Origin: Bdellovibrionia bacterium
Lineage (GTDB): Bacteria > Bdellovibrionota > Bdellovibrionia > Bdellovibrionales > JAGQZY01
Length of the DNA stretch: 64,000 nucleotides
Direction of reading: 5' to 3'
NCBI GenBank assembly: GCA_030424715.1
Contig: JAUHWH010000001.1
Coordinates: 682,001-746,000, forward strand
Shown: one piece after another, positions 1-64,000 of the stretch
Layout of the letters: each line of letters starts with the position of its first letter
Position numbering within the stretch: position 1 is the first letter of the stretch
Notes under the pieces: model-generated
Seen by the model: only the letters and a program-made list of their open reading frames with translations
Told to the model about the DNA's origin: nothing
Databases searched by the model: none
Translations under genes and position numbers: made by a program

Positions 1-613
1 CAGGGTTTGAGTCCAAAGTGATACAGTGGCCGAAAGCCTCTTGTGCCTTCTGCTTCATGCCAAACTTGTTGTAGGCAAACCCTAGACAGGTCCAAGCTTT
101 AAGAAAGCTCGGGTGACTTTTCGTGAGATCCTCAAGAAGCATGAGGGCTCTTTCACAATCCAAGTTCTTCCAGAAAAGGTGATGGGCCAGCTCTTGTTGA
201 GCCATGGGGCCAACGGTGTCGTCCTCAATCAGCTTTTCAAGGATCATCTGGCCGTTGACGTAGTCCCCTTCTTTTAAAAGAGTTTGGCCATGGATCAGTT
301 CGTCCCAGCGCAGGACGTTGCTACAAAGCTTAGGACACAGCTTGGCTTGTTGCACCCAGGCCATGATCTCCCCTGTGGTCTCGCCCTCAAGGTAGGCCAC
401 CTCAGCCCGTAGAAGAAACAGTGAGCTGCGGTCAGCGAGCTCGTGGCCTTCTCGAATGATCAATTGAATCATATCGCGGCAAGAGCTGAGCTCACCCTGA
501 GCTAGCAAGCCCCTGATTTGGCTCAATAAAGAGTCCGGATTCGAATGTCGCTTTAAAAAAGACCGAGCCGTATCGTAATAAAACCCCGACGATTCCGGCT
601 CGATAAAAGACAT
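1..613 (-). CDS. TPR-repeat-like protein, 3' part cut by window edge
   Basis: Reverse-strand reading frame opens at CAT 611-613 (MSFIEPESSGFYYDTARSFLKRHSNPDSLLSQIRGLL...) and stays open to position 1; tetratricopeptide-like helical repeats. Not in the supplied ORF track. Confidence 0.65.
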   Translation of the reverse strand, partial: MSFIEPESSGFYYDTARSFLKRHSNPDSLLSQIRGLLAQGELSSCRDMIQLIIREGHELADRSSLFLLRAEVAYLEGETTGEIMAWVQQAKLCPKLCSNVLRWDELIHGQTLLKEGDYVNGQMILEKLIEDDTVGPMAQQELAHHLFWKNLDCERALMLLEDLTKSHPSFLKAWTCLGFAYNKFGMKQKAQEAFGHCITLDSNP

Positions 614-966
614 GACGTCTGTTTGCTTGATCCCCAATTATCCCCCCCAGAACTATGGTTCACCCCAATTTTTAGTGCCAATTTGGAACCAGCACTGACA
701 CTCTTTTCAATTTTTATTCAAAAAATGTAAAGTCATTAATTCTTATAGTGATTATAGCATTTCTTTGTGTAAATACTTTTGTAGACAAAGACCCTGGTCG
801 GGGTTTTCACACACTAAAATTCTCATTAGAATCAAAGACTTATAGGTTTGTGTAAAGATTACAAAAAAACCGGACTCTAGCGCGGGGCTCAAAACATAAA
901 AATGATGAAAATTTTTTATAAAAAATGCGACAGTGATGCAGAAATTTATCCAGAAAGGAGCACGAG

Positions 967-2166
967 TTGCTTACTATTTTATCAGCTTTAGGACTCATTG
1001 TTTTGCTCGGTTTGGCCTATTCCATCTATAAATGGTTGGCTCATTACGGGGAGCTGGTGCAGCTTCGTGAGCGCCTGGTGCAAAAAAACCTAGAATTACA
1101 GGAGCAAGAAGAGAAAATCGCAGTTTTTCGGTCTGAAATGAAGACCACCTTCGAAGCGGCGGCTCAAGAGGCCCTTAAAGGATCGAATCAAGAGTTTTTG
1201 AAACTGGCTGAACTGACTTTGAGTAAGCAGCAGCAGCAGGCTGAAAATTCTTTGGATAAAAAGAAAAGTGAGATCACCAACATCGTCGACCCTTTAAAAG
1301 AATCACTCAGTCACTTCTATAAAGAGGTGACTAATATGGAGAAAGAGCGACAGCGCTCCTACGCCTTGGTTGAAAGTGAAATTAAAAAAGTGGTTGAAAC
1401 CAGCGTGACGTTATCAAAAGAAACCCGAGCGTTAAAAGATGCGCTAAAAAAACCCCATATTCGTGGTCGCTGGGGCGAGGTGCAGTTAAAAAACTGTGTT
1501 GAGTTGGCCGGCATGTCAGAGTATGCCGATGTGACATTTCAAGATATCAACGACAACGACGGCAAACGGTTGATCCCAGATATGACTGTCAAAATGCCCG
1601 GTGGGCGCATGGTCATTGTGGATGCCAAAACGCCCATCGATGCCTTTTTAACCTCACTGGAAGCCAGCACCGATCGAGAGAAGAATGCCGAGATGGTTCG
1701 TCATGGCAAGCAGGTGAAAGAGCACATCATCAAATTGGGTCGCAAGTCATACAACGATCATGTCAAAGAGAGCGCTGACTTCACGGTTATGTTTTTACCT
1801 AATGAGTCTTTTTTGTATGCCGCTCTTGAAACCCAACCTGACATCGTTGAGTTCGCCCTTGAAAAGCAAATTCTCATCGCAACACCGCCAACCTTTGTGG
1901 GGCTGCTAAAGGTCATTCGTTTTGGATGGAACGAAGAACGTTTGAATAAAAATGCTGAAGAGATCTCTGATATTGGTAAAGAACTCCACAAAAGAATTGG
2001 CGATTTTATGGAGGCCTTTTTTGACATCGGCAAGAGTATTGAAGCCGCTCAAGAGTCCTATGAGGTTGGCCTTAAGCGCATGAACTCTCGTGTTCTGGTG
2101 CAAGCGAAGAAAATGGAGAAGCTCGGAGCCAAGAGTCACAAAGAACTGCCAACCCTGGATCACTAG
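967..2166 (+). CDS. rmuC: DNA recombination protein RmuC family
   Basis: N-terminal TM helix, coiled coil, then RmuC core (KKPHIRGRWGEVQLKNCVELAGM, MVIVDAKTPIDAFL); TTG start with AAAGGAG upstream. Confidence 0.9.
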   Translation: MLTILSALGLIVLLGLAYSIYKWLAHYGELVQLRERLVQKNLELQEQEEKIAVFRSEMKTTFEAAAQEALKGSNQEFLKLAELTLSKQQQQAENSLDKKKSEITNIVDPLKESLSHFYKEVTNMEKERQRSYALVESEIKKVVETSVTLSKETRALKDALKKPHIRGRWGEVQLKNCVELAGMSEYADVTFQDINDNDGKRLIPDMTVKMPGGRMVIVDAKTPIDAFLTSLEASTDREKNAEMVRHGKQVKEHIIKLGRKSYNDHVKESADFTVMFLPNESFLYAALETQPDIVEFALEKQILIATPPTFVGLLKVIRFGWNEERLNKNAEEISDIGKELHKRIGDFMEAFFDIGKSIEAAQESYEVGLKRMNSRVLVQAKKMEKLGAKSHKELPTLDH

Positions 2167-2291
2167 CGCCACTCCCGTGGTTCTGTAGTCAAAGACTGTC
2201 TCAATTTGAGAAGGGCCAACGAACACCCCGAAAGCTGTCTCACCCTGAGGCAGAGATCCGGATAATTTTAGTATTCCCAAGCAATTCACAA

Positions 2292-2356
2292 TACAATAGA
2301 GGGACGGCTCAAAAGCCAGCTTTTGTCGCCGTAAAGGGTTGATCTAAAAGCCCTTT
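2292..2356 (+). promoter_or_regulatory. TACAAT -10-like element followed by two leader hairpins upstream of the 2412 gene
   Basis: TACAAT 2292-2297; ACGGC-T-CAAAAG/CTTTTG-TC-GCCGT 2304-2332; AAAGGG...CCCTTT 2333-2356. Confidence 0.4.
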
Positions 2357-2411
2357 GGGATTGAGTTTTGGGGATTAAAGTCCGATGAGGATTTAACGAT
2401 GAGGGGGAACA

Positions 2412-3440
2412 TTGAAGCGATTCATTTTTGTACTTTTGTGTTTTCCAATCTTGGCCTTTGGCCAAACATTATCCAACGGTGAAGATTTTGTTGTCGATGA
2501 CTCTCGAGTCACCCAAACCGATCGGGATATCAACGATCCTTTTGGCCTTAACTCACAAGTGCAGACCGAAGAAGAAGTTGCTCCCAGTGCCAACGAGACT
2601 CTTGGTGACGCCGGTAAAGACCTGGGCGCTTCTGGCGGGTTCAGTGTTACTCAACAGGGTGGCCTTGATGGCGTCAATAATGCAATGAAAGATGGAAAAA
2701 GTGTTGAGATCATGGGGCTGGCCATGGGAGCTTCTTATGCGGCGATATGTGCGACACCTCATAATAAGTGGGCCTGCCCTTTGGCAGCCATGTCTTTTGC
2801 CGATGCCTTAACGGGGAGTTCCGCGCAAAGTTCCGCTTATAAAACCGGAGCCAAGCTCGATCCAACCTTTGGTTCTCAATATTCCAGTGATTTTAATGAA
2901 AATGGTGAAACCATCTACCAAGCCCAAGCAGAGCAAGGGCTGCAAGACATGGCCGCTCAAGGTTATGTGATGAACGCTGATGGTTCTGTGACAACTCCGG
3001 AGGGTGAGAGTATTAGCGCCAATGACTACGGCTCGGCCAAAAAACTTCAGGCGAAAGGGTTTACTCCATCTGCCGCTCAAAAGGCCATGCAAGGACAATC
3101 TAGCGTTATCGCCCAAGCATCAAAAGAAACAGCGACCGATTTGCAAGAACTGGCGGACCGTCAGGTGGCCAGTGCTGGCTCAGGTGGCTCTTCTAGTGGT
3201 AGTGCGTTTGCGGCGGATGCCGGAGCAGCGGCTGCTATTGGAGGCGTTACAGAAACTATCGAGTATCGCAAACGCGGCAAAAACAAAAAACGATTACCCA
3301 GTAGCGAAGCCGCGCAACTTTCAAAAAACTTTAATGGTGACCCTATCGGCATTGGAATCGCAAATTTGTTTTTGATTGTTCACCAAAAATACAAAGAAAA
3401 GAAAAACAAAAAAACCGAGTTCATAAACAGAGAGTATTGA
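2412..3440 (+). CDS. Secreted hypothetical protein
   Basis: Signal peptide MKRFIFVLLCFPILAFGQ; 342 aa; Gly/Ala/Ser-rich; 1 bp before next ORF. Confidence 0.75.
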   Translation: MKRFIFVLLCFPILAFGQTLSNGEDFVVDDSRVTQTDRDINDPFGLNSQVQTEEEVAPSANETLGDAGKDLGASGGFSVTQQGGLDGVNNAMKDGKSVEIMGLAMGASYAAICATPHNKWACPLAAMSFADALTGSSAQSSAYKTGAKLDPTFGSQYSSDFNENGETIYQAQAEQGLQDMAAQGYVMNADGSVTTPEGESISANDYGSAKKLQAKGFTPSAAQKAMQGQSSVIAQASKETATDLQELADRQVASAGSGGSSSGSAFAADAGAAAAIGGVTETIEYRKRGKNKKRLPSSEAAQLSKNFNGDPIGIGIANLFLIVHQKYKEKKNKKTEFINREY

Positions 3441-3441
3441 T

Positions 3442-4668
3442 ATGAAAACAAAAGTACATTATCTCCTTATTCTTACATCGGCCTCGTGTCTCGCGTTGCC
3501 TGCGATGGCGACGAGTGGTTTACCTGCGGCAAAAGCCTCTATTGAAAATCAGTACAATGAATTGAATGCGATGCAGACGGGCGCTGATTGTGAAAAGATG
3601 CAGCATAAAATCCAGACTTTTTGTACGACTAATCCGACCTTGGCAAATGCTCAGCTCAGTCAACAAATGCATACCTTGGCCTCGCAGAAAAAAGATGCAG
3701 GCGCAGGGACGAATGTGCTTTCGTCCCTGCAAGGAACTCGAGAAACTAGACAGATTAACAAAATGATCGGAAAGCTGTGTGAAGCCGCGGCACAAAGATG
3801 TGATAATCTTTGTGTCATTCACTACAATGAACAAGTTCCGGCACTCTCCGATCAAAGCCCGGCGAACGACACAGAAGCATTGAAAAACCAACAGGTCGCG
3901 AATTCTGTCCGCCAAACTTGCTCCCAGGAAAAACAAAAATACGCTGCTGCGGAGAAGGCCTTTGACATCGACCTTCAAGGAGTCATGGCGGCCTTGACGG
4001 CCCTCAAAGATCTTTTGGGTTTAGGTGACGATAGTAAGCCTACAGAGGTTTCTTTAGATGATGATGAGAACGAAGATGAGTGTGACGGCGAGTATGCAGA
4101 TCTCTTGATACAGTGCCGTGAGCCTTCGGGTCCGAAGGACACTCGTGCTGACTTAGTGGGCGGGGCAGGTTTGACTCCTTCGGACACGGATGGAAACTTG
4201 AACAGTCTCTTTGACCAACCCGGCGGTGGAGAGCCTGGCGGGTCCTCTAAGGGTAAAAACAAAAGCAACAGTCCTTTCGGCTCTGCCGGAGCGGGCGCTG
4301 GTGGTTTTGGTATGGCAGGCTTTGGCGCGGGTGCCGGTGCCGGTGCTGGCGGTAGTGGTGATAGCGAGAAAGGTCTCGATACTGATATTCAAAAAGGTTA
4401 CATGGGGGTCGGTGGCAGCAGCGGTGGTGGAGGCGGCGGCGGCAGCAGTCGTTCGGCGTACCGAGGTTCCGGCCAAAAAGCCTTCGGCAGTGCTGGTCTC
4501 GGTGCTGGTATGAACAAGGCGTCTTTGCAAAAGAAACTCAACAAATACGCCGGCCGCCAGGGCAGAGCCCCTGCTTCAACCGGAAAAGCCAATGGTCCGT
4601 TTGATGACAACTGGAAGGTCGTTAATAAAGCCTATAAGAAAAACTCAAACACCATGTTTCATCAGTAG
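3442..4668 (+). CDS. Secreted hypothetical protein with Cys-rich N-domain and Gly-rich low-complexity C-domain
   Basis: Signal peptide MKTKVHYLLILTSASCLALPAMA; tract GAGAGGFGMAGFGAGAGAGAGGSG and GGSSGGGGGGGSS. Confidence 0.75.
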   Translation: MKTKVHYLLILTSASCLALPAMATSGLPAAKASIENQYNELNAMQTGADCEKMQHKIQTFCTTNPTLANAQLSQQMHTLASQKKDAGAGTNVLSSLQGTRETRQINKMIGKLCEAAAQRCDNLCVIHYNEQVPALSDQSPANDTEALKNQQVANSVRQTCSQEKQKYAAAEKAFDIDLQGVMAALTALKDLLGLGDDSKPTEVSLDDDENEDECDGEYADLLIQCREPSGPKDTRADLVGGAGLTPSDTDGNLNSLFDQPGGGEPGGSSKGKNKSNSPFGSAGAGAGGFGMAGFGAGAGAGAGGSGDSEKGLDTDIQKGYMGVGGSSGGGGGGGSSRSAYRGSGQKAFGSAGLGAGMNKASLQKKLNKYAGRQGRAPASTGKANGPFDDNWKVVNKAYKKNSNTMFHQ

Positions 4669-5750
4669 TACAGGCTACCCAAAGCGACGGCCTTTTTAGC
4701 ACCAGTCATCTTAGGTAAGTGGACTTTTTTGTTGAAATGGCGTGCGGCCGCTAAAAAGGCAAACGTGGCCGACTCGAGAGCCTGACTGGGCCAGCCCAGG
4801 TCGTCCGTTAGTCGAACTTCAATATCACCCAGATTAAAACGAATACGCATCATGAGATAGTCATTCATAACGCCTCCGCCATAAAAGTAGATGGTGCGAG
4901 GCTGGGGCTTTATCTTTTGATAGGCCTGGGCGACCGACAGAGCCGTAATCTCTGCGAGAGTTGCCATTTGATCGGAAAACGACAAGCGCTTAAAGCGAAG
5001 ACCACCCCATTGTTCAATCATGTCGAGGTTGAAGTCTTCCCGCCCCGTACTTTTGGGAGCCTTTTTTACGAAGTAGGGGTGGGCGAGAAACTCATTCACC
5101 AACAGCGGGTCTGGCAAGCCTTGGGCAGCCAATTGCCCTCCTCGATCGAAAGATCCCTTGCCACACTTCTGCATCCAAGCGTCCATTAAGATGTTAGCGG
5201 GGCCGGTATCAAAAGCGAGCGGCGATTTTGCGTCCAGCACAGTAAGGTTCGAGATACCACCTAAGTTGTGGAAGGCCGCTCGTTTCAGACCATGGTTCTT
5301 GGCCACCACTTTTTGAAAAAAAGGTGCGAAGGGTGCGCCCTGACCTCCAACGACGATATCAGCCGAGCGGAAGTCAAAGTAAATCGGCTTACCGCAGGCC
5401 TCATGACAAAAACCTGGGTGACCAATCTGTGTTGTTGCAGAACCGCCCTCATGAAACACCGTTTGGCCATGCAAGCCCACAATGTCCCAGCGGGCTTTGT
5501 CCTTTAGGGACTTGAGGTGTTTGCCATAAAGGCGACCCAAGTCAAAGTGCAAGCGCGAGAGTTCATAGGTAGAAGTTTTGTCTTGGGCAGCAGCCAACAG
5601 AGAGGCCTTGAGAGTTTTAGGAATCTTTTTCTGCCAATGTTTTAAAAGTTTAAGGGTGGAAAAGTCGTGGTTCACCGAGATCAAGGCGTAGTCAATGGCA
5701 TCAAGGCTGGTGCCGTTCATGATCCCCAAGGCTTGAATCTTTTTTTTCAT
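4662..5750 (-). CDS. anmK: Anhydro-N-acetylmuramic acid kinase
   Basis: MNGTSLDAIDYAL, GLHGQTVFHEG, FDTGPANILMDAW motifs. Confidence 0.93.
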   Translation of the reverse strand: MKKKIQALGIMNGTSLDAIDYALISVNHDFSTLKLLKHWQKKIPKTLKASLLAAAQDKTSTYELSRLHFDLGRLYGKHLKSLKDKARWDIVGLHGQTVFHEGGSATTQIGHPGFCHEACGKPIYFDFRSADIVVGGQGAPFAPFFQKVVAKNHGLKRAAFHNLGGISNLTVLDAKSPLAFDTGPANILMDAWMQKCGKGSFDRGGQLAAQGLPDPLLVNEFLAHPYFVKKAPKSTGREDFNLDMIEQWGGLRFKRLSFSDQMATLAEITALSVAQAYQKIKPQPRTIYFYGGGVMNDYLMMRIRFNLGDIEVRLTDDLGWPSQALESATFAFLAAARHFNKKVHLPKMTGAKKAVALGSLYY

Positions 5751-6745
5751 AGTATCTCCTGCGAGACAAATTTGTTTTCAAAAGACGGCTTGCCATTGAG
5801 GTCGGCCCCTTCAAAAGCAATCAGGTTTTTTAACGAAGCTGTACCGTCGTAAGAAATGTCACGACTTAAAACCACCGTGCCTTCAATACGAGAAATGTAT
5901 TTGAGTAGACGAGGGTCTTCGCTGACCAATAGGTTTGCACCATCCATCTGCTTGTGCAAAATTGGCTTTCTAAAAAAAGTGCGCCGTTTCTGTAGAGCGT
6001 CCCAGTTGTGCTGAACAACTTCGCGTTGGGCCACCAGAAAGGAGTTGAAGTTGCCGGTCTCATGCCAGTGGGCCGAGGACATATGATGGGTCGACACTGT
6101 CTCCCCGCGGTCTATGGCTCGGGTGAGCACGTCGTAAAAAATATTGGATTCTCCAGCGGGAAGCCAATCGAGAATCTTTTTTGAGAACACTTTATACCCG
6201 GTGTAGTGCACCGGCTTAAGATCGGGATTGGGCCGCTCCATGCCAAAGGCTTTCACGTCACCTCTGCGGTCCACCCAAACGGGCTTAAGGCTTTTTAGAA
6301 GTTCTGGGTGATCGCAGGTCAAAAGAGTGCAGAGCGATTTGGACCGTTTAAACTGACTGACCAGATCTTCTAAGATGCGGTCGTCTTCGGGGAATAGGAT
6401 TTCATCACCATTGGCGACTAGAAAATAATCATGTTGCGCCAGAGTTTCTCGAGCATTCCACAGAGCACCACCGCTGCCGAGCAGGGCTGAGGTTTCATCG
6501 ACCGTTGTGACGGAGGAGGCCCAAGGGCTGAGTTCTTCTGCCAGAACATCAATTTGCTCTGGCAGATGATGTTTGTTCATCAAAAAGTGGCCAAAGCCCC
6601 CTTTGCGAGCGAGATAAAAGCCGTAGTGAGCTAGAGGCATAGTTAGAAAAGGCAGAGTTGGCTTGGGCTTGTGTTCAGTAAAAGGTCGAAGGCGTGTGCC
6701 CTGACCAGCGGCTAACAAGAAGCACAGACTCACAAGGCACTCCAA
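5747..6745 (-). CDS. Sugar nucleotidyltransferase, MurU-like (MurNAc-1-P uridylyltransferase)
   Basis: LLAAGQGTRLRPFTEHKPKPTLPFLTMPL signature; overlaps anmK by 4 bp and the kinase gene by 16 bp. Confidence 0.8.
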   Translation of the reverse strand: MECLVSLCFLLAAGQGTRLRPFTEHKPKPTLPFLTMPLAHYGFYLARKGGFGHFLMNKHHLPEQIDVLAEELSPWASSVTTVDETSALLGSGGALWNARETLAQHDYFLVANGDEILFPEDDRILEDLVSQFKRSKSLCTLLTCDHPELLKSLKPVWVDRRGDVKAFGMERPNPDLKPVHYTGYKVFSKKILDWLPAGESNIFYDVLTRAIDRGETVSTHHMSSAHWHETGNFNSFLVAQREVVQHNWDALQKRRTFFRKPILHKQMDGANLLVSEDPRLLKYISRIEGTVVLSRDISYDGTASLKNLIAFEGADLNGKPSFENKFVSQEIL

Positions 6746-7737
6746 GCATCCGTCTTGTCCACAAGCACCCTTTCGAGAGTGCTGTTGGCTTTGAACAGGG
6801 GAAGTCGAGAGAGAACTAACTTTAGGGTGGGTTCGATATAGTGCAAGTAACGGTTGTCATCTCGCGTGACTTTAAAAGAGGCAAAGCTACCGCAGGCTTT
6901 AAAACAACGCTGGATGGTTTGGAGGAGAAAGAGTTCATCCCACTGGTCTTCGGAAAGGTTGAGACTACTGAAGTGGGGAAAGTTGTCTTTGTAGTACTTC
7001 GTCAGGGTAGCAATCGATGAATCGTCCAGGTCTACATAGGAGTCGTAAAACAAGCTCACCAGATCATAAGCCGGCGGCCCCAAGCGGGCGTCTTGAAAAT
7101 CAATAATACAGACTTCATTAAATGAGAGCATAATGTTACGCGAATGAAAGTCGCGATGGCAAATCACCTGCGGTGATTGATAAAGCCTTTCACAGAGTTC
7201 AAGAAACTCGGCATCCAGTTCGGCTTCGAGCTCTTCGCTGAGGTTGGACTGTAAAAGTTCTTTGATCAAAAATTTCTTTGCGTAGTTGAGCTCCCATACA
7301 AGCTTTTCCACAGAGAACTCATTTTTGTAGGCTGTGCACACTCGACCGTCTGGAGCATCAAAGGATAATGAGTGGATTTTAATCAGTTGATCCAAGGACT
7401 TTTGGTAGTAAGGAATAACCACTTCTTGGTCTTGAAATTCCCAAAACCGTCGTTCTAGGGTCAGATCACCCATGTCTTCGAGTAAGAAAAGGCCGGTGTC
7501 CTTATTGTAACTGTGTATTTTGGGGACGCGGATGGACTGTTCATCAAAATACTTCTGCACCGACAAAAAAGGGAAGTCTTCAATTTTATCAAAGGGCTCC
7601 CATTCCATGAGCACCCAACTCTTTTTGTCGGCGACAACCCGGTAGTAGCGGCGGCTCGATGCATCGCCGGCTAAGGGGGTCACGGTGTATTGATCCGTCT
7701 CTAAGAGCGGTTGAATAAAGTCAGAAAAGTCAGCCAT
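6730..7737 (-). CDS. Aminoglycoside-phosphotransferase-fold sugar kinase, AmgK-like
   Basis: GDASSRRYYRV, VICHRDFHSRNIML, CIIDFQDARLGPPAYDLVSL; paired with MurU-like gene. Confidence 0.8.
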   Translation of the reverse strand: MADFSDFIQPLLETDQYTVTPLAGDASSRRYYRVVADKKSWVLMEWEPFDKIEDFPFLSVQKYFDEQSIRVPKIHSYNKDTGLFLLEDMGDLTLERRFWEFQDQEVVIPYYQKSLDQLIKIHSLSFDAPDGRVCTAYKNEFSVEKLVWELNYAKKFLIKELLQSNLSEELEAELDAEFLELCERLYQSPQVICHRDFHSRNIMLSFNEVCIIDFQDARLGPPAYDLVSLFYDSYVDLDDSSIATLTKYYKDNFPHFSSLNLSEDQWDELFLLQTIQRCFKACGSFASFKVTRDDNRYLHYIEPTLKLVLSRLPLFKANSTLERVLVDKTDAWSAL

Positions 7738-7823
7738 GACGGAATGTTAACACCAAATGGCACCCAGGTCCCTTGGCAGATTCATCTTTGCCACATTGTG
7801 GCGCATGGGTTTGGCTCTATCTT

Positions 7824-8735
7824 TTAATGAAAGTTCTTCGGCCCCGGTGAAAAAGGCAAAAAGTAAAGACTTTTTGTGGTTTCACAGTGATGGGTCCATG
7901 GCTTGTCATCTTGGTGGTGATAAAGCAAAAAGTGGGCTTGCACACGGGCGGTGACGTTTTCATTGGCTTGATAATGTCGAAATTCACTTTGTAGGATTTC
8001 TAGCTCCGGTGAGATTTGTTTTGGACTCGTGACAATGATCAAGGGTTTGGGGCCGTCCAGTTTTCTCAGTCGAACAAGATTGTCTTTGAGTGTCTGAAGT
8101 TTGTTCTCTGACAAGCTCACCACGTCGGGCACAAAAATAGTGACTTGCGGAAAGTTCTGCCAAGAGTGTGGATCTTGCCAAACCAGATCTGGAATTTCTT
8201 TAGCATTGATAAAGGCCCAGTTCGCCACCCAATCATGGATCGAGAAGGCGATATGGGCATTGAAAGTTTCGTTGGAACCACTGATCCAAATCGGCCGCAA
8301 GTCAGCCTTTCGCTTGATCTCCGGTTTTTTGTATTGGAACTGTGGCATATTGTCTTTTTTGCGAGTTCGCAATTGAACAATTTTCGACGGATCAACGTGA
8401 GCGCGCTCCATGGCTTGTTCTGTTTCGATTTGCTGCTCCACTTTGTCTGAAAGCTCGATATGTTCAGAGATCGTGAGTTGAAGAAACTGGGCCATTTCAT
8501 CAAAGATAATGGCATCTTTGTTGTCGACCGGGCTTGCCGTTGCGACCGCTTGAAGTTCTTTTTTCGAATTGAAGATGGGGAATGAAACTTGTCTCAAGGT
8601 TCTTGAATAGACGAAATGACTCTGCCACTGGGGTTGCCCAAACTGATTTTGGCGTTTCTGTTTTCTCTCAATTTTTAAATGCGCCCCATAGCGCTCCTTA
8701 AAAATGGTGCTCACGGTGTTGATAATTGCTTCCAT
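7824..8735 (-). CDS. Hypothetical protein (303 aa) at head of the recycling operon
   Basis: Long ORF on operon strand; C-terminal half resembles an alpha/beta domain; no firm family. Confidence 0.65.
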   Translation of the reverse strand: MEAIINTVSTIFKERYGAHLKIERKQKRQNQFGQPQWQSHFVYSRTLRQVSFPIFNSKKELQAVATASPVDNKDAIIFDEMAQFLQLTISEHIELSDKVEQQIETEQAMERAHVDPSKIVQLRTRKKDNMPQFQYKKPEIKRKADLRPIWISGSNETFNAHIAFSIHDWVANWAFINAKEIPDLVWQDPHSWQNFPQVTIFVPDVVSLSENKLQTLKDNLVRLRKLDGPKPLIIVTSPKQISPELEILQSEFRHYQANENVTARVQAHFLLYHHQDDKPWTHHCETTKSLYFLPFSPGPKNFH

Positions 8736-9007
8736 GTATTTTGACCCTTCCTTTTGTCACTTCTAAATACAAAAGTTGTGCCGTTTTTTGCGCGAGCTTT
8801 TTGAAAAAAGCACAGAAAGGCAACTCCTTACGAATTGTTTTGACCTCAAATTAGCGAATTAAAACAATAGCTTAAGGCGTCTCACGTTTTTGCTGTGTTT
8901 GATGAAAGAGAAAATTACACGATTGCAGAAGGTCTTTACAGTGGGGAAAAAAGTAAAAGTTTCAGCAAGGCCTATAATTTAACCAGAGAAACTCTTTTGG
9001 GCGTTGG

Positions 9008-9141
9008 CCCATCAACGGTGCTCGGGGTGGCTTGACTGGAACACAGGCTCCTGCCTTTGCTGGGGTTTTTGCCCTTTGGGCAAAAAGCGCTTCACGCTTC
9101 CCAGAGGTTCCAATCAAGCCACCCCGAGCACCGTTGATGGG
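9008..9141. repeat. Long palindromic element IR1 (35-bp arms, 1 mismatch, structured 64-nt core)
   Basis: Left arm 9008-9042 CCCATCAACGGTGCTCGGGGTGGCTTGACTGGAAC; right arm 9107-9141 is its reverse complement except one base; core ACAGGCTCCTGCCTTTGCTGGGGTTTTTGCCCTTTGGGCAAAAAGCGCTTCACGCTTCCCAGAG. Confidence 0.95.
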
Positions 9142-9235
9142 TTCGCGGAACCAATCTGTCTCTCTTTTAAATATTGGTTGAGAAATGATTTTTGCTTGGA
9201 TTTCCGGTTGAGTTTTCGGCTTTTTGCTTCCTGTT

Positions 9236-9259
9236 TGTTGGTGTTGGTGTTGGTGTTGG
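9236..9259. repeat. Hexanucleotide tandem repeat (TGTTGG)x4
   Basis: Direct read. Confidence 0.9.
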
Positions 9260-9282
9260 GTTAGTCAGTGGGAAGGCCAAAA

Positions 9283-9311
9283 AAAAAGGAAGTCATGACG
9301 ACTTCCTTTTT
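9283..9311. terminator. Bidirectional intrinsic terminator (GGAAGTC-ATGAC-GACTTCC flanked by A/T runs)
   Basis: 7-bp GC-containing stem with A-run 5' and T-run 3'; just downstream of the 9337 minus-strand gene. Confidence 0.8.
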
Positions 9312-9336
9312 GTGTTCTTTGGGTTCGGTGGGGGGG

Positions 9337-10890
9337 TTAAGATTTGCGTAGTCTTCGCTTATCTAGGTCGTACTTTTCCACCTTCATGATAAGTCCAGCG
9401 CGGCTGATTCCTAGTTCCTTTGCCAACTTCGACTTGTTCCAGCCAGTGCGACGGAGGCCCTCTTTAATCATATCTCGCTCAAGCTCTTCGATGGCGTCTT
9501 TTAATTTGCCAACCACACGAGTGCCTTGCACTTTGGTTTTTTGCCCGCCCTCGATGATCTTAGGCGACAGCATGTCCGCCGTGATCTTTGTTTCCTCTCC
9601 GCTTAGAACTACGATTCTTTCCATTTCGTTTTGTAGCTCTCGCACGTTTCCAGGCCAATGGTAGTCATAAAGCTTTTCAAGAGCGCGTTTCGTCAAAATG
9701 CGCTTGCTAATACCGGCTCTCTTGCACGCGAGGTCGATAAAGAACTCTGAAAGCAGAGGGATGTCTTCTTTACGCTCTCTCAAGGGCGGCACGCGCAAGT
9801 TGATAACATTGAGGCGATAGAACAGATCTTCACGGAAGGTGCCCTTTTCGACCATTTCTCTTAGGTTTCTGTTAGTAGCCGCAATCACACGGACGTCCAC
9901 TTTTCGAGCATCCAATGCGCCCACGGGTGTGAATGTACCCTCTTGCAGAACGCGAAGTAACTTCACCTGCATCTGCGGGGAGGTGTCACCGATCTCATCG
10001 AGAAAGAACGTTCCTTTATCTGCGATTTCAAAAAGACCTTTTTTATCCTTATGGGCTCCGGTGAATGATCCTTTGGCGTGACCAAAAAGTTCTGATTCTA
10101 AAAGGTTGTCGTTAAAAGCCGAACAGTTTTGAATCACAAAGGGTTTGCTCGATCGTACGGAGTTGTAGTGAATCGATTTCGCGATAAGCTCTTTACCCGT
10201 ACCGTTTTCCCCCTGAATCAAAACGGTGCTGTCGGCGCCCTTAATTTTGTCTAACAAGGCGTAAGTGCTTTGCATGGCTTGCGACTTACCGATCATATTG
10301 TCGTATTTATAGCGACTTCCAAGCTCTTTATTAAGTTCACGAATGCGGTCTTCGCGGTTGGTGATCTCAAGGTGAAGGGTGACGATCTCTCGTGACACTA
10401 GGTCTACCAGGTCGATAAAATGGGCACGATCATTATCATCAAGGAATCGGATCTTCGAAACAGCAAAATCGATAGTGTCTCGGTTCTCGCCTTGCGAGGC
10501 GAGGCGATCTTTCACTTCTTCAATACGGTTGGCTTCTGCGGTGTCTTTTATAAATCCGACGCCGACCACAGTGCCCATGAACTCACCATCAATAAGAATG
10601 GGGAACACAGCCATGTCAAAACCGGCTTGCGACCATTTCGTCAATGCGAAGCGAGTTTCTGAGTTCTGCATTTCAGTGATGGCTTTGCCGACTTCTTCAG
10701 AGAGGCCTTCGCGATTGGCTTCTTTATTCAAAAAGGCTTGGACCGCAGGGTTAACGATGGCGGTGTCTTTGAAGCCTCGGATGTGTCCCCGCTCATCGGT
10801 AAAGATGACATCGATATTCCACCAAGACGACAAAATTAACTTTAGTTTTTTAATTACATGGATATGTTCAAACTCATCCCAATTGATCAT
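9337..10890 (-). CDS. Sigma-54-dependent Fis-family transcriptional regulator with N-terminal PocR-like sensory domain
   Basis: Walker A GENGTGKELIAK, GSFTGA loop, Walker B GTFFLDEIGD, C-terminal HTH NKSKLAKELGISRAGL; start assigned to MINWDEF rather than the upstream ATG. Confidence 0.85.
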   Translation of the reverse strand: MINWDEFEHIHVIKKLKLILSSWWNIDVIFTDERGHIRGFKDTAIVNPAVQAFLNKEANREGLSEEVGKAITEMQNSETRFALTKWSQAGFDMAVFPILIDGEFMGTVVGVGFIKDTAEANRIEEVKDRLASQGENRDTIDFAVSKIRFLDDNDRAHFIDLVDLVSREIVTLHLEITNREDRIRELNKELGSRYKYDNMIGKSQAMQSTYALLDKIKGADSTVLIQGENGTGKELIAKSIHYNSVRSSKPFVIQNCSAFNDNLLESELFGHAKGSFTGAHKDKKGLFEIADKGTFFLDEIGDTSPQMQVKLLRVLQEGTFTPVGALDARKVDVRVIAATNRNLREMVEKGTFREDLFYRLNVINLRVPPLRERKEDIPLLSEFFIDLACKRAGISKRILTKRALEKLYDYHWPGNVRELQNEMERIVVLSGEETKITADMLSPKIIEGGQKTKVQGTRVVGKLKDAIEELERDMIKEGLRRTGWNKSKLAKELGISRAGLIMKVEKYDLDKRRLRKS

Positions 10891-11110
10891 TCGTAGACTC
10901 CTTAGCGTCAATAATCTCTACACTTCTTATCGTCAAAAAAGTGGACAACTTTACGGTGTTGCGAAGAATTTGGACACATATTTCAAGTACCTGATATTAC
11001 TTGGGAAAAATGAGCGAGTGTCGAGAGAAAAGTGACTCGTTTTGAGATGTGACCAAAGGGTAGACAAAAAACAATTGAGTTTGTTGAGAATTTTTGTCAA
11101 GTTGATCGTC

Positions 11111-12964
11111 ATGTATAACTCCTGGCTTTTGATTTGGCCGTTCATTAAACCTTATAAAGGTCAGATTGCCGTCACCCTATTTTTGGGCTTTCTTTACGCT
11201 CAACTCTCGGTGGTCTTGCCGGTTCTAGCCCAGCTTCTGCTTTCGGCCTTTCAAGGCATGGGAGATATGGTCCATGTGAACAATTCTGGAGCGGGGGTTG
11301 TTCCTGATCTTGGGTTGGCCGCCAACAAAGACTTTATGAAAGTGGCGAACTGGTTAAATCTAGCAGAAGATCATTGGCTGTTCTCAGTGAGCAACAAGCA
11401 GGTTGTTACAGTGATCGCCTTTTCTTTTCCGGTCTATTACTTCCTCTTCGGTTTGGTGCGCTATTTTCATTTCTTTATGGTTAAGTTTATCGGCGAAAAA
11501 GTGATTTCTGATGTTCGCTTGGCCTTGATGAATAAGTTTATGGATCTCGACGTCCTATACTTAGGCCGCCAGAAAAAGGGCTCTGGTGGATTGTTGAGCC
11601 GCACCCTCAATGACACCTTGGTTTTGCAAAATGGACTACAATACTATGGTGATTTGATCCGGGAGCCCATTGTCGGCGTTTTTTTGGTCTCCTATATGTT
11701 TTATAACAACTGGAAGATCACCCTGGGTTGTTTTGTATTTTTACCTGTGTTCGCTGGAGTGATCCGTTATGTTAGCAAAAGTCTAAAAAAGTTTGGCCAT
11801 CAAAGTCAGGAGTCTCTCGAAGAGGTGACAAAAACTTTAAAAGAGGGCCTCGATGGAGTGCGGGTGATCCAGTCGTTCAATCTCCAGAAAACCATGAAAA
11901 ACAAGTTTCGCGACCAAGTGGAGCATTACCTCAGCAAACGAAAAAAAATCATCAAACGAGAAGAGCTGGGTAGCCCCATCAACGAGTGGTTCGCCTCGAT
12001 TTTAGTTTGTGGGATCTGCCTTTTCCAGGCTGAACTGATTGTTGTGGGAGAGTCTGATCTTGCCAGTTTCATGAGTTTTCTTATTGCTGCCGGGATGTTG
12101 GACAAGCCGGTGAAAAAAACCCAACAAGCCGTTATTCGTATACAGCAGAATGTGGTGGCCTTAGAGCGCTTGAATGAAGTCTTCATCAGCGAAAGTCACA
12201 TCGAAGAGGCGACGGCTCCCAAAGCGTTCCCCGAGGACTGGCAAAACATTGAGTTTCGAGACGTGCGCTTTTCCTATAACGATAAGACTGTTCTTGATAA
12301 TATTAATTTGAACATCAAGCGAGGAGAAGTGGTGGCCTTGGTGGGGGCCAGTGGCTCTGGTAAGTCCACATTGGCGGGACTGTTGCAAAGATTTTTTGAT
12401 CCGGTCTCAGGTGAAATCATCATCGGGGACACTCCCATCAATCGTTACTCCAGCCAAGATTTGCGATCGAACATTGGGTATGTCACTCAAGACGTGTTTC
12501 TGTTCGATGATTCCATCGAAAACAATATTTGGTTTGGCAACATGAAGCGTGACAAGGCGGATGTTAAAGCCGCAGCTCAAATGGCTAATGCCACCGGGTT
12601 CATCGAGGAGACCATGGAGGGGTTCGACACATTAGTCGGGGAGCGTGGTGGGCGGCTCTCCGGAGGAGAAAAGCAAAGAATCAGCATTGCGCGCGCCGTT
12701 TTTAAAGATCCGCCGATCCTTATTTTAGATGAAGCGACCAGTGCTCTAGATTCGGCCAGTGAACTCGAGGTGCAAAAGGGGATTGAAACTCTTTTGAAAG
12801 GCCGAACGGCTATTGTGATCGCTCATCGCCTGTCGACAATCATCAACAGTGACCGGATTGTTGTGATGAAAGAGGGGCGGATTGTTGAAGAGGGGACCCA
12901 CGACACCCTGATTGCAAAAAATGCCGAATACGCCCATTTCTACAAACTGCAATACAGTCAGTAA
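11111..12964 (+). CDS. ABC transporter, fused permease/ATPase (MsbA-like exporter)
   Basis: VGASGSGKST, LSGGEKQRISIARA, ILILDEATSALD; six-TM N-terminal half. Start chosen at MYNSWLLIWPF. Confidence 0.88.
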   Translation: MYNSWLLIWPFIKPYKGQIAVTLFLGFLYAQLSVVLPVLAQLLLSAFQGMGDMVHVNNSGAGVVPDLGLAANKDFMKVANWLNLAEDHWLFSVSNKQVVTVIAFSFPVYYFLFGLVRYFHFFMVKFIGEKVISDVRLALMNKFMDLDVLYLGRQKKGSGGLLSRTLNDTLVLQNGLQYYGDLIREPIVGVFLVSYMFYNNWKITLGCFVFLPVFAGVIRYVSKSLKKFGHQSQESLEEVTKTLKEGLDGVRVIQSFNLQKTMKNKFRDQVEHYLSKRKKIIKREELGSPINEWFASILVCGICLFQAELIVVGESDLASFMSFLIAAGMLDKPVKKTQQAVIRIQQNVVALERLNEVFISESHIEEATAPKAFPEDWQNIEFRDVRFSYNDKTVLDNINLNIKRGEVVALVGASGSGKSTLAGLLQRFFDPVSGEIIIGDTPINRYSSQDLRSNIGYVTQDVFLFDDSIENNIWFGNMKRDKADVKAAAQMANATGFIEETMEGFDTLVGERGGRLSGGEKQRISIARAVFKDPPILILDEATSALDSASELEVQKGIETLLKGRTAIVIAHRLSTIINSDRIVVMKEGRIVEEGTHDTLIAKNAEYAHFYKLQYSQ

Positions 12965-15772
12965 CTAGAGTTTCAGATATTCTTTTAAATATCGAGCCGT
13001 ATGGGTCTTCTTTTTACAAAGGTCAAGAGGGGAGCCTTGGGCAACGATCTTGCCGCCATCGATACCGGCTTCTGGGCCCAAGTCTATTATATAGTCTGAT
13101 TGAGCCATGACCTCGAGGTTGTGTTCGATCAAAACAACACTACCGCCCGTTTCCACAATTTGGTGTAGGATGGCCATTAGCAGCTGCACCTCTCTAAAGT
13201 GTAAGCCTGTTGTCGGCTCATCCAGGATATAGAGAGTGGCCTTTTGATTGGTCTTATAAAGCTCGCGAGCAATCTTGATTCTCTGGGATTCGCCACCACT
13301 CAAACTTGAGGTGCTTTGTCCGAGTGTCAGGTAATCCAGTCCCACCTGCTTCAAGACGCTCAAGGGTTTACGAATATTTGGATACGACACGAAAAAGTCC
13401 ATGGCTTCAGCCACGGTAAGCTGTAGTACCTGATAGATGTTTTTACCGCGATAAGTGACCTCAAGAATCTCTTTGCGAAACTTATTGCCATCGCAAGATT
13501 GGCATATGGTCTTAATGTCATCCATAAAGACCATATCGATCAATTCGTAGCCTAAGCCTTTACAAACCGGGCAGCGGCCGCCATTGACGTTTAAAGAGAA
13601 TGTGCCAGGTGTGTAGCCCCGCTCTCGGCCCTTGAGCGTGGTGGCAAAAATGTCCCGGATGATGTCGTAGATTTTCAGATAGGTCGCGGGGTTGCTGCGG
13701 GCGGATTTGCCGACTGGCGATTGGTTGATGTGCAAAACATTTTTCAAATTTTCGGCACCGTTGAGTTTTTTGTAGGGTTCGCCTCGGGTGTAATCGATCC
13801 CGATTTCAGTCAATAGTGCGGGGTAAAGAGTCTCTGTAATCAGTGTCGACTTTCCAGAGCCACTGACCCCAGTGACCGTTACGATGCGATTGAGTGGAAT
13901 CTTTACCGAGGTGTTGCGTAAATTTCGCCCGGAGCAACCTTTAAGCTCCACAAAGTATTTATAGTCTTTAATATCAACCGGTCGCGGCGAATAGACCTGC
14001 TGTCTTGTGTTCGTCAAAAACATATTGGTGTTTGACTCTTTGCAGTCAATAAAAGCTTTTTGGTTGCCACTAAAGATGATTTCCCCACCTTTGAACCCTG
14101 AGCCCGGACCCATCTCGATAATATGGTCGCTTTCTTTAATGACGTCTTGGTCATGTTCAACCACAACCAGAGTATTACCCAACTCGTTGAGCGCTTTCAG
14201 TTGTTGAATCAACTGATCATTGTCACGTGGGTGTAGTCCGATTGTCGGTTCGTCGAGCACATAAAGGGCTTGTGTTAGTCCCATGCCTAACTGTTTCGCC
14301 AATAGGAGACGTTGAAACTCCCCGCCGGAAAGGCTTCGGGTTTGTCGTGATAGCGAAAGATAGTGCACTCCGATTTCATTGAGGAACCGCAGTCGAGAGG
14401 CTAGCTGTTCGTATATGTCTCGCACCATCTCTTTTTCGTACTCTGACAGGGTGAGATCCAAAATAAATTGGTATAGGTCTTTCAAACTCATTTCACAGAG
14501 ATCCGTGATCGACTTATCTTGAATCAAAAAGTTATTCGTGGTGGTCATCAGGCGTGAGCCTTCACAGACCGGACATTGAAAGGCTGTTTTAAAGCGCGAT
14601 AAAAAGACGCGCACATGCATCTTATATTTTTTAGTTTCCAGGTGGTCAAAGTAGCCCCGCACGCCATAAAACTGCGAGTTCCCATCCCAGAGGGTGTCGC
14701 GATGCTTCTTGGGGAGTTCAGTCCAAGGAGTGTCGAGACTGATTTTTTTTGACTTGCAATAAGTCATGAGTTTGCGTTTAGCCCGGGCCGCGCTCGGCAT
14801 AAAGAAAGGGCTAATAGCACCTTCTCGCAACGATAAGGTGGGGTTAGGTACGACCTTGGCTTCATCGAGATCCAGAGTGTTACCAAACCCGTTGCATTCG
14901 CCACAGGCTCCAACCGGAGAGTTGAAGCTAAACAGTTGCGGCGTCTTTTGGGGCAGTAGCTCATCACATGCCGAGCAGGACAAACTGTCACTAAACTTGA
15001 TGAAGTCATTATCGGTTGAGATAATTTGTGCCATACCTGAGGTTTGATTATTGTATTTGATAGACATCTCATAGGCTTGACCCATGGAATCCACAATGCG
15101 CCCACGATCGTCCTCGCGAATCGCCAAGCGATCAATTACGAGATAAAAATCTTTTTTGGGTAAATCTTTCACCTTGGTTTGGGGGCCGATTTCAATGGTG
15201 TTCATTTTCATCTTAGTTTTGGTGCGGCTTTGGTTGACCAAAATTCGGTTAAAGCCATCGGTCAATAGAGACTTAAGTAAATCAGTATTATTAAATCGTT
15301 TCTCTTTTTGTTTGATAAGGGTGCAAAGATAAACCCGTTGTCCGTCCCAATCGGCAATTAACTTATTAGCCGCTGATGTGGGTGAGTCGCTCAGTATGGG
15401 GCCATGCCCATTGGGGCAATAAGCGGTGGCCAGCTTGGCATAAAACAGTCGAAGGTATTCGATGATCTCAGATGTGGTGCCCACAGTAGAGCGACTGTTT
15501 TTAACGGTGTTCTTCTGCTCAAGGGCGATCGCTGGAGGAATGTTAGAAATGCTATCGAGCAAAGGTTTAGGGGCCTGGTTTAAAAACTGGCGAGCGTAAC
15601 TCGAGAGGCTTTCAATATAGCGACGCTGGCCTTCAGCAAAGAGCGTTTCAAAAGCCAAAGAGCTTTTCCCAGAACCACTGGGCCCACAGACCACAGTAAA
15701 AGAATTGATGGGTATCTTTACATCAATGTTCTTGAGGTTGTTTTGTCTAACGCCTTTGAGTTCAATAAACAT
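12965..15772 (-). CDS. uvrA: Excinuclease ABC subunit A (UvrA) or close paralog
   Basis: Two ABC cassettes (GPSGSGKSSLAFET, GVSGSGKSTLI; SLSGGEFQRLLLA, SLSGGESQRIKIA), CxxC zinc modules (CSACDELL...CGECNGFG; CPVCKGLGYEL...CQSCDG). Confidence 0.88.
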   Translation of the reverse strand: MFIELKGVRQNNLKNIDVKIPINSFTVVCGPSGSGKSSLAFETLFAEGQRRYIESLSSYARQFLNQAPKPLLDSISNIPPAIALEQKNTVKNSRSTVGTTSEIIEYLRLFYAKLATAYCPNGHGPILSDSPTSAANKLIADWDGQRVYLCTLIKQKEKRFNNTDLLKSLLTDGFNRILVNQSRTKTKMKMNTIEIGPQTKVKDLPKKDFYLVIDRLAIREDDRGRIVDSMGQAYEMSIKYNNQTSGMAQIISTDNDFIKFSDSLSCSACDELLPQKTPQLFSFNSPVGACGECNGFGNTLDLDEAKVVPNPTLSLREGAISPFFMPSAARAKRKLMTYCKSKKISLDTPWTELPKKHRDTLWDGNSQFYGVRGYFDHLETKKYKMHVRVFLSRFKTAFQCPVCEGSRLMTTTNNFLIQDKSITDLCEMSLKDLYQFILDLTLSEYEKEMVRDIYEQLASRLRFLNEIGVHYLSLSRQTRSLSGGEFQRLLLAKQLGMGLTQALYVLDEPTIGLHPRDNDQLIQQLKALNELGNTLVVVEHDQDVIKESDHIIEMGPGSGFKGGEIIFSGNQKAFIDCKESNTNMFLTNTRQQVYSPRPVDIKDYKYFVELKGCSGRNLRNTSVKIPLNRIVTVTGVSGSGKSTLITETLYPALLTEIGIDYTRGEPYKKLNGAENLKNVLHINQSPVGKSARSNPATYLKIYDIIRDIFATTLKGRERGYTPGTFSLNVNGGRCPVCKGLGYELIDMVFMDDIKTICQSCDGNKFRKEILEVTYRGKNIYQVLQLTVAEAMDFFVSYPNIRKPLSVLKQVGLDYLTLGQSTSSLSGGESQRIKIARELYKTNQKATLYILDEPTTGLHFREVQLLMAILHQIVETGGSVVLIEHNLEVMAQSDYIIDLGPEAGIDGGKIVAQGSPLDLCKKKTHTARYLKEYLKL

Positions 15773-15832
15773 GCTCGCCAACCTACCAAACTTAAGGGAG
15801 AAGAGGAACAAAAACCCCAAATCCAGGCAAGA

Positions 15833-15981
15833 TTCTAAATCTCAGATTCAAAGAACAAAACAAAGGGAGCCCATGGCTCCTGGGAGCGTGACGCGTTCAC
15901 GCCCAACGGGCGTGACCCAGGCAAGGCAGGAGCCGTGCCATGGGATGTCTTTGTTTTGTTCTTTGAATCTGAGATTTAGAA
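15833..15981. repeat. Long palindromic element IR2 (33-bp perfect arms, structured core)
   Basis: Left arm 15833-15865 TTCTAAATCTCAGATTCAAAGAACAAAACAAAG; right arm 15949-15981 exact reverse complement; core on minus strand GGCTCCTGCCTTGCCTGGGTCACGCCCGTTGGGCGTGAACGCGTCACGCTCCCAGGAGCC. Confidence 0.97.
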
Positions 15982-18660
15982 CTCTTCGCGGTAGAAGTCG
16001 GTTTTGTCCTCTTCTTCTTGTCGAGTGGTCTCTTCGGTGTTCTCGGTGCCAGGCTCAGTACCCGTCATAAAGGCTTGGCGAACCACCTCGTGACTGCGGG
16101 CTGTGGCTAAGTGGCCGGTTTCATTGTCGATGTTGGCAAACACGATGTTGTTTGGGATCGGGAAGTTCTCGGCCGGTGAGTCTTGCAGAGCTCCCTCCAT
16201 ATATTGCAACCAGATGGGTAAGGCGGCACGACTGCCGGCCTCTCCACGGCCCAAACTCTTTTCTTGATCAAAGCCGACCCATACGCCCGTGCTCAATTGC
16301 GGGGTGTAACCCATAAACCATGCATCATAGTAGCCATTGGTGGTTCCCGTCTTTCCAGCGACCTCGCGGTTCAGTCGCCGAGCGCGGCCACCGGTACCAC
16401 CGGACTCATTGACCACGGCTTGCAAAAGGGTGGTGGTTAAGAAGGCCGTTTGAGGAGAGATCAGCTGATCGGGGTCGTTAAAGAAAAAGGGCGAGACCTT
16501 TTGAGTGTCTTCTTCTTGGCTCATCATATTGGTTTCGTACTGTTGACGTTTCTGTGTGAACTCGTCTTTCACTTCGCCGATTTTTTCTTTGAAATGCAGA
16601 TCGAAGGAGACCTCTTGGGCGAGGATTTCTCCACGGCGGTCTTTTATTTCGTGGATAATGATCGGTTTGATACGCTGACCGAGCTTTGCGAATGTCGAGT
16701 AGACCTTGGTCATTTCATAAAGCGTGGCCCCGCTGGACCCCAGCGCCAATGACATATCCATATTGATCGGGCTAAAGATACCGAGCCGACGCGCATACTC
16801 TGACGCGAAGGACACACCGGTTTTTTCAAGAATGCGGATGGTGGGTGTGTTCAGCGACTTCTTAAGGGCGTTGCGAAGCAAGATGTCTCCAGTAAAGCGG
16901 CCTCCGTAATTGCCAGGTTTCCAAACCTTTTTCTCTTGGACTTCAGCGGACTCCTGAACCTCTTCGCCTTCTTTGACTTCTTTGGTCTCGCCTGTTTGTT
17001 GGTTGTAAACAATGGGGGCACCCATGATGGGGCTTGCAGGGGTGAGCCCCTTGTCCAGACCCGCGGCATAGAGGATGGGTTTGAAAGCCGACCCCGTTTG
17101 CCGAACCGCTTGGTAAGTGCGATTGAGTTTGGTTTTTCTAAAGTTAGAACCACCAACCATCGCAACAATATCATCGGTTTTGAGGTCATAAGAAATTAAA
17201 GCAGCTTCGACCTTTGGTTCTTGTTCTAGGGAAAGCTCGGCGTAGTCTTTTAGATCGTGTTTGAAGGTTTTTGAGACTTTGGCCTTCTTGGCGGTTTCAG
17301 CCACGATTTCCACATCAATAACATCTCCGACCTTTAAGGCTTCAGAGGGTTTTTTGATATGGAGGTAGTCACCATAAATTTTAGACGGATCGGGTTCGCG
17401 GGCCCAAGCCATTCGATCAAGAGGAATAATTCCCTGGGATTCGGCAAAGCGAACCATAACGATTTCATTGTCATCATCGACAGATGTTACTACCGCAGAG
17501 AGAATGTCCCCCTTTTTCGTGTAAGGCGGGATATTAGAAATGACGTTTCCTTTGTCATCTTTTTCTTGGTAGGCCTTAAACTCTCCGTATGCGTCGGTTG
17601 AGCCATCGGCAAACACTTGAAAGGTGGCGTAGGCATCATCGATCAATTGATTACGCTGTTTGGTTAAAAACCCCAGAGTGGCTTCTTTATCGTTCACATC
17701 GATATTGGTAATGGGGCCACGAAACCCTTGTCTCTTATCAAGATCTCGAAGGCCCTGGCGAACACTGGCTTGCGCTTTTTTCTGAGCTTCGAAATCGAGG
17801 CTTGAATAAATCCGGATCCCTTTGTCTAAGATCATGTCTTCACCGAGTTCTTTCACCAAGAGCTGACGAATGGTTTCAACAAAATAAGGGGCCACCTCTT
17901 TATATTTCTTTTTGCGATAGACGGTGAGAGTTTCATTTACAGCCACGTCGTGCTGCTCTTGGCTGATGCGTTCGGTTTCTAACATTCTTTTAAGCACATA
18001 TTTTTGTCTGATTTTTGCTCGATCAGGGTTTGCAACAATATTGTAAGCACTAGGCGCGGTGAGAGCCCCAGCAATAACGGCCATTTCAGCGAGGGTCAGG
18101 TCCTTCACCTTTTTTCTAAAAAAGGTTTCGGCGGCGGAGGCCACACCATAGGCGCCTTGGCCAAAGTAAATTTGGTTGAGATAGAGATAAAGGATCTCTT
18201 GCTTTGTCATATGGGTTTCCATACGACGGGCCATGACGGCTTCTTTTAACTTTCGGGTGTAGGTTTTTTCGGAACTCAAAAACAAAGTTCGAGCGGCTTG
18301 TTGAGTGATTGTCGATGCCCCTTGCGAACGCTCACCAGAGGTCAGGTTGGCAATAACCGCCCTGAAAATACCTTTGAAGTTAAACCCGTTGTGAGAATAG
18401 AAGTTAGAGTCCTCGGCTGCCAAAAAAGCATTGATGAGATCTTCGGGGATTTCTTCGATGGGGACGAGAGTTCGATTTTCACGATAGAACTCGCCGATTT
18501 TCTCTCCATTACGGGCGTAGACTTCACTGACCAGCAGCGGGTCATAGTCTTCTACGGAGAACAGGCTGGGCAGAGTCGCAGAGTAGTAAGAGTACAGACC
18601 CAGACCAGAGGCCAGGCCCACAAAACCAAGAACACAAAGAGCAATCAATATCTTTTTCAT
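15976..18660 (-). CDS. mrcA: Class A penicillin-binding protein 1A
   Basis: Transglycosylase motifs (AFLAAEDSNFYSHNGF, QGASTITQQAAR, EILYLYLNQIYFGQGAYGV) and transpeptidase motifs (KTGTTNGYYDAWFMGY). Confidence 0.92.
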   Translation of the reverse strand: MKKILIALCVLGFVGLASGLGLYSYYSATLPSLFSVEDYDPLLVSEVYARNGEKIGEFYRENRTLVPIEEIPEDLINAFLAAEDSNFYSHNGFNFKGIFRAVIANLTSGERSQGASTITQQAARTLFLSSEKTYTRKLKEAVMARRMETHMTKQEILYLYLNQIYFGQGAYGVASAAETFFRKKVKDLTLAEMAVIAGALTAPSAYNIVANPDRAKIRQKYVLKRMLETERISQEQHDVAVNETLTVYRKKKYKEVAPYFVETIRQLLVKELGEDMILDKGIRIYSSLDFEAQKKAQASVRQGLRDLDKRQGFRGPITNIDVNDKEATLGFLTKQRNQLIDDAYATFQVFADGSTDAYGEFKAYQEKDDKGNVISNIPPYTKKGDILSAVVTSVDDDNEIVMVRFAESQGIIPLDRMAWAREPDPSKIYGDYLHIKKPSEALKVGDVIDVEIVAETAKKAKVSKTFKHDLKDYAELSLEQEPKVEAALISYDLKTDDIVAMVGGSNFRKTKLNRTYQAVRQTGSAFKPILYAAGLDKGLTPASPIMGAPIVYNQQTGETKEVKEGEEVQESAEVQEKKVWKPGNYGGRFTGDILLRNALKKSLNTPTIRILEKTGVSFASEYARRLGIFSPINMDMSLALGSSGATLYEMTKVYSTFAKLGQRIKPIIIHEIKDRRGEILAQEVSFDLHFKEKIGEVKDEFTQKRQQYETNMMSQEEDTQKVSPFFFNDPDQLISPQTAFLTTTLLQAVVNESGGTGGRARRLNREVAGKTGTTNGYYDAWFMGYTPQLSTGVWVGFDQEKSLGRGEAGSRAALPIWLQYMEGALQDSPAENFPIPNNIVFANIDNETGHLATARSHEVVRQAFMTGTEPGTENTEETTRQEEEDKTDFYREEF

Positions 18661-18737
18661 GGCATGATTTTAAACTCTCACTTTAGAGAAGTCTATGCTC
18701 TTTGTCCGGCAGAGGCCGTAGAGATCCAGAATTTTGA

Positions 18738-19631
18738 CTAAACGCCAGCTGCCGTAGTGTCTGAAGCTTTTTTCTTGTTGGGGTCAATGCCCTGAATACA
18801 AACACCGACGCCACTGAGCATCCGTAAAAAGTTATTGGTTTTCGCAGCTGAGTTTGCTGCGGCGGCATTGTTACGCGCCAGCTTCGCCTGATAGTCCAAT
18901 TGCTTTTTCGCCCGCATGCAATTTTTAACCACACGGCCCTGGTTAAAGCTTAAGTTCTCAGTGAGGTTGGCAAGTTTCATGGCAGAGGCATCGATGCCAG
19001 CCTGCAACATCTTCACGTTGGTGGCGAGCTGTCTTCCAAGAAGCTCCACTCGCTTCACGTTGTTTCTGTTGGCGAGACAGTCGTCATAAAAAAGCTTTTG
19101 AAAGCGGTTGATGTTCTGACTTCGTCCGAAAAGGGCCATGGGTCCACCGCGCTCAGGCGTGACGACTCCGCTAGAGACCATCTGCTTCCATTCCATAAAG
19201 GCAGCACCAGAGCTTTGCTCGCATTCTTGTTGAACGCTAAGGACGGCTTGCTCGTATTCTAGGCGTTGCAGTTCAATCTTGGCGGGCATCATCATCAATT
19301 GCTCATTATGTTCGGCTTTGGCGTTGTTGAGTTCTACGACGGCTTGGCTAAGGTCATTGCCGCACTGTTGTTCTTGTTCAAAATACTGTTGAGAAAGGCC
19401 CATCAAAGTGTTGGTCTCTTGGGTGCGTGTTTCCAATGTGGTGCCGATGCTCTGACTGGTGTTTTCTAGCATGGATTGAAAGCAGCCAACGCCGCCCATT
19501 CCGGTGCCGGAGCCGCCCTGAGTCCTTAGAAAGGCTTGGTATTGCTCCTGGGTCATTGGCACTTGAATCTTATCTTGCGAATAAGCCGTCAAAGCCATTG
19601 AACTGATTAAAAGTAAGATGAAACTCTTCAT
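18738..19631 (-). CDS. Secreted coiled-coil hypothetical protein
   Basis: Signal peptide MKSFILLLISSMALTAYS; long helical regions with several Cys. Confidence 0.75.
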   Translation of the reverse strand: MKSFILLLISSMALTAYSQDKIQVPMTQEQYQAFLRTQGGSGTGMGGVGCFQSMLENTSQSIGTTLETRTQETNTLMGLSQQYFEQEQQCGNDLSQAVVELNNAKAEHNEQLMMMPAKIELQRLEYEQAVLSVQQECEQSSGAAFMEWKQMVSSGVVTPERGGPMALFGRSQNINRFQKLFYDDCLANRNNVKRVELLGRQLATNVKMLQAGIDASAMKLANLTENLSFNQGRVVKNCMRAKKQLDYQAKLARNNAAAANSAAKTNNFLRMLSGVGVCIQGIDPNKKKASDTTAAGV

Positions 19632-19657
19632 ATAATTTCTCCCCCCGAACCCCTATT

Positions 19658-19685
19658 ATTATAATTCATAAGCCCACTGTCGCAA
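19658..19685 (-). promoter_or_regulatory. Sigma70-like promoter of the 18738-19631 gene
   Basis: Minus strand TTGCGA (19680-19685), 16-bp spacer, TATAAT (19658-19663), 27 bp before the start codon. Confidence 0.6.
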
Positions 19686-19745
19686 ATTGATCTGGTTCAA
19701 AATGAGACACTTTTCTTGTAAAACTCGACTGTTTGGCCACAATTT

Positions 19746-19955
19746 TCAGATAAAGAGGCGTTGAATGCTCCAGAGACCGCCGACGAAGACACAAATGGTT
19801 CCGAGGGCTTGGTGGCTGTAAAACCAGTGCAACATCTCCGGATTCATTTGTTCACTGGCTTTTTCTCTTAGGCCTGGGAGATTTGTCACAAGAGTCATGA
19901 CGGCGCCATAAAAGAGCACGATGTAGGGAAAATAAAGATCCAGGTCATTAATCAT
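19746..19955 (-). CDS. Small membrane protein (69 aa), hypothetical
   Basis: Two hydrophobic segments; short ORF without recognised family. Confidence 0.45.
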   Translation of the reverse strand: MINDLDLYFPYIVLFYGAVMTLVTNLPGLREKASEQMNPEMLHWFYSHQALGTICVFVGGLWSIQRLFI

Positions 19956-20137
19956 AAGAGGGTATCGGCAAAAGGCTGTGATGACTTAACTGAGCAAAAA
20001 CGAAGCCAAACCGAAAATGCAAGTTTTTACTAAAAGGGCTCTGAAAACCCCGTCTTTTTGACGAGCCCTGCGTCTCAAAAATTGGTCTGGTTCTAAAATA
20101 AAATGAACTTTTCCAGGAAATTTGTTAGGCTTAAAAG

Positions 20138-20312
20138 CAAGTTCTGTGGTGCGTTTGTTGAATACAGAAATCCTATAGATATACAGACGGGGGCCGTCCC
20201 TGGCGACGGTGAGCAGGCCCGGTTACGATCCGGGAAGCCTGAAATCGCTATATAGCCACCCACCTATTGAAATCGGGATTTCGTGATTCACATGGCACTC
20301 ACAGGACGAGTT
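20138..20312 (+). ncRNA. ssrS: 6S RNA (SsrS)-like
   Basis: GCGACGGTGAGCAGGCCCGGTTACGATCCGGGAAGCCTGAAA closely parallels the E. coli 6S segment GGTGAGCATGCTCGG..CCGAGAAGCCTTAAA; closing stem GTTCTGTG(20141)/CACAGGAC(20300); T-run after 20310; length about 173 nt. Confidence 0.8.
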
Positions 20313-20354
20313 TTTTACTTTCCTTTCCTACCATTCTTTGTTTAATTAACTCCC

Positions 20355-21818
20355 ATGTCAGATCAAAAAGTCAGTCCGTCACAAGGTCGTTGGGACCACC
20401 TTCTTCGTGAGATTCCGAGCCAAGCCGTAAAGCGTGAGGCCGTTAGAAAGCCCGTGCCGACTCCGGAACCAGAGCCTCCTATTCAACAAGAGACTGAGGA
20501 CGAAATTTATTCGGTTTCCGATATCAACCGTGCTGTGAAACAAAGGCTCGAAGGCGAGTTCACACACATCTGGCTGCAGGGAGAGATTTCTAACTTTAAA
20601 GCGCACACTTCGGGTCACCATTATTTTAGCTTGAAAGATGCCAAGGCTCAGGTGAGCGCGGTTATGTTTAAAGGCTTTAACGCAAAATTAAAATTTCGAC
20701 CAGAAAGTGGCATGGAAGTTTTGGTGCGCGGTAAGATCACGGTCTATGAACCTCGCGGCAACTATCAAGTCTTCTGTGAGCACATGGAGCCTGTGGGGGC
20801 CGGCGCTTTGCAAAAGGCTTTTGAGCAGCTCAAGGCTAAGTTACAGGCAGAAGGTTTGTTTGCAGAAGAGCGCAAACAAGCGATTCCGACCTTCCCTAAA
20901 AATATCGGAGTGGTCACCTCTCCGACCGGTGCCGCAATCCAAGATATTCTCAACGTGCTGGGGCGTCGTTCAAAAACAGTTAATGTCACGGTGATTCCTG
21001 CCCGCGTCCAAGGCGATGGGGCGGCCGCCGAGATTGTTCGGGGCATTGAGCTTGCCAACCAGTTGTCTCTTTTTGATGTTCTGATTGTGGGCCGCGGTGG
21101 AGGTTCTATAGAAGACCTCTGGTGTTTCAATGAAGAGTCCGTGGCTCGAGCTATTGCGGCCTCAAACATTCCCATCATATCTGCGGTGGGGCACGAGATC
21201 GACTTTACCATTTCTGATTTTGTGGCCGACTTAAGGGCGCCGACACCATCAGCCGCCGCCGAGGTGGTTGCAAAAAGTGAGCAAGAACTTTTAGAAAAGT
21301 TAAAATTTTATAGCAAGTCATTGCGACTGTTATGCTACCAGAGAATTGAATCCTATAAAAAACAAGTGCGTCACAGTCAGCAAAGGTTATTGGATCCTCG
21401 CAAGTATTTACGTGATTCGATTTTGCGTCTCGATGACTGGAACCAACGTTTGATCCAGGCCGCCTGGCGTAAGATTGAAAATCTACGACTGGCGAACAAA
21501 GCGCTGGTAAAAAGCTTGAAAAGCCCTATGACAATCGTATCAGCCAGCCAGGCGCAGAATCAATATCTGAGCAAGCAGGTGCGGTCGGCGATGTTGTCTG
21601 TCTTGCAAAGAAATCGCAGTCGGTTTTCTCAGAGCACCAGTCTTCTCGATAGCCTGAGCCCGTTGCGAACGGTGGACCGGGGTTACGGAATTGTACGACA
21701 AGAAGGCCAGCTTGTCCCAGATGTGGCCAGTTTAAAAGGTAAAGAAATAGAAGTGGAGCTGCGCGATGGCTTTATCGCGGCTCAAGTGACAAAGACTAAA
21801 ATCAAAAAGGAGTCGTAA
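20355..21818 (+). CDS. xseA: Exodeoxyribonuclease VII large subunit
   Basis: LQGEISNFKAHTSGHHYFSLKD, VTSPTGAAIQDIL, GRGGGSIEDLWCFNEE; about 45-aa N-terminal extension. Confidence 0.95.
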   Translation: MSDQKVSPSQGRWDHLLREIPSQAVKREAVRKPVPTPEPEPPIQQETEDEIYSVSDINRAVKQRLEGEFTHIWLQGEISNFKAHTSGHHYFSLKDAKAQVSAVMFKGFNAKLKFRPESGMEVLVRGKITVYEPRGNYQVFCEHMEPVGAGALQKAFEQLKAKLQAEGLFAEERKQAIPTFPKNIGVVTSPTGAAIQDILNVLGRRSKTVNVTVIPARVQGDGAAAEIVRGIELANQLSLFDVLIVGRGGGSIEDLWCFNEESVARAIAASNIPIISAVGHEIDFTISDFVADLRAPTPSAAAEVVAKSEQELLEKLKFYSKSLRLLCYQRIESYKKQVRHSQQRLLDPRKYLRDSILRLDDWNQRLIQAAWRKIENLRLANKALVKSLKSPMTIVSASQAQNQYLSKQVRSAMLSVLQRNRSRFSQSTSLLDSLSPLRTVDRGYGIVRQEGQLVPDVASLKGKEIEVELRDGFIAAQVTKTKIKKES

Positions 21819-22036
21819 TGGACTTTGAAAAAAAATTAACTCGTCTCGAAGAAATTGTGCAAAAAATGGAGGGTGGTGAAATGTCCTTAGACGACTCACT
21901 AAAACTCTTTGAAGAAGGCGTTAAGCTTTCGCGCGACTGTAACAAAGAGCTCAGCGAGGCCGAACAGAAGGTAAAAAAGTTAGTGGGCGTGGACGCCAAC
22001 GGTGAGCCCGTGCTCGAGGACTTCAACCAACCATGA
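21818..22036 (+). CDS. xseB: Exodeoxyribonuclease VII small subunit
   Basis: FEKKLTRLEEIVQKMEGGEMSLDDSLKLFEEGVKL; coupled to xseA. Confidence 0.93.
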   Translation: MDFEKKLTRLEEIVQKMEGGEMSLDDSLKLFEEGVKLSRDCNKELSEAEQKVKKLVGVDANGEPVLEDFNQP

Positions 22037-22857
22037 ACGCAAAAATAGAAGCCTATCAAAAAGATTTCAATCTTTTTGCCAAGCAACACTTTGCCCATCG
22101 GAGGGCCGAAGCCAAAGACACTCCGATTTTACTGGATGCCATGGAGTATTCTTTTTTTAACGGTGGAAAGCGCTTTCGACCCATGCTTTGTTTTGGAGTG
22201 GCCGAGGCTTTGAACGTGCCGGCACTAAAAGTGATGGGCTTCGCCTTCGCACTCGAGTGTATTCATACCTACTCATTAATCCATGATGACCTGCCCTGCA
22301 TGGATAACGACGACACCCGCCGGGGCCAGCCGACAAATCACATTCAATTTTCAGAAGACATTGCACTGTTGGCCGGAGACGCCCTGCTCACTGAGGCTTT
22401 TTTGATCCTTGCCAGACATTATGGAGCCAAGGTTGGAGTGTTGGTCGAGATGCTTTCGGAAGGCAGTGGACTCAACGGTATGATTCGTGGGCAAGTTCTA
22501 GATTTGGGGCGTGGTGATGAGGTGGCAAGTCTCAGTGACCTGATCAACCTCCACGAATTAAAAACGGGGCAATTGATTTCAATGTGTTTTCGGGGTCCCG
22601 CTCTGATCGCAGACAAAAAGCTGACTGGCGTGTCTGAGTTGGGGATGATGCTTGGCTTAGCTTTTCAGGTGAAAGACGATCTTTTGGATGCCGAAGAAGA
22701 CGACCAAGCCAGTTTTGTCAGATTTCTCGGCGTTGAAGGCACTCAGCAATACCTCGCCTCTTTAACAGAGAAGATCCAAATGGGTCTTAATGAATTCGAA
22801 ATGGAAAGTGGCTTTTTAAAAGAACTGATCGACTACAACTTTGCCCGCGAAAAATGA
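22033..22857 (+). CDS. ispA: Polyprenyl (farnesyl) diphosphate synthase
   Basis: GGKRFRPML, HDDLPCMDNDDTRRG, FQVKDDLLD. Confidence 0.93.
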   Translation: MNAKIEAYQKDFNLFAKQHFAHRRAEAKDTPILLDAMEYSFFNGGKRFRPMLCFGVAEALNVPALKVMGFAFALECIHTYSLIHDDLPCMDNDDTRRGQPTNHIQFSEDIALLAGDALLTEAFLILARHYGAKVGVLVEMLSEGSGLNGMIRGQVLDLGRGDEVASLSDLINLHELKTGQLISMCFRGPALIADKKLTGVSELGMMLGLAFQVKDDLLDAEEDDQASFVRFLGVEGTQQYLASLTEKIQMGLNEFEMESGFLKELIDYNFAREK

Positions 22858-23639
22858 GCAAGGGTCGGTTGGATCAAGTCATTGCCACCTTCTTCCCGCA
22901 GTTTTCTCGAAGTAAAATTCGTACTTTGATCGAAAAAGGTAAAGTGCAAATCAATGTTGATGGCTGGAAAACCTATACCAAACCAGGCCTCAAGATGGAC
23001 TTCAGCGGTCTCTCAGCCCAAGACATTCTCCTGTCGCCAGACGAGGAGCTTGACCATGTTTCTCGAGGAGCCCTCAAACTTAAGAAGGCAGTGGAGGTGA
23101 TGAACTTGTCTGTCGAGGGGCTCACCTGCCTAGATGTGGGTTTGTCCACGGGGGGCTTTTCAGACTTCTTGTTAAAAAACTCTGCGGAGCGGGTTCTCGG
23201 CGTTGATGTCGGTCGGGATCAACTTCACAAGACGCTAAGGGGGCATCCTAGGCTAACCTATCGGGACAAAGTCAACGCTCGCGAACCATTGCCCAAAGAC
23301 CTGTTGGATGGGTTTTTCGGTGAGGGCGAGCCGCAGCTTTTTGATCTCATCGTTGTGGATGTTTCTTTTATATCTCTCGATAAAATTATTCCCAACATTA
23401 AGAATTTACTCAATCCCAAAGGTACACTGATTACGTTGGTGAAGCCTCAGTTTGAGTTGTCGAGGGGAGACCTTAATAAACAGGGTGTCGTGAAAGATGA
23501 GGCGTTGTTACAGGTGGCCGTGGAAAAAATAATTGGGGTTTTGTCAGAAAATAAGTTAATAATATCGAACACCTGTGAATCACCCATTGAAGGAGACCAT
23601 GGCAACAAAGAATTTCTACTTATTTCTCGTCGGCATTAG
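22854..23639 (+). CDS. tlyA: TlyA-family rRNA methyltransferase/hemolysin
   Basis: S4-like N-terminus (RLDQVIATFFPQFSRSKIRTLIEKGKV), SAM motif CLDVGLSTGGFSDFLL, VKPQFEL. Confidence 0.92.
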   Translation: MSKGRLDQVIATFFPQFSRSKIRTLIEKGKVQINVDGWKTYTKPGLKMDFSGLSAQDILLSPDEELDHVSRGALKLKKAVEVMNLSVEGLTCLDVGLSTGGFSDFLLKNSAERVLGVDVGRDQLHKTLRGHPRLTYRDKVNAREPLPKDLLDGFFGEGEPQLFDLIVVDVSFISLDKIIPNIKNLLNPKGTLITLVKPQFELSRGDLNKQGVVKDEALLQVAVEKIIGVLSENKLIISNTCESPIEGDHGNKEFLLISRRH

Positions 23640-24549
23640 CTGTTGTCTATTTTTCACATCAGCTTGTGAAACCCTGAAATTAAAGGGACGGTCAGAAGGG
23701 CCAACGTCGCCTCCGCAACAGGTTGAGACGGCGGAACCTGTTGCGCCACCACCGCAGGCCGAAGCGCCCGAGTTTTTACAGAAAGAAAGCCCAAAGTTAG
23801 GATTGATCTTGGGTGGCGGCGGGGCCTTGGCCTATGGGCACATTGGGTTGTTACAGGAACTCGAAGACAATAAAATTCCGATTCATAGTATGGTTGGTAT
23901 CGAATGGGGTGCTCTCGTTGGCGGGGCCTACGCTCTTGAGGGTAAGGCCCATTCTGTGGAGTGGAAGCTCCTTAAATTGCCCGGCGACGCTTTTGCCAAC
24001 AAAAGTTTTTTTTCATCCGGTGATTCCGCTCCTAAGGTCACGCAATTCAAAAGTTTTCTCAATGGGGTGTTTGCTAAGGCCAACACGGGTGATTTAGAAA
24101 TCCCCTTTGCCTGTCCCTATTCAAATCTTGCGAAGGGGGTCAGCGGAATATCTCGTTCGGGCTTGCTGAAAAACATCGTTAAAGCCTGTTGGGTTTCCGA
24201 GCCCCATTTTAAAATCGATTTGGTGGCCTCAAATTCATCAGCCGTTTTGGCCGCGGCCGATCGCCTACGTTCCCAGGGCGCGGAGCTTATCGTTTATATT
24301 GATGTCCTCTCGCGTAACAACCCTCTCAGCAGTAAAGATCGTTACAAACATCGTGGGTCGACCATTCAGTGGTTGAATTTGAAAAGTTCTCTTTCTGACC
24401 TTAAGGGGCGTGGAGTTGACGAGGTCATTGCCTTGCCTTTAGGGGATTACAGAATAAACTCGTACAAGTCGTTGCGCTCCATTATTCGTACTGGACAGCT
24501 TAAATCAAAATCTCCAGTGAAGGACATCGTAAAAAAGTATGCTTACTAA
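23599..24549 (+). CDS. Patatin-like lipoprotein, probably catalytically inactive
   Basis: Lipobox FTSAC; patatin N-core LGLILGGGGALAYGHIGLLQEL; nucleophile elbow reads GIEWG instead of GxSxG; SD AAGGAG before ATG 23599. Confidence 0.8.
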   Translation: MATKNFYLFLVGISCCLFFTSACETLKLKGRSEGPTSPPQQVETAEPVAPPPQAEAPEFLQKESPKLGLILGGGGALAYGHIGLLQELEDNKIPIHSMVGIEWGALVGGAYALEGKAHSVEWKLLKLPGDAFANKSFFSSGDSAPKVTQFKSFLNGVFAKANTGDLEIPFACPYSNLAKGVSGISRSGLLKNIVKACWVSEPHFKIDLVASNSSAVLAAADRLRSQGAELIVYIDVLSRNNPLSSKDRYKHRGSTIQWLNLKSSLSDLKGRGVDEVIALPLGDYRINSYKSLRSIIRTGQLKSKSPVKDIVKKYAY

Positions 24550-25855
24550 AACTTTTAATGATTTAGAAAACTTCAAACAGCGAAGACTCATGTTGAATCG
24601 ATTGGCTCCAAACGCTGCATTCATTTTGTTTGCAGGAGAAGAAGGCCATCTAGACACCTTCCGGCCCCAAAGTTCATTCGTTTATTTAACGGGTTTTGAA
24701 GAGCCGAGTGCGGTCGCCGTTGTTCGCACGGGAGAGACGCCCGAGTTTCATTTGTTCGTGCGGCCAAACGACGCGGTTGCGGAGACGTGGGATGGTCACC
24801 GCTGGGGTCTTGAGAAAGCCAAGCAAGAGTTTGGTCCCAACCAGAGTCACTCTATTGATGATCTTGAAACCCAACTGCCTGAGCTTTTGAGAGGCGCTGA
24901 TAAAATCTATTTTGCTTTGGGCGCTCAGGTCGAGGATGACAACATCGTGATCGCGGCACGCGATCGGGCCCAGCAACTGGATCGCCGCTCGGGCCGACCG
25001 AAAGCGGCGATTTGTGATCCTAATGAAGTCCTCGCCGAAATGCGTATGGTGAAAGATGATCTCGAAATTGAGTTGCTACGGGAGTCTTGCGAGCTTTCTG
25101 CAAAAGCACATATCGCTGCGATGAAGGCGAGTCGCCCAGGGCTTAACGAGAAGCAGATTTTGGCGACCCTTCTTTTCCACTTTTACAATGAGAACGCCAG
25201 TCGAGAGGGCTATTGCTCCATCGTTGCTTCCGGTGCCAATGCCTGCACTTTGCACTATCGTGCCAATCGTCGAGACATGAAAGACGGAGATCTTCTTTTG
25301 ATCGATGCGGGTGCAGAAAAAAATTACTTTACCGCGGACATCACAAGAACCTTTCCTGTTAACGGACATTTCACAGAACCTCAAAAGAAACTTTATGAGG
25401 CTGTTTTGGATGTTCAAAAGAGTTTAATTGCCATGGTGAAGCCGGGCTCTTCTTTGCCGGAACTGCACGAAAAATCTTGTGAACTTTTGACGGAGAAAAT
25501 GATTCTCTTAGGACTCTTGAGTGGCAGTGTCGCCGACAATATTGAATCTAAAAAATACCAAAAGTACTATCCTCATGGGATTGGTCACTTTTTGGGGATG
25601 GATGTGCACGACGTTGGGTTTTCTAAAAAGAACGGCAAGCCTCATCCCTTTGTGCCCGGTGTGGTGATTACGGTCGAGCCGGGGCTTTATGTTCCAGAGG
25701 ACGACGACTCGGCGCCGGCGGAACTCAGGGGCCTTGGGGTCCGCATCGAAGACGATGTGCTGATTACCAGTAACGGCTCTGAGGTGCTCACTGCATTAGT
25801 ACCGAAAGAGGTCGCAGAGCTCGAAGCTATTATCGGCCAGTCAGCCTCTACTTAA
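24539..25855 (+). CDS. pepP: Xaa-Pro aminopeptidase
   Basis: Creatinase-fold metal-site motifs LLIDAGAEKNYFTADITRTFPV, HGIGHFLGMDVHDVG, TVEPGLY. Confidence 0.93.
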   Translation: MLTKTFNDLENFKQRRLMLNRLAPNAAFILFAGEEGHLDTFRPQSSFVYLTGFEEPSAVAVVRTGETPEFHLFVRPNDAVAETWDGHRWGLEKAKQEFGPNQSHSIDDLETQLPELLRGADKIYFALGAQVEDDNIVIAARDRAQQLDRRSGRPKAAICDPNEVLAEMRMVKDDLEIELLRESCELSAKAHIAAMKASRPGLNEKQILATLLFHFYNENASREGYCSIVASGANACTLHYRANRRDMKDGDLLLIDAGAEKNYFTADITRTFPVNGHFTEPQKKLYEAVLDVQKSLIAMVKPGSSLPELHEKSCELLTEKMILLGLLSGSVADNIESKKYQKYYPHGIGHFLGMDVHDVGFSKKNGKPHPFVPGVVITVEPGLYVPEDDDSAPAELRGLGVRIEDDVLITSNGSEVLTALVPKEVAELEAIIGQSAST

Positions 25856-26603
25856 AAAAATGATGGATGGGCCACTGGTGCTCGCGGGCATGGGCAAAGA
25901 GTTTATCCTCTTCCTCAAAAAGGCCATTTTCTTCAGTCTGTGTTTGAACGCAAAGTTTAGCGCCCACTGAGGTTTCGATCAGCGCAATATCACCGAGAGT
26001 ATTACCGGCACAAAAAATGGGGGCAACCCCTTGAGTGCGAGCCAATAGGGCCTCGGCCTTGCCTTGGCGCCAAGTGATGGGGCCAGTTTGTTCTGTTGTT
26101 ACGAGACCAGAGTCGTCAACTCGAGTTTGAATACCCATGACTTTCTCAAAAGGAACCCCAGCCAGAAACCCTGCTGGCTCAACGGCCCACTGGATCGAAG
26201 CCGTGACAATAAATACCTCAATACCTTGTTCTTGTAGCCAAGCAATCATGCGCTTCTGAGATTCGAACACGCGAGCCCCGTTTTTTTCGACACAATCCTT
26301 GGCCCAAGCGCGGACTTGTTCAATGGATTGTCCAGCTGATATCTGCGCCAACCAAAGGTAGGCTTGTCTCGGATCGTCCTTTTTTAGGCTTTCGTAACGT
26401 TCCCAAGGATCAATACCTCTAAGGGTCTCAAGATCACAGTGATCAATCTGATACTGAAAGAACTGCTCCCCCATATCGCTATCCCAAAGCGTACCATCGG
26501 CATCGAAGGCGGCATAGTAAGGACCTGGGTTCGCTTTCATAGCTTCTAGCACCTGATTTTGTAAAGTCTTCACCAACTCGTCGCTAAACTCATTCTTTTC
26601 CAT
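25848..26603 (-). CDS. HAD-superfamily hydrolase (phosphoserine-phosphatase-like)
   Basis: AAFDADGTLWDSD, FIVTASIQWAVEP, FCAGNTLGDIALI. Confidence 0.82.
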   Translation of the reverse strand: MEKNEFSDELVKTLQNQVLEAMKANPGPYYAAFDADGTLWDSDMGEQFFQYQIDHCDLETLRGIDPWERYESLKKDDPRQAYLWLAQISAGQSIEQVRAWAKDCVEKNGARVFESQKRMIAWLQEQGIEVFIVTASIQWAVEPAGFLAGVPFEKVMGIQTRVDDSGLVTTEQTGPITWRQGKAEALLARTQGVAPIFCAGNTLGDIALIETSVGAKLCVQTQTEENGLFEEEDKLFAHAREHQWPIHHFFK

Positions 26604-26644
26604 ACCACAAATTTACTGCACGAAGTCCAGTTGAACAACGACTG

Positions 26645-26786
26645 ATTTTTGGCCCTACGAAATTCTAACAAATACAGACCTCGAAAAGCGAGTTCCACAG
26701 CGAGAATTGCCAAAGGCAATTCAACGCGAGGACCTGTCTGAGTTTTTTGAGGTCTGTATTTGTTAGAATTTCGTAGGGCCAAAAAT
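26645..26786. repeat. Long palindromic element IR3 (38-bp perfect arms, structured core)
   Basis: Left arm 26645-26682 ATTTTTGGCCCTACGAAATTCTAACAAATACAGACCTC; right arm 26749-26786 exact reverse complement; core contains GAATTGCC-TTT-GGCAATTC hairpin (minus strand). Confidence 0.97.
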
Positions 26787-26844
26787 TAGCAAGATCAGCT
26801 TGGGGTGGTGGACCTTTTGTGGTGCATGGGGTAGTTTGGTGGGC

Positions 26845-27294
26845 ATGGAAATCAAGTTGTTTTTAGAAGAGCATGTCGATGCCGTTTATGATTACGAGAA
26901 GACGCAATTGCCCATGGATATGGGAGATATTCAAAAAGAGATGGTGTCATGGGACAAGCCTTGGCGCAAGGAGTCTCTTGAGCACTATTCTAAGTTGGGT
27001 TGGAGCTTTATCGCCTTCGAAGGCGATAGGATAGTTGGGTATGTTCTCGGTCAGACCGTTTTGTTTTTTAACAACTGGACTCAGACTCTGTGGATGGAGC
27101 ATTTGTCTTTTCAAAATGAAGAGGTGGGCTTTCAGCTGGCGGATACCATTGTTCGTTGGGCCAAGACGAAGCACTTGCAAAAGGTGATCGTTAATCGTGA
27201 TAGTGATCGTGCGGCCTTTGTGGCCGAGTCTTTTCCGAAGTTTCAAGAGGGTGGTTTCTTTCACCTTTCAACAACCAAACTACACGAGGGCTGA
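26845..27294 (+). CDS. GNAT-like N-acetyltransferase
   Basis: Start MEIKLFLEEHVDAVYDYE; WSFIAFEGDRIVGYVLGQ, acetyltransferase-like organisation. Confidence 0.6.
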   Translation: MEIKLFLEEHVDAVYDYEKTQLPMDMGDIQKEMVSWDKPWRKESLEHYSKLGWSFIAFEGDRIVGYVLGQTVLFFNNWTQTLWMEHLSFQNEEVGFQLADTIVRWAKTKHLQKVIVNRDSDRAAFVAESFPKFQEGGFFHLSTTKLHEG

Positions 27295-27296
27295 TT

Positions 27297-28943
27297 TTGA
27301 CTTTTTCTTTTCGTGACCGAAAAAACAATATTGAGAGGTTTAAAAATGAGGTCTTCGATCTAGTTATAGTGGGTGGCGGGATTACCGGTGCGGGTATCGC
27401 TCGGGATGCGACCTCGCGAGGAATGAAGGTGGCCCTTCTAGAAGCCAATGATTTTGCATCGGGAACAAGCTCTCGCTCGTCCAAGTTGATCCATGGCGGT
27501 GTTCGGTACCTTGAAAATTTTGAATTCCATTTGGTGTTCGAAGCCTTGGCGGAGCGAGCCTTATTATTTAAAATTGCTCCACACTTGGTGCACCCCCTCC
27601 GATTTTTGATTCCGATTTATAAAAACTCGCGGGTTGGGTATTGGAAGATGCTAGCGGGAATGTGGCTTTATGACTTGTTGGCTTTATTTGAAACCCCTCA
27701 GATGCATGAAAGCTTAGACCCCTCTCAGGTGGAGGAGCGTCTACCCAGCCTCAATCACGATGAGCTTGTGGGAGCTATGGAATATTCTGATGCCTACACC
27801 GATGATGACAGACTGGTGATAGAGTCTTTACGAGACGCCGCTCGTCGAGATGCTGTCATGGCGAATTATACCCACGTCGAATCAGCGTCGTGGGATGGTG
27901 ACCGGATCAGTCACTTGCAGGTGTTAGATCATGTCAGTGGCGAAAAGTTCTCTGTGCGAGGACATCAGTTCGTATCGGGAGTGGGGCCCTGGACCGATAT
28001 TTTTGGAAAGTCCGTGGATGTTGGGTGGAAAGACCGGCTGCGACCCACCAAGGGTGTGCATTTGACTTTTTCCCGCGACAGGATTCCTGTTGAAAAAGCT
28101 GTGGTTATGGCCGTGGAATCTCGAATTATTTTTGTTATCCCTCGCCATGAGATGGTGATTGTGGGGACCACCGACACCGACTTTTCCAATGATCCGGCGA
28201 CGGTGCTGACTCAAGTCGATGATGTGCATTACCTACTGGCGGCTCTCAATCAATATTTTCCTGATCTTAAAATTCAGCAGTCTGATATCCTTGCGTCCTA
28301 CAGTGGCGTACGTCCGTTGGTGGATGATGGTTCATCGACTGAGGGAAAGACCAGTCGAGAGCATAGTATTTGGTCCCACGGTGAGAATCTCACGTTCGTT
28401 GCCGGAGGCAAGTACACCACCTATCGCAAGATCTCGGAAGAGGCTGTGGATCATATTTTAAGCAAGCTGCCCTTTGAAGTTGCCATGGCTTTTGGACCGT
28501 CCAACACAAAGGTGCCTCTGAACCCGCAACTTTCCGTAGACCTGTACGACCGTGCCCGGCAATCGGTGGCGCCTTGGTCTGTTCAATACGGTATCGATGA
28601 AAAGGTGGTCCTACAGCTTGTTGAGCGCCACGGTCTTGAGGCTCAAATAATTTTACAGAAAATGGCCGATGATTATGGACTCTATCCCACTGAAGAGGCA
28701 CGCTGGATGGGCGAGGCCTATTTTGCCATAGAGCATGGAATGTGTTTGAGCCTTGTCGATTTTTACTGGCGCCGTTCTCCCTTATTTTTGGCGACCAAGG
28801 ACCACGGCGTTCAGTATCTGAATGTCATTGCAAAAGTTTTTGCCGAGTCGTTGGGTTGGTCTTCAGATGAGCAAGAGCGTCAGAAAGAGGCGTTTCATCA
28901 GCAAATGGCAAAGGAGCTTTCTTGGGATAACCTTCTGGCCTAA
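27297..28943 (+). CDS. glpD: Glycerol-3-phosphate dehydrogenase
   Basis: DLVIVGGGITGAGIARDATSRGMKVALLEANDFASGTSSRSSKLIHGGVRYLE; TTG start. Confidence 0.94.
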   Translation: MTFSFRDRKNNIERFKNEVFDLVIVGGGITGAGIARDATSRGMKVALLEANDFASGTSSRSSKLIHGGVRYLENFEFHLVFEALAERALLFKIAPHLVHPLRFLIPIYKNSRVGYWKMLAGMWLYDLLALFETPQMHESLDPSQVEERLPSLNHDELVGAMEYSDAYTDDDRLVIESLRDAARRDAVMANYTHVESASWDGDRISHLQVLDHVSGEKFSVRGHQFVSGVGPWTDIFGKSVDVGWKDRLRPTKGVHLTFSRDRIPVEKAVVMAVESRIIFVIPRHEMVIVGTTDTDFSNDPATVLTQVDDVHYLLAALNQYFPDLKIQQSDILASYSGVRPLVDDGSSTEGKTSREHSIWSHGENLTFVAGGKYTTYRKISEEAVDHILSKLPFEVAMAFGPSNTKVPLNPQLSVDLYDRARQSVAPWSVQYGIDEKVVLQLVERHGLEAQIILQKMADDYGLYPTEEARWMGEAYFAIEHGMCLSLVDFYWRRSPLFLATKDHGVQYLNVIAKVFAESLGWSSDEQERQKEAFHQQMAKELSWDNLLA

Positions 28944-28945
28944 TC

Positions 28946-29461
28946 CTATTTGGCCAGTCCCTTCAGAGCCTTAATGATTTTGGGAATATTCGCCAGGTTA
29001 TGCTTTTTCAGTTCCGACAAGAACTCCATTCCGCCAACGGAGACGATTTTCAGATAACCTTTGCGAGTGACCTGAAAAATGCTGCTTGGCATTCGAACTT
29101 TGATGTCCCGGCTTAAAATAAGTTTTAAAAACTTAATACCCAGTTGGGCTGGGGTTAGGCCTTTCTCGGCAATCAAGATCGCGATAGCCTCAGGGGAGGC
29201 ATCAAAGATGAAGTCCGGTGCCAAAGCCGGTTTTTCAAGGGCCTGAACATTTTCACCATCATAAAGGACACTGATTTCAGTAGATTGTGCAATACGAATT
29301 CCTATTTCCGCTTTGCTATTGAGGCAGGCGAGGGTCTCTTGACAAGAGGCCTCGGTGGATAGGTAGGTCAGCAGGTCGCTAACAAGTTTTTCTTTTTCCA
29401 TAGAGAGCATTGATGAACCCTTTTGGCCCCCCTGACAATAATGCAGCGCACCTGGAATCAA
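28946..29461 (-). CDS. Hypothetical protein, possible SCP2-like domain; start may be internal (MEKEKL)
   Basis: Compact alpha/beta sequence with LYDGENVQALEKPALAPDFIFDASPEAIAILIAEKGLTPAQLGIKF. Confidence 0.55.
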   Translation of the reverse strand: MIPGALHYCQGGQKGSSMLSMEKEKLVSDLLTYLSTEASCQETLACLNSKAEIGIRIAQSTEISVLYDGENVQALEKPALAPDFIFDASPEAIAILIAEKGLTPAQLGIKFLKLILSRDIKVRMPSSIFQVTRKGYLKIVSVGGMEFLSELKKHNLANIPKIIKALKGLAK

Positions 29462-29501
29462 AGAATTCCATCGGCAGCCAAATACACATAACCTCTTGTA
29501 T

Positions 29502-30598
<1,097 letters not shown>

Positions 30599-30609
30599 GG
30601 CTAGACTGA

Positions 30610-32505
30610 ATGGGGAGTGAATCGAAGCGAAAATCTCTCCGTCGGCTGGTCTTTACCTGGTTCTTTTTCTTTACGCTGGTTCCTCTTCTGGCGTTGGCCT
30701 TTGTGGTTCAAAACCAATATCAAAAGAGCATCAACCGGCAGATTAAGGACCGGCTGACGATCCACGTTCGCGAGCTAGAAAGCCTGTTTTCAAAAGAACG
30801 GTCTCGTCTCGAGCAGTTTCTCACCAAATCCTTGCAAGACAATTCATTGATCTATTATCTGAGCACTCTTGACCCTGCTGCTCTCAAGGCCACGTTGGCC
30901 GACAAAATCTCTCAGTATGACCAAAGCGAAGTTAAAGTCTACACTCACGGTGGGCAGGTGTTCGTCTATTTTAAAGAAGGGTTTCAGACGGTTCACGGTG
31001 AGGCCGACCTGTCGCTGGAGATTCGAGAAGAATTGGAGCAAAAGAACGCTCTACACCGGGTTCTCTTCCAGACGGCTAGCAACGGACAAAACATTTTGAC
31101 CTTATCAATCGTGCGTAAAATTGTTGGAGTGCAAGATCGTACCGTCGGTTACGTCGAAACCATTTTGCCGGTTGGTCCAAAGTATTTGGTTTCCATCACT
31201 GAGGCGATTGGTGCAGACGTGGTGTTTTTTGATGGTAATGGCCGTATTCTTTTGGGTTCCTTACCGACTCTGGACGCCGAGTTGGACCAAAGCACCAACT
31301 TTCTTTCGGGCCAGAACAATTTTTTTGAGTTTAGCGTTTCGGGTGTTCCCTATGCTTTTATGTCGACGGCGATTCGTTGGGGTGAGCTACAGTTTCTCAT
31401 CGGTATGGGCTCTTCGAAAGAGGCTGCCGAGGCCAGCATTCAAAAAGTAAAACTGATGGTGCTTTTAACGTTTTTATGTTTCTTGATCTTTTTGTCGCTG
31501 ATGAGCTTTTACTTTGTACGTGAAGTTATTTCTCCCATTGAGGCTCTGATAAAAGCATCACGAAACTTGAAGGACGCCCGAGAAGCGCCCTACATTCCGA
31601 ATCACAGCAAAACAGAAATCTCCGACTTGGTTGATGCCTTTAATGAGATGAGTGGCCAAATAGTAGCATCCGATCAAAAAATGAAAAACCAGCTCGACCT
31701 TCTTGAGCAAGCCAATAATAAAATTAAGAATACCCAAACTCAATTGGTCCAAACGGCCAAGCTTGCAAGTCTGGGTGAATTGGTGGCCGGGATTGCTCAC
31801 GAGCTGAATAATCCCATTGGCTTTATCTATTCCAACATTGGTCACCTGAAAGAGTATTCCCAAGCCTTGTTTAAAATCATTGATAAAACAATGATCAATA
31901 AAAACGAATTGGACCTTTTGGTTGTTGAAGAAGATTACGCTTACATCAAAAAAGATTTACCAAAACTGATTCAATCCTGCGAAGAAGGGTCGAACCGTGC
32001 CAAAGACATAGTGCTTGGATTGAGAAATTTCTCTCGCGCCGACGAGGAGAAAACACAAGCTTTTGATGTGAACACTGGGTTGGATAGCACTCTAAAGCTA
32101 TTGGCCGGCGAGCTTAAAAACAGAGTTTTGATTCGCAAAGACTACAACGAAGTCCCCAAGATCAATTGTAACATCAACCAGATGAAGCAAGTGTTTATGA
32201 ACGTTCTGAACAATGCCATTCAAGCTATCGAAGACCAAGGGGACGTTTTTGTTCACACCGAATTTTTAAGTGATGAAAAAGTCGTTCGCATTGTAGTCCG
32301 CGACACCGGCGTGGGAATCGAAAAAGACAATGTTGAAAAAATCTTCGACCCTTTCTACACCACAAAATCAGTGGGTCAGGGCACGGGTCTTGGATTGAGT
32401 ATTTCCTACGGAATCGTCAAGTCCCACGGTGGTCTCATTTCCGTTGAAAGTATTCTTGGGGAAGGCACGACATTCACGATCGACTTGCCAATATATAGAG
32501 AATAA
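30610..32505 (+). CDS. Membrane sensor histidine kinase (HAMP, HisKA, HATPase)
   Basis: Two TM helices flanking periplasmic domain; H-box GELVAGIAHELNNPIGFIYSN; N/G boxes NVLNNAIQAI, DTGVGIEKDN, GQGTGLGLSISYGI. Confidence 0.92.
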   Translation: MGSESKRKSLRRLVFTWFFFFTLVPLLALAFVVQNQYQKSINRQIKDRLTIHVRELESLFSKERSRLEQFLTKSLQDNSLIYYLSTLDPAALKATLADKISQYDQSEVKVYTHGGQVFVYFKEGFQTVHGEADLSLEIREELEQKNALHRVLFQTASNGQNILTLSIVRKIVGVQDRTVGYVETILPVGPKYLVSITEAIGADVVFFDGNGRILLGSLPTLDAELDQSTNFLSGQNNFFEFSVSGVPYAFMSTAIRWGELQFLIGMGSSKEAAEASIQKVKLMVLLTFLCFLIFLSLMSFYFVREVISPIEALIKASRNLKDAREAPYIPNHSKTEISDLVDAFNEMSGQIVASDQKMKNQLDLLEQANNKIKNTQTQLVQTAKLASLGELVAGIAHELNNPIGFIYSNIGHLKEYSQALFKIIDKTMINKNELDLLVVEEDYAYIKKDLPKLIQSCEEGSNRAKDIVLGLRNFSRADEEKTQAFDVNTGLDSTLKLLAGELKNRVLIRKDYNEVPKINCNINQMKQVFMNVLNNAIQAIEDQGDVFVHTEFLSDEKVVRIVVRDTGVGIEKDNVEKIFDPFYTTKSVGQGTGLGLSISYGIVKSHGGLISVESILGEGTTFTIDLPIYRE

Positions 32506-32533
32506 ACGGATTTTGTTGGCTTCGGTCGATAGG

Positions 32534-33163
32534 TTATTCTTCGATGATTCGTCGCGCCCAGGCGAAATTGTATTTTCGCCAGCCATCCCAATCTCGCACC
32601 TGTACCCCGCCGGTTGAAGAGTCGATGACTTTTCCGTTCTCAAGATACATCACGACATGAGAAATTTGAGTTCCCTCACGGTTCCACTGAAATAATAAGT
32701 CTCCCATTTTGAACTTGTCGTTGGGCGCCAACATACGACCGGCTTCGAGGGCCTGGACGGCGACATTTGAGCTTATTTTTAGCCCGAGGCCATAGTTATA
32801 AACCCAGGCCGTAAAGTTTGAACAGTCGAGCCCACCCAGGGATGGGATATGACGATGTTTGTAAGAAAGCCCTATGTACTTTTGTGCCACAACCTTCACC
32901 CTATGACGAGCCCACACAACAGAATCCACTTGCGGCGGCAGGTCTGGTTTTGGAAAGCGAATAGCGTGCGGCCCCCATTTGCCCCATTGGGGCTGCCAAT
33001 GAACGAGAGACGATAGTGTTTCAGGTAGCGCATCTCGAAATGAAAAGTCAGCACGCAAAGACTCAGAAAACGCGTTCGTTTCAACCCCAAAAAGTGACGC
33101 ACAGCTGGTGTCAGCAGCAAGGCTATTAGAGCTAGAAAAGAAGATGAAGACAAACACAAGCAC
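32534..33163 (-). CDS. Secreted NlpC/P60-family peptidase
   Basis: Signal peptide; GGLDCSNFTAWVYNYGLG...MGDLLFQWNREGTQISHVVMYLENGKVIDSS. Confidence 0.82.
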   Translation of the reverse strand: MLVFVFIFFSSSNSLAADTSCASLFGVETNAFSESLRADFSFRDALPETLSSLVHWQPQWGKWGPHAIRFPKPDLPPQVDSVVWARHRVKVVAQKYIGLSYKHRHIPSLGGLDCSNFTAWVYNYGLGLKISSNVAVQALEAGRMLAPNDKFKMGDLLFQWNREGTQISHVVMYLENGKVIDSSTGGVQVRDWDGWRKYNFAWARRIIEE

Positions 33164-33502
33164 AGTTAACGCTTATACAGGGAAACCCGTTGGAGAGCAT
33201 GCCCGCCAACATTTCTATGAACGATTTACAAAGTCATCTTAGTGAGGGGGAACAGAGCGACGAAGTGGCATTTTAATCAAAAGGGTCTTGAGCGCGCGCA
33301 GCTGGGGCCAAGGAACCAGCTGCCACAGACCTGGCGACTATCCATGCAAGAACGACTGAGCCAACTTCGTTTCGGAGAGTCAAGTGAGTGCAATGGGGCC
33401 ATTGGGGTGGTGGCTGGATATGGCTCTGTGTTCAAGAGGTATCAGTCTGAGACACTTTCGAGTCGATTTTAAGATGAAACATTAATGCGCCGATAGGGAA
33501 GT

Positions 33503-34021
33503 GTGAAACAGTATCTAATTCCCATTTTGTTTTTGTCTGGGACTTTATTTTTCTCTTACCTTTTTGTGGTTGGTCCTCCAAGGGGCGAACCCAAAAAAGA
33601 GCCTGCTTTTTCAGTGAAGAAGCAAGGAACCATTCCCTACAATCGCTTGCGAAACTTACAGCAACAAACCCAGGTGAGCATGGATTTAAGGAGACAACAG
33701 GCGGTGCTCAATAAAGTGGGTCGCAAGCCGAATCTTGACCCGGCTCATTCAAAGCGACACCCCATCCATGAGACGGGTTTGGATCGTGATCTAGGTCCTG
33801 CTGCCGACGATCTCGCCAATGAGGGGTCCCGAGAGGCTTTGACGCTTGACCAGCGGATGGATGAATTTCTCGCACGTCGTCAGCAATATCAAGAGATGGA
33901 GCAGGTGAAGCGTGAACAATATGTCGATGCCTTTATCGCCGAGGCTCGCCGTATGGGATTTCGCGTGCGGGTCAACGATGCAATGGAGATCGTTGATGTC
34001 CAAAAGATAGAGAGTCAATAA
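33503..34021 (+). CDS. Membrane-anchored hypothetical protein
   Basis: GTG start, N-terminal TM segment, charged Gln/Arg-rich helical remainder. Confidence 0.6.
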   Translation: MKQYLIPILFLSGTLFFSYLFVVGPPRGEPKKEPAFSVKKQGTIPYNRLRNLQQQTQVSMDLRRQQAVLNKVGRKPNLDPAHSKRHPIHETGLDRDLGPAADDLANEGSREALTLDQRMDEFLARRQQYQEMEQVKREQYVDAFIAEARRMGFRVRVNDAMEIVDVQKIESQ

Positions 34022-34270
34022 GACCCTCTCGACTTGGCCCTATGGTCAAAATCCTCAAAATCTATGCTCATAGTTGTTGGCTTCTTGACGCACTTTGTTT
34101 TGCCGCAAATAGCCCATGGGTCTTTGCCTCGATTGAGCGTTTCATCAACCGAATGGTTTATTTCAATCATTGAATGAAGCCTCTTATCTTGTTCCGAGAT
34201 TGCTCTTAAGTGTATAAGACTCTAGACTACAATGAATAATCTAGAGACCTAATATATAGAGGAGTCACAA

Positions 34271-34864
34271 ATGTCTAAAAAAGTCGCTATTTTGCTTGCT
34301 ATGGTTTTGACCTTCACTGCCTGTGGCCCCAAGGGTTTTATCAAAGGTGAATACGATGACGTCGAAAACGAGAACTTGCTTGATGACCGTTGGTCAGAAA
34401 CCGACATGCAAAAAATCGTACAAGATCTTGTGGCCAAGATGGTCCAAAGCCGCGCCATCAAAAATGCCAAGCGTCCGCCCATCGTTATGGTCACTCGCTT
34501 GGAGAATCAGACCGACGAGCACATAAACACTCAGAGCATTATGGATATGGTTCGGGTTGAGGTTTCAAACAGTGGAGCTGTTGAGTTCGTGGATAAAGCC
34601 GCTCGTGATGACGTCGCTGATGAGTACAAGTACCAAAATTCGGGCATGGTTTCTGACGAAACCAAAAAAAGTAAGGGTGGTCAGATTGGTGCCGACTACA
34701 TTGTTAATGGCCGCTTAACCTCGATCACCAAAGATATCAATAAGAGCAAAACGGTCTATTACAAGTTAACTCTTAACATGACGAACCTCAAAACCAACAT
34801 TATCAAGTGGACGGGTTATAAAGAGCTGCGCAAGAAATATAAGAAGCGTCGGTTGGGCCTTTAG
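34271..34864 (+). CDS. Penicillin-binding protein activator LpoB-like lipoprotein
   Basis: Lipobox TFTAC; RPPIVMVTRLENQTDEHINT, GADYIVNGRLTSI. Confidence 0.85.
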   Translation: MSKKVAILLAMVLTFTACGPKGFIKGEYDDVENENLLDDRWSETDMQKIVQDLVAKMVQSRAIKNAKRPPIVMVTRLENQTDEHINTQSIMDMVRVEVSNSGAVEFVDKAARDDVADEYKYQNSGMVSDETKKSKGGQIGADYIVNGRLTSITKDINKSKTVYYKLTLNMTNLKTNIIKWTGYKELRKKYKKRRLGL

Positions 34865-34889
34865 TTTCCCCCGGGGGAAGGCCATTTGA

Positions 34890-36104
34890 GTGAAAAGTCT
34901 TTTATCTGTTTTTACACTGCTAACTGTTGTTGGCTGCGTGACCTACCAATCCAAGGTCAAGCAAGCCCGCAATCATCTGGCCTCGGGAGAGGCCCAGCTA
35001 GCTGCTGACATTTTCTCGGAGCATGCCGCTCAAGAGGGAAAAGACCAGGTTCTCTACATGTTGGACTACGGCATCGCTCTTCACGCCGCTGGGGAGTTAA
35101 AGAAAAGTAATGAAATTTTGTTGCAAGCCGATCGACTCGCTGAGGTGAACGACTACCACAGTATCTCTCGAGAAGCGGGGTCGTTGTTTCTTAACGACTC
35201 GCTAATTCAATACAAAACGGAACGTTTTGAGAACATTCTGATTAATGCCTACCTGGCCCTCAACTTCACCTTGCTTGGGAACTATGAGAGCGCTTTGGTG
35301 GAGTGCCGACGTATTGATCAGAAAATTTATAAACTAAAGCGAGACAATGAGGACAAGCGAAAAAGCTATTACGCACGTTATCTCTCGGCAATGATCTGGG
35401 AGGCCCAAGGCAAGTGGGATTCGGCATATATCGACTATAAAAATGCTTACCAAATCAACTCATCCTTAAAGTATCTGGGTAAAGATTTGATTCGTGCGGC
35501 CTGGCGCGCCCGTCGGTACAGTGACCTTAAAAAGTGGGAGAAGCAGTATCCGCAGTACAAGCTCAGTGAAATAAAAAAAGAGGCTACCCAGCAAGGTGAG
35601 TTGGTATTCATCTATCAACAAGGGTGGATCCCGCGAAAGCGCCCACGACCAGAGAACTTTCGGTTTCCCCATTTGGTTCCACAATTTTCCACCTACCGGT
35701 CTGCAATCGTTGAGGTGAATGGAAAACGTAGACCACCCACCCAGAGCCTTTACGATGTTGGGGGCGAGGCGATCCGCACACTGGACAACGACTACGCTTA
35801 CTTGGTGGCGAAGCGAATGGTGGGGATCGTAGCCAAAGAAGTCGCAGCCGATCAAATTCGCCAGCGCAATGAGGCATTGGGTGCCCTAGCATCGATTGCC
35901 ATGCATGTGGCTGATCAGGCTGACCTTAGGCAGTGGTCGACTTTACCCGCAAGCTTTCAAATATCGAAGGTGGTTCTCCCGCCGGGAGAGCATCAGGTGA
36001 AGATATGGGCTCAGAGTTCTCAGGGAGAAGAGCTGATTCACGAGGCCTCGGTGACAATCAAAAAAGGCCAAAAAACCTTTGTGAGCCGACGTACTTTCAA
36101 TTAG
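34890..36104 (+). CDS. COG3014-type lipoprotein (LpoB-operon partner)
   Basis: Lipobox TVVGC; repeat-rich helical domain; immediately downstream of LpoB-like gene. Confidence 0.7.
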   Translation: MKSLLSVFTLLTVVGCVTYQSKVKQARNHLASGEAQLAADIFSEHAAQEGKDQVLYMLDYGIALHAAGELKKSNEILLQADRLAEVNDYHSISREAGSLFLNDSLIQYKTERFENILINAYLALNFTLLGNYESALVECRRIDQKIYKLKRDNEDKRKSYYARYLSAMIWEAQGKWDSAYIDYKNAYQINSSLKYLGKDLIRAAWRARRYSDLKKWEKQYPQYKLSEIKKEATQQGELVFIYQQGWIPRKRPRPENFRFPHLVPQFSTYRSAIVEVNGKRRPPTQSLYDVGGEAIRTLDNDYAYLVAKRMVGIVAKEVAADQIRQRNEALGALASIAMHVADQADLRQWSTLPASFQISKVVLPPGEHQVKIWAQSSQGEELIHEASVTIKKGQKTFVSRRTFN

Positions 36105-36134
36105 ATTTTGAGTCCATCCTGACTGGAGGACTCT

Positions 36135-37406
36135 ATGGTTCTATTTCTATCCATCGTTTTTTCTTTATTTTGTCACGCTGAGCTGACGGTTATTCACGCT
36201 GGCAAAATGATTGATACAGTGGCCGGACGGGTGCGTGCGGAGCGATCCTTGTTTGTGGAAAATGGCAAGATCACAAAAATTGAGAAGGGCTATAAAACGA
36301 GGGAAGGTGCTCGGGTTATAAACCTCAAGGGAGCAACTGTCATGCCCGGTCTGATGGACATGCACACTCATTTGAGTATGCAGTTTAGCGGCAAGTCCTA
36401 CAGTGAGCGATTTTTTTTAAGTGAAGCCGATTACACAATTCGCTCGGTGGTGTTTGCAGAAAAAACACTGTTAGCCGGCTTTACAACGGTGCGCGACCTT
36501 GGGGATGTCTTTCGTATTTCCATTGCCTTAAAAAAAGCGATCAACATGGGTACGATCAAGGGCCCTCGTATTTTCACCGCTGGCAAAGCCATTGCGACAA
36601 CGGGTGGCCACGCCGACCCAACCAACGGACGACGTCACACCGAGATGGACTTTCCTGGGCCAGAAGCCGGCGTTGTTAATGGGGTGTCAGAGTCAAGGGG
36701 TGCGGTTCGACAGCGTTACAAAGAGGGTGCTGATCTTATAAAAATAACAGCCACCGGTGGGGTTTTGAGCACAGCAAAAAGTGGTCAGAACCCGCAATTT
36801 ATGATGGACGAGCTCAAGGCGATCATAGCAACGGCGAAAGATTACGGCTTTACCGTGGCGGCCCACGCCCACGGCAAAGAGGGTATGCTTCGTGCGATCA
36901 AAGCCGGGGTGAGCTCTATTGAGCACGGGACCTACCTGGATCGCGAGGTACTGCGCGCGATGAAACGCAACAACACTTACTATGTACCGACCATTATGGC
37001 TGGAGTCTGGGTGGGCGAGAAGGCCAAGATCGATGGCTTCTTTCCGGACATTGTCCGTCCCAAAGCGGCCGCCATCGGGCCACAGATTTTGAATTCGTTT
37101 AAAACGGCTGTCCGTTACGGAGTGAAGATCGCATTCGGTACAGACAGCGGGGTTTCCGCCCACGGTGACAATGGCCAAGAGTTCGAGCTGATGGTTCAAG
37201 GCGGGATGAAACCCATGCGGGTGATTCAGTCCGCCACCTTAGAGGCTGCGAAACTTTTAAAACAAGAGGCTCACCTAGGAAGCCTTGAGGTCGGTAAGCA
37301 TGCTGACATCGTCGCCGTCACCGGCGATCCCTTAAAAGACATGAGTGTGATGAAAAATGTACCGTTTGTTATGAAGGCTGGGCAAGTCTACAAAAACGAG
37401 TTGTAG
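36135..37406 (+). CDS. Amidohydrolase (imidazolonepropionase/prolidase-like)
   Basis: [57 protein letters not shown]. Confidence 0.9.
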
Positions 37407-37409
37407 TGC

Positions 37410-38045
37410 TCAGGGGTTATTGTTGCTGGCGTTGCCGTAGTGGTAGAAGAGGGCACCATCTTTGAGCTGCTCGATTATTTTTTTTGCATACTTTTTTTCA
37501 ACAGCGGGGCATCCGAGGCTTCTCCCGGTTTTCTTCCAAGAAACATAGGCGGCACCATGGAGAACAATGGCCCTCTTCATTGAACTGCTGTTTGCTTTTT
37601 CAAGTCCCTGCATTTTCAAACTCAAACCATGTTTGCCAAAATAGGTTTTTGTCATTTTGTGAAAGCCATAGGGTGTGGCGTTGGAGCCGACGCGACTTGA
37701 AAAGTGATCCAAGCGCGTATCGTGGTTGGGGTCGGACCCTTTGCCGTGGGCCACTTTGTAGAACTCAATGGTTTGTTTTTTTAGGTTAACAATGGCCAGT
37801 CGTTTTTTATCCGAAGTTTTTGAAAAATCGGCAATAGCCAAAAAGTTCTCGGAAAGACCCATGATTGCTTGATTTCTCTTGTGGAATTGCAGGGCAGCGG
37901 TCAATGCGATGGGGCTGACCTTGGGATATTGAGAACTCAATCTTTGCACTATGTTGCGGGTAGCAATGGCTGGAGGCGAAGGAGCCTGTTTGGGTGCTTC
38001 GCCATGGAGTAATAAGAAGCTTAAAGCCAATAAAACCATAGGCAA
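37410..38045 (-). CDS. Murein L,D-transpeptidase, YkuD_2 type
   Basis: ALHGAAYVSW...GRSLGCPAVEKKYAKKIIEQLKDGALFYHYGN. Confidence 0.85.
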   Translation of the reverse strand: MPMVLLALSFLLLHGEAPKQAPSPPAIATRNIVQRLSSQYPKVSPIALTAALQFHKRNQAIMGLSENFLAIADFSKTSDKKRLAIVNLKKQTIEFYKVAHGKGSDPNHDTRLDHFSSRVGSNATPYGFHKMTKTYFGKHGLSLKMQGLEKANSSSMKRAIVLHGAAYVSWKKTGRSLGCPAVEKKYAKKIIEQLKDGALFYHYGNASNNNP

Positions 38046-38073
38046 TTATTACAGCTCACCGCCAAAAAGACAC

Positions 38074-38110
38074 AAAAAAACCCTGATTCGTAAAAACCAG
38101 GGTTTGTTTT
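38074..38110 (-). terminator. Intrinsic terminator of PhaR-like gene
   Basis: AAACCCTG/CAGGGTTT stem with A-run at 38074-38080 (U-run on minus strand). Confidence 0.8.
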
Positions 38111-38125
38111 GTTGGTTTTAAACGC

Positions 38126-38677
38126 TTACTGACCCGGAGTTAAAAAACTTTTGTTCGGATTAGGAAGGCTGGGCGTCTCTTCTTGCTGAGGAAGACGTCC
38201 GGTGAACTCTTGCGAGCTACCACTTGTCGCAGCTTGGGCCACGCGATTTTCTAAAGATTGTTTTACAGTGTCGTAACTTTCGGCGGCTTTATCAACAACG
38301 GAGTCAGAAGAAGACTTGCTGCTTGAAGTTGAGGGTTGAGCCGATTTAACGATATACTCTTTCGGGAAAGCGCCTAATTTGGCAAGATAGCTCGAGATGC
38401 TACCATTGGCGTGTTGAATGATCTCGCGAAGAGTAAAAAGAGGCGCATACTGAGAGGCTTTCTTTTCAGATTCAAAGATGATCTGAGTCAAAGTCGCGGC
38501 AGTGATGTCGTTCTTAGTTTTATTGTCGATAACCATAACTTCTTCATTGGCACGGATCATTTTGGCAATGTCGTCCAAAGTGACATAACAACTCTGCTGA
38601 GTGTCATAAAGCTTTCTGTTTTGGTACCGTTTAATAATTTTGACTTTCTTGCTGGCATCTTGGTTTGAGCTAATCAA
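38126..38677 (-). CDS. PHB/PHA synthesis regulator-like (PhaR N-terminal DNA-binding domain)
   Basis: KIIKRYQNRKLYDTQQSCYVTLDDIAKMIRANEEVMVIDNKTKNDITAATLTQIIFE. Confidence 0.85.
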   Translation of the reverse strand: MISSNQDASKKVKIIKRYQNRKLYDTQQSCYVTLDDIAKMIRANEEVMVIDNKTKNDITAATLTQIIFESEKKASQYAPLFTLREIIQHANGSISSYLAKLGAFPKEYIVKSAQPSTSSSKSSSDSVVDKAAESYDTVKQSLENRVAQAATSGSSQEFTGRLPQQEETPSLPNPNKSFLTPGQ

Positions 38678-39012
38678 GGTCTTCCTCCCATTGACGTAGA
38701 TGGCGCAACCATCCGAATTGTTGCTGTGTTCAGGCGAAATCTATTCGGGCCGCCACAGCTTGTCAAGGAGGCTGGACCCTGATTACTTAATAATCATTCT
38801 AAAATCAGTAGGTTTTCAAGAAATCAATAAAACTCCATAATTTCAATATCTTAAATAAGAACGGCTGTTCGCAATATTTGTTCTAAGTGATAACGAAATG
38901 CAGTTGTAGCACCAGACGAAAGGCTCCGTCTAGTTTACTGGAGCGGGCTTCAAGAGATGGAGTTGTTCATCCGATAGGTTTTTTAAGAACAAGAATCAAC
39001 CTCGGAGTCCGA

Positions 39013-40854
39013 ATGGTGCTAAGTAAAAAAACTCAGTTATTATGTGTGTTTACATTGGTAGCAGGGTGCTCTCACCTAGGTTTAGAGGGTTCTGGCAAAG
39101 GGGCCTTTATCAGCCAAGCCGCGCGGGTCAAGAATGAGGCTCCTGAGGCAATGACCATTCCTGATCAAAGTTCGAGCAATCTTAATGACACCTACATGGA
39201 TACCAAAGCCGACTACCACTTCACACTTGCTGAGTCTTATAGCTTGCAAGATGAATCTGCAAAAGCGGTGGAAAATTACAAGCTTGCCTTAGTCTATGAT
39301 CAATCATCACCTCAACTGCACTATCGACTGGCCCTTGAGTACGTGAAGCTCGGTTTGGTGACCGAGGCGATGTCTCAGTGTCAGGAGGCCTTGAAGGCCA
39401 GTCCTAAGCATAAAGATTCAGCACTCTTGCTTGGTGGGTTGATGTCGGCGATGCACATGTACGACCAGGCATTAGAGCTCTACGAGAAAACACTGACCTT
39501 TTATCCCGACGACATGGAGACTTCTCTGTTTATTGGGGCTCTTTATGCAGAAAAGGGCGACTTCACTCAATCGATCGCCCATTTTAGAAAAATGGTACGC
39601 AATCCTAAGATTAAGGACAAGTCTCAGGCTTGGTACTACCTTGGTCGAGTTTACAGCTCCAAAACAAAGCCAGAATATGCCAATGCCGAAACCGCCTTTG
39701 TAACCAGTTTGAAGTTGGAGCCCGAATCTTTAGACGTGGTCTTGGCTTTGGGTTCGGTTTACGAAACGCTCAAGCAGTCGAAAAAGTTGAAACGCTTGTT
39801 TGCTAATTATCAAGAAGAGCACGGCCCGCACCATATGATTGCCGAGCGTCTCGCCCAAATCTACCTCGACGAAGACAACTTGGATGAAGCCATTGCTCAA
39901 CTTAAAACTGTAGAAGCTTATGACACGAGAAATCTTAACATTAGTCTCAAGATTGCCTTGATCATGATCGAGCAAAAACAGTATCAGCCCGCGATTGCCA
40001 AGCTTGAGGGCATTATTGAGAAGTCTCCAGAGTCTGAAAAAGTGAGATTTTATCTTGGAGCCCTCTATGAAGAGGTGAAAGACTATCGGGCTGCGATCCA
40101 GCAATTCGATACTATAAAGTTTGGTAGCAACTATTATGAGGATAGCGTGATGCACGCGGCCTATTTGCATAAGCTTTTGGGGCAGCCAGAAAAAGCCATT
40201 GAAAAAGTAAAGCAGGGGCTCTTCCATCAGAAAGACAGTGCGAAGTTTTGGATTTTGCACGCGTCTCTTCTCGACGAGAACGACAAAGTCGAGCAGGCGA
40301 AAACAGTCTTGCAGTCGGCAGTGCAGCGCTTTCCAGAAGATATCCAGATCCATTTTCAGTTGGGCTCGGTCTATGATCGCCTCGGTAAGAAAGATAAAAC
40401 GGTTGAGCACATGGAAAAGGTTTTGGGGCTAGATGCCAATCATGTGCAAGCTTTGAACTACTTGGCCTATGTTTACGCCGATGGCACCCGCAACCTTGAG
40501 GCCGCCGAAAAACTTGTCCGCAAAGCCTTGCAACTGCAACCCGGTGACGGTTTTATTATGGACACCTTGGGTTGGGTTTTATTCAAGCAAGACCGTATCT
40601 CTGAGGCAGTGAAGGTTTTAGAAAAAGCCCACCAAAAAGAATCGAACGAAGCTATCATTGCAGAGCATCTTGGTGATGCCTACTTTCGCTACAAACTCCC
40701 CCGAAAAGCGAAGCAGATGTATATGAAGGCCGCTGAGTTGGAGAAGAACAACGACAACAAAGAAAAGATTCAGTCAAAAATCACTTCGATTGATCAAAAG
40801 ATCCAAGCAGAAAAATCTCGTAGCACACGCACTCCGGCATCGCTCAACCAGTAA
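39013..40854 (+). CDS. TPR-repeat lipoprotein
   Basis: Lipobox TLVAGC from start MVLSKKTQ; many TPR motifs. Confidence 0.85.
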   Translation: MVLSKKTQLLCVFTLVAGCSHLGLEGSGKGAFISQAARVKNEAPEAMTIPDQSSSNLNDTYMDTKADYHFTLAESYSLQDESAKAVENYKLALVYDQSSPQLHYRLALEYVKLGLVTEAMSQCQEALKASPKHKDSALLLGGLMSAMHMYDQALELYEKTLTFYPDDMETSLFIGALYAEKGDFTQSIAHFRKMVRNPKIKDKSQAWYYLGRVYSSKTKPEYANAETAFVTSLKLEPESLDVVLALGSVYETLKQSKKLKRLFANYQEEHGPHHMIAERLAQIYLDEDNLDEAIAQLKTVEAYDTRNLNISLKIALIMIEQKQYQPAIAKLEGIIEKSPESEKVRFYLGALYEEVKDYRAAIQQFDTIKFGSNYYEDSVMHAAYLHKLLGQPEKAIEKVKQGLFHQKDSAKFWILHASLLDENDKVEQAKTVLQSAVQRFPEDIQIHFQLGSVYDRLGKKDKTVEHMEKVLGLDANHVQALNYLAYVYADGTRNLEAAEKLVRKALQLQPGDGFIMDTLGWVLFKQDRISEAVKVLEKAHQKESNEAIIAEHLGDAYFRYKLPRKAKQMYMKAAELEKNNDNKEKIQSKITSIDQKIQAEKSRSTRTPASLNQ

Positions 40855-40914
40855 GTGACGGCACTCCGGTCACTTAATCATTGAGTCTGAAACGGGGGCC
40901 CTGTACATTAGGGC

Positions 40915-41520
40915 ATGAATAAAATCATCATTCTCACTCTATTTTTTATGCTTACCCATTGTACAACCACGAAGAAGCAATCGAAGGTCCACACCGATGT
41001 TGGTCTTTGGGTTGGCAAGGTTCAGATGACGAACAAGACCACTGGGCAAAAAAAATGGGCCAATGTGAACTGGGCCAGTGATTCAAGCCAGTCGCGCCTT
41101 AGGGTGGATGTTAGTGCTATTTTAGATGTGCCGGTCGCGACCTTTCTGGTGAATTCTGAAGGGGCGCACCTGTGGCTACACATGGAGAAAAAGTATTTTC
41201 ATTCAATGGAAAGTCGAAAGCTCTTTAAGCACTTAACAAAACTTTCCATAGACCCAAAAATATTCTATAGCATGCTTGGTCAACCGGAAGCCCCCAATGA
41301 GAACTGGGCTTGTTCGACCGAGCCGGCTTTACTGAAGTGCGCATCCCAAAAAAATCAAACCCAATACTCCGTGGCCTTCTCTGAGACTGATCGGCGCTTG
41401 ATTAATATCGATCGCGGCTCCAAATCCCTGCGATTGCGCTTGTCCCGGTCTAAGGTCCAGTTAGAGGATCGTTTTTTTCAGGCGCTCTCTAAGTCTCAAT
41501 ATAAAACAATTGAAATATAA
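40915..41520 (+). CDS. Lipoprotein, possibly LolB/LolA-like fold
   Basis: Lipobox FMLTHC; beta-rich body, VPVATFLVNSEGAHLWLHMEKKYFHS. Confidence 0.6.
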   Translation: MNKIIILTLFFMLTHCTTTKKQSKVHTDVGLWVGKVQMTNKTTGQKKWANVNWASDSSQSRLRVDVSAILDVPVATFLVNSEGAHLWLHMEKKYFHSMESRKLFKHLTKLSIDPKIFYSMLGQPEAPNENWACSTEPALLKCASQKNQTQYSVAFSETDRRLINIDRGSKSLRLRLSRSKVQLEDRFFQALSKSQYKTIEI

Positions 41521-41666
41521 ATTTTCTCTTTTCTGGTTTTCAGTGTCTTAAATTGTAAGGCCCCCAATGTCTTCTGTAAATCATTGGGTCAAGGGCGGGC
41601 AAACCTTGTTTGTCTCTCTATAATTCGGCATAATAGAAGTAGGAACGCACCCAAGGAGAAGACTCT

Positions 41667-43748
41667 ATGGACAATAACTCAAAAATTTCACTGAAAGAGA
41701 TTTTAGACGACTGGGGAGATAAGTCCGCTTTTAAAGAGCGCAACTGGGTGGGAACCTTCGACGACTACATTCAGTTGGTAAAAGAGAATCCACGCATCAC
41801 TCGCAACGCCTTTCAAAGAATGTACGATATGGTCACTAGTTACGGTTCCGAAGAGTATGTGGACTGTAAAAAGAAAATCATTCGCTACAAATTTTTTGAT
41901 GATGCTGAAAATGGTGGTCAAGATGGGGTTTTTGGACTCGATATTTCTTTGATGAAGTTGGTCAATGTTCTAAAGTCAGCAGCGCTTGGGTACGGGACCG
42001 AAAAGCGAGTGATCTTGCTGCACGGACCGGTCGGGAGCGCAAAGTCCACAATTTGTCGTCGCCTCAAAAAAGGGATCGAAGCCTATTCGAAGAAGCCAGA
42101 AGGGGCTCTGTACACATTTGATTGGGTTGATACCGATGGTGTATTGGATGGCCTTTTTGGTAAAGATGTGAAAGTTTTTCCGAGCCCGATGCACGAAGAG
42201 CCCTTGTTGCTCATTCCCAAAGAGTTGCGACCGAAGTTTGAACAGTCGTTTAACAAAGGTTCACAAGACGAGTTTCGCGTGAAAATAGAGGGCGATTTAT
42301 CTCCGCCGTCTCGTTTTATTTTTAAAACTCTTATGGAAAAATACAGCGGTGATATCGACAAGGTGTTAGCCCATGTTCGTGTGAAAAGATTGGTGCTGAG
42401 CGAGGCCGATCGAGTGGGTATTGGAACCTTCCAGCCTAAAGATGAAAAAAACCAAGACAGCACGGAGCTCACGGGTGATATCAATTATCGAAAGATTGCC
42501 GAGTACGGTTCAGAATCCGACCCTCGTGCTTTCAACTTTGACGGGGAATTTAATGTCGCTAACCGTGGCGTTATTGAGTTTGTTGAGGTTCTAAAGCTCG
42601 ATGTGGCCTTTTTGTACGATCTCCTCGGAGCGTCTCAAGAGCACATGGTGAAGCCGAAAAAGTTTGCTCAGACCTATATCGATGAGGTGATCATTGGGCA
42701 CACCAACGAGCCCGAGTACCGCCGACTGCAAAACAATGAGTTTATGGAAGCCCTTCGTGATCGAACGGTGAAGATTGATATTCCCTATATCACTAAGCTC
42801 GAAGAAGAAATAAAGATCTATGATAAAGATTTTAATAAAAAGAAAATTCGTGGTGTTAGTATCGCGCCTCATACCACCAAGGTGGCTGCGATGTGGTCTA
42901 TCCTGACGAGATTAGAGAAGCCCAAAAAAGCCAATCTCACTCGCCTTCAAAAAATGAAACTTTATAATGGTAAAACATTACCCAATTATACCGAGGACAA
43001 CATCAAGGAGCTTCGTAAAGAGACTCAACGCGAAGGCCTTGATGGTGTTTCTCCTCGGTATATCCAAGATAAGATTTCCAACGCTTTGATTCAGGCGCAA
43101 CAGAACAGTGGTTCTGTCAACCCGTTCATGGTTCTTAATGAACTGGAGTCGGGTCTTAAGCATCACTCGTTATTGTCTAACGATGAGTTGAAGTCTGAAT
43201 ACCGTGAACTTATTGATGTGGTAAGAAAAGAGTACGAAGAGATCATTAAATCTGAGGTCCAACGGGCCATCAGTGCTGACGATAGCTCACTGTCACGCCT
43301 TTGCTCGAATTATATCGATAATGTAAAGGCATACACTCAAAAAGAGAAAGTTCGCAACCCATTCACCGGCCAAGATGACGAGCCCAATGAGCGATTGATG
43401 CGTTCGATCGAGTCAAAAATCGATATTCCGGAGTCTCGCAAAGACGATTTTCGTCGAGAGATCATGAACTACATCGGAGCGCTTTCTCTCGAGGGCAAGT
43501 CTTTTGACTACCGCATGAACGAGCGTTTGCATAAGGCTCTTGAGCTAAAGCTTTTTGAAGATCAAAAAGACAGCATCAAGTTGACCTCGTTGGTGACCTC
43601 TGAGGCGGACAAAGCCACCCAAGAAAAGATTGATATCGTGAAAGCACGACTTATCAAAGACTTTGGGTACGATGAAATTTCGGCAACCGATGTACTACAG
43701 TATGTTGCCAGTATCTTTGCTCGTGGAGATGTGAAGGAAAGTCAATAG
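41667..43748 (+). CDS. prkA: PrkA-family serine protein kinase
   Basis: [46 protein letters not shown]-like [20 protein letters not shown]. Confidence 0.95.
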
Positions 43749-43754
43749 GGGACG

Positions 43755-44858
43755 ATGTCGATAAGAGAGGACCAAAATCGCTTTAGAGATATCGTTCGCG
43801 GTAAGATCAAAGAGAACTTCAAGGACTATGTCACTCATGGAGAAATGATCGGCAAGCGGGAGAATGACTACGTCAAGATCCCGGTGCCTTATATTGATAT
43901 CCCTCGTTTTAAATATGGTCCTAAGCAAAAGGGTGGTGTCGGTCAGGGCGAAGGAAAGCCTGGCGATCCCGTCGGCAAAGGCAAGGGCGAAAAAAAACCA
44001 GGAGAAGGCAAGGCCGGTAACGAAGCTGGTGAGCACCAAGTTGAAGTGGACATTAGCTTTGAGGAGCTTGCTGAAATTCTTGGAGAGGAGCTAGAGCTAC
44101 CTCGTATCGAGCCCAAAGGGTCTAAAATTGCCTCCGAGAAAAATCGGTACTCTGGCATTGCCCCGGTGGGCCCCGAGGGGCTGCGCCATTTTAAATCTTC
44201 TTATAAAAGAGCGCTTAAGCGATACATTTCTAGCGGTCTCTACGACCCCGAAGATCCTGTTATCGTGCCCATTCGCGGTGACTACCGTTATCGATCCACA
44301 AAAACAACAATCAAGCCCCAGGCCAATGCTGTTGTGATCTATATAATGGATGTGTCAGGCTCCATGGGGAATGAGCAAAAAGAAATTGTTCGTCTTGAAA
44401 GTTTTTGGATCAACGCTTGGTTAAAGAAACACTATAAGGGTCTAGAGACTCGCTTTATCATCCACGACGCTACCGCTCGAGAAGTGGATGAAGACACTTT
44501 TTTTCGAACCAGCGAGTCTGGTGGAACTCTTATTAGCTCCGCCTATAAGCTTTGTCGCGACATCATACAGCGCGAGTATCCACCCCATGAGTGGAACATT
44601 TATCCCTTTCATTTTAGTGATGGCGACAATTGGTCTGGAGATGACACTCGTTTGTGCATGAAGATCTTAAAAGAAGGCCTTATGCCCAATGTGAACTTCT
44701 TTGGTTATGGGCAGGTGGAGAGCAAATACGGCAGTGGCCAGTTTCTCAAGGATTTGGAAAAGGAATTTCCAAGTGATGAAAAGATGATCTTAAGCAAAAT
44801 CAAAAACAAAGAGGCTATTCTGGGTTCAATCAAAGACTTTTTAGGAAAGGGCCGTTAA
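43755..44858 (+). CDS. DUF444 protein, YeaH/YhbH family
   Basis: [48 protein letters not shown]-like; operon context. Confidence 0.93.
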
Positions 44859-46363
44859 TGGGACGATTACCAGCCGACCTCGAAGAAGAGAGAAAGAGAA
44901 TTCGAGACCTGGCCGAGGCCGTTGGTCTTGACTGCTATGACACGGTCTTTGAAATGGTGACCTACGACCAAATGAACCAGTTTGCTGCCTACGGAGGCTT
45001 TCCGGTGCGTTACCCGCACTGGAAGTTCGGCATGGAGTACGACAAGCTTTCGAAAAGCTACGAGTACGGTCTTTCTAAAATATATGAAATGGTTATCAAC
45101 AACGACCCTTGCTACGCCTACCTCATGGAGGGTAATCGCCGTGTGGATCAAAAGTTGGTGATGGCCCATGTCTACGGCCACTGCGATTTCTTTAAAAACA
45201 ACAAGTGGTTTGAGCCAACCGATCGAAAAATGATGGACACGATGGCCAACCATGCCACACGCATCCGTCGCCATATGGACCGCTACGGTGTCGATGAGGT
45301 TGAGTCTTTTATTGATATTTGTTTGAGTATTGAAAATCTCATCGATCGGCATGCGCCCTACAAGCCGCAAAAGGCGAACAAGAAAATTGAAACGGAAGAC
45401 AGAACTCGCAAATCTCTGTTGAAATTCGATCGAGAGTATATGGATGAGTACGTCAACCCAGAGGACCGGATTAAGTTTAAGGAAGAGCAAGAGAAAGACC
45501 CGATGCAGAAGGTGCCCGAGAAGCCCGAGCGTGATGTTCTGTTGTTTTTGATGAACCATGCGCCTTTAAAGCATTGGCAGCAAGATGTGTTGTCCATTAT
45601 CCGTAGTGAGTCTTACTACTTTGCTCCGCAAGGCATGACGAAAATTATGAATGAAGGTTGGGCCTCTTACTGGCACTCGAAGCTGATGACCGAGTCCATC
45701 ATGAATGACAGTGAAGTCATCGACTATGCCGACGCCTGCGCGGGCACCTTGGCGATGTCTCCCACGGGGTTTAACCCCTATAAGGTAGGAATTGAGCTGT
45801 TTCGCGATATCGAAGACCGCTGGAACAAGGGGCGTTTTGGTAAAGAATGGTCCGAATGTGAAGACATCGCCCAAAAGAAGGCGTGGGACACCCATGCCGG
45901 CCTTGGCCGAGAAAAGATCTTCGAGGTTCGCCGTGATTATAACGATGTGACCTTCATCGACGAGTTTTTGACCGAGGACTTTTGTGTGCGTAATAAGATG
46001 TTTGTCTACAAGCACAATAAGAGAACGGGACAATACGAAATGGACACTCGCCAGTTTCCGGCGGTGAAGCAGCAGCTACTGTTTCAGCTAACCAACTTTG
46101 GGCAGCCGATCATTAATGTGGAGCACTCGAACTTTAATAACCGTGGTGAGTTGCTATTGACCCATCTCTTTGAGGGTGTGGAGATTCAGTACAATTACGC
46201 ACAAGAGACCTTAAAAAATCTAGCGGCTCTCTGGAGACGACCGGTCAACTTAGTCACCGTTATTGATGAAAAGCCGAAGATCTTGCACCATGATGGCAAA
46301 GACCTGAAGGTCATTGATGTGCTCACTGAGTCGCAAGCAAAGGCCAAAGCCGCTGCCGAATGA
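44858..46363 (+). CDS. SpoVR family protein
   Basis: IMNEGWASYWHSKLM, SPTGFNPYKVGIELFRDIEDRWNKGRFG; third member of prkA-yeaH-spoVR operon. Confidence 0.94.
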   Translation: MGRLPADLEEERKRIRDLAEAVGLDCYDTVFEMVTYDQMNQFAAYGGFPVRYPHWKFGMEYDKLSKSYEYGLSKIYEMVINNDPCYAYLMEGNRRVDQKLVMAHVYGHCDFFKNNKWFEPTDRKMMDTMANHATRIRRHMDRYGVDEVESFIDICLSIENLIDRHAPYKPQKANKKIETEDRTRKSLLKFDREYMDEYVNPEDRIKFKEEQEKDPMQKVPEKPERDVLLFLMNHAPLKHWQQDVLSIIRSESYYFAPQGMTKIMNEGWASYWHSKLMTESIMNDSEVIDYADACAGTLAMSPTGFNPYKVGIELFRDIEDRWNKGRFGKEWSECEDIAQKKAWDTHAGLGREKIFEVRRDYNDVTFIDEFLTEDFCVRNKMFVYKHNKRTGQYEMDTRQFPAVKQQLLFQLTNFGQPIINVEHSNFNNRGELLLTHLFEGVEIQYNYAQETLKNLAALWRRPVNLVTVIDEKPKILHHDGKDLKVIDVLTESQAKAKAAAE

Positions 46364-46521
46364 TCGATCGACCCCTTGCATCTCGACAGAAGCGGCGTCG
46401 TTAGCTTCAACTTTTACTCAGATCAGTCTTATCAAATGAAGTGCAGCGTTCAATTCACAACGAAAAGCCCTGTATGCCAAGAAGTGTTGCTTCTGGCCTT
46501 AAAATCTAATGAGAGAAAAGA

Positions 46522-46543
46522 GGCGAGCCCAGGTCGGCTCGCC
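46522..46543 (-). terminator. Probable glnA terminator
   Basis: GGCGAGCC-CAGGTC-GGCTCGCC perfect stem, T-rich on minus strand downstream. Confidence 0.6.
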
Positions 46544-46550
46544 GAAATGC

Positions 46551-47963
46551 TTACATGTCGTAGTATAAGAAGAATTCGTAGGGTACGGGCCGTTGCTGCA
46601 TCGGCAGAATTTCACGGTCCATTTTATAATCCACCCAATTGGAGATAAAATCTTCGTTGAAAACCTCTCCGCGCAACAAAAAGTCATGATCGTTTTGCAG
46701 AGTATCGAGGGCCTCATTAAGAGAGGCCGGTACAGAAGGCACTTTCGCCGCTTCTTCAGGAGGCAGACCATAGATGTTTTTATCTAAAGGCTCACCGGGG
46801 TGAATTTTATTTTGAATGCCATCAATCCCCGCCATGATAAGGGCAGCAAAGGCCAGGTAGGGGTTTGCTGTCGCATCTGGGGTGCGAAATTCAATGCGTT
46901 TGGCTTTCGGGCTGTCACCACTGTTAGGAATTCGAATGGCTGCGGATCGATTCTTGAAGCTGTAGGCCAGTTTCACTGGAGCTTCAAAGCCGGGGACCAG
47001 TCGTTTGTACGAGTTGGTGGTAGGGTTGGTGAACGCACACAGGCTGGGCGCATGCTTCAAGATGCCGCCTACAAAATAAAGTGCCATTTCTGATAAGCCC
47101 GCATACTCATTGCCCGCGAAAAGAGGTTTTCCATCTTTCCATAATGACATATGCACGTGCATTCCAGAGCCATTGTCCTCAAAAATCGGCTTGGGCATAA
47201 AGGTGGCTGTTTTTCCATGGGCTTTTGAGGTGTTTTTCACAATGTACTTAAACCACTGTAAATCATCGGCAGCTTGTACGAGTTCGTCAAACTTATAATT
47301 GATCTCACCTTGGCCAGCGGAAGCCACCTCGTGATGGTGTCGCTCCACCGGAATTCCGCAGTCTTCAAGCTTCATGCATATCTCGGTTCGGATATCGTGC
47401 AGGGTGTCCGTTGGCATCGCTGGAAAGTAACCCTCTTTTTGGCGAGGCTTGTAACCAAGGTTTGAGCCCTCATCTCGTCCACTGTTCCATTGCCCCTCAA
47501 CAGAATCGACTTGGTAGAAGCCAAGGTTGGCGTCTTGCTGGTAGCGGATGTCGTCGAAGATGAAAAACTCCGCTTCAGGACCAAAATAGGCCTGGTCAGC
47601 AATTCCGGTCGACGCCAAATAAGCGAGGGCCTTTTTTGCAATCTGCCTAGGGTCGCGGTCGTATGGTACATTTGTCTCTGGCAGCGTCACATCGCATATG
47701 AAGCTCACGGTCGGGATTTCAGTAAATGGGTCCATTCGAGCCGTCTTTGAGTCGGGCAGGATGACCATGTCCGAATCGTTGATGCTTCTCCAGCCTCGGA
47801 TGGAGCTACCGTCAAAACCCAAACCCTCCTCGAAAACAGCCGTTTTGAGCTGTCCGATCGGGATGGTAAGGTGTTGCCAGGTACCGAGTAAATCAGTGAA
47901 CTTTAGGTCCACCATTTTGGCACCATACTTATGAGCAAAATCAATCGCTTCTTGTGGGTTCAT
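46551..47963 (-). CDS. glnA: Glutamine synthetase type I
   Basis: [31 protein letters not shown], adenylylation-type loop [16 protein letters not shown]. Confidence 0.96.
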
Positions 47964-47999
47964 TATAAATCTCCTTCGAGTGAAGTTATTAAACAATAA

Positions 48000-48374
<375 letters not shown>

Positions 48375-48527
48375 TCAAAGAAAATCAATGGAAAGCCCTG
48401 TCGAGGCTGACAAATAAGAAACTTTTACCACCTGTCAAATGCGGGTGCGCTGTGCCTGTGTCTTGCCGGTTCATTTATCTTTTGCTATATCCCTCCGACC
48501 TTGTTGGGGTTTATCTGAGGGAGAGAA

Positions 48528-49133
48528 ATGCAGAGTCGATTTTTTGCTTACGGTTCATTTTCACAGGGACAAGTCCATCATCAAAAGATCAAGCAGTTCG
48601 TTGTGGGGCAGAGGCAGGCCTTTTTCAAGGGTGAAGCCTTCCGGTTGCGATGTGGCTATCCAGCGCTCCTGCCAATGGCTGAAGGTGGTGAACTCATCGA
48701 GGGAGTGCTCTACGACCTCGAGACTCCTGAAAGCTATTGGTCTGTCATCGATGGTTTGCTTGGTGTTGACCAGTCCCGCCCTGAGAAATGTCTTTTCAAT
48801 CGAATCACGGCTGAAGTTCGAGTCGACAATTTTTCGCGATTCCAGGCGCAGGTCTATTGTTTGAATCCAAAGAAAAAACTCTCGGCCCATAAAAAAATTA
48901 CAAGGGGCGAGTGGAAGCGAAACCTATTGATGGACCCACCCATTAGCGTTCGTCTCGAAGAGCGGCAAAAACAATACATTTTAAAGCTTGCGAATTCGAG
49001 AGGGCGAGATATTGTGCCCATCAAACTTGATTTGTATCGAGAATTGATGAACCTGGAGTTGATTGTGGATAAGGGGCGCCGATTGGCGCTCACCCCCCTC
49101 GGTAAAGAGGCGGCCCACTTTATGGAATTATGA
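48528..49133 (+). CDS. Gamma-glutamylcyclotransferase-like protein with C-terminal extension
   Basis: FAYGSFSQGQVHHQKI...GELIEGVLYDLETPESYWSVIDGLLGV. Confidence 0.7.
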   Translation: MQSRFFAYGSFSQGQVHHQKIKQFVVGQRQAFFKGEAFRLRCGYPALLPMAEGGELIEGVLYDLETPESYWSVIDGLLGVDQSRPEKCLFNRITAEVRVDNFSRFQAQVYCLNPKKKLSAHKKITRGEWKRNLLMDPPISVRLEERQKQYILKLANSRGRDIVPIKLDLYRELMNLELIVDKGRRLALTPLGKEAAHFMEL

Positions 49134-49594
49134 GTACAGCCAATTTTAATATTGTTCTTTTTCAGCCCGAGATACCCACGAACACCGGCAATATTGGTCG
49201 AGTTTGTGTGGCGTCGGGCTGCCACCTGCATCTCATAGGGCCCATGGGCTTTTCTATCGATGAAAAGCAAGTCAGACGGGCCGGTTTAGACTACTGGCCC
49301 CATCTTACTTACACCTTGTACGAGAACTATGAGGCTTTTCTGGAGCAGCATGACGTTCTTGATCAAATGAGCTTTCTGACCACAAAAACGGAGCAAATCA
49401 TCTACGACAAAAGTTTTCAGAAGGGCGATTGGTTTATGTTTGGCCCCGAAACCAGAGGCCTTCCGGAGGACATCTGGAAGCCTCGCATTGCGCAATCCTA
49501 TAAAATTCCAATGGTTGGCCCCACGCGCAGCCTGAATCTGGCCAATTCAGTATCCATCATTGCTTTTGAGGGCCTTAGGCAGCTCCGCAACTAA
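49130..49594 (+). CDS. trmL: tRNA (cytidine(34)-2'-O)-methyltransferase
   Basis: FNIVLFQPEIPTNTGNIGRVCVASGCHLHLI, FGPETRGLPEDI, RSLNLANSVSIIAFEGLRQL. Confidence 0.92.
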   Translation: MSTANFNIVLFQPEIPTNTGNIGRVCVASGCHLHLIGPMGFSIDEKQVRRAGLDYWPHLTYTLYENYEAFLEQHDVLDQMSFLTTKTEQIIYDKSFQKGDWFMFGPETRGLPEDIWKPRIAQSYKIPMVGPTRSLNLANSVSIIAFEGLRQLRN

Positions 49595-49684
49595 GCCTGG
49601 ACGACCGTTTTCGGGGAAGCTTCCCTCTTAAAAGGGCTGAGAAATGATTGCTAATTTATGGCAATGGTTTATCTTAGGAAGCCT

Positions 49685-52348
49685 ATGAGTATTTTAACGA
49701 AAATTTTTGGAACTGCCCACGATCGTGACATGAAGGTGATTCGCCCTTATGTCGATAAAATCAACCAGCTTGAGCCATCAATGAGAGATCTCACTGATGA
49801 TCAATTGAAAGCGAAAACTCCCGAGTTTAAAGAGCGTTTGGCCAAGGGCGAGACGGTCGATGATCTTATGGTCGAGGCCTTTGCCGTTTGTCGAGAGGCC
49901 GCTTGGCGCGTGCTGCAAATGCGACACTACGATGTTCAGTTGGTGGGGGGCTACGTTCTCCATAAGGGGGCCTGTGCGGAGATGAGAACAGGAGAGGGTA
50001 AAACTCTTGTGGCGACGCTGCCTGTTTATCTCAATGCTTTAACAGGCAAGGGTGTTCATGTGGTAACCGTGAACGACTATCTTGCCACCCGTGATGCCGA
50101 ATGGATGGGGCAACTTTACCGTTGGCTGGGGTTAACGACCGACACGATCACCCACAACATGGATGACGACCGTCGCAAAGAAGCCTATGGGGCCGACATC
50201 ACCTACTGCACGAATAACGAACTCGGGTTCGATTATCTGCGCGACAACATGAAATATAATCTGGCCGATTACGTTCAGCGACCTTTGCATTACGCGATTG
50301 TGGATGAGTGTGATTCTATTTTAATCGATGAAGCTCGAACACCACTGATCATTTCTGGGCCGGCAGAAGACAACACTGAAATATATTTAGCCATGCACAA
50401 CGTCGCCAAGCAGTTACAGCCAGAGCTGCACTTCACCATGGAAGAAAAAAACAAGTCGGTCGCGCTAACAGAAGAGGGGAATACCGCTCTCGAGCAGATC
50501 ATGAACATCGACAATATTTTTGATCCTCAGCATATCGATAAGCTCCATCATATCTATCAGTCTCTTAAGGCTATTCATCTCTTTAAGGTGGACGTAGACT
50601 ATATGGTGCAAGGCGATGAAATCGTTATCGTTGATGAGTTCACCGGCCGCCTTATGGAGGGCCGCCGCTGGAGCGACGGACTTCATCAGGCGGTTGAGGC
50701 GAAAGAGGGCGTGCACATCAAAAATGAAAACCAAACTTTGGCATCGATCACCTTTCAAAACTACTTTCGAATGTACGAGAAGTTGGCGGGGATGACTGGA
50801 ACAGCCGACACCGAGGCTCCAGAGTTTCGCAAGATCTATAATTTGAATGTTCACGTGATTCCCACCAATAAGCCGATGATCCGTAAAGATCTCGATGATG
50901 TGGTCTATAAATCTGAAGAGGCGAAATTCAATGCCATCGTCGAAGACATCAAAGAACGCCAAAAGAACGGCCAACCCGTGTTGGTGGGGACGGTAAGTAT
51001 CGAGCGTTCCGAGGCCATTGGCCGCGCTTTGGCGGCCCATAAAATTCCTCACAATGTTCTTAATGCCAAACATCATGTGCGTGAGGCTGAGATTGTCTCT
51101 CAAGCGGGGCGCAAAGGGGCCATTACCATTGCGACCAACATGGCCGGTCGTGGTACCGACATTGTGTTGGGTGGAAACGCTGAGGCCCTGGCTTTTAAAG
51201 AGCTGGGAGACATGGATCATCCTGATTTTGCAAAAACTTTTGAGAAGTATCGTCAGCAATGCGAAGCGGAGAAGCAAGAAGTGCTTGCGGCCGGAGGCCT
51301 CTACATCATGGGTACAGAACGCCACGAGAGCCGCCGAATCGACAATCAGCTGCGAGGGCGGTCCGGTCGACAGGGGGACCCCGGGGAGTCTCGATTCTTT
51401 TTATCCCTTGAAGACGATCTCATGCGCAAATTTAACGGCGAGAGAATCAAGAAAATCATGACCACTCTGAATGTCCCCGATGACGAGCCGATCACGGCTC
51501 GCATGGTGTCCCGTTCTATCGAGGGAGCGCAAAGAAAAGTCGAAGGCCATAACTTCGAAATTCGGAAGCATCTTCTAGAGTACGATGACGTGATGAACCA
51601 ACAGCGAAAAACGATCTATTCTCAGCGTCGCGCTTTGCTTGAAGAGAACTCCGATGGCGACACAAAAATTGGTGAAACGGTTTTGGATATGTTGTCTGAA
51701 GTGACATCGAACATGCTCGATGAATTTGCTAATGAAAACGTCAAGCGCGAGCTATGGGACCTTAAAGGTTTGAAGATTGCCATCGAGAACCAGTTTGGTA
51801 TCGATATTGATATCGCTGAAAATATCACCGGTGATCGCCTTAATGAGTTGGTCGTTTCTAAGGTCAAAGAGCGTTTTGAGGCGCAAAAACAAATGATGGA
51901 ACCTATTTTCGAAGACGTGCAAAAGAGTATTCTTTTGAGCGCCATCGACCATTACTGGAAAGAACATTTACAACGTGTGGATCGCATTCGTGATTGGGTG
52001 AACCTAAAAGCCTATGCCCAGAAAGATCCGCTGCTTGAGTACAAGCGAGAGTCTTTCGAGGCCTTTCAAGAGATGAACGAGCGGATCCATCAAGACACGA
52101 TCGAGAAGCTGATGAAGGTGCAGGTTCGCAAAGAAGCCAGCTCCGACCAGGACTTGCAAGAGGACCGTGAAGAAGTTCTGGGTGCCCTTCGTCCGCAAGA
52201 GACCCAAGAGATGCATGAGGGCCGTGGCTCATTGTTTGCGTCTGACGAAGCGGAGCCGGCCGGGGCGGGTACGCCAAATGTCTCTCAGGGGCCCAGCCGA
52301 AAACAGCGACGCCAGCAAGAAAAGAAGAAGAAAAAGAAACTTTTCTAA
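49685..52348 (+). CDS. secA: Preprotein translocase subunit SecA
   Basis: MRTGEGKTLVATLPVYLNAL, VDECDSILIDEARTPLIISGP, TNMAGRGTDIVLGG; basic C-terminus with no Cys zinc motif. Confidence 0.96.
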   Translation: MSILTKIFGTAHDRDMKVIRPYVDKINQLEPSMRDLTDDQLKAKTPEFKERLAKGETVDDLMVEAFAVCREAAWRVLQMRHYDVQLVGGYVLHKGACAEMRTGEGKTLVATLPVYLNALTGKGVHVVTVNDYLATRDAEWMGQLYRWLGLTTDTITHNMDDDRRKEAYGADITYCTNNELGFDYLRDNMKYNLADYVQRPLHYAIVDECDSILIDEARTPLIISGPAEDNTEIYLAMHNVAKQLQPELHFTMEEKNKSVALTEEGNTALEQIMNIDNIFDPQHIDKLHHIYQSLKAIHLFKVDVDYMVQGDEIVIVDEFTGRLMEGRRWSDGLHQAVEAKEGVHIKNENQTLASITFQNYFRMYEKLAGMTGTADTEAPEFRKIYNLNVHVIPTNKPMIRKDLDDVVYKSEEAKFNAIVEDIKERQKNGQPVLVGTVSIERSEAIGRALAAHKIPHNVLNAKHHVREAEIVSQAGRKGAITIATNMAGRGTDIVLGGNAEALAFKELGDMDHPDFAKTFEKYRQQCEAEKQEVLAAGGLYIMGTERHESRRIDNQLRGRSGRQGDPGESRFFLSLEDDLMRKFNGERIKKIMTTLNVPDDEPITARMVSRSIEGAQRKVEGHNFEIRKHLLEYDDVMNQQRKTIYSQRRALLEENSDGDTKIGETVLDMLSEVTSNMLDEFANENVKRELWDLKGLKIAIENQFGIDIDIAENITGDRLNELVVSKVKERFEAQKQMMEPIFEDVQKSILLSAIDHYWKEHLQRVDRIRDWVNLKAYAQKDPLLEYKRESFEAFQEMNERIHQDTIEKLMKVQVRKEASSDQDLQEDREEVLGALRPQETQEMHEGRGSLFASDEAEPAGAGTPNVSQGPSRKQRRQQEKKKKKKLF

Positions 52349-52358
52349 GGAGACGTCA

Positions 52359-53345
52359 ATGGTGCAATGTCCTTCTTGTGACACCAAGCTCGATGAAGAC
52401 TACGGCATTGTTACCTGCCCCAGTTGTCGAGCCGTCTTGATGATTGATGTTGAGGGTGATGTGCGCGTCGGTACCGAGGCGCCCGTTGATTTTTCCAACG
52501 AAGAGTTTAATGAAGACTCCGATGAAGAGTCTACTGCGGGAGCGGTTTTTCGTTCGGGACATGAAGAGACTGAGTCTTCTCAATCGGGCCAGGCAAGTGC
52601 TTTGAACCCACCTTCAGACGCGTCTTCGAACACCAGTTCTATTGACCTCGACGCCCTCCTGTCCAACGAGGGCCTGCCCGAAGAAACTAACGGTGGTGCT
52701 GACACCTATGAAGACTTTGGAGAAGAGAATCTCGATGAAGATGAGGCTGAAGATGATGATGGTTTTGATGCCATTACGGGGGTTACAGGCCTCGATGAAT
52801 CTGAAGAGTCTCTGTTGTCGGACGATCTTTTTGATGAAGATGATGAGGGGGCTTCTGAAAGCTCCGATGAGTGGGAATCTGCTGATGACACCGATGACAT
52901 TCCAATTGAAGACGTCACCACTGATGATGAAGGCAGCGATGAAGACGACGATGGCGAGCCCGATTTTGGTATGGCGACCGAGCCAGACAACAAGCCGGTG
53001 GATGTCACGTCCTATGCGAATTCAGAGGCTTCCAGTCTCGAAGACGGTGAGTACCTCTATGACGTCAAGATTGCGCGAATCGACTCGAAAGACCTAAAAC
53101 AGGCGCTTAAATATGTATTGCTCGACGAGAAGTTAAAACTCAATCACCACGAGTTTCTCAAAAAGATACGAGATGGAGCTGTTACGATCCCAGACTTAAA
53201 TCCAATCAAAGCGAAAAGAATTGTGGAACAGCTACAATATTTCGATCTGGACATCAAATGGACCCAAAAACGGGTTATAATAGAAACCGTAGAGCCCACA
53301 ATGGAAGACGAGGGTTCAGAGGTGATTGAGGATGTGGATATTTAA
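52359..53345 (+). CDS. MJ0042-type zinc-ribbon protein with long acidic linker and C-terminal domain
   Basis: MVQCPSCDTKLDEDYGIVTCPSCRAVL; about 200-aa D/E/S-rich linker; start ATG 52359 after AAGGAG. Confidence 0.8.
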   Translation: MVQCPSCDTKLDEDYGIVTCPSCRAVLMIDVEGDVRVGTEAPVDFSNEEFNEDSDEESTAGAVFRSGHEETESSQSGQASALNPPSDASSNTSSIDLDALLSNEGLPEETNGGADTYEDFGEENLDEDEAEDDDGFDAITGVTGLDESEESLLSDDLFDEDDEGASESSDEWESADDTDDIPIEDVTTDDEGSDEDDDGEPDFGMATEPDNKPVDVTSYANSEASSLEDGEYLYDVKIARIDSKDLKQALKYVLLDEKLKLNHHEFLKKIRDGAVTIPDLNPIKAKRIVEQLQYFDLDIKWTQKRVIIETVEPTMEDEGSEVIEDVDI

Positions 53346-53877
53346 ACGAGCTCTTTTATTGATTCCGTTTCTGGCCTCGGTGGCAGTGGCCTCTCCCTGG
53401 GAGCAACATCGCGCTGATATCGAAGATCTGGAACGCAGTGTTTATAAAATGCAGCAAGAATTGGATTTTCTCGTCGAACGAAAAAAAAACACCCGTGAAA
53501 CCGTCCGCATTGAACAGACATTGCAAAGAATTGTTGAGATTCATGCTGAACTTATATCTCTTCGCAAGTCCATGGATAACACTCGAGAGCACTTAAAGGC
53601 GGAGCACCCAGAGAAAGCTCATATACTCGACGAATACGATTCGAGAATGTTCGCGAGCAAGAGTCGCACCCGTAAATTCAACAGTCCCTTGGGGCGGCAA
53701 TTGGATGATTTGTTACTCAAAGTGCAGCTCAAGTTTGCTTCGTTTGTGCGCACCGAGGATCGTCGTGAAGAGGTTCTGGCTGTGGAGAAGGTTTTAAAAA
53801 CCAAGCGCAAGGAAAAGAAAGAGCGCGATGCTGACGTCTACCTTCGTCGGCGCTCCAAAATAAAACTAGTGAAGTGA
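53326..53877 (+). CDS. Secreted coiled-coil hypothetical protein
   Basis: Signal-like N-terminus KRALLLIPFLASVAVASP, charged helices; overlaps previous gene. Confidence 0.65.
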   Translation: MRMWIFKRALLLIPFLASVAVASPWEQHRADIEDLERSVYKMQQELDFLVERKKNTRETVRIEQTLQRIVEIHAELISLRKSMDNTREHLKAEHPEKAHILDEYDSRMFASKSRTRKFNSPLGRQLDDLLLKVQLKFASFVRTEDRREEVLAVEKVLKTKRKEKKERDADVYLRRRSKIKLVK

Positions 53878-53894
53878 GATTTATCACCGTCGCG

Positions 53895-54323
53895 CTAAAG
53901 AGTTTCGTACTGCGATTTTCTCTTATGTCGTTTGTTTTTTTTAATTTCTTTTTTAATCGCCTTGCGAAGCTGTTTTTCAGTCATGCTCGGTTTGAACGGC
54001 TTTGGTAGTGGTACCTTGGGCCGTTTGATCTCTTCAGCCTCTTCAGCGGTAAGTAAGGGCTGGTCTCTTAGGCCTTTTCGAAACACCCGGCCCTCTTTAA
54101 AGTAGACCACCTTTTCAGTCTGGCGGTCTCCGGGCTCAAGATAGTAGAACCATCGATCCATGCCCTTGTTGCGATCCGACCAGTGGGGCGGGCCAGCACT
54201 GTCGAGGACTTCTGATTTGACCATGCCCATCTTTATAGATTCAAACTCAAGCCGGCGAGAGTACTCCGAATGGGAACAGTGAGTGAGAATTAAAAGGAAG
54301 ATTATCAGAGAGAACAACTTCAT
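53895..54323 (-). CDS. Small lipoprotein, SmpA/BamE-like
   Basis: Lipobox LILTHC; ESIKMGMVKSEVLDSAGPPHWSDRNKGMDRWFYY resembles a BamE-type fold. Confidence 0.6.
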   Translation of the reverse strand: MKLFSLIIFLLILTHCSHSEYSRRLEFESIKMGMVKSEVLDSAGPPHWSDRNKGMDRWFYYLEPGDRQTEKVVYFKEGRVFRKGLRDQPLLTAEEAEEIKRPKVPLPKPFKPSMTEKQLRKAIKKEIKKNKRHKRKSQYETL

Positions 54324-54437
54324 ATCGCTATTATTGACCAGAAATCAGGTGAGCACCAGAAAAGGCTTCAAAACCCCTTGCCTTCACCGGTTCAAAGTGA
54401 GAATTAATAGATCACTGCTCAATTTCGGAGGTTGTCG

Positions 54438-54620
54438 ATGTCGCAGACTTACCAATACAGTGACTACAATCGTGGTGGGATGCTCGCATTTTCTTTTTCA
54501 ATGGTGATCACCCTTGTCTTTTTTGTCTACGTGGCTTTTATTCACTCGGGAGTGGATCTCAAAGAGATTCAGCCTGATCAGCCAAAAGCGGAGGCTGAGG
54601 CCACCGTCGAATCTGAATAG
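54438..54620 (+). CDS. Single-TM small protein (60 aa) at head of cytochrome oxidase cluster
   Basis: SD GGAGG then ATG 54438; one TM helix, acidic tail. Confidence 0.65.
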   Translation: MSQTYQYSDYNRGGMLAFSFSMVITLVFFVYVAFIHSGVDLKEIQPDQPKAEAEATVESE

Positions 54621-54697
54621 AGTTTTCTGCTCAAGAATTCTGCTTTGCGGCAAAGGCGGATTTCCCTCGAACCGCAAACTGAGAAAAAGGTTGTGAA

Positions 54698-55519
54698 TTG
54701 TTTACCAAGTTGTTGCTAATTTTCTTCGCTGTCCAAACGACCTCGGCCTATGTTCCTACTGAGGAGCCAGGCAAACAAAATGATTTACCCGCGGCCATCG
54801 AGGGCGTTGGAATCGATGAGAATCTCAATAAAGAACTCCCTGGCCACCTAAAATTTATCGATGAATCGGGCGCCACTGTTCAGCTTTCTGATTATTACAG
54901 TGAAACGAAACCAGTTATTCTGAGCCTCGTTTACTATTCCTGCCCGAGCATGTGTAATTTGCATCTCAAAGGTGTGTTCGAGGTGTTCAGAGAGCTGGGT
55001 TTACAGGCCGGCAAAGATTTTGAATTTTTGGCGGTCACCATTGATGCCAAGGAGACGGCCGATCTGGCGCAAGCAAAGAAAGACACCTATGTCTCTGAAT
55101 TCATTAAGAATAGTGAAAACCCTGGTGAGGGGATTCATTTTCTAACGGGCGATGAAGAAAGCATCACGACGCTGGCAAAGACCGTTGGCTTTAAATACAA
55201 ATGGAATGCGGAGGCCAACGAATGGGCCCACGCGTCAGCAGCCATTATCTCCACTCCGCGGGGAACTATTTCTCGCTATCTCCATGGCGTCTTTTTCGAC
55301 CCCAATACATTTCGATTGTCAGTTGTTGAAGCATCAAAAGGTAACGTGGGTTCACTCGCGGATAACTTTGCACTTTTTTGCTTTCGTTATGACCCAAAAA
55401 CGAATAAATATGCATTTTACATAATGAATATCTTAAGAGGGGTAGCGGCGTTTGTTCTGCTTCTTTTATTGGCTTGGCTTGTGCCATTTTGGTTGCGATC
55501 AAAAAAACAACCGTACTAA
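54698..55519 (+). CDS. SCO1/SenC-family copper chaperone
   Basis: SLVYYSCPSMCNLHLKGV (CxxxC); C-terminal TM. Confidence 0.9.
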   Translation: MFTKLLLIFFAVQTTSAYVPTEEPGKQNDLPAAIEGVGIDENLNKELPGHLKFIDESGATVQLSDYYSETKPVILSLVYYSCPSMCNLHLKGVFEVFRELGLQAGKDFEFLAVTIDAKETADLAQAKKDTYVSEFIKNSENPGEGIHFLTGDEESITTLAKTVGFKYKWNAEANEWAHASAAIISTPRGTISRYLHGVFFDPNTFRLSVVEASKGNVGSLADNFALFCFRYDPKTNKYAFYIMNILRGVAAFVLLLLLAWLVPFWLRSKKQPY

Positions 55520-55563
55520 TATGTAGTGGTTAAAAACTATGAGATTGATCAAAAAGGAGTTTT

Positions 55564-56589
55564 TTGATGTGGTGGATTCCGACAGCTGAAGCACAGTCTT
55601 TCATGCCTCCAGCAGCAACTCAAATTGCCGAGAACGTAGACACTCTTTATGGATTTTTATTAATCTCGAGTTTAGTATCTTTCGTTTTGTTGATGGGTAG
55701 TTTGGCTTACTTTGTTAACAAATATCGCCGTAAAACCGACAGTGATAAAACGGCCTATATCACTCATGATTATCGTCTTGAGTTCTTGTGGTCTTTCATC
55801 CCCTTTGTCATTTTTATGATTTGCTTTGCATGGGGTGCGAAAATTTATCTTGATATGCGGGCGGTGCCAGAGGCTGCGTTGCAGATTCATGTAGTGGCCA
55901 AAAAATGGGACTGGGAGTTCATTTACAAAAATGGTCGCAAGATCACTTCTGATGTGGACGACGAGGGCAACAAAGTTCCAGCGACTATGGTTATTCCCGT
56001 GAATAAGCCGGCTCAGATGATAATGACCTCTACAAAAGTAAACCCCGCTGATAAAAAGGATCGGGCGGTTCTCCACAGCTTCTTTGTGCCGGCCTTTCGT
56101 GTAAAGCAAGATATCGTGCCAGGGCGCTACACTCAGTTGAGTTTTACGCCCACAAAAGAAGGCACGTTCTGGATTTTCTGTACTGAGTACTGTGGGACTG
56201 GGCACTCGAACATGATGGGGCGAGTGAAGGTGGTTAGCGAACAGGCTTTCAATGACTGGGTTATTGGAGACGAGAGTGGCGGTCCCAAAGAGCTGTCTCT
56301 GGCAGATAAGGGTAAAGAGATTTACAAAACCCGAGCTTGTATCGGGTGTCATAGCTTGAATGGTTCTAAAATGACGGGCCCGACCTGGAAAGGTCTTTAC
56401 GGAAGCGACCGTGTGTTTGCCGACGGCAGCACAGGCAAGGCCGATGACAATTACCTGCGTGAGTCTGTATTGAATTCGAACGCTAAAATTGTGAAGGGTT
56501 ATCAACCCAATCAAATGCCCGCTTATCAGGGGCAACTAACAGATGAAGATGTCACAGCTGTCATCGAATTTATTAAATCGGTGAAATAG
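55564..56589 (+). CDS. coxB: Cytochrome c oxidase subunit II fused to cytochrome c (caa3-type)
   Basis: CuA motif CTEYCGTGHSNMMG; heme motif ACIGCHSLNG. Confidence 0.94.
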   Translation: MMWWIPTAEAQSFMPPAATQIAENVDTLYGFLLISSLVSFVLLMGSLAYFVNKYRRKTDSDKTAYITHDYRLEFLWSFIPFVIFMICFAWGAKIYLDMRAVPEAALQIHVVAKKWDWEFIYKNGRKITSDVDDEGNKVPATMVIPVNKPAQMIMTSTKVNPADKKDRAVLHSFFVPAFRVKQDIVPGRYTQLSFTPTKEGTFWIFCTEYCGTGHSNMMGRVKVVSEQAFNDWVIGDESGGPKELSLADKGKEIYKTRACIGCHSLNGSKMTGPTWKGLYGSDRVFADGSTGKADDNYLRESVLNSNAKIVKGYQPNQMPAYQGQLTDEDVTAVIEFIKSVK

Positions 56590-56600
56590 GGAGTTTGGAA

Positions 56601-58175
56601 ATGTCTGAAGGTAAAAACTATATCAATCAAGAAGCGGGGCTCATGTCTTGGCTCACATCGCGTGACCATAAAAGAATTGGCCTGCTTTACTTTTATTCCA
56701 TTGGGTTTTTCTTTTTTATTGGTGGAGTTCTGGCGATGCTTATTCGCACCGAGCTTTTCCGCTCGGGAAATCTGTTTGACCCGGCCCTTTACAATCGCTT
56801 TATGACTTATCATGGGGTCATCATGGTGTTTTTTGTGATTGTACCGGGTATTCCCGCGATTTTGGGGAATATCATTATGCCTCTGCACCTTGGGGCGAGG
56901 GACGTCGCCTTTCCAACGGTGAACTTGATGAGTTGGTATTGTTACGTTGGCGGTGCAATTCTAGCCTTCTGGAGTATTTTTCTCGGTGGCGCTGACACGG
57001 GCTGGACCTTTTACACTCCCTATTCGATCAACTTTTCTGGAGCCAATATCACCGCAGCTCTTGCTGCTTTTGTTGCCGGTTTTTCTTCCATCTTGACGGG
57101 GGTGAACTTTGTGGCGACGGTTCATAAGTTGCGCTGTCCCGGAATGACCATGAAGCGCATCACACTGTTCACCTGGAGTCTATACGCCACGGCTATTTTG
57201 CAGGTTCTAGCAACGCCAGTGGTAGGGATTACAGTTCTGCTTCTTGTCATGGAGAACATCTTTGGTATCGGTATTTTTGATCCTGAGATGGGTGGCGACC
57301 CGGTCTTGTTTCAGCATTTCTTTTGGTTTTACTCGCACCCGGCTGTTTACATTATGATTCTACCGGCCATGGGAATTATCTCGGAGTTGATCACCACATT
57401 CTCACGTAAAACTATTTTTGGTTACACGGCCATTGCCTACTCCTCGCTGGCAATTGCCGGGGTGAGCTTTTTGGTATGGGGACACCATATGTTCACCAGT
57501 TCACAGTCGGAAGTTGCGGCAGTGGTCTTCTCAGTGATCACCATGTTGGTGGGGGTTCCCACGGCCATTAAAACCTTTAACTGGGTGGCCACTCTTTACA
57601 AGGGGTCGATTCAAATGCAGTCGCCCATGCTTTACGCTTTAGGGTTCATGTTTATTTTCACTATCGGTGGAGTCACTGGTATTTTCTTGTCGACCATTGC
57701 GACGGACATTCACTTTCACGACACCTACTTCGTTGTCGCTCACTTTCATTACGTGATGGTGGGGGGGACGTTGATGGCCATTATGGGTGGAGCCTACTAC
57801 TGGTTCCCCAAAATTACTGGTCGCATGTTCAGTGAGCCTTGGGCGCGGATGTCTTGGGTATTTATTTTCGTCGGCTTCAATGTCACATTTTTCCCACAAT
57901 TTGTTTTGGGTGCTATGGGAATGCCAAGACGATACGCTGATTATCTGCCAGCCTTTGAGTCTCTAAACCAAATATCAAGTCTTGGTTCTTATATGATTGG
58001 TACAGGTTTCTTGATTGCACTTTACACTTTTGTGCAAGGGGCCTATCGCGGTGAAGAAGCGGGTATGAATCCTTGGGGCTCCAAAACCCTCGAGTGGACG
58101 ATTCCTTCGCCACCACCTCATGAAAACTTCGAAGAAATTCCAACAGTAACGGCGGGGCCTTATGAGTACAGGTAA
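56601..58175 (+). CDS. coxA: Cytochrome c oxidase subunit I
   Basis: [43 protein letters not shown]. Confidence 0.97.
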
Positions 58176-58812
58176 GTTAGATAAAAAAAATGGCGAATTC
58201 GCGCACCATTTCAACGATGCTGAGCACGAGTATGTGAGTTCAAAAGAGGGTGTTTGGATCTTTTTGACTTCTGAGATTCTAATGTTTGGAGCCCTTTTTG
58301 TGGGTTACTTCATTTATTCAAATTTGTATCCAGAGGTGTTCGAAGTGGGGTCGCAGTCAACCGACTGGCGTCTTGGCTTTACCAACACCATTGTACTCCT
58401 TGCCAGTTCTTTGACGATGGCTTTGGGTATTTATTACTGTCAAAAGAACGATAAGAAAAAAGCGGTGATGAATCTCGCGGCCACAGTCGTTTGCGGTGCC
58501 ATTTTTATGATCGTGAAATACTTTGAGTACTCCCATAAAATTCACGAAGGATGGCTGCCGGGTCAATGGTTCCATGGAGACACCCAGGGGATCGAAAATC
58601 TTCCGTTGTATTTCTCGTTCTATTTTATGATGACTGGGTTACACGGAATTCACGTTCTAGCCGGAATGGGTCTCGTCACATGGGTGGCTATTCGTGCTAA
58701 CCGCGGCGAGTTCGGCCCCCATTATTACACACCTGTAGAAGGTGTTGGGTTGTTTTGGCATTTAATTGATTTAATTTGGATTTTTCTATTTCCGTTACTT
58801 TATTTGGTTTAA
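58162..58812 (+). CDS. coxC: Cytochrome c oxidase subunit III
   Basis: FLTSEILMFGALFVGYF, GLHGIHVLAGM, FWHLIDLIWIFLFPLLYL. Confidence 0.94.
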   Translation: MSTGKLDKKNGEFAHHFNDAEHEYVSSKEGVWIFLTSEILMFGALFVGYFIYSNLYPEVFEVGSQSTDWRLGFTNTIVLLASSLTMALGIYYCQKNDKKKAVMNLAATVVCGAIFMIVKYFEYSHKIHEGWLPGQWFHGDTQGIENLPLYFSFYFMMTGLHGIHVLAGMGLVTWVAIRANRGEFGPHYYTPVEGVGLFWHLIDLIWIFLFPLLYLV

Positions 58813-58823
58813 GGGAGAGCACT

Positions 58824-59126
58824 ATGGCTGAGCATCACGTTATTCCGTTTTCGACATACATTAAGGTTTTTTCGGCCCTTATTGGCCTGACCTTTTTAAC
58901 CGTATTGACAGCGAAGGGCATGGACCTTTCTCCCTTCAACGGAGCCGTGGCTTTTATTATTGCCGCTTGTAAAGCTGGTCTGGTGATGGCGATTTTCATG
59001 CACTTAAAGTACGACGCCAAGTCGAACTCTATGATCATCTTTGGTAGCTTTGGCTTTGTGATGCTTCTCTTTATCTTTTGTGTTTTAGACATTTATACTC
59101 GAATTCCGGTGGAAAGTACGCTTTAG
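58824..59126 (+). CDS. Cytochrome c oxidase subunit IV (prokaryotic type)
   Basis: Three-TM small protein MAEHHVIPFSTYIKVFSALIGLTFLTVLTA at expected position. Confidence 0.88.
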   Translation: MAEHHVIPFSTYIKVFSALIGLTFLTVLTAKGMDLSPFNGAVAFIIAACKAGLVMAIFMHLKYDAKSNSMIIFGSFGFVMLLFIFCVLDIYTRIPVESTL

Positions 59127-59141
59127 CGACCCAGGTGAACT

Positions 59142-60008
59142 ATTAAAAATTATTTTGATTTAACAAAATTTGGCATCGTCAGCTTTGTTCTTTTCACGGC
59201 AGCGGGTGGCTACTTCATGGGCCACCCTTTTCAAATTCAGTTTTCTTTTTTCAATTTATTGGTCACTCTTGCGGGGCTTTATTTTTTAAGCTCTGGCAGT
59301 TTCGCTCTCAATCAATATCAAGAGCGCCACATTGATCAAAAGATGCCCAGAACCCAAAAGCGCCCCATCCCCAGCGGACGGGTGACTCCGCGCCAGGCCC
59401 TAATTTTTGCCGTGTGCATGCTAACCGTGGGATTTCTTTTAAATCTCTATATCTCATGGAAAGTGGCCGCTCTTGGTGTAACGACAGTGATTCTGTACAA
59501 TTATTTTTACACTGTTTTGTGGAAGCGGGCGTCTCCCTTTGCGGCAGTCCCCGGGGCGATTCCTGGTGCGATGCCCTTTGTGATCGGATACACAGCCGCC
59601 TCGGGTGTGGTGTTCGATTGGGTGAACACTTATTTTTTCTTGGTGATGTTTTTTTGGCAGATGCCGCACTTTTGGGCCTTGGCTCTACGCTATCGTGACG
59701 ACTACACCAAGGGTGGAATCCCAGTACTACCGGCAGCCCGTGGCTTAAAGGTCACCGAATACTACGTGGGGATTTACACCTTCGCTTACCTGGCTTTAGC
59801 CTTGTCGGCGCCCTTCGTTGTGCCTGTGGGTTGGGCCTACTTGCTTGTAGCAATGCCCTTTGCTTTTAAAGTCCTGTGGGAGCTGTTTTCGTTTTTAAAA
59901 GACCCTCTTGGTAAAAGATGGCTTGGGTTCTTTTTGTGGACAACCTTCAGTGTGCTTGTGTTTATTATCGTTCCAGCGATAGACCGGTGGTCGCCGTGGA
60001 TTCAGTAA
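59142..60008 (+). CDS. ctaB: Protoheme IX farnesyltransferase; start extended upstream to ATT
   Basis: Prenyltransferase motif NQYQERHIDQKMPRTQKRPIPSGR; coding continues upstream of ORF-track ATG as KNYFDLTKFGIVSFVLFTAAGGYF. Confidence 0.85.
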   Translation: MKNYFDLTKFGIVSFVLFTAAGGYFMGHPFQIQFSFFNLLVTLAGLYFLSSGSFALNQYQERHIDQKMPRTQKRPIPSGRVTPRQALIFAVCMLTVGFLLNLYISWKVAALGVTTVILYNYFYTVLWKRASPFAAVPGAIPGAMPFVIGYTAASGVVFDWVNTYFFLVMFFWQMPHFWALALRYRDDYTKGGIPVLPAARGLKVTEYYVGIYTFAYLALALSAPFVVPVGWAYLLVAMPFAFKVLWELFSFLKDPLGKRWLGFFLWTTFSVLVFIIVPAIDRWSPWIQ

Positions 60009-60907
60009 AGAAAAATAGCTTTCTCTTGAACCTTTTATTGTTTTTAACATTCGATCTGATGTTGCTGGGTGCGGGCGTTCGCACGATGGATGCTGGGTTG
60101 ACCTGTCCGGACTGGCCCCTTTGTTTCGGCAAGCCCATACCAGCCTATCACTTTGGAGTATACCTAGAGTTTATTCATCGGGTCATCGCGGGTGTAGTGG
60201 GTCTTGTGTATTTGGCTTTCTTCGTTCAGGTTTGGGGAAACCCAAGTTTTGAGCGCCTGCGCTGGATGAGTGTTGTGGGTTTGTTTTTTTTGGTGGCCCA
60301 AATCATTATGGGTGGGCTGACTGTTCTCAAAGTGCTCGACGCCTATATTGTGACCATGCATCTCAGCCTCGCGACTCTGTTCTTGCTTTGTCTTTTTATA
60401 ATGAAGAAAAAGCTGACCTTTCAAGCCAATGACATCAGCTGGCTGCGACCGATTGCCGTTAGCCGCTTTTTTCGATGGAACCTCCGGTTGGGTGTTATCT
60501 TCGTGTTGGTGCAAATTGTTTTAGGTGGCTTGGTGGCTTCAACTTACTCGGGGCTAGTGTGTATTGATTTCCCGACTTGCAATGGCGTATTTTTGCCGGA
60601 ACTTAAGGGCCCTATCGGTATTCAGGTGATTCATCGCTTTGGGGCCTACTGGTTAAGTTTGCTTATTTTGTCGATTTTCTTTCTTAGTGTTTTCAAGGCC
60701 AAAACTATGGGATTGGAGCAGAGCCAACGCAAACGGGGCGTTTTACTGCTATTCTTAATTGCCGGTCAGATTTTTGTGGGCGTGATGAACCTCAAGTACC
60801 TCATGCCGGCTTACCTCAGTGTTTTTCATTTGGCACTGGCTCTTGTGATCATGCTCACAATGGTGAATCTGTTGTACGCAACCAAAATCAAGTCGCAGAA
60901 GAACTAA
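59996..60907 (+). CDS. ctaA: Heme A synthase (COX15/CtaA)
   Basis: GAGVRTMDAGLTCPDWPLCFGK, EFIHRVIAGVVG, GGLVASTYSGLVCIDFPTCNG; GTG start overlapping ctaB. Confidence 0.92.
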   Translation: MDSVKKNSFLLNLLLFLTFDLMLLGAGVRTMDAGLTCPDWPLCFGKPIPAYHFGVYLEFIHRVIAGVVGLVYLAFFVQVWGNPSFERLRWMSVVGLFFLVAQIIMGGLTVLKVLDAYIVTMHLSLATLFLLCLFIMKKKLTFQANDISWLRPIAVSRFFRWNLRLGVIFVLVQIVLGGLVASTYSGLVCIDFPTCNGVFLPELKGPIGIQVIHRFGAYWLSLLILSIFFLSVFKAKTMGLEQSQRKRGVLLLFLIAGQIFVGVMNLKYLMPAYLSVFHLALALVIMLTMVNLLYATKIKSQKN

Positions 60908-60972
60908 CTGTTTCCTCGGACACCCGGGACCCACAAAATTGAGCAAATAAAAAGGGCGGGGCGTGGCACCCG

Positions 60973-61000
60973 GACTTGTGACTTGTGACTTGTGACTTGT
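60973..61000. repeat. Heptanucleotide tandem repeat (GACTTGT)x4
   Basis: Direct read between convergent ctaA and maiA. Confidence 0.95.
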
Positions 61001-61046
61001 GAGTTGGGTTTGGTACGGCTTCTTTGTTTTTGGTTGCGGGCGAAGT

Positions 61047-61697
61047 CTATTTGCTGGGTATCGCCGGGGTGTCTGGTTGATTCGACGGGTGGGCCTTCAC
61101 AAACGCCGGGTGTTTTGTGGCACTTCGGTTGATCTTTTGAATTGTGGGAAAAGGCTCCATGTCGAGCTCAAAGCGTTCGGCGTTAAAAATCTGGGGGATC
61201 AAAAAACAGTCAGCCGCAGTTGGACGGTCTCCCATGGAAAAATCACCAGCCGTTTTCGATACGATGGCCTCGTAGGACTGAAACCCTAGGTGGATCCAAT
61301 GTCGAATCCACTTCACTTTTTCGTCTTCTGAAAACCCGTGGTCTTGCACTAATTTTTTTAGCACGGCGAAGTTTTGTAAGGGTTGGATGTCACTGTTAAT
61401 GATTTCACAAAGTTGTCGTGTGAGAGCGAGGTCTTGTCTCTTGGTGGGATACAACGGATCAGTCTTAAACTCAGAATCAAGGTACTCGATGATAGCTACA
61501 GACTGGGCCACCCTGAGGCCGTCGTGGTCGAGCACAGGGATTTTATTGGCGGCATTCAGGGCGGTGAACTCTTTGGTGTGTTGCTCACCTTTTACCAGAT
61601 GGACCGGTACGATCTCGTAGTCGATGTTTTTCAGGTTGAGAGCAATCCGCACGCGATAAGAAGAAGATGATCTGAAATAGCTATAAAGTTTAATCAT
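61047..61697 (-). CDS. maiA: Maleylacetoacetate isomerase/glutathione S-transferase
   Basis: KLYSYFRSSSSYRVRIALNLKNIDYE, QSVAIIEYLDSEF. Confidence 0.9.
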   Translation of the reverse strand: MIKLYSYFRSSSSYRVRIALNLKNIDYEIVPVHLVKGEQHTKEFTALNAANKIPVLDHDGLRVAQSVAIIEYLDSEFKTDPLYPTKRQDLALTRQLCEIINSDIQPLQNFAVLKKLVQDHGFSEDEKVKWIRHWIHLGFQSYEAIVSKTAGDFSMGDRPTAADCFLIPQIFNAERFELDMEPFPTIQKINRSATKHPAFVKAHPSNQPDTPAIPSK

Positions 61698-61824
61698 ATC
61701 AGATATTTGTAACCTAGGTTAGAGGTTGCAAGCAACCTGAATTTCCGTTAAAACAACCACCAATGAAACAAAAGAGACCGGGGCTTGTAATGACGAGGCC
61801 CGTTCTCAACTGAGAGGAGCAATT

Positions 61825-62802
61825 ATGAAGCTAGGAACCCTTAAAGATAAGTCTTGGGATGGCGCTTTGGTAGTCGTCAGTCGTGACAACTCTCAGTATG
61901 TAAAAGTCCCTGAGATCGCAAGCAGTTTTCGCGAGGCTATCGAAGACTGGGCGAACCTCAAAGATCGTATCGCCAAGGTTTATGAAGACCTAAATTCAGG
62001 CGCGATTTCTGGAGAACCTATGGACGAGAAGTTGTTTCATTCTCCTCTCCCTCGAACCTTTCAGTGGGCCGATGGGTCGGCTTTTCTTCACCACGTTAAG
62101 TTGGTGCGGATGTCTCGTAACGCTGAGATGCCAGAGAGTCTTTACGAGGTGCCTCTGATGTACCAAGGCGGCGGCGATAATTTCTTGGGTCCAAAAGACG
62201 ATATTCCACAAATCGATTTTTCCCACGGCACTGATTTTGAGGGAGAAGTGGGTGTTATTACCGATTTCGTGCCCATGGGGTGTTCGGCCGAAGATGCCTT
62301 GGATAAAATTCTGTTTTGCCTCATCATCAACGATGTTTCCCTTCGGGGCCTGATCCCTGCGGAACTGAAAGCGGGCTTTGGCTTTTTTCATGGTAAGCCC
62401 TCATCGGCCTTTGCTCCCTTTGCTCTCACTCTCGATGAGCTGGAGGGCGCCTGGAACAATGGGCGCATCGAACTCCCCCTCAACGTTGAGCTCAACGGCG
62501 AGTATTTCGGGAACCCCAATGGAAAAGAAATGCACTTCCACTTTGGCCAACTGATTGCCCATGCGGCTCGCACTCGAAACTTAATGCCAGGAACCATCAT
62601 CGGTAGCGGGACAGTTTCAAATGACAGCACCGAAGTGGGGTCCAGTTGTTTGCTCGAACGTCGAATGATTGAAAAAATCAATGACGGCGCCTTTAAGACA
62701 CCATTTTTAAAGGTGGGTGATCGTGTCAAGATCACCATGAACGATCATGCGGGAAACAATCTGTTCGGCACTATTGAGCAGAAAGTGGTTCAGCACAGCT
62801 GA
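61825..62802 (+). CDS. Fumarylacetoacetate hydrolase family protein
   Basis: FEGEVGVITDF, IINDVSLRGLIPAE, GTIIGSGTVSND, GDRVKITM. Confidence 0.88.
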   Translation: MKLGTLKDKSWDGALVVVSRDNSQYVKVPEIASSFREAIEDWANLKDRIAKVYEDLNSGAISGEPMDEKLFHSPLPRTFQWADGSAFLHHVKLVRMSRNAEMPESLYEVPLMYQGGGDNFLGPKDDIPQIDFSHGTDFEGEVGVITDFVPMGCSAEDALDKILFCLIINDVSLRGLIPAELKAGFGFFHGKPSSAFAPFALTLDELEGAWNNGRIELPLNVELNGEYFGNPNGKEMHFHFGQLIAHAARTRNLMPGTIIGSGTVSNDSTEVGSSCLLERRMIEKINDGAFKTPFLKVGDRVKITMNDHAGNNLFGTIEQKVVQHS

Positions 62803-62887
62803 TGCCGTGGTGTGCTGTGGGGGCCAGCTCAATGGTCTGAGCTGGACCTGGCATTGAGTTCTGGTAAGATCTCCTTGAGAGGTCCAA

Positions 62888-64000
62888 TTGCAAAAAGCAG
62901 AGTTTCTTAAAACCTATAAAAAATATCAGCTGGGTAACCTACCCACCGAGCAGCAGCATCCGAAAACCCGTGGTTTGTCTGCATTGGCGCGAACTGATCT
63001 GTCAGCGGCCATCGCCACCCTAAAACAAGTGGATCTAGAGGCTCTTCATAAAGTTAAGGGAGCGACCGACCGAATCGAAGATCTCCGGGCTGCTGTGCAG
63101 CGAGTTCTGAACAGTGATGGTCGGATCTTTTTGTGTGGCTGTGGGGCGACGGGACGCCTGTCACTTTTGTCTGAGTTTCTTTATCGTGAAAAATACGCGA
63201 ATGACAAAGTGATTTCTTTTATGGCGGGTGGTGATGTCGCCCTTGTCCACTCTCTTGAGGGCTTCGAAGACTATCCAGATCTTGGTGAGCGCCACCTGAT
63301 GCAGATGGGTTTTACAGAGCACGACCTCCTGATTGCCTCCACTGAAGGGGGCGAGACGCCTTTTGTGATCGGTGCCACCGAGGCAGCAGCACGAATTTCA
63401 AAACATTCTCCCTTCTATTTGTACTGCAACCCCGATGTTGTTTTAATGGAGCAGGTCGAGCGCTCCAAACAAGTCTTGCAAAATTCGGCGATTGAAAAAA
63501 TAGAACTTTTCGTAGGGCCCATGGGATTATCAGGCAGCACACGCATGCAAGCCAGCACTGTTTTACAACTGGCTGTGGGAATGGCTTTGGTTGAAACCGA
63601 CCAGCCGGTGGCGACTTTGCTGCAAGAGTTCATCGATGAGGTCGAGCGGACAGACTTTTTGGCCTTAGCTCCCTTTATCAAAAAAGAAGTGGCGATCTAC
63701 GAAGCCGGCGAGCATGTGATGTATATGCCACGAGACTTTGCCATCACTGTGTTTACTGACACCACTGAGAGGTCTCCGACATTCAGTCTTCCCTCTTTTG
63801 AAAACAACCTATACACAGGAGCGAGGCCCTCTTTGTGTTATATCCTTATCCCATCGGCGAACGATGCTTCGGAAGCTTGGCGACAATTGTTGTTGCGTGA
63901 CCCTCATGCGTTGGAGTGGGGAGCTATCGACCCTCAGACCACAAGCCACTATCTTGATAGCTTTGATTTTAGCAAAAATTCGCTAGAGCTTAGAGAAGCG
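62888..64000 (+). CDS. SIS-domain MurQ/GKRP-like protein, truncated by window edge
   Basis: TTG start; LPTEQQHPKTRGLSALARTDL, CGCGATGRLSLLSEF, SLEGFEDYPDLG, VGPMGLSGSTRMQAST; open for 371 codons to the edge. Not in the supplied ORF track. Confidence 0.85.
   Translation, partial: MQKAEFLKTYKKYQLGNLPTEQQHPKTRGLSALARTDLSAAIATLKQVDLEALHKVKGATDRIEDLRAAVQRVLNSDGRIFLCGCGATGRLSLLSEFLYREKYANDKVISFMAGGDVALVHSLEGFEDYPDLGERHLMQMGFTEHDLLIASTEGGETPFVIGATEAAARISKHSPFYLYCNPDVVLMEQVERSKQVLQNSAIEKIELFVGPMGLSGSTRMQASTVLQLAVGMALVETDQPVATLLQEFIDEVERTDFLALAPFIKKEVAIYEAGEHVMYMPRDFAITVFTDTTERSPTFSLPSFENNLYTGARPSLCYILIPSANDASEAWRQLLLRDPHALEWGAIDPQTTSHYLDSFDFSKNSLELREA

Follow-up and report, generated by a model that had tools for sequence, protein, structure and literature searches.

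Long palindromes with a shared core and site-specific arms in Bdellovibrionales: candidate mobile DNA hairpins

A long palindrome between mrcA and uvrA

The window, that is, the whole 64,000-nucleotide stretch of DNA that was analysed, contains a long palindromic element, IR2, in the gap between mrcA and uvrA (Table 1; genes of the window were named from Pfam matches and by reading). The inverted repeat (15833-15877 / 15937-15981) has arms of 45 nt each that are 93% complementary, separated by a spacer of 59 nt; pairing is perfect over the outer 33 bp and the three mismatches fall within the inner 12. Folded as DNA, the element reaches -61.1 kcal/mol (z = -16.3), a value equalled by none of 200 shuffled sequences. 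These results confirm the long palindrome of an initial annotation, which had been made from the letters alone. As that annotation had also stated, the last Phe codon of mrcA (15979-15981) and its stop codon (15976-15978) sit in the right, mrcA-side arm.

Table 1. Features of the window at and around the three palindromes
Feature	Position	Strand	Remarks
IR1, core family A	9008..9141	+	35-nt arms, one mismatch
IR1 core, family A	9046..9107	+	78.6 bits to model R1
uvrA	12965..15772 (start 15772)	-	named by Pfam and reading
IR2, whole palindromic element (core family A)	15833..15981	-	between mrcA and uvrA
IR2 uvrA-side arm, outer 33 bp	15833..15865		perfect complement of the mrcA-side arm
IR2 core, family A	15876..15934	-	65.5 bits to model R1
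Central variable hairpin of the IR2 core	15897..15915	-	TCACGCCC-GTT-GGGCGTGA on the minus strand
IR2 mrcA-side arm, outer 33 bp	15949..15981		includes the end of mrcA
mrcA, penicillin-binding protein 1A-like	15976..18660	-	Transgly and Transpeptidase domains (Pfam)
IR3, core family C	26642..26789	+	46-nt arms, 96% complementary
IR3 core, family C	26688..26743	+	ends CGAGTTC...TGTCTGAG

Two further palindromes, IR1 and IR3, lie with IR2 within 18 kb and share its plan; no other inverted repeat in 455 kb of the contig has arms exceeding 28 nt. IR3 has a HAD-like hydrolase gene on one side and a divergent gene on the other. The minus-strand core of IR2 aligns with the plus-strand core of IR1, and the central stem differs between the two on both sides while still pairing; both points had been made in the initial annotation and both hold.

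The core belongs to families found in Bdellovibrionales

In a family A core, GGGCTCC(T/A)GCCC is followed by a stem, next comes a variable central hairpin, and after ACGCNTCACGC the stem is completed by its other half; GAC/GTC closes the whole. A covariance model of this core, R1, was built from five cores; a search with it across 142 genomes of the order detected family A in 26, with up to 20 copies per genome. When the exact core pattern was run against GTDB r220 (about 85,000 species genomes), it matched eight stretches, all of them titled Bdellovibrionales, Bdellovibrionia, Pseudobdellovibrionaceae or Bdellovibrio bacteriovorus strain kdesi; a scan of IMG/VR with the same pattern gave no match. 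The elements also had no match in plasmid and phage collections, and Rfam, at gathering and at permissive thresholds, returned nothing relevant at their positions. IR1 and IR2 each represent one copy of an order-wide family and are not a pair specific to the window. In the open-access literature we found no description of such elements in Bdellovibrio, and on this provisional basis the hairpin family is apparently undescribed.

Other cores follow the same plan. G003, a genome of the same bacterial family as the window's, carries further long palindromes with several core families and differing arms. In family C the two ends, CGAGTTC and TGTCTGAG, do not vary between the window and six elements of four other genomes (G003 included), and family B has seven copies in G003 and occurs in no other genome of that bacterial family. 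Cores may also stand in tandem arrays with a spacing of about 100 nt (L151, L150, L152, L129 and L153), the full inverted arms being mainly on the terminal unit.

The core moves without its arms

Arms with a score of at least 16 flank 72 of 81 family A copies, 28 of them perfectly, with a median length of 34 bp and a maximum of 104 bp; most of the remaining nine, weaker copies are decayed, have short arms or stand as inner units in tandem arrays. From one insertion to another these arms are mostly unrelated. In the 455 kb of the window's contig, no 13-mer from the IR1 or IR3 arms recurs away from its own locus, and the IR2 arms have one extra 13-mer match. The clearest cases are two pairs in G003. 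L136 and L137 have identical 62-nt cores (100%) and unrelated arms of 29 and 71 bp, and L139 and L140 likewise combine 100% identical cores with unrelated arms; the likeness of the arms is 46% and 54% in the two pairs, compared with 57% (sd 6%) for shuffled arms. Since identical cores carry unrelated arms, the core moves without them, the arms being formed or acquired site by site. Family B gives the same picture: its seven G003 copies have mutually unrelated arms, of 37-50 bp. The exception is a five-copy subgroup in G132 with fixed arms of about 50 bp, common to all five and set in unrelated flanks, which indicates that arms can also travel together with the core.

The arms are not random in composition. 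The 5' arm is T-rich in 73 of 82 copies (38% T, 22% A; p about 1e-13 if copies are taken as independent), which is not predicted by a simple copying of random flanks. A role of the arms as guides to other loci was considered and rejected, most arms in G003 having no 15-mer elsewhere in the sample. We likewise rejected the start of the arm at an intrinsic terminator as a general rule: it is clear in several family B copies and at the Bdellovibrio site described below, but it fails for family A, where it applies to only about 11% of copies.

Orthologous places without the palindromes

In G001, a genome of the same genus in which the region is syntenic, there is no palindrome at the orthologous places of IR1, IR2 or IR3. 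The mrcA-uvrA gap measures about 100 nt in G001 against 202 nt in the window, and the latter, minus one arm and the core, comes to 102 nt. The initial annotation had predicted that a pre-insertion site in close relatives would show the mrcA 3' end without the distal inverted copy. The comparison with G001 agrees as to the missing palindrome and the length of the gap; a clean nucleotide-level empty site was not found among the relatives compared, no genome being close enough for G085 or for the genus of G100. The mrcA-side arm of IR2 resembles, over a short stretch, the mrcA 3' end of G001 just past the stop codon (TAAATCTCAGATTC vs TAAATTTCAATCC). This similarity and the presence of the stop codon in the arm weakly favour the mrcA-side arm as the native one, and a microhomology junction could give the same look. 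The earlier view that one arm is an inverted copy of local sequence is borne out in so far as arms are locus-specific, and goes further than the data in taking the mrcA side as native and the other as copied.

The mrcA-uvrA gap of G003 contains a different perfect palindrome, coreless, at the mrcA stop. It is an ordinary MITE-like repeat unrelated to IR2, because a RAYT-like Y1 gene at another place in G003 has the same ends. It is one of a set of near-spacerless perfect palindromes of that genome (L056:14630-14701, L060:3421-3490 and L211; AAGGTTCCAGCTCCC..., AGGTACC..., AGGTAACAGTTCCC...) whose ends match the flanks of RAYT-like Y1 genes, all of them MITE-like repeats.

Core and arms change in a coupled manner

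Among 78 distinct family A copies, both sides change in 13 of the 14 core pairs. Standard pairs form in 98.3% of the paired cells, as opposed to 35-52% when the partners are slid; these percentages lean upward because the 78-copy alignment was fitted to the structure. The stem comprises 994 cells, of which 966 are Watson-Crick, 11 G-T and one A-C. A G-T share as low as this (about 1%) suggests folded single-strand DNA more than RNA. By eye, the first small hairpin has a loop (CTCC or TCCA) that changes together with the 3' end (GGAG or TGGA). Such covariation reflects selection on pairing or homogenisation of pairing and, alone, is no proof of RNA. The inner core ends are mostly GAC/GTC. In six G003 copies they are non-complementary, TTCGG(G)AC / GTCCYTC, and form a small internal loop between the core and perfect arms, whereas other copies have matching ends at this place. 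The family A cores of G098 and G100 (L285, L286, L287, L288, L290 and L291) have a loop of about 70 nt, near-constant in length and unconserved in sequence.

The arms could be followed at one element that four Bdellovibrio species carry at a shared position, flanked by a subtilase-like gene and the gene of a small protein ending in YYW (both named by reading); eight other Bdellovibrio species have no element there. A comparison of G063 with G031 shows a 2-nt indel and five substitutions in the arms, each matched in the opposite arm. Over the four species, all seven changed arm columns are compensated, and two core-adjacent mismatches persist as mismatches in all four. Arms drifting slowly apart, which the initial annotation had named as evidence against a mobile or fold-back origin, are the opposite of what we observed. 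Because their changes are coupled, the arms are taken to be kept paired by selection or by homogenisation. Template switching is known to make and keep perfect stems and to give multi-base coupled changes, including an indel (PMC8794818).

A proposed fold-back model of insertion

We propose, with moderate confidence, that IR1, IR2 and IR3 are non-autonomous mobile DNA hairpins of Bdellovibrionales that insert with fold-back copying of a flank and are afterwards subject to template switching. The mobility of the core, the locus-specific arms and their coupled evolution are shown by the sequences; the copying step, the single-strand DNA substrate and the joining are what we infer from them. The core would enter as a hairpin, and its single free 3' end would pair with its own base (GAC/GTC). 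A polymerase would then extend it along the adjacent host strand, over some 25-100 nt, until it stopped, and joining of the copied strand to the other flank would leave the core between the flank and its inverted copy. Template switching that takes place later within the hairpin would keep the arms identical while their sequence drifts. In our interpretation, the fold-back 3' end could be extended with or without trimming, leaving unmatched or matched core ends. An intrinsic terminator hairpin would block single-strand copying, and the arm would stop there; in several copies, though not as a rule, the arm ends exactly at such a hairpin. Judging from the ends, copying may take place in both directions, with the 3' flank as template in G003 and the 5' flank in G086 and G051.

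The mobile or fold-back origin raised at the outset is favoured by the identical cores with unrelated arms and by the absence of the palindromes from the orthologous places in G001. A further point in favour of fold-back comes from 517 kb sampled of G003, whose long palindromes are either core-bearing or transposase-linked, with one weak 25-nt case in neither group; coreless palindromes of unique sequence do not appear in it. We put forward more tentatively, and with less than even confidence, the broader notion that there is a class of mobile DNA in bacteria whose very insertion inverts and copies one host flank by self-primed fold-back synthesis, each new copy thereby being enclosed in a hairpin whose arms come from its own site. 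If true, this would be a new kind of bacterial non-autonomous repeat, with a conserved middle and host-derived inverted ends. It would also provide a natural record, made up of dozens of events across a predatory-bacterial order, of the birth and upkeep of perfect long hairpins in DNA, which are usually studied through single reporter mutations.

The alternative that fares best, and that we nevertheless regard as unlikely, is that the palindromes came first: they would be born by ordinary replication template switching, and the core would insert into them or replace their loop. One site speaks for this. Beside a c-di-GMP-I riboswitch (L105:1473-1590, L277:246-463, L284:292-401), the core belongs to family A in G100 and to family C in G098 and G099, and the place is empty in six other species, which suggests a preferred site or an exchange of cores. 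The homology between the arms of G098 and G100 is weak, however, 9 of 500 shuffles being as good. In the window's own genome, L132 has a whole element nested inside the central hairpin of another, as insertion into a palindrome would have it. G003 holds many perfect palindromes that derive from transposase-linked repeats, but those with a near-zero spacer carry no core. Since the palindromes of the G003 sample are cored or transposase-linked, no stock of unique coreless palindromes is seen as an insertion target.

Distinctly unlikely, in our view, is a structured RNA or a transcription-end element whose compensatory changes are held by selection. In its favour are the strong covariation of core and arms and the intrinsic terminator that directly adjoins some copies, among them L094, L096, L098 and the one at the Bdellovibrio site. 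Yet most copies have no T tract after the hairpin, and T runs are found at the start of the arm and not at its end. The orientations of the neighbouring genes (12 --, 10 ++, 9 +- and 5 -+) show no preference. There is no Rfam match, and neither the rare G-T pairs of the core stem nor the mismatches of the arms, 14 G-T against 30 A-C on the core strand, show the bias towards G-T of an RNA strand.

The search for an enzyme and comparison with known systems

Less probable still is that the core is mobilised as a REP/REPIN-like element by a Y1 (HUH) transposase related to RAYT or IS200/IS605. Y1 genes are present in 114 of the 142 genomes and in 21 of the 26 that bear the core, and the few G-T pairs would suit hairpins of single-strand DNA. 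Within Bdellovibrio, moreover, the best-scoring Y1 subtype (E <1e-55) is restricted to G063, G028, G017, G031 and G043, all core-bearing, and one copy in G023 adjoins such a Y1 gene. However, only one of the 20 Y1 loci inspected lies near a core, and 30 further Y1 loci had no significant core match. The window's own genome has neither a Y1 transposase nor a reverse transcriptase; no Y1 match was obtained in G000 (7 cores by model searches, the genome being sampled as stretches) or in G132 (16 cores), and over the 142 genomes the co-occurrence of Y1 or reverse transcriptase with the core shows no simple link. A candidate autonomous element, the 3.6 kb between inverted G132 copies, was rejected: by reading, it looks like an incoherent collection of an IS3-type transposase and RHS-like pieces. 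On our favoured reading, of mobile hairpins that copy a flank, the covariance signature of the core provides a precise handle for finding the responsible enzyme.

The elements nevertheless resemble the REP/REPIN sequences that accompany RAYT (PMC2817692, PMC3116915) in being short, mostly intergenic, hairpin-forming, non-autonomous, lineage-specific palindromes that change on both sides, and in the occurrence of Y1 genes in most genomes of the order. They differ in that no GTAG/CGTC-type head was identified at the hairpin and there is no conserved REP pair; the core, which recurs up to 20 times per genome, is not consistently linked to a Y1 gene, and it has long arms, different at each site, of a kind that REPs are not known to carry. 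attC sites of integrons are imperfect palindromes with a variable central hairpin that work as folded single-strand DNA. The present elements share the imperfect palindrome and the variable central hairpin; unlike attC, they show by eye no RYYYAAC/GTTRRRY end boxes, no gene cassettes were recognised, and the arms are locus-specific.

Prokaryotic MITEs (PMC10969869) are also small, non-autonomous, hairpin-forming repeats, but their terminal inverted repeats are conserved and part of the element, whereas in the present hairpins conservation lies inside and the outer repeats are specific to the locus; only the fixed-arm subgroup of G132 departs from this pattern. No direct target-site duplication is apparent by eye at the arm borders. 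Template-switch mutation at quasipalindromes (PMC8794818, PMC7202029) copies the reverse complement of nearby sequence, makes or mends stems and yields coupled multi-base changes, as found here in both arms, indel included; alone, it brings no shared core to many unrelated loci.

Chance, an assembly artefact or a composition effect has practically no weight and is refuted for the family: fragmented metagenome bins can mis-assemble long palindromes, but the elements occur in single-contig genomes, B. bacteriovorus strain kdesi among them, are conserved among species and have z-scores near -16, with nothing comparable in the rest of the 455 kb.

Two minor observations concern the window and its genome. 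At L134 of that genome, a perfect small hairpin is nested in the first loop of an element, and a 6S RNA lies in the window at 20138-20311 (Rfam RF00013, 57.8 bits).
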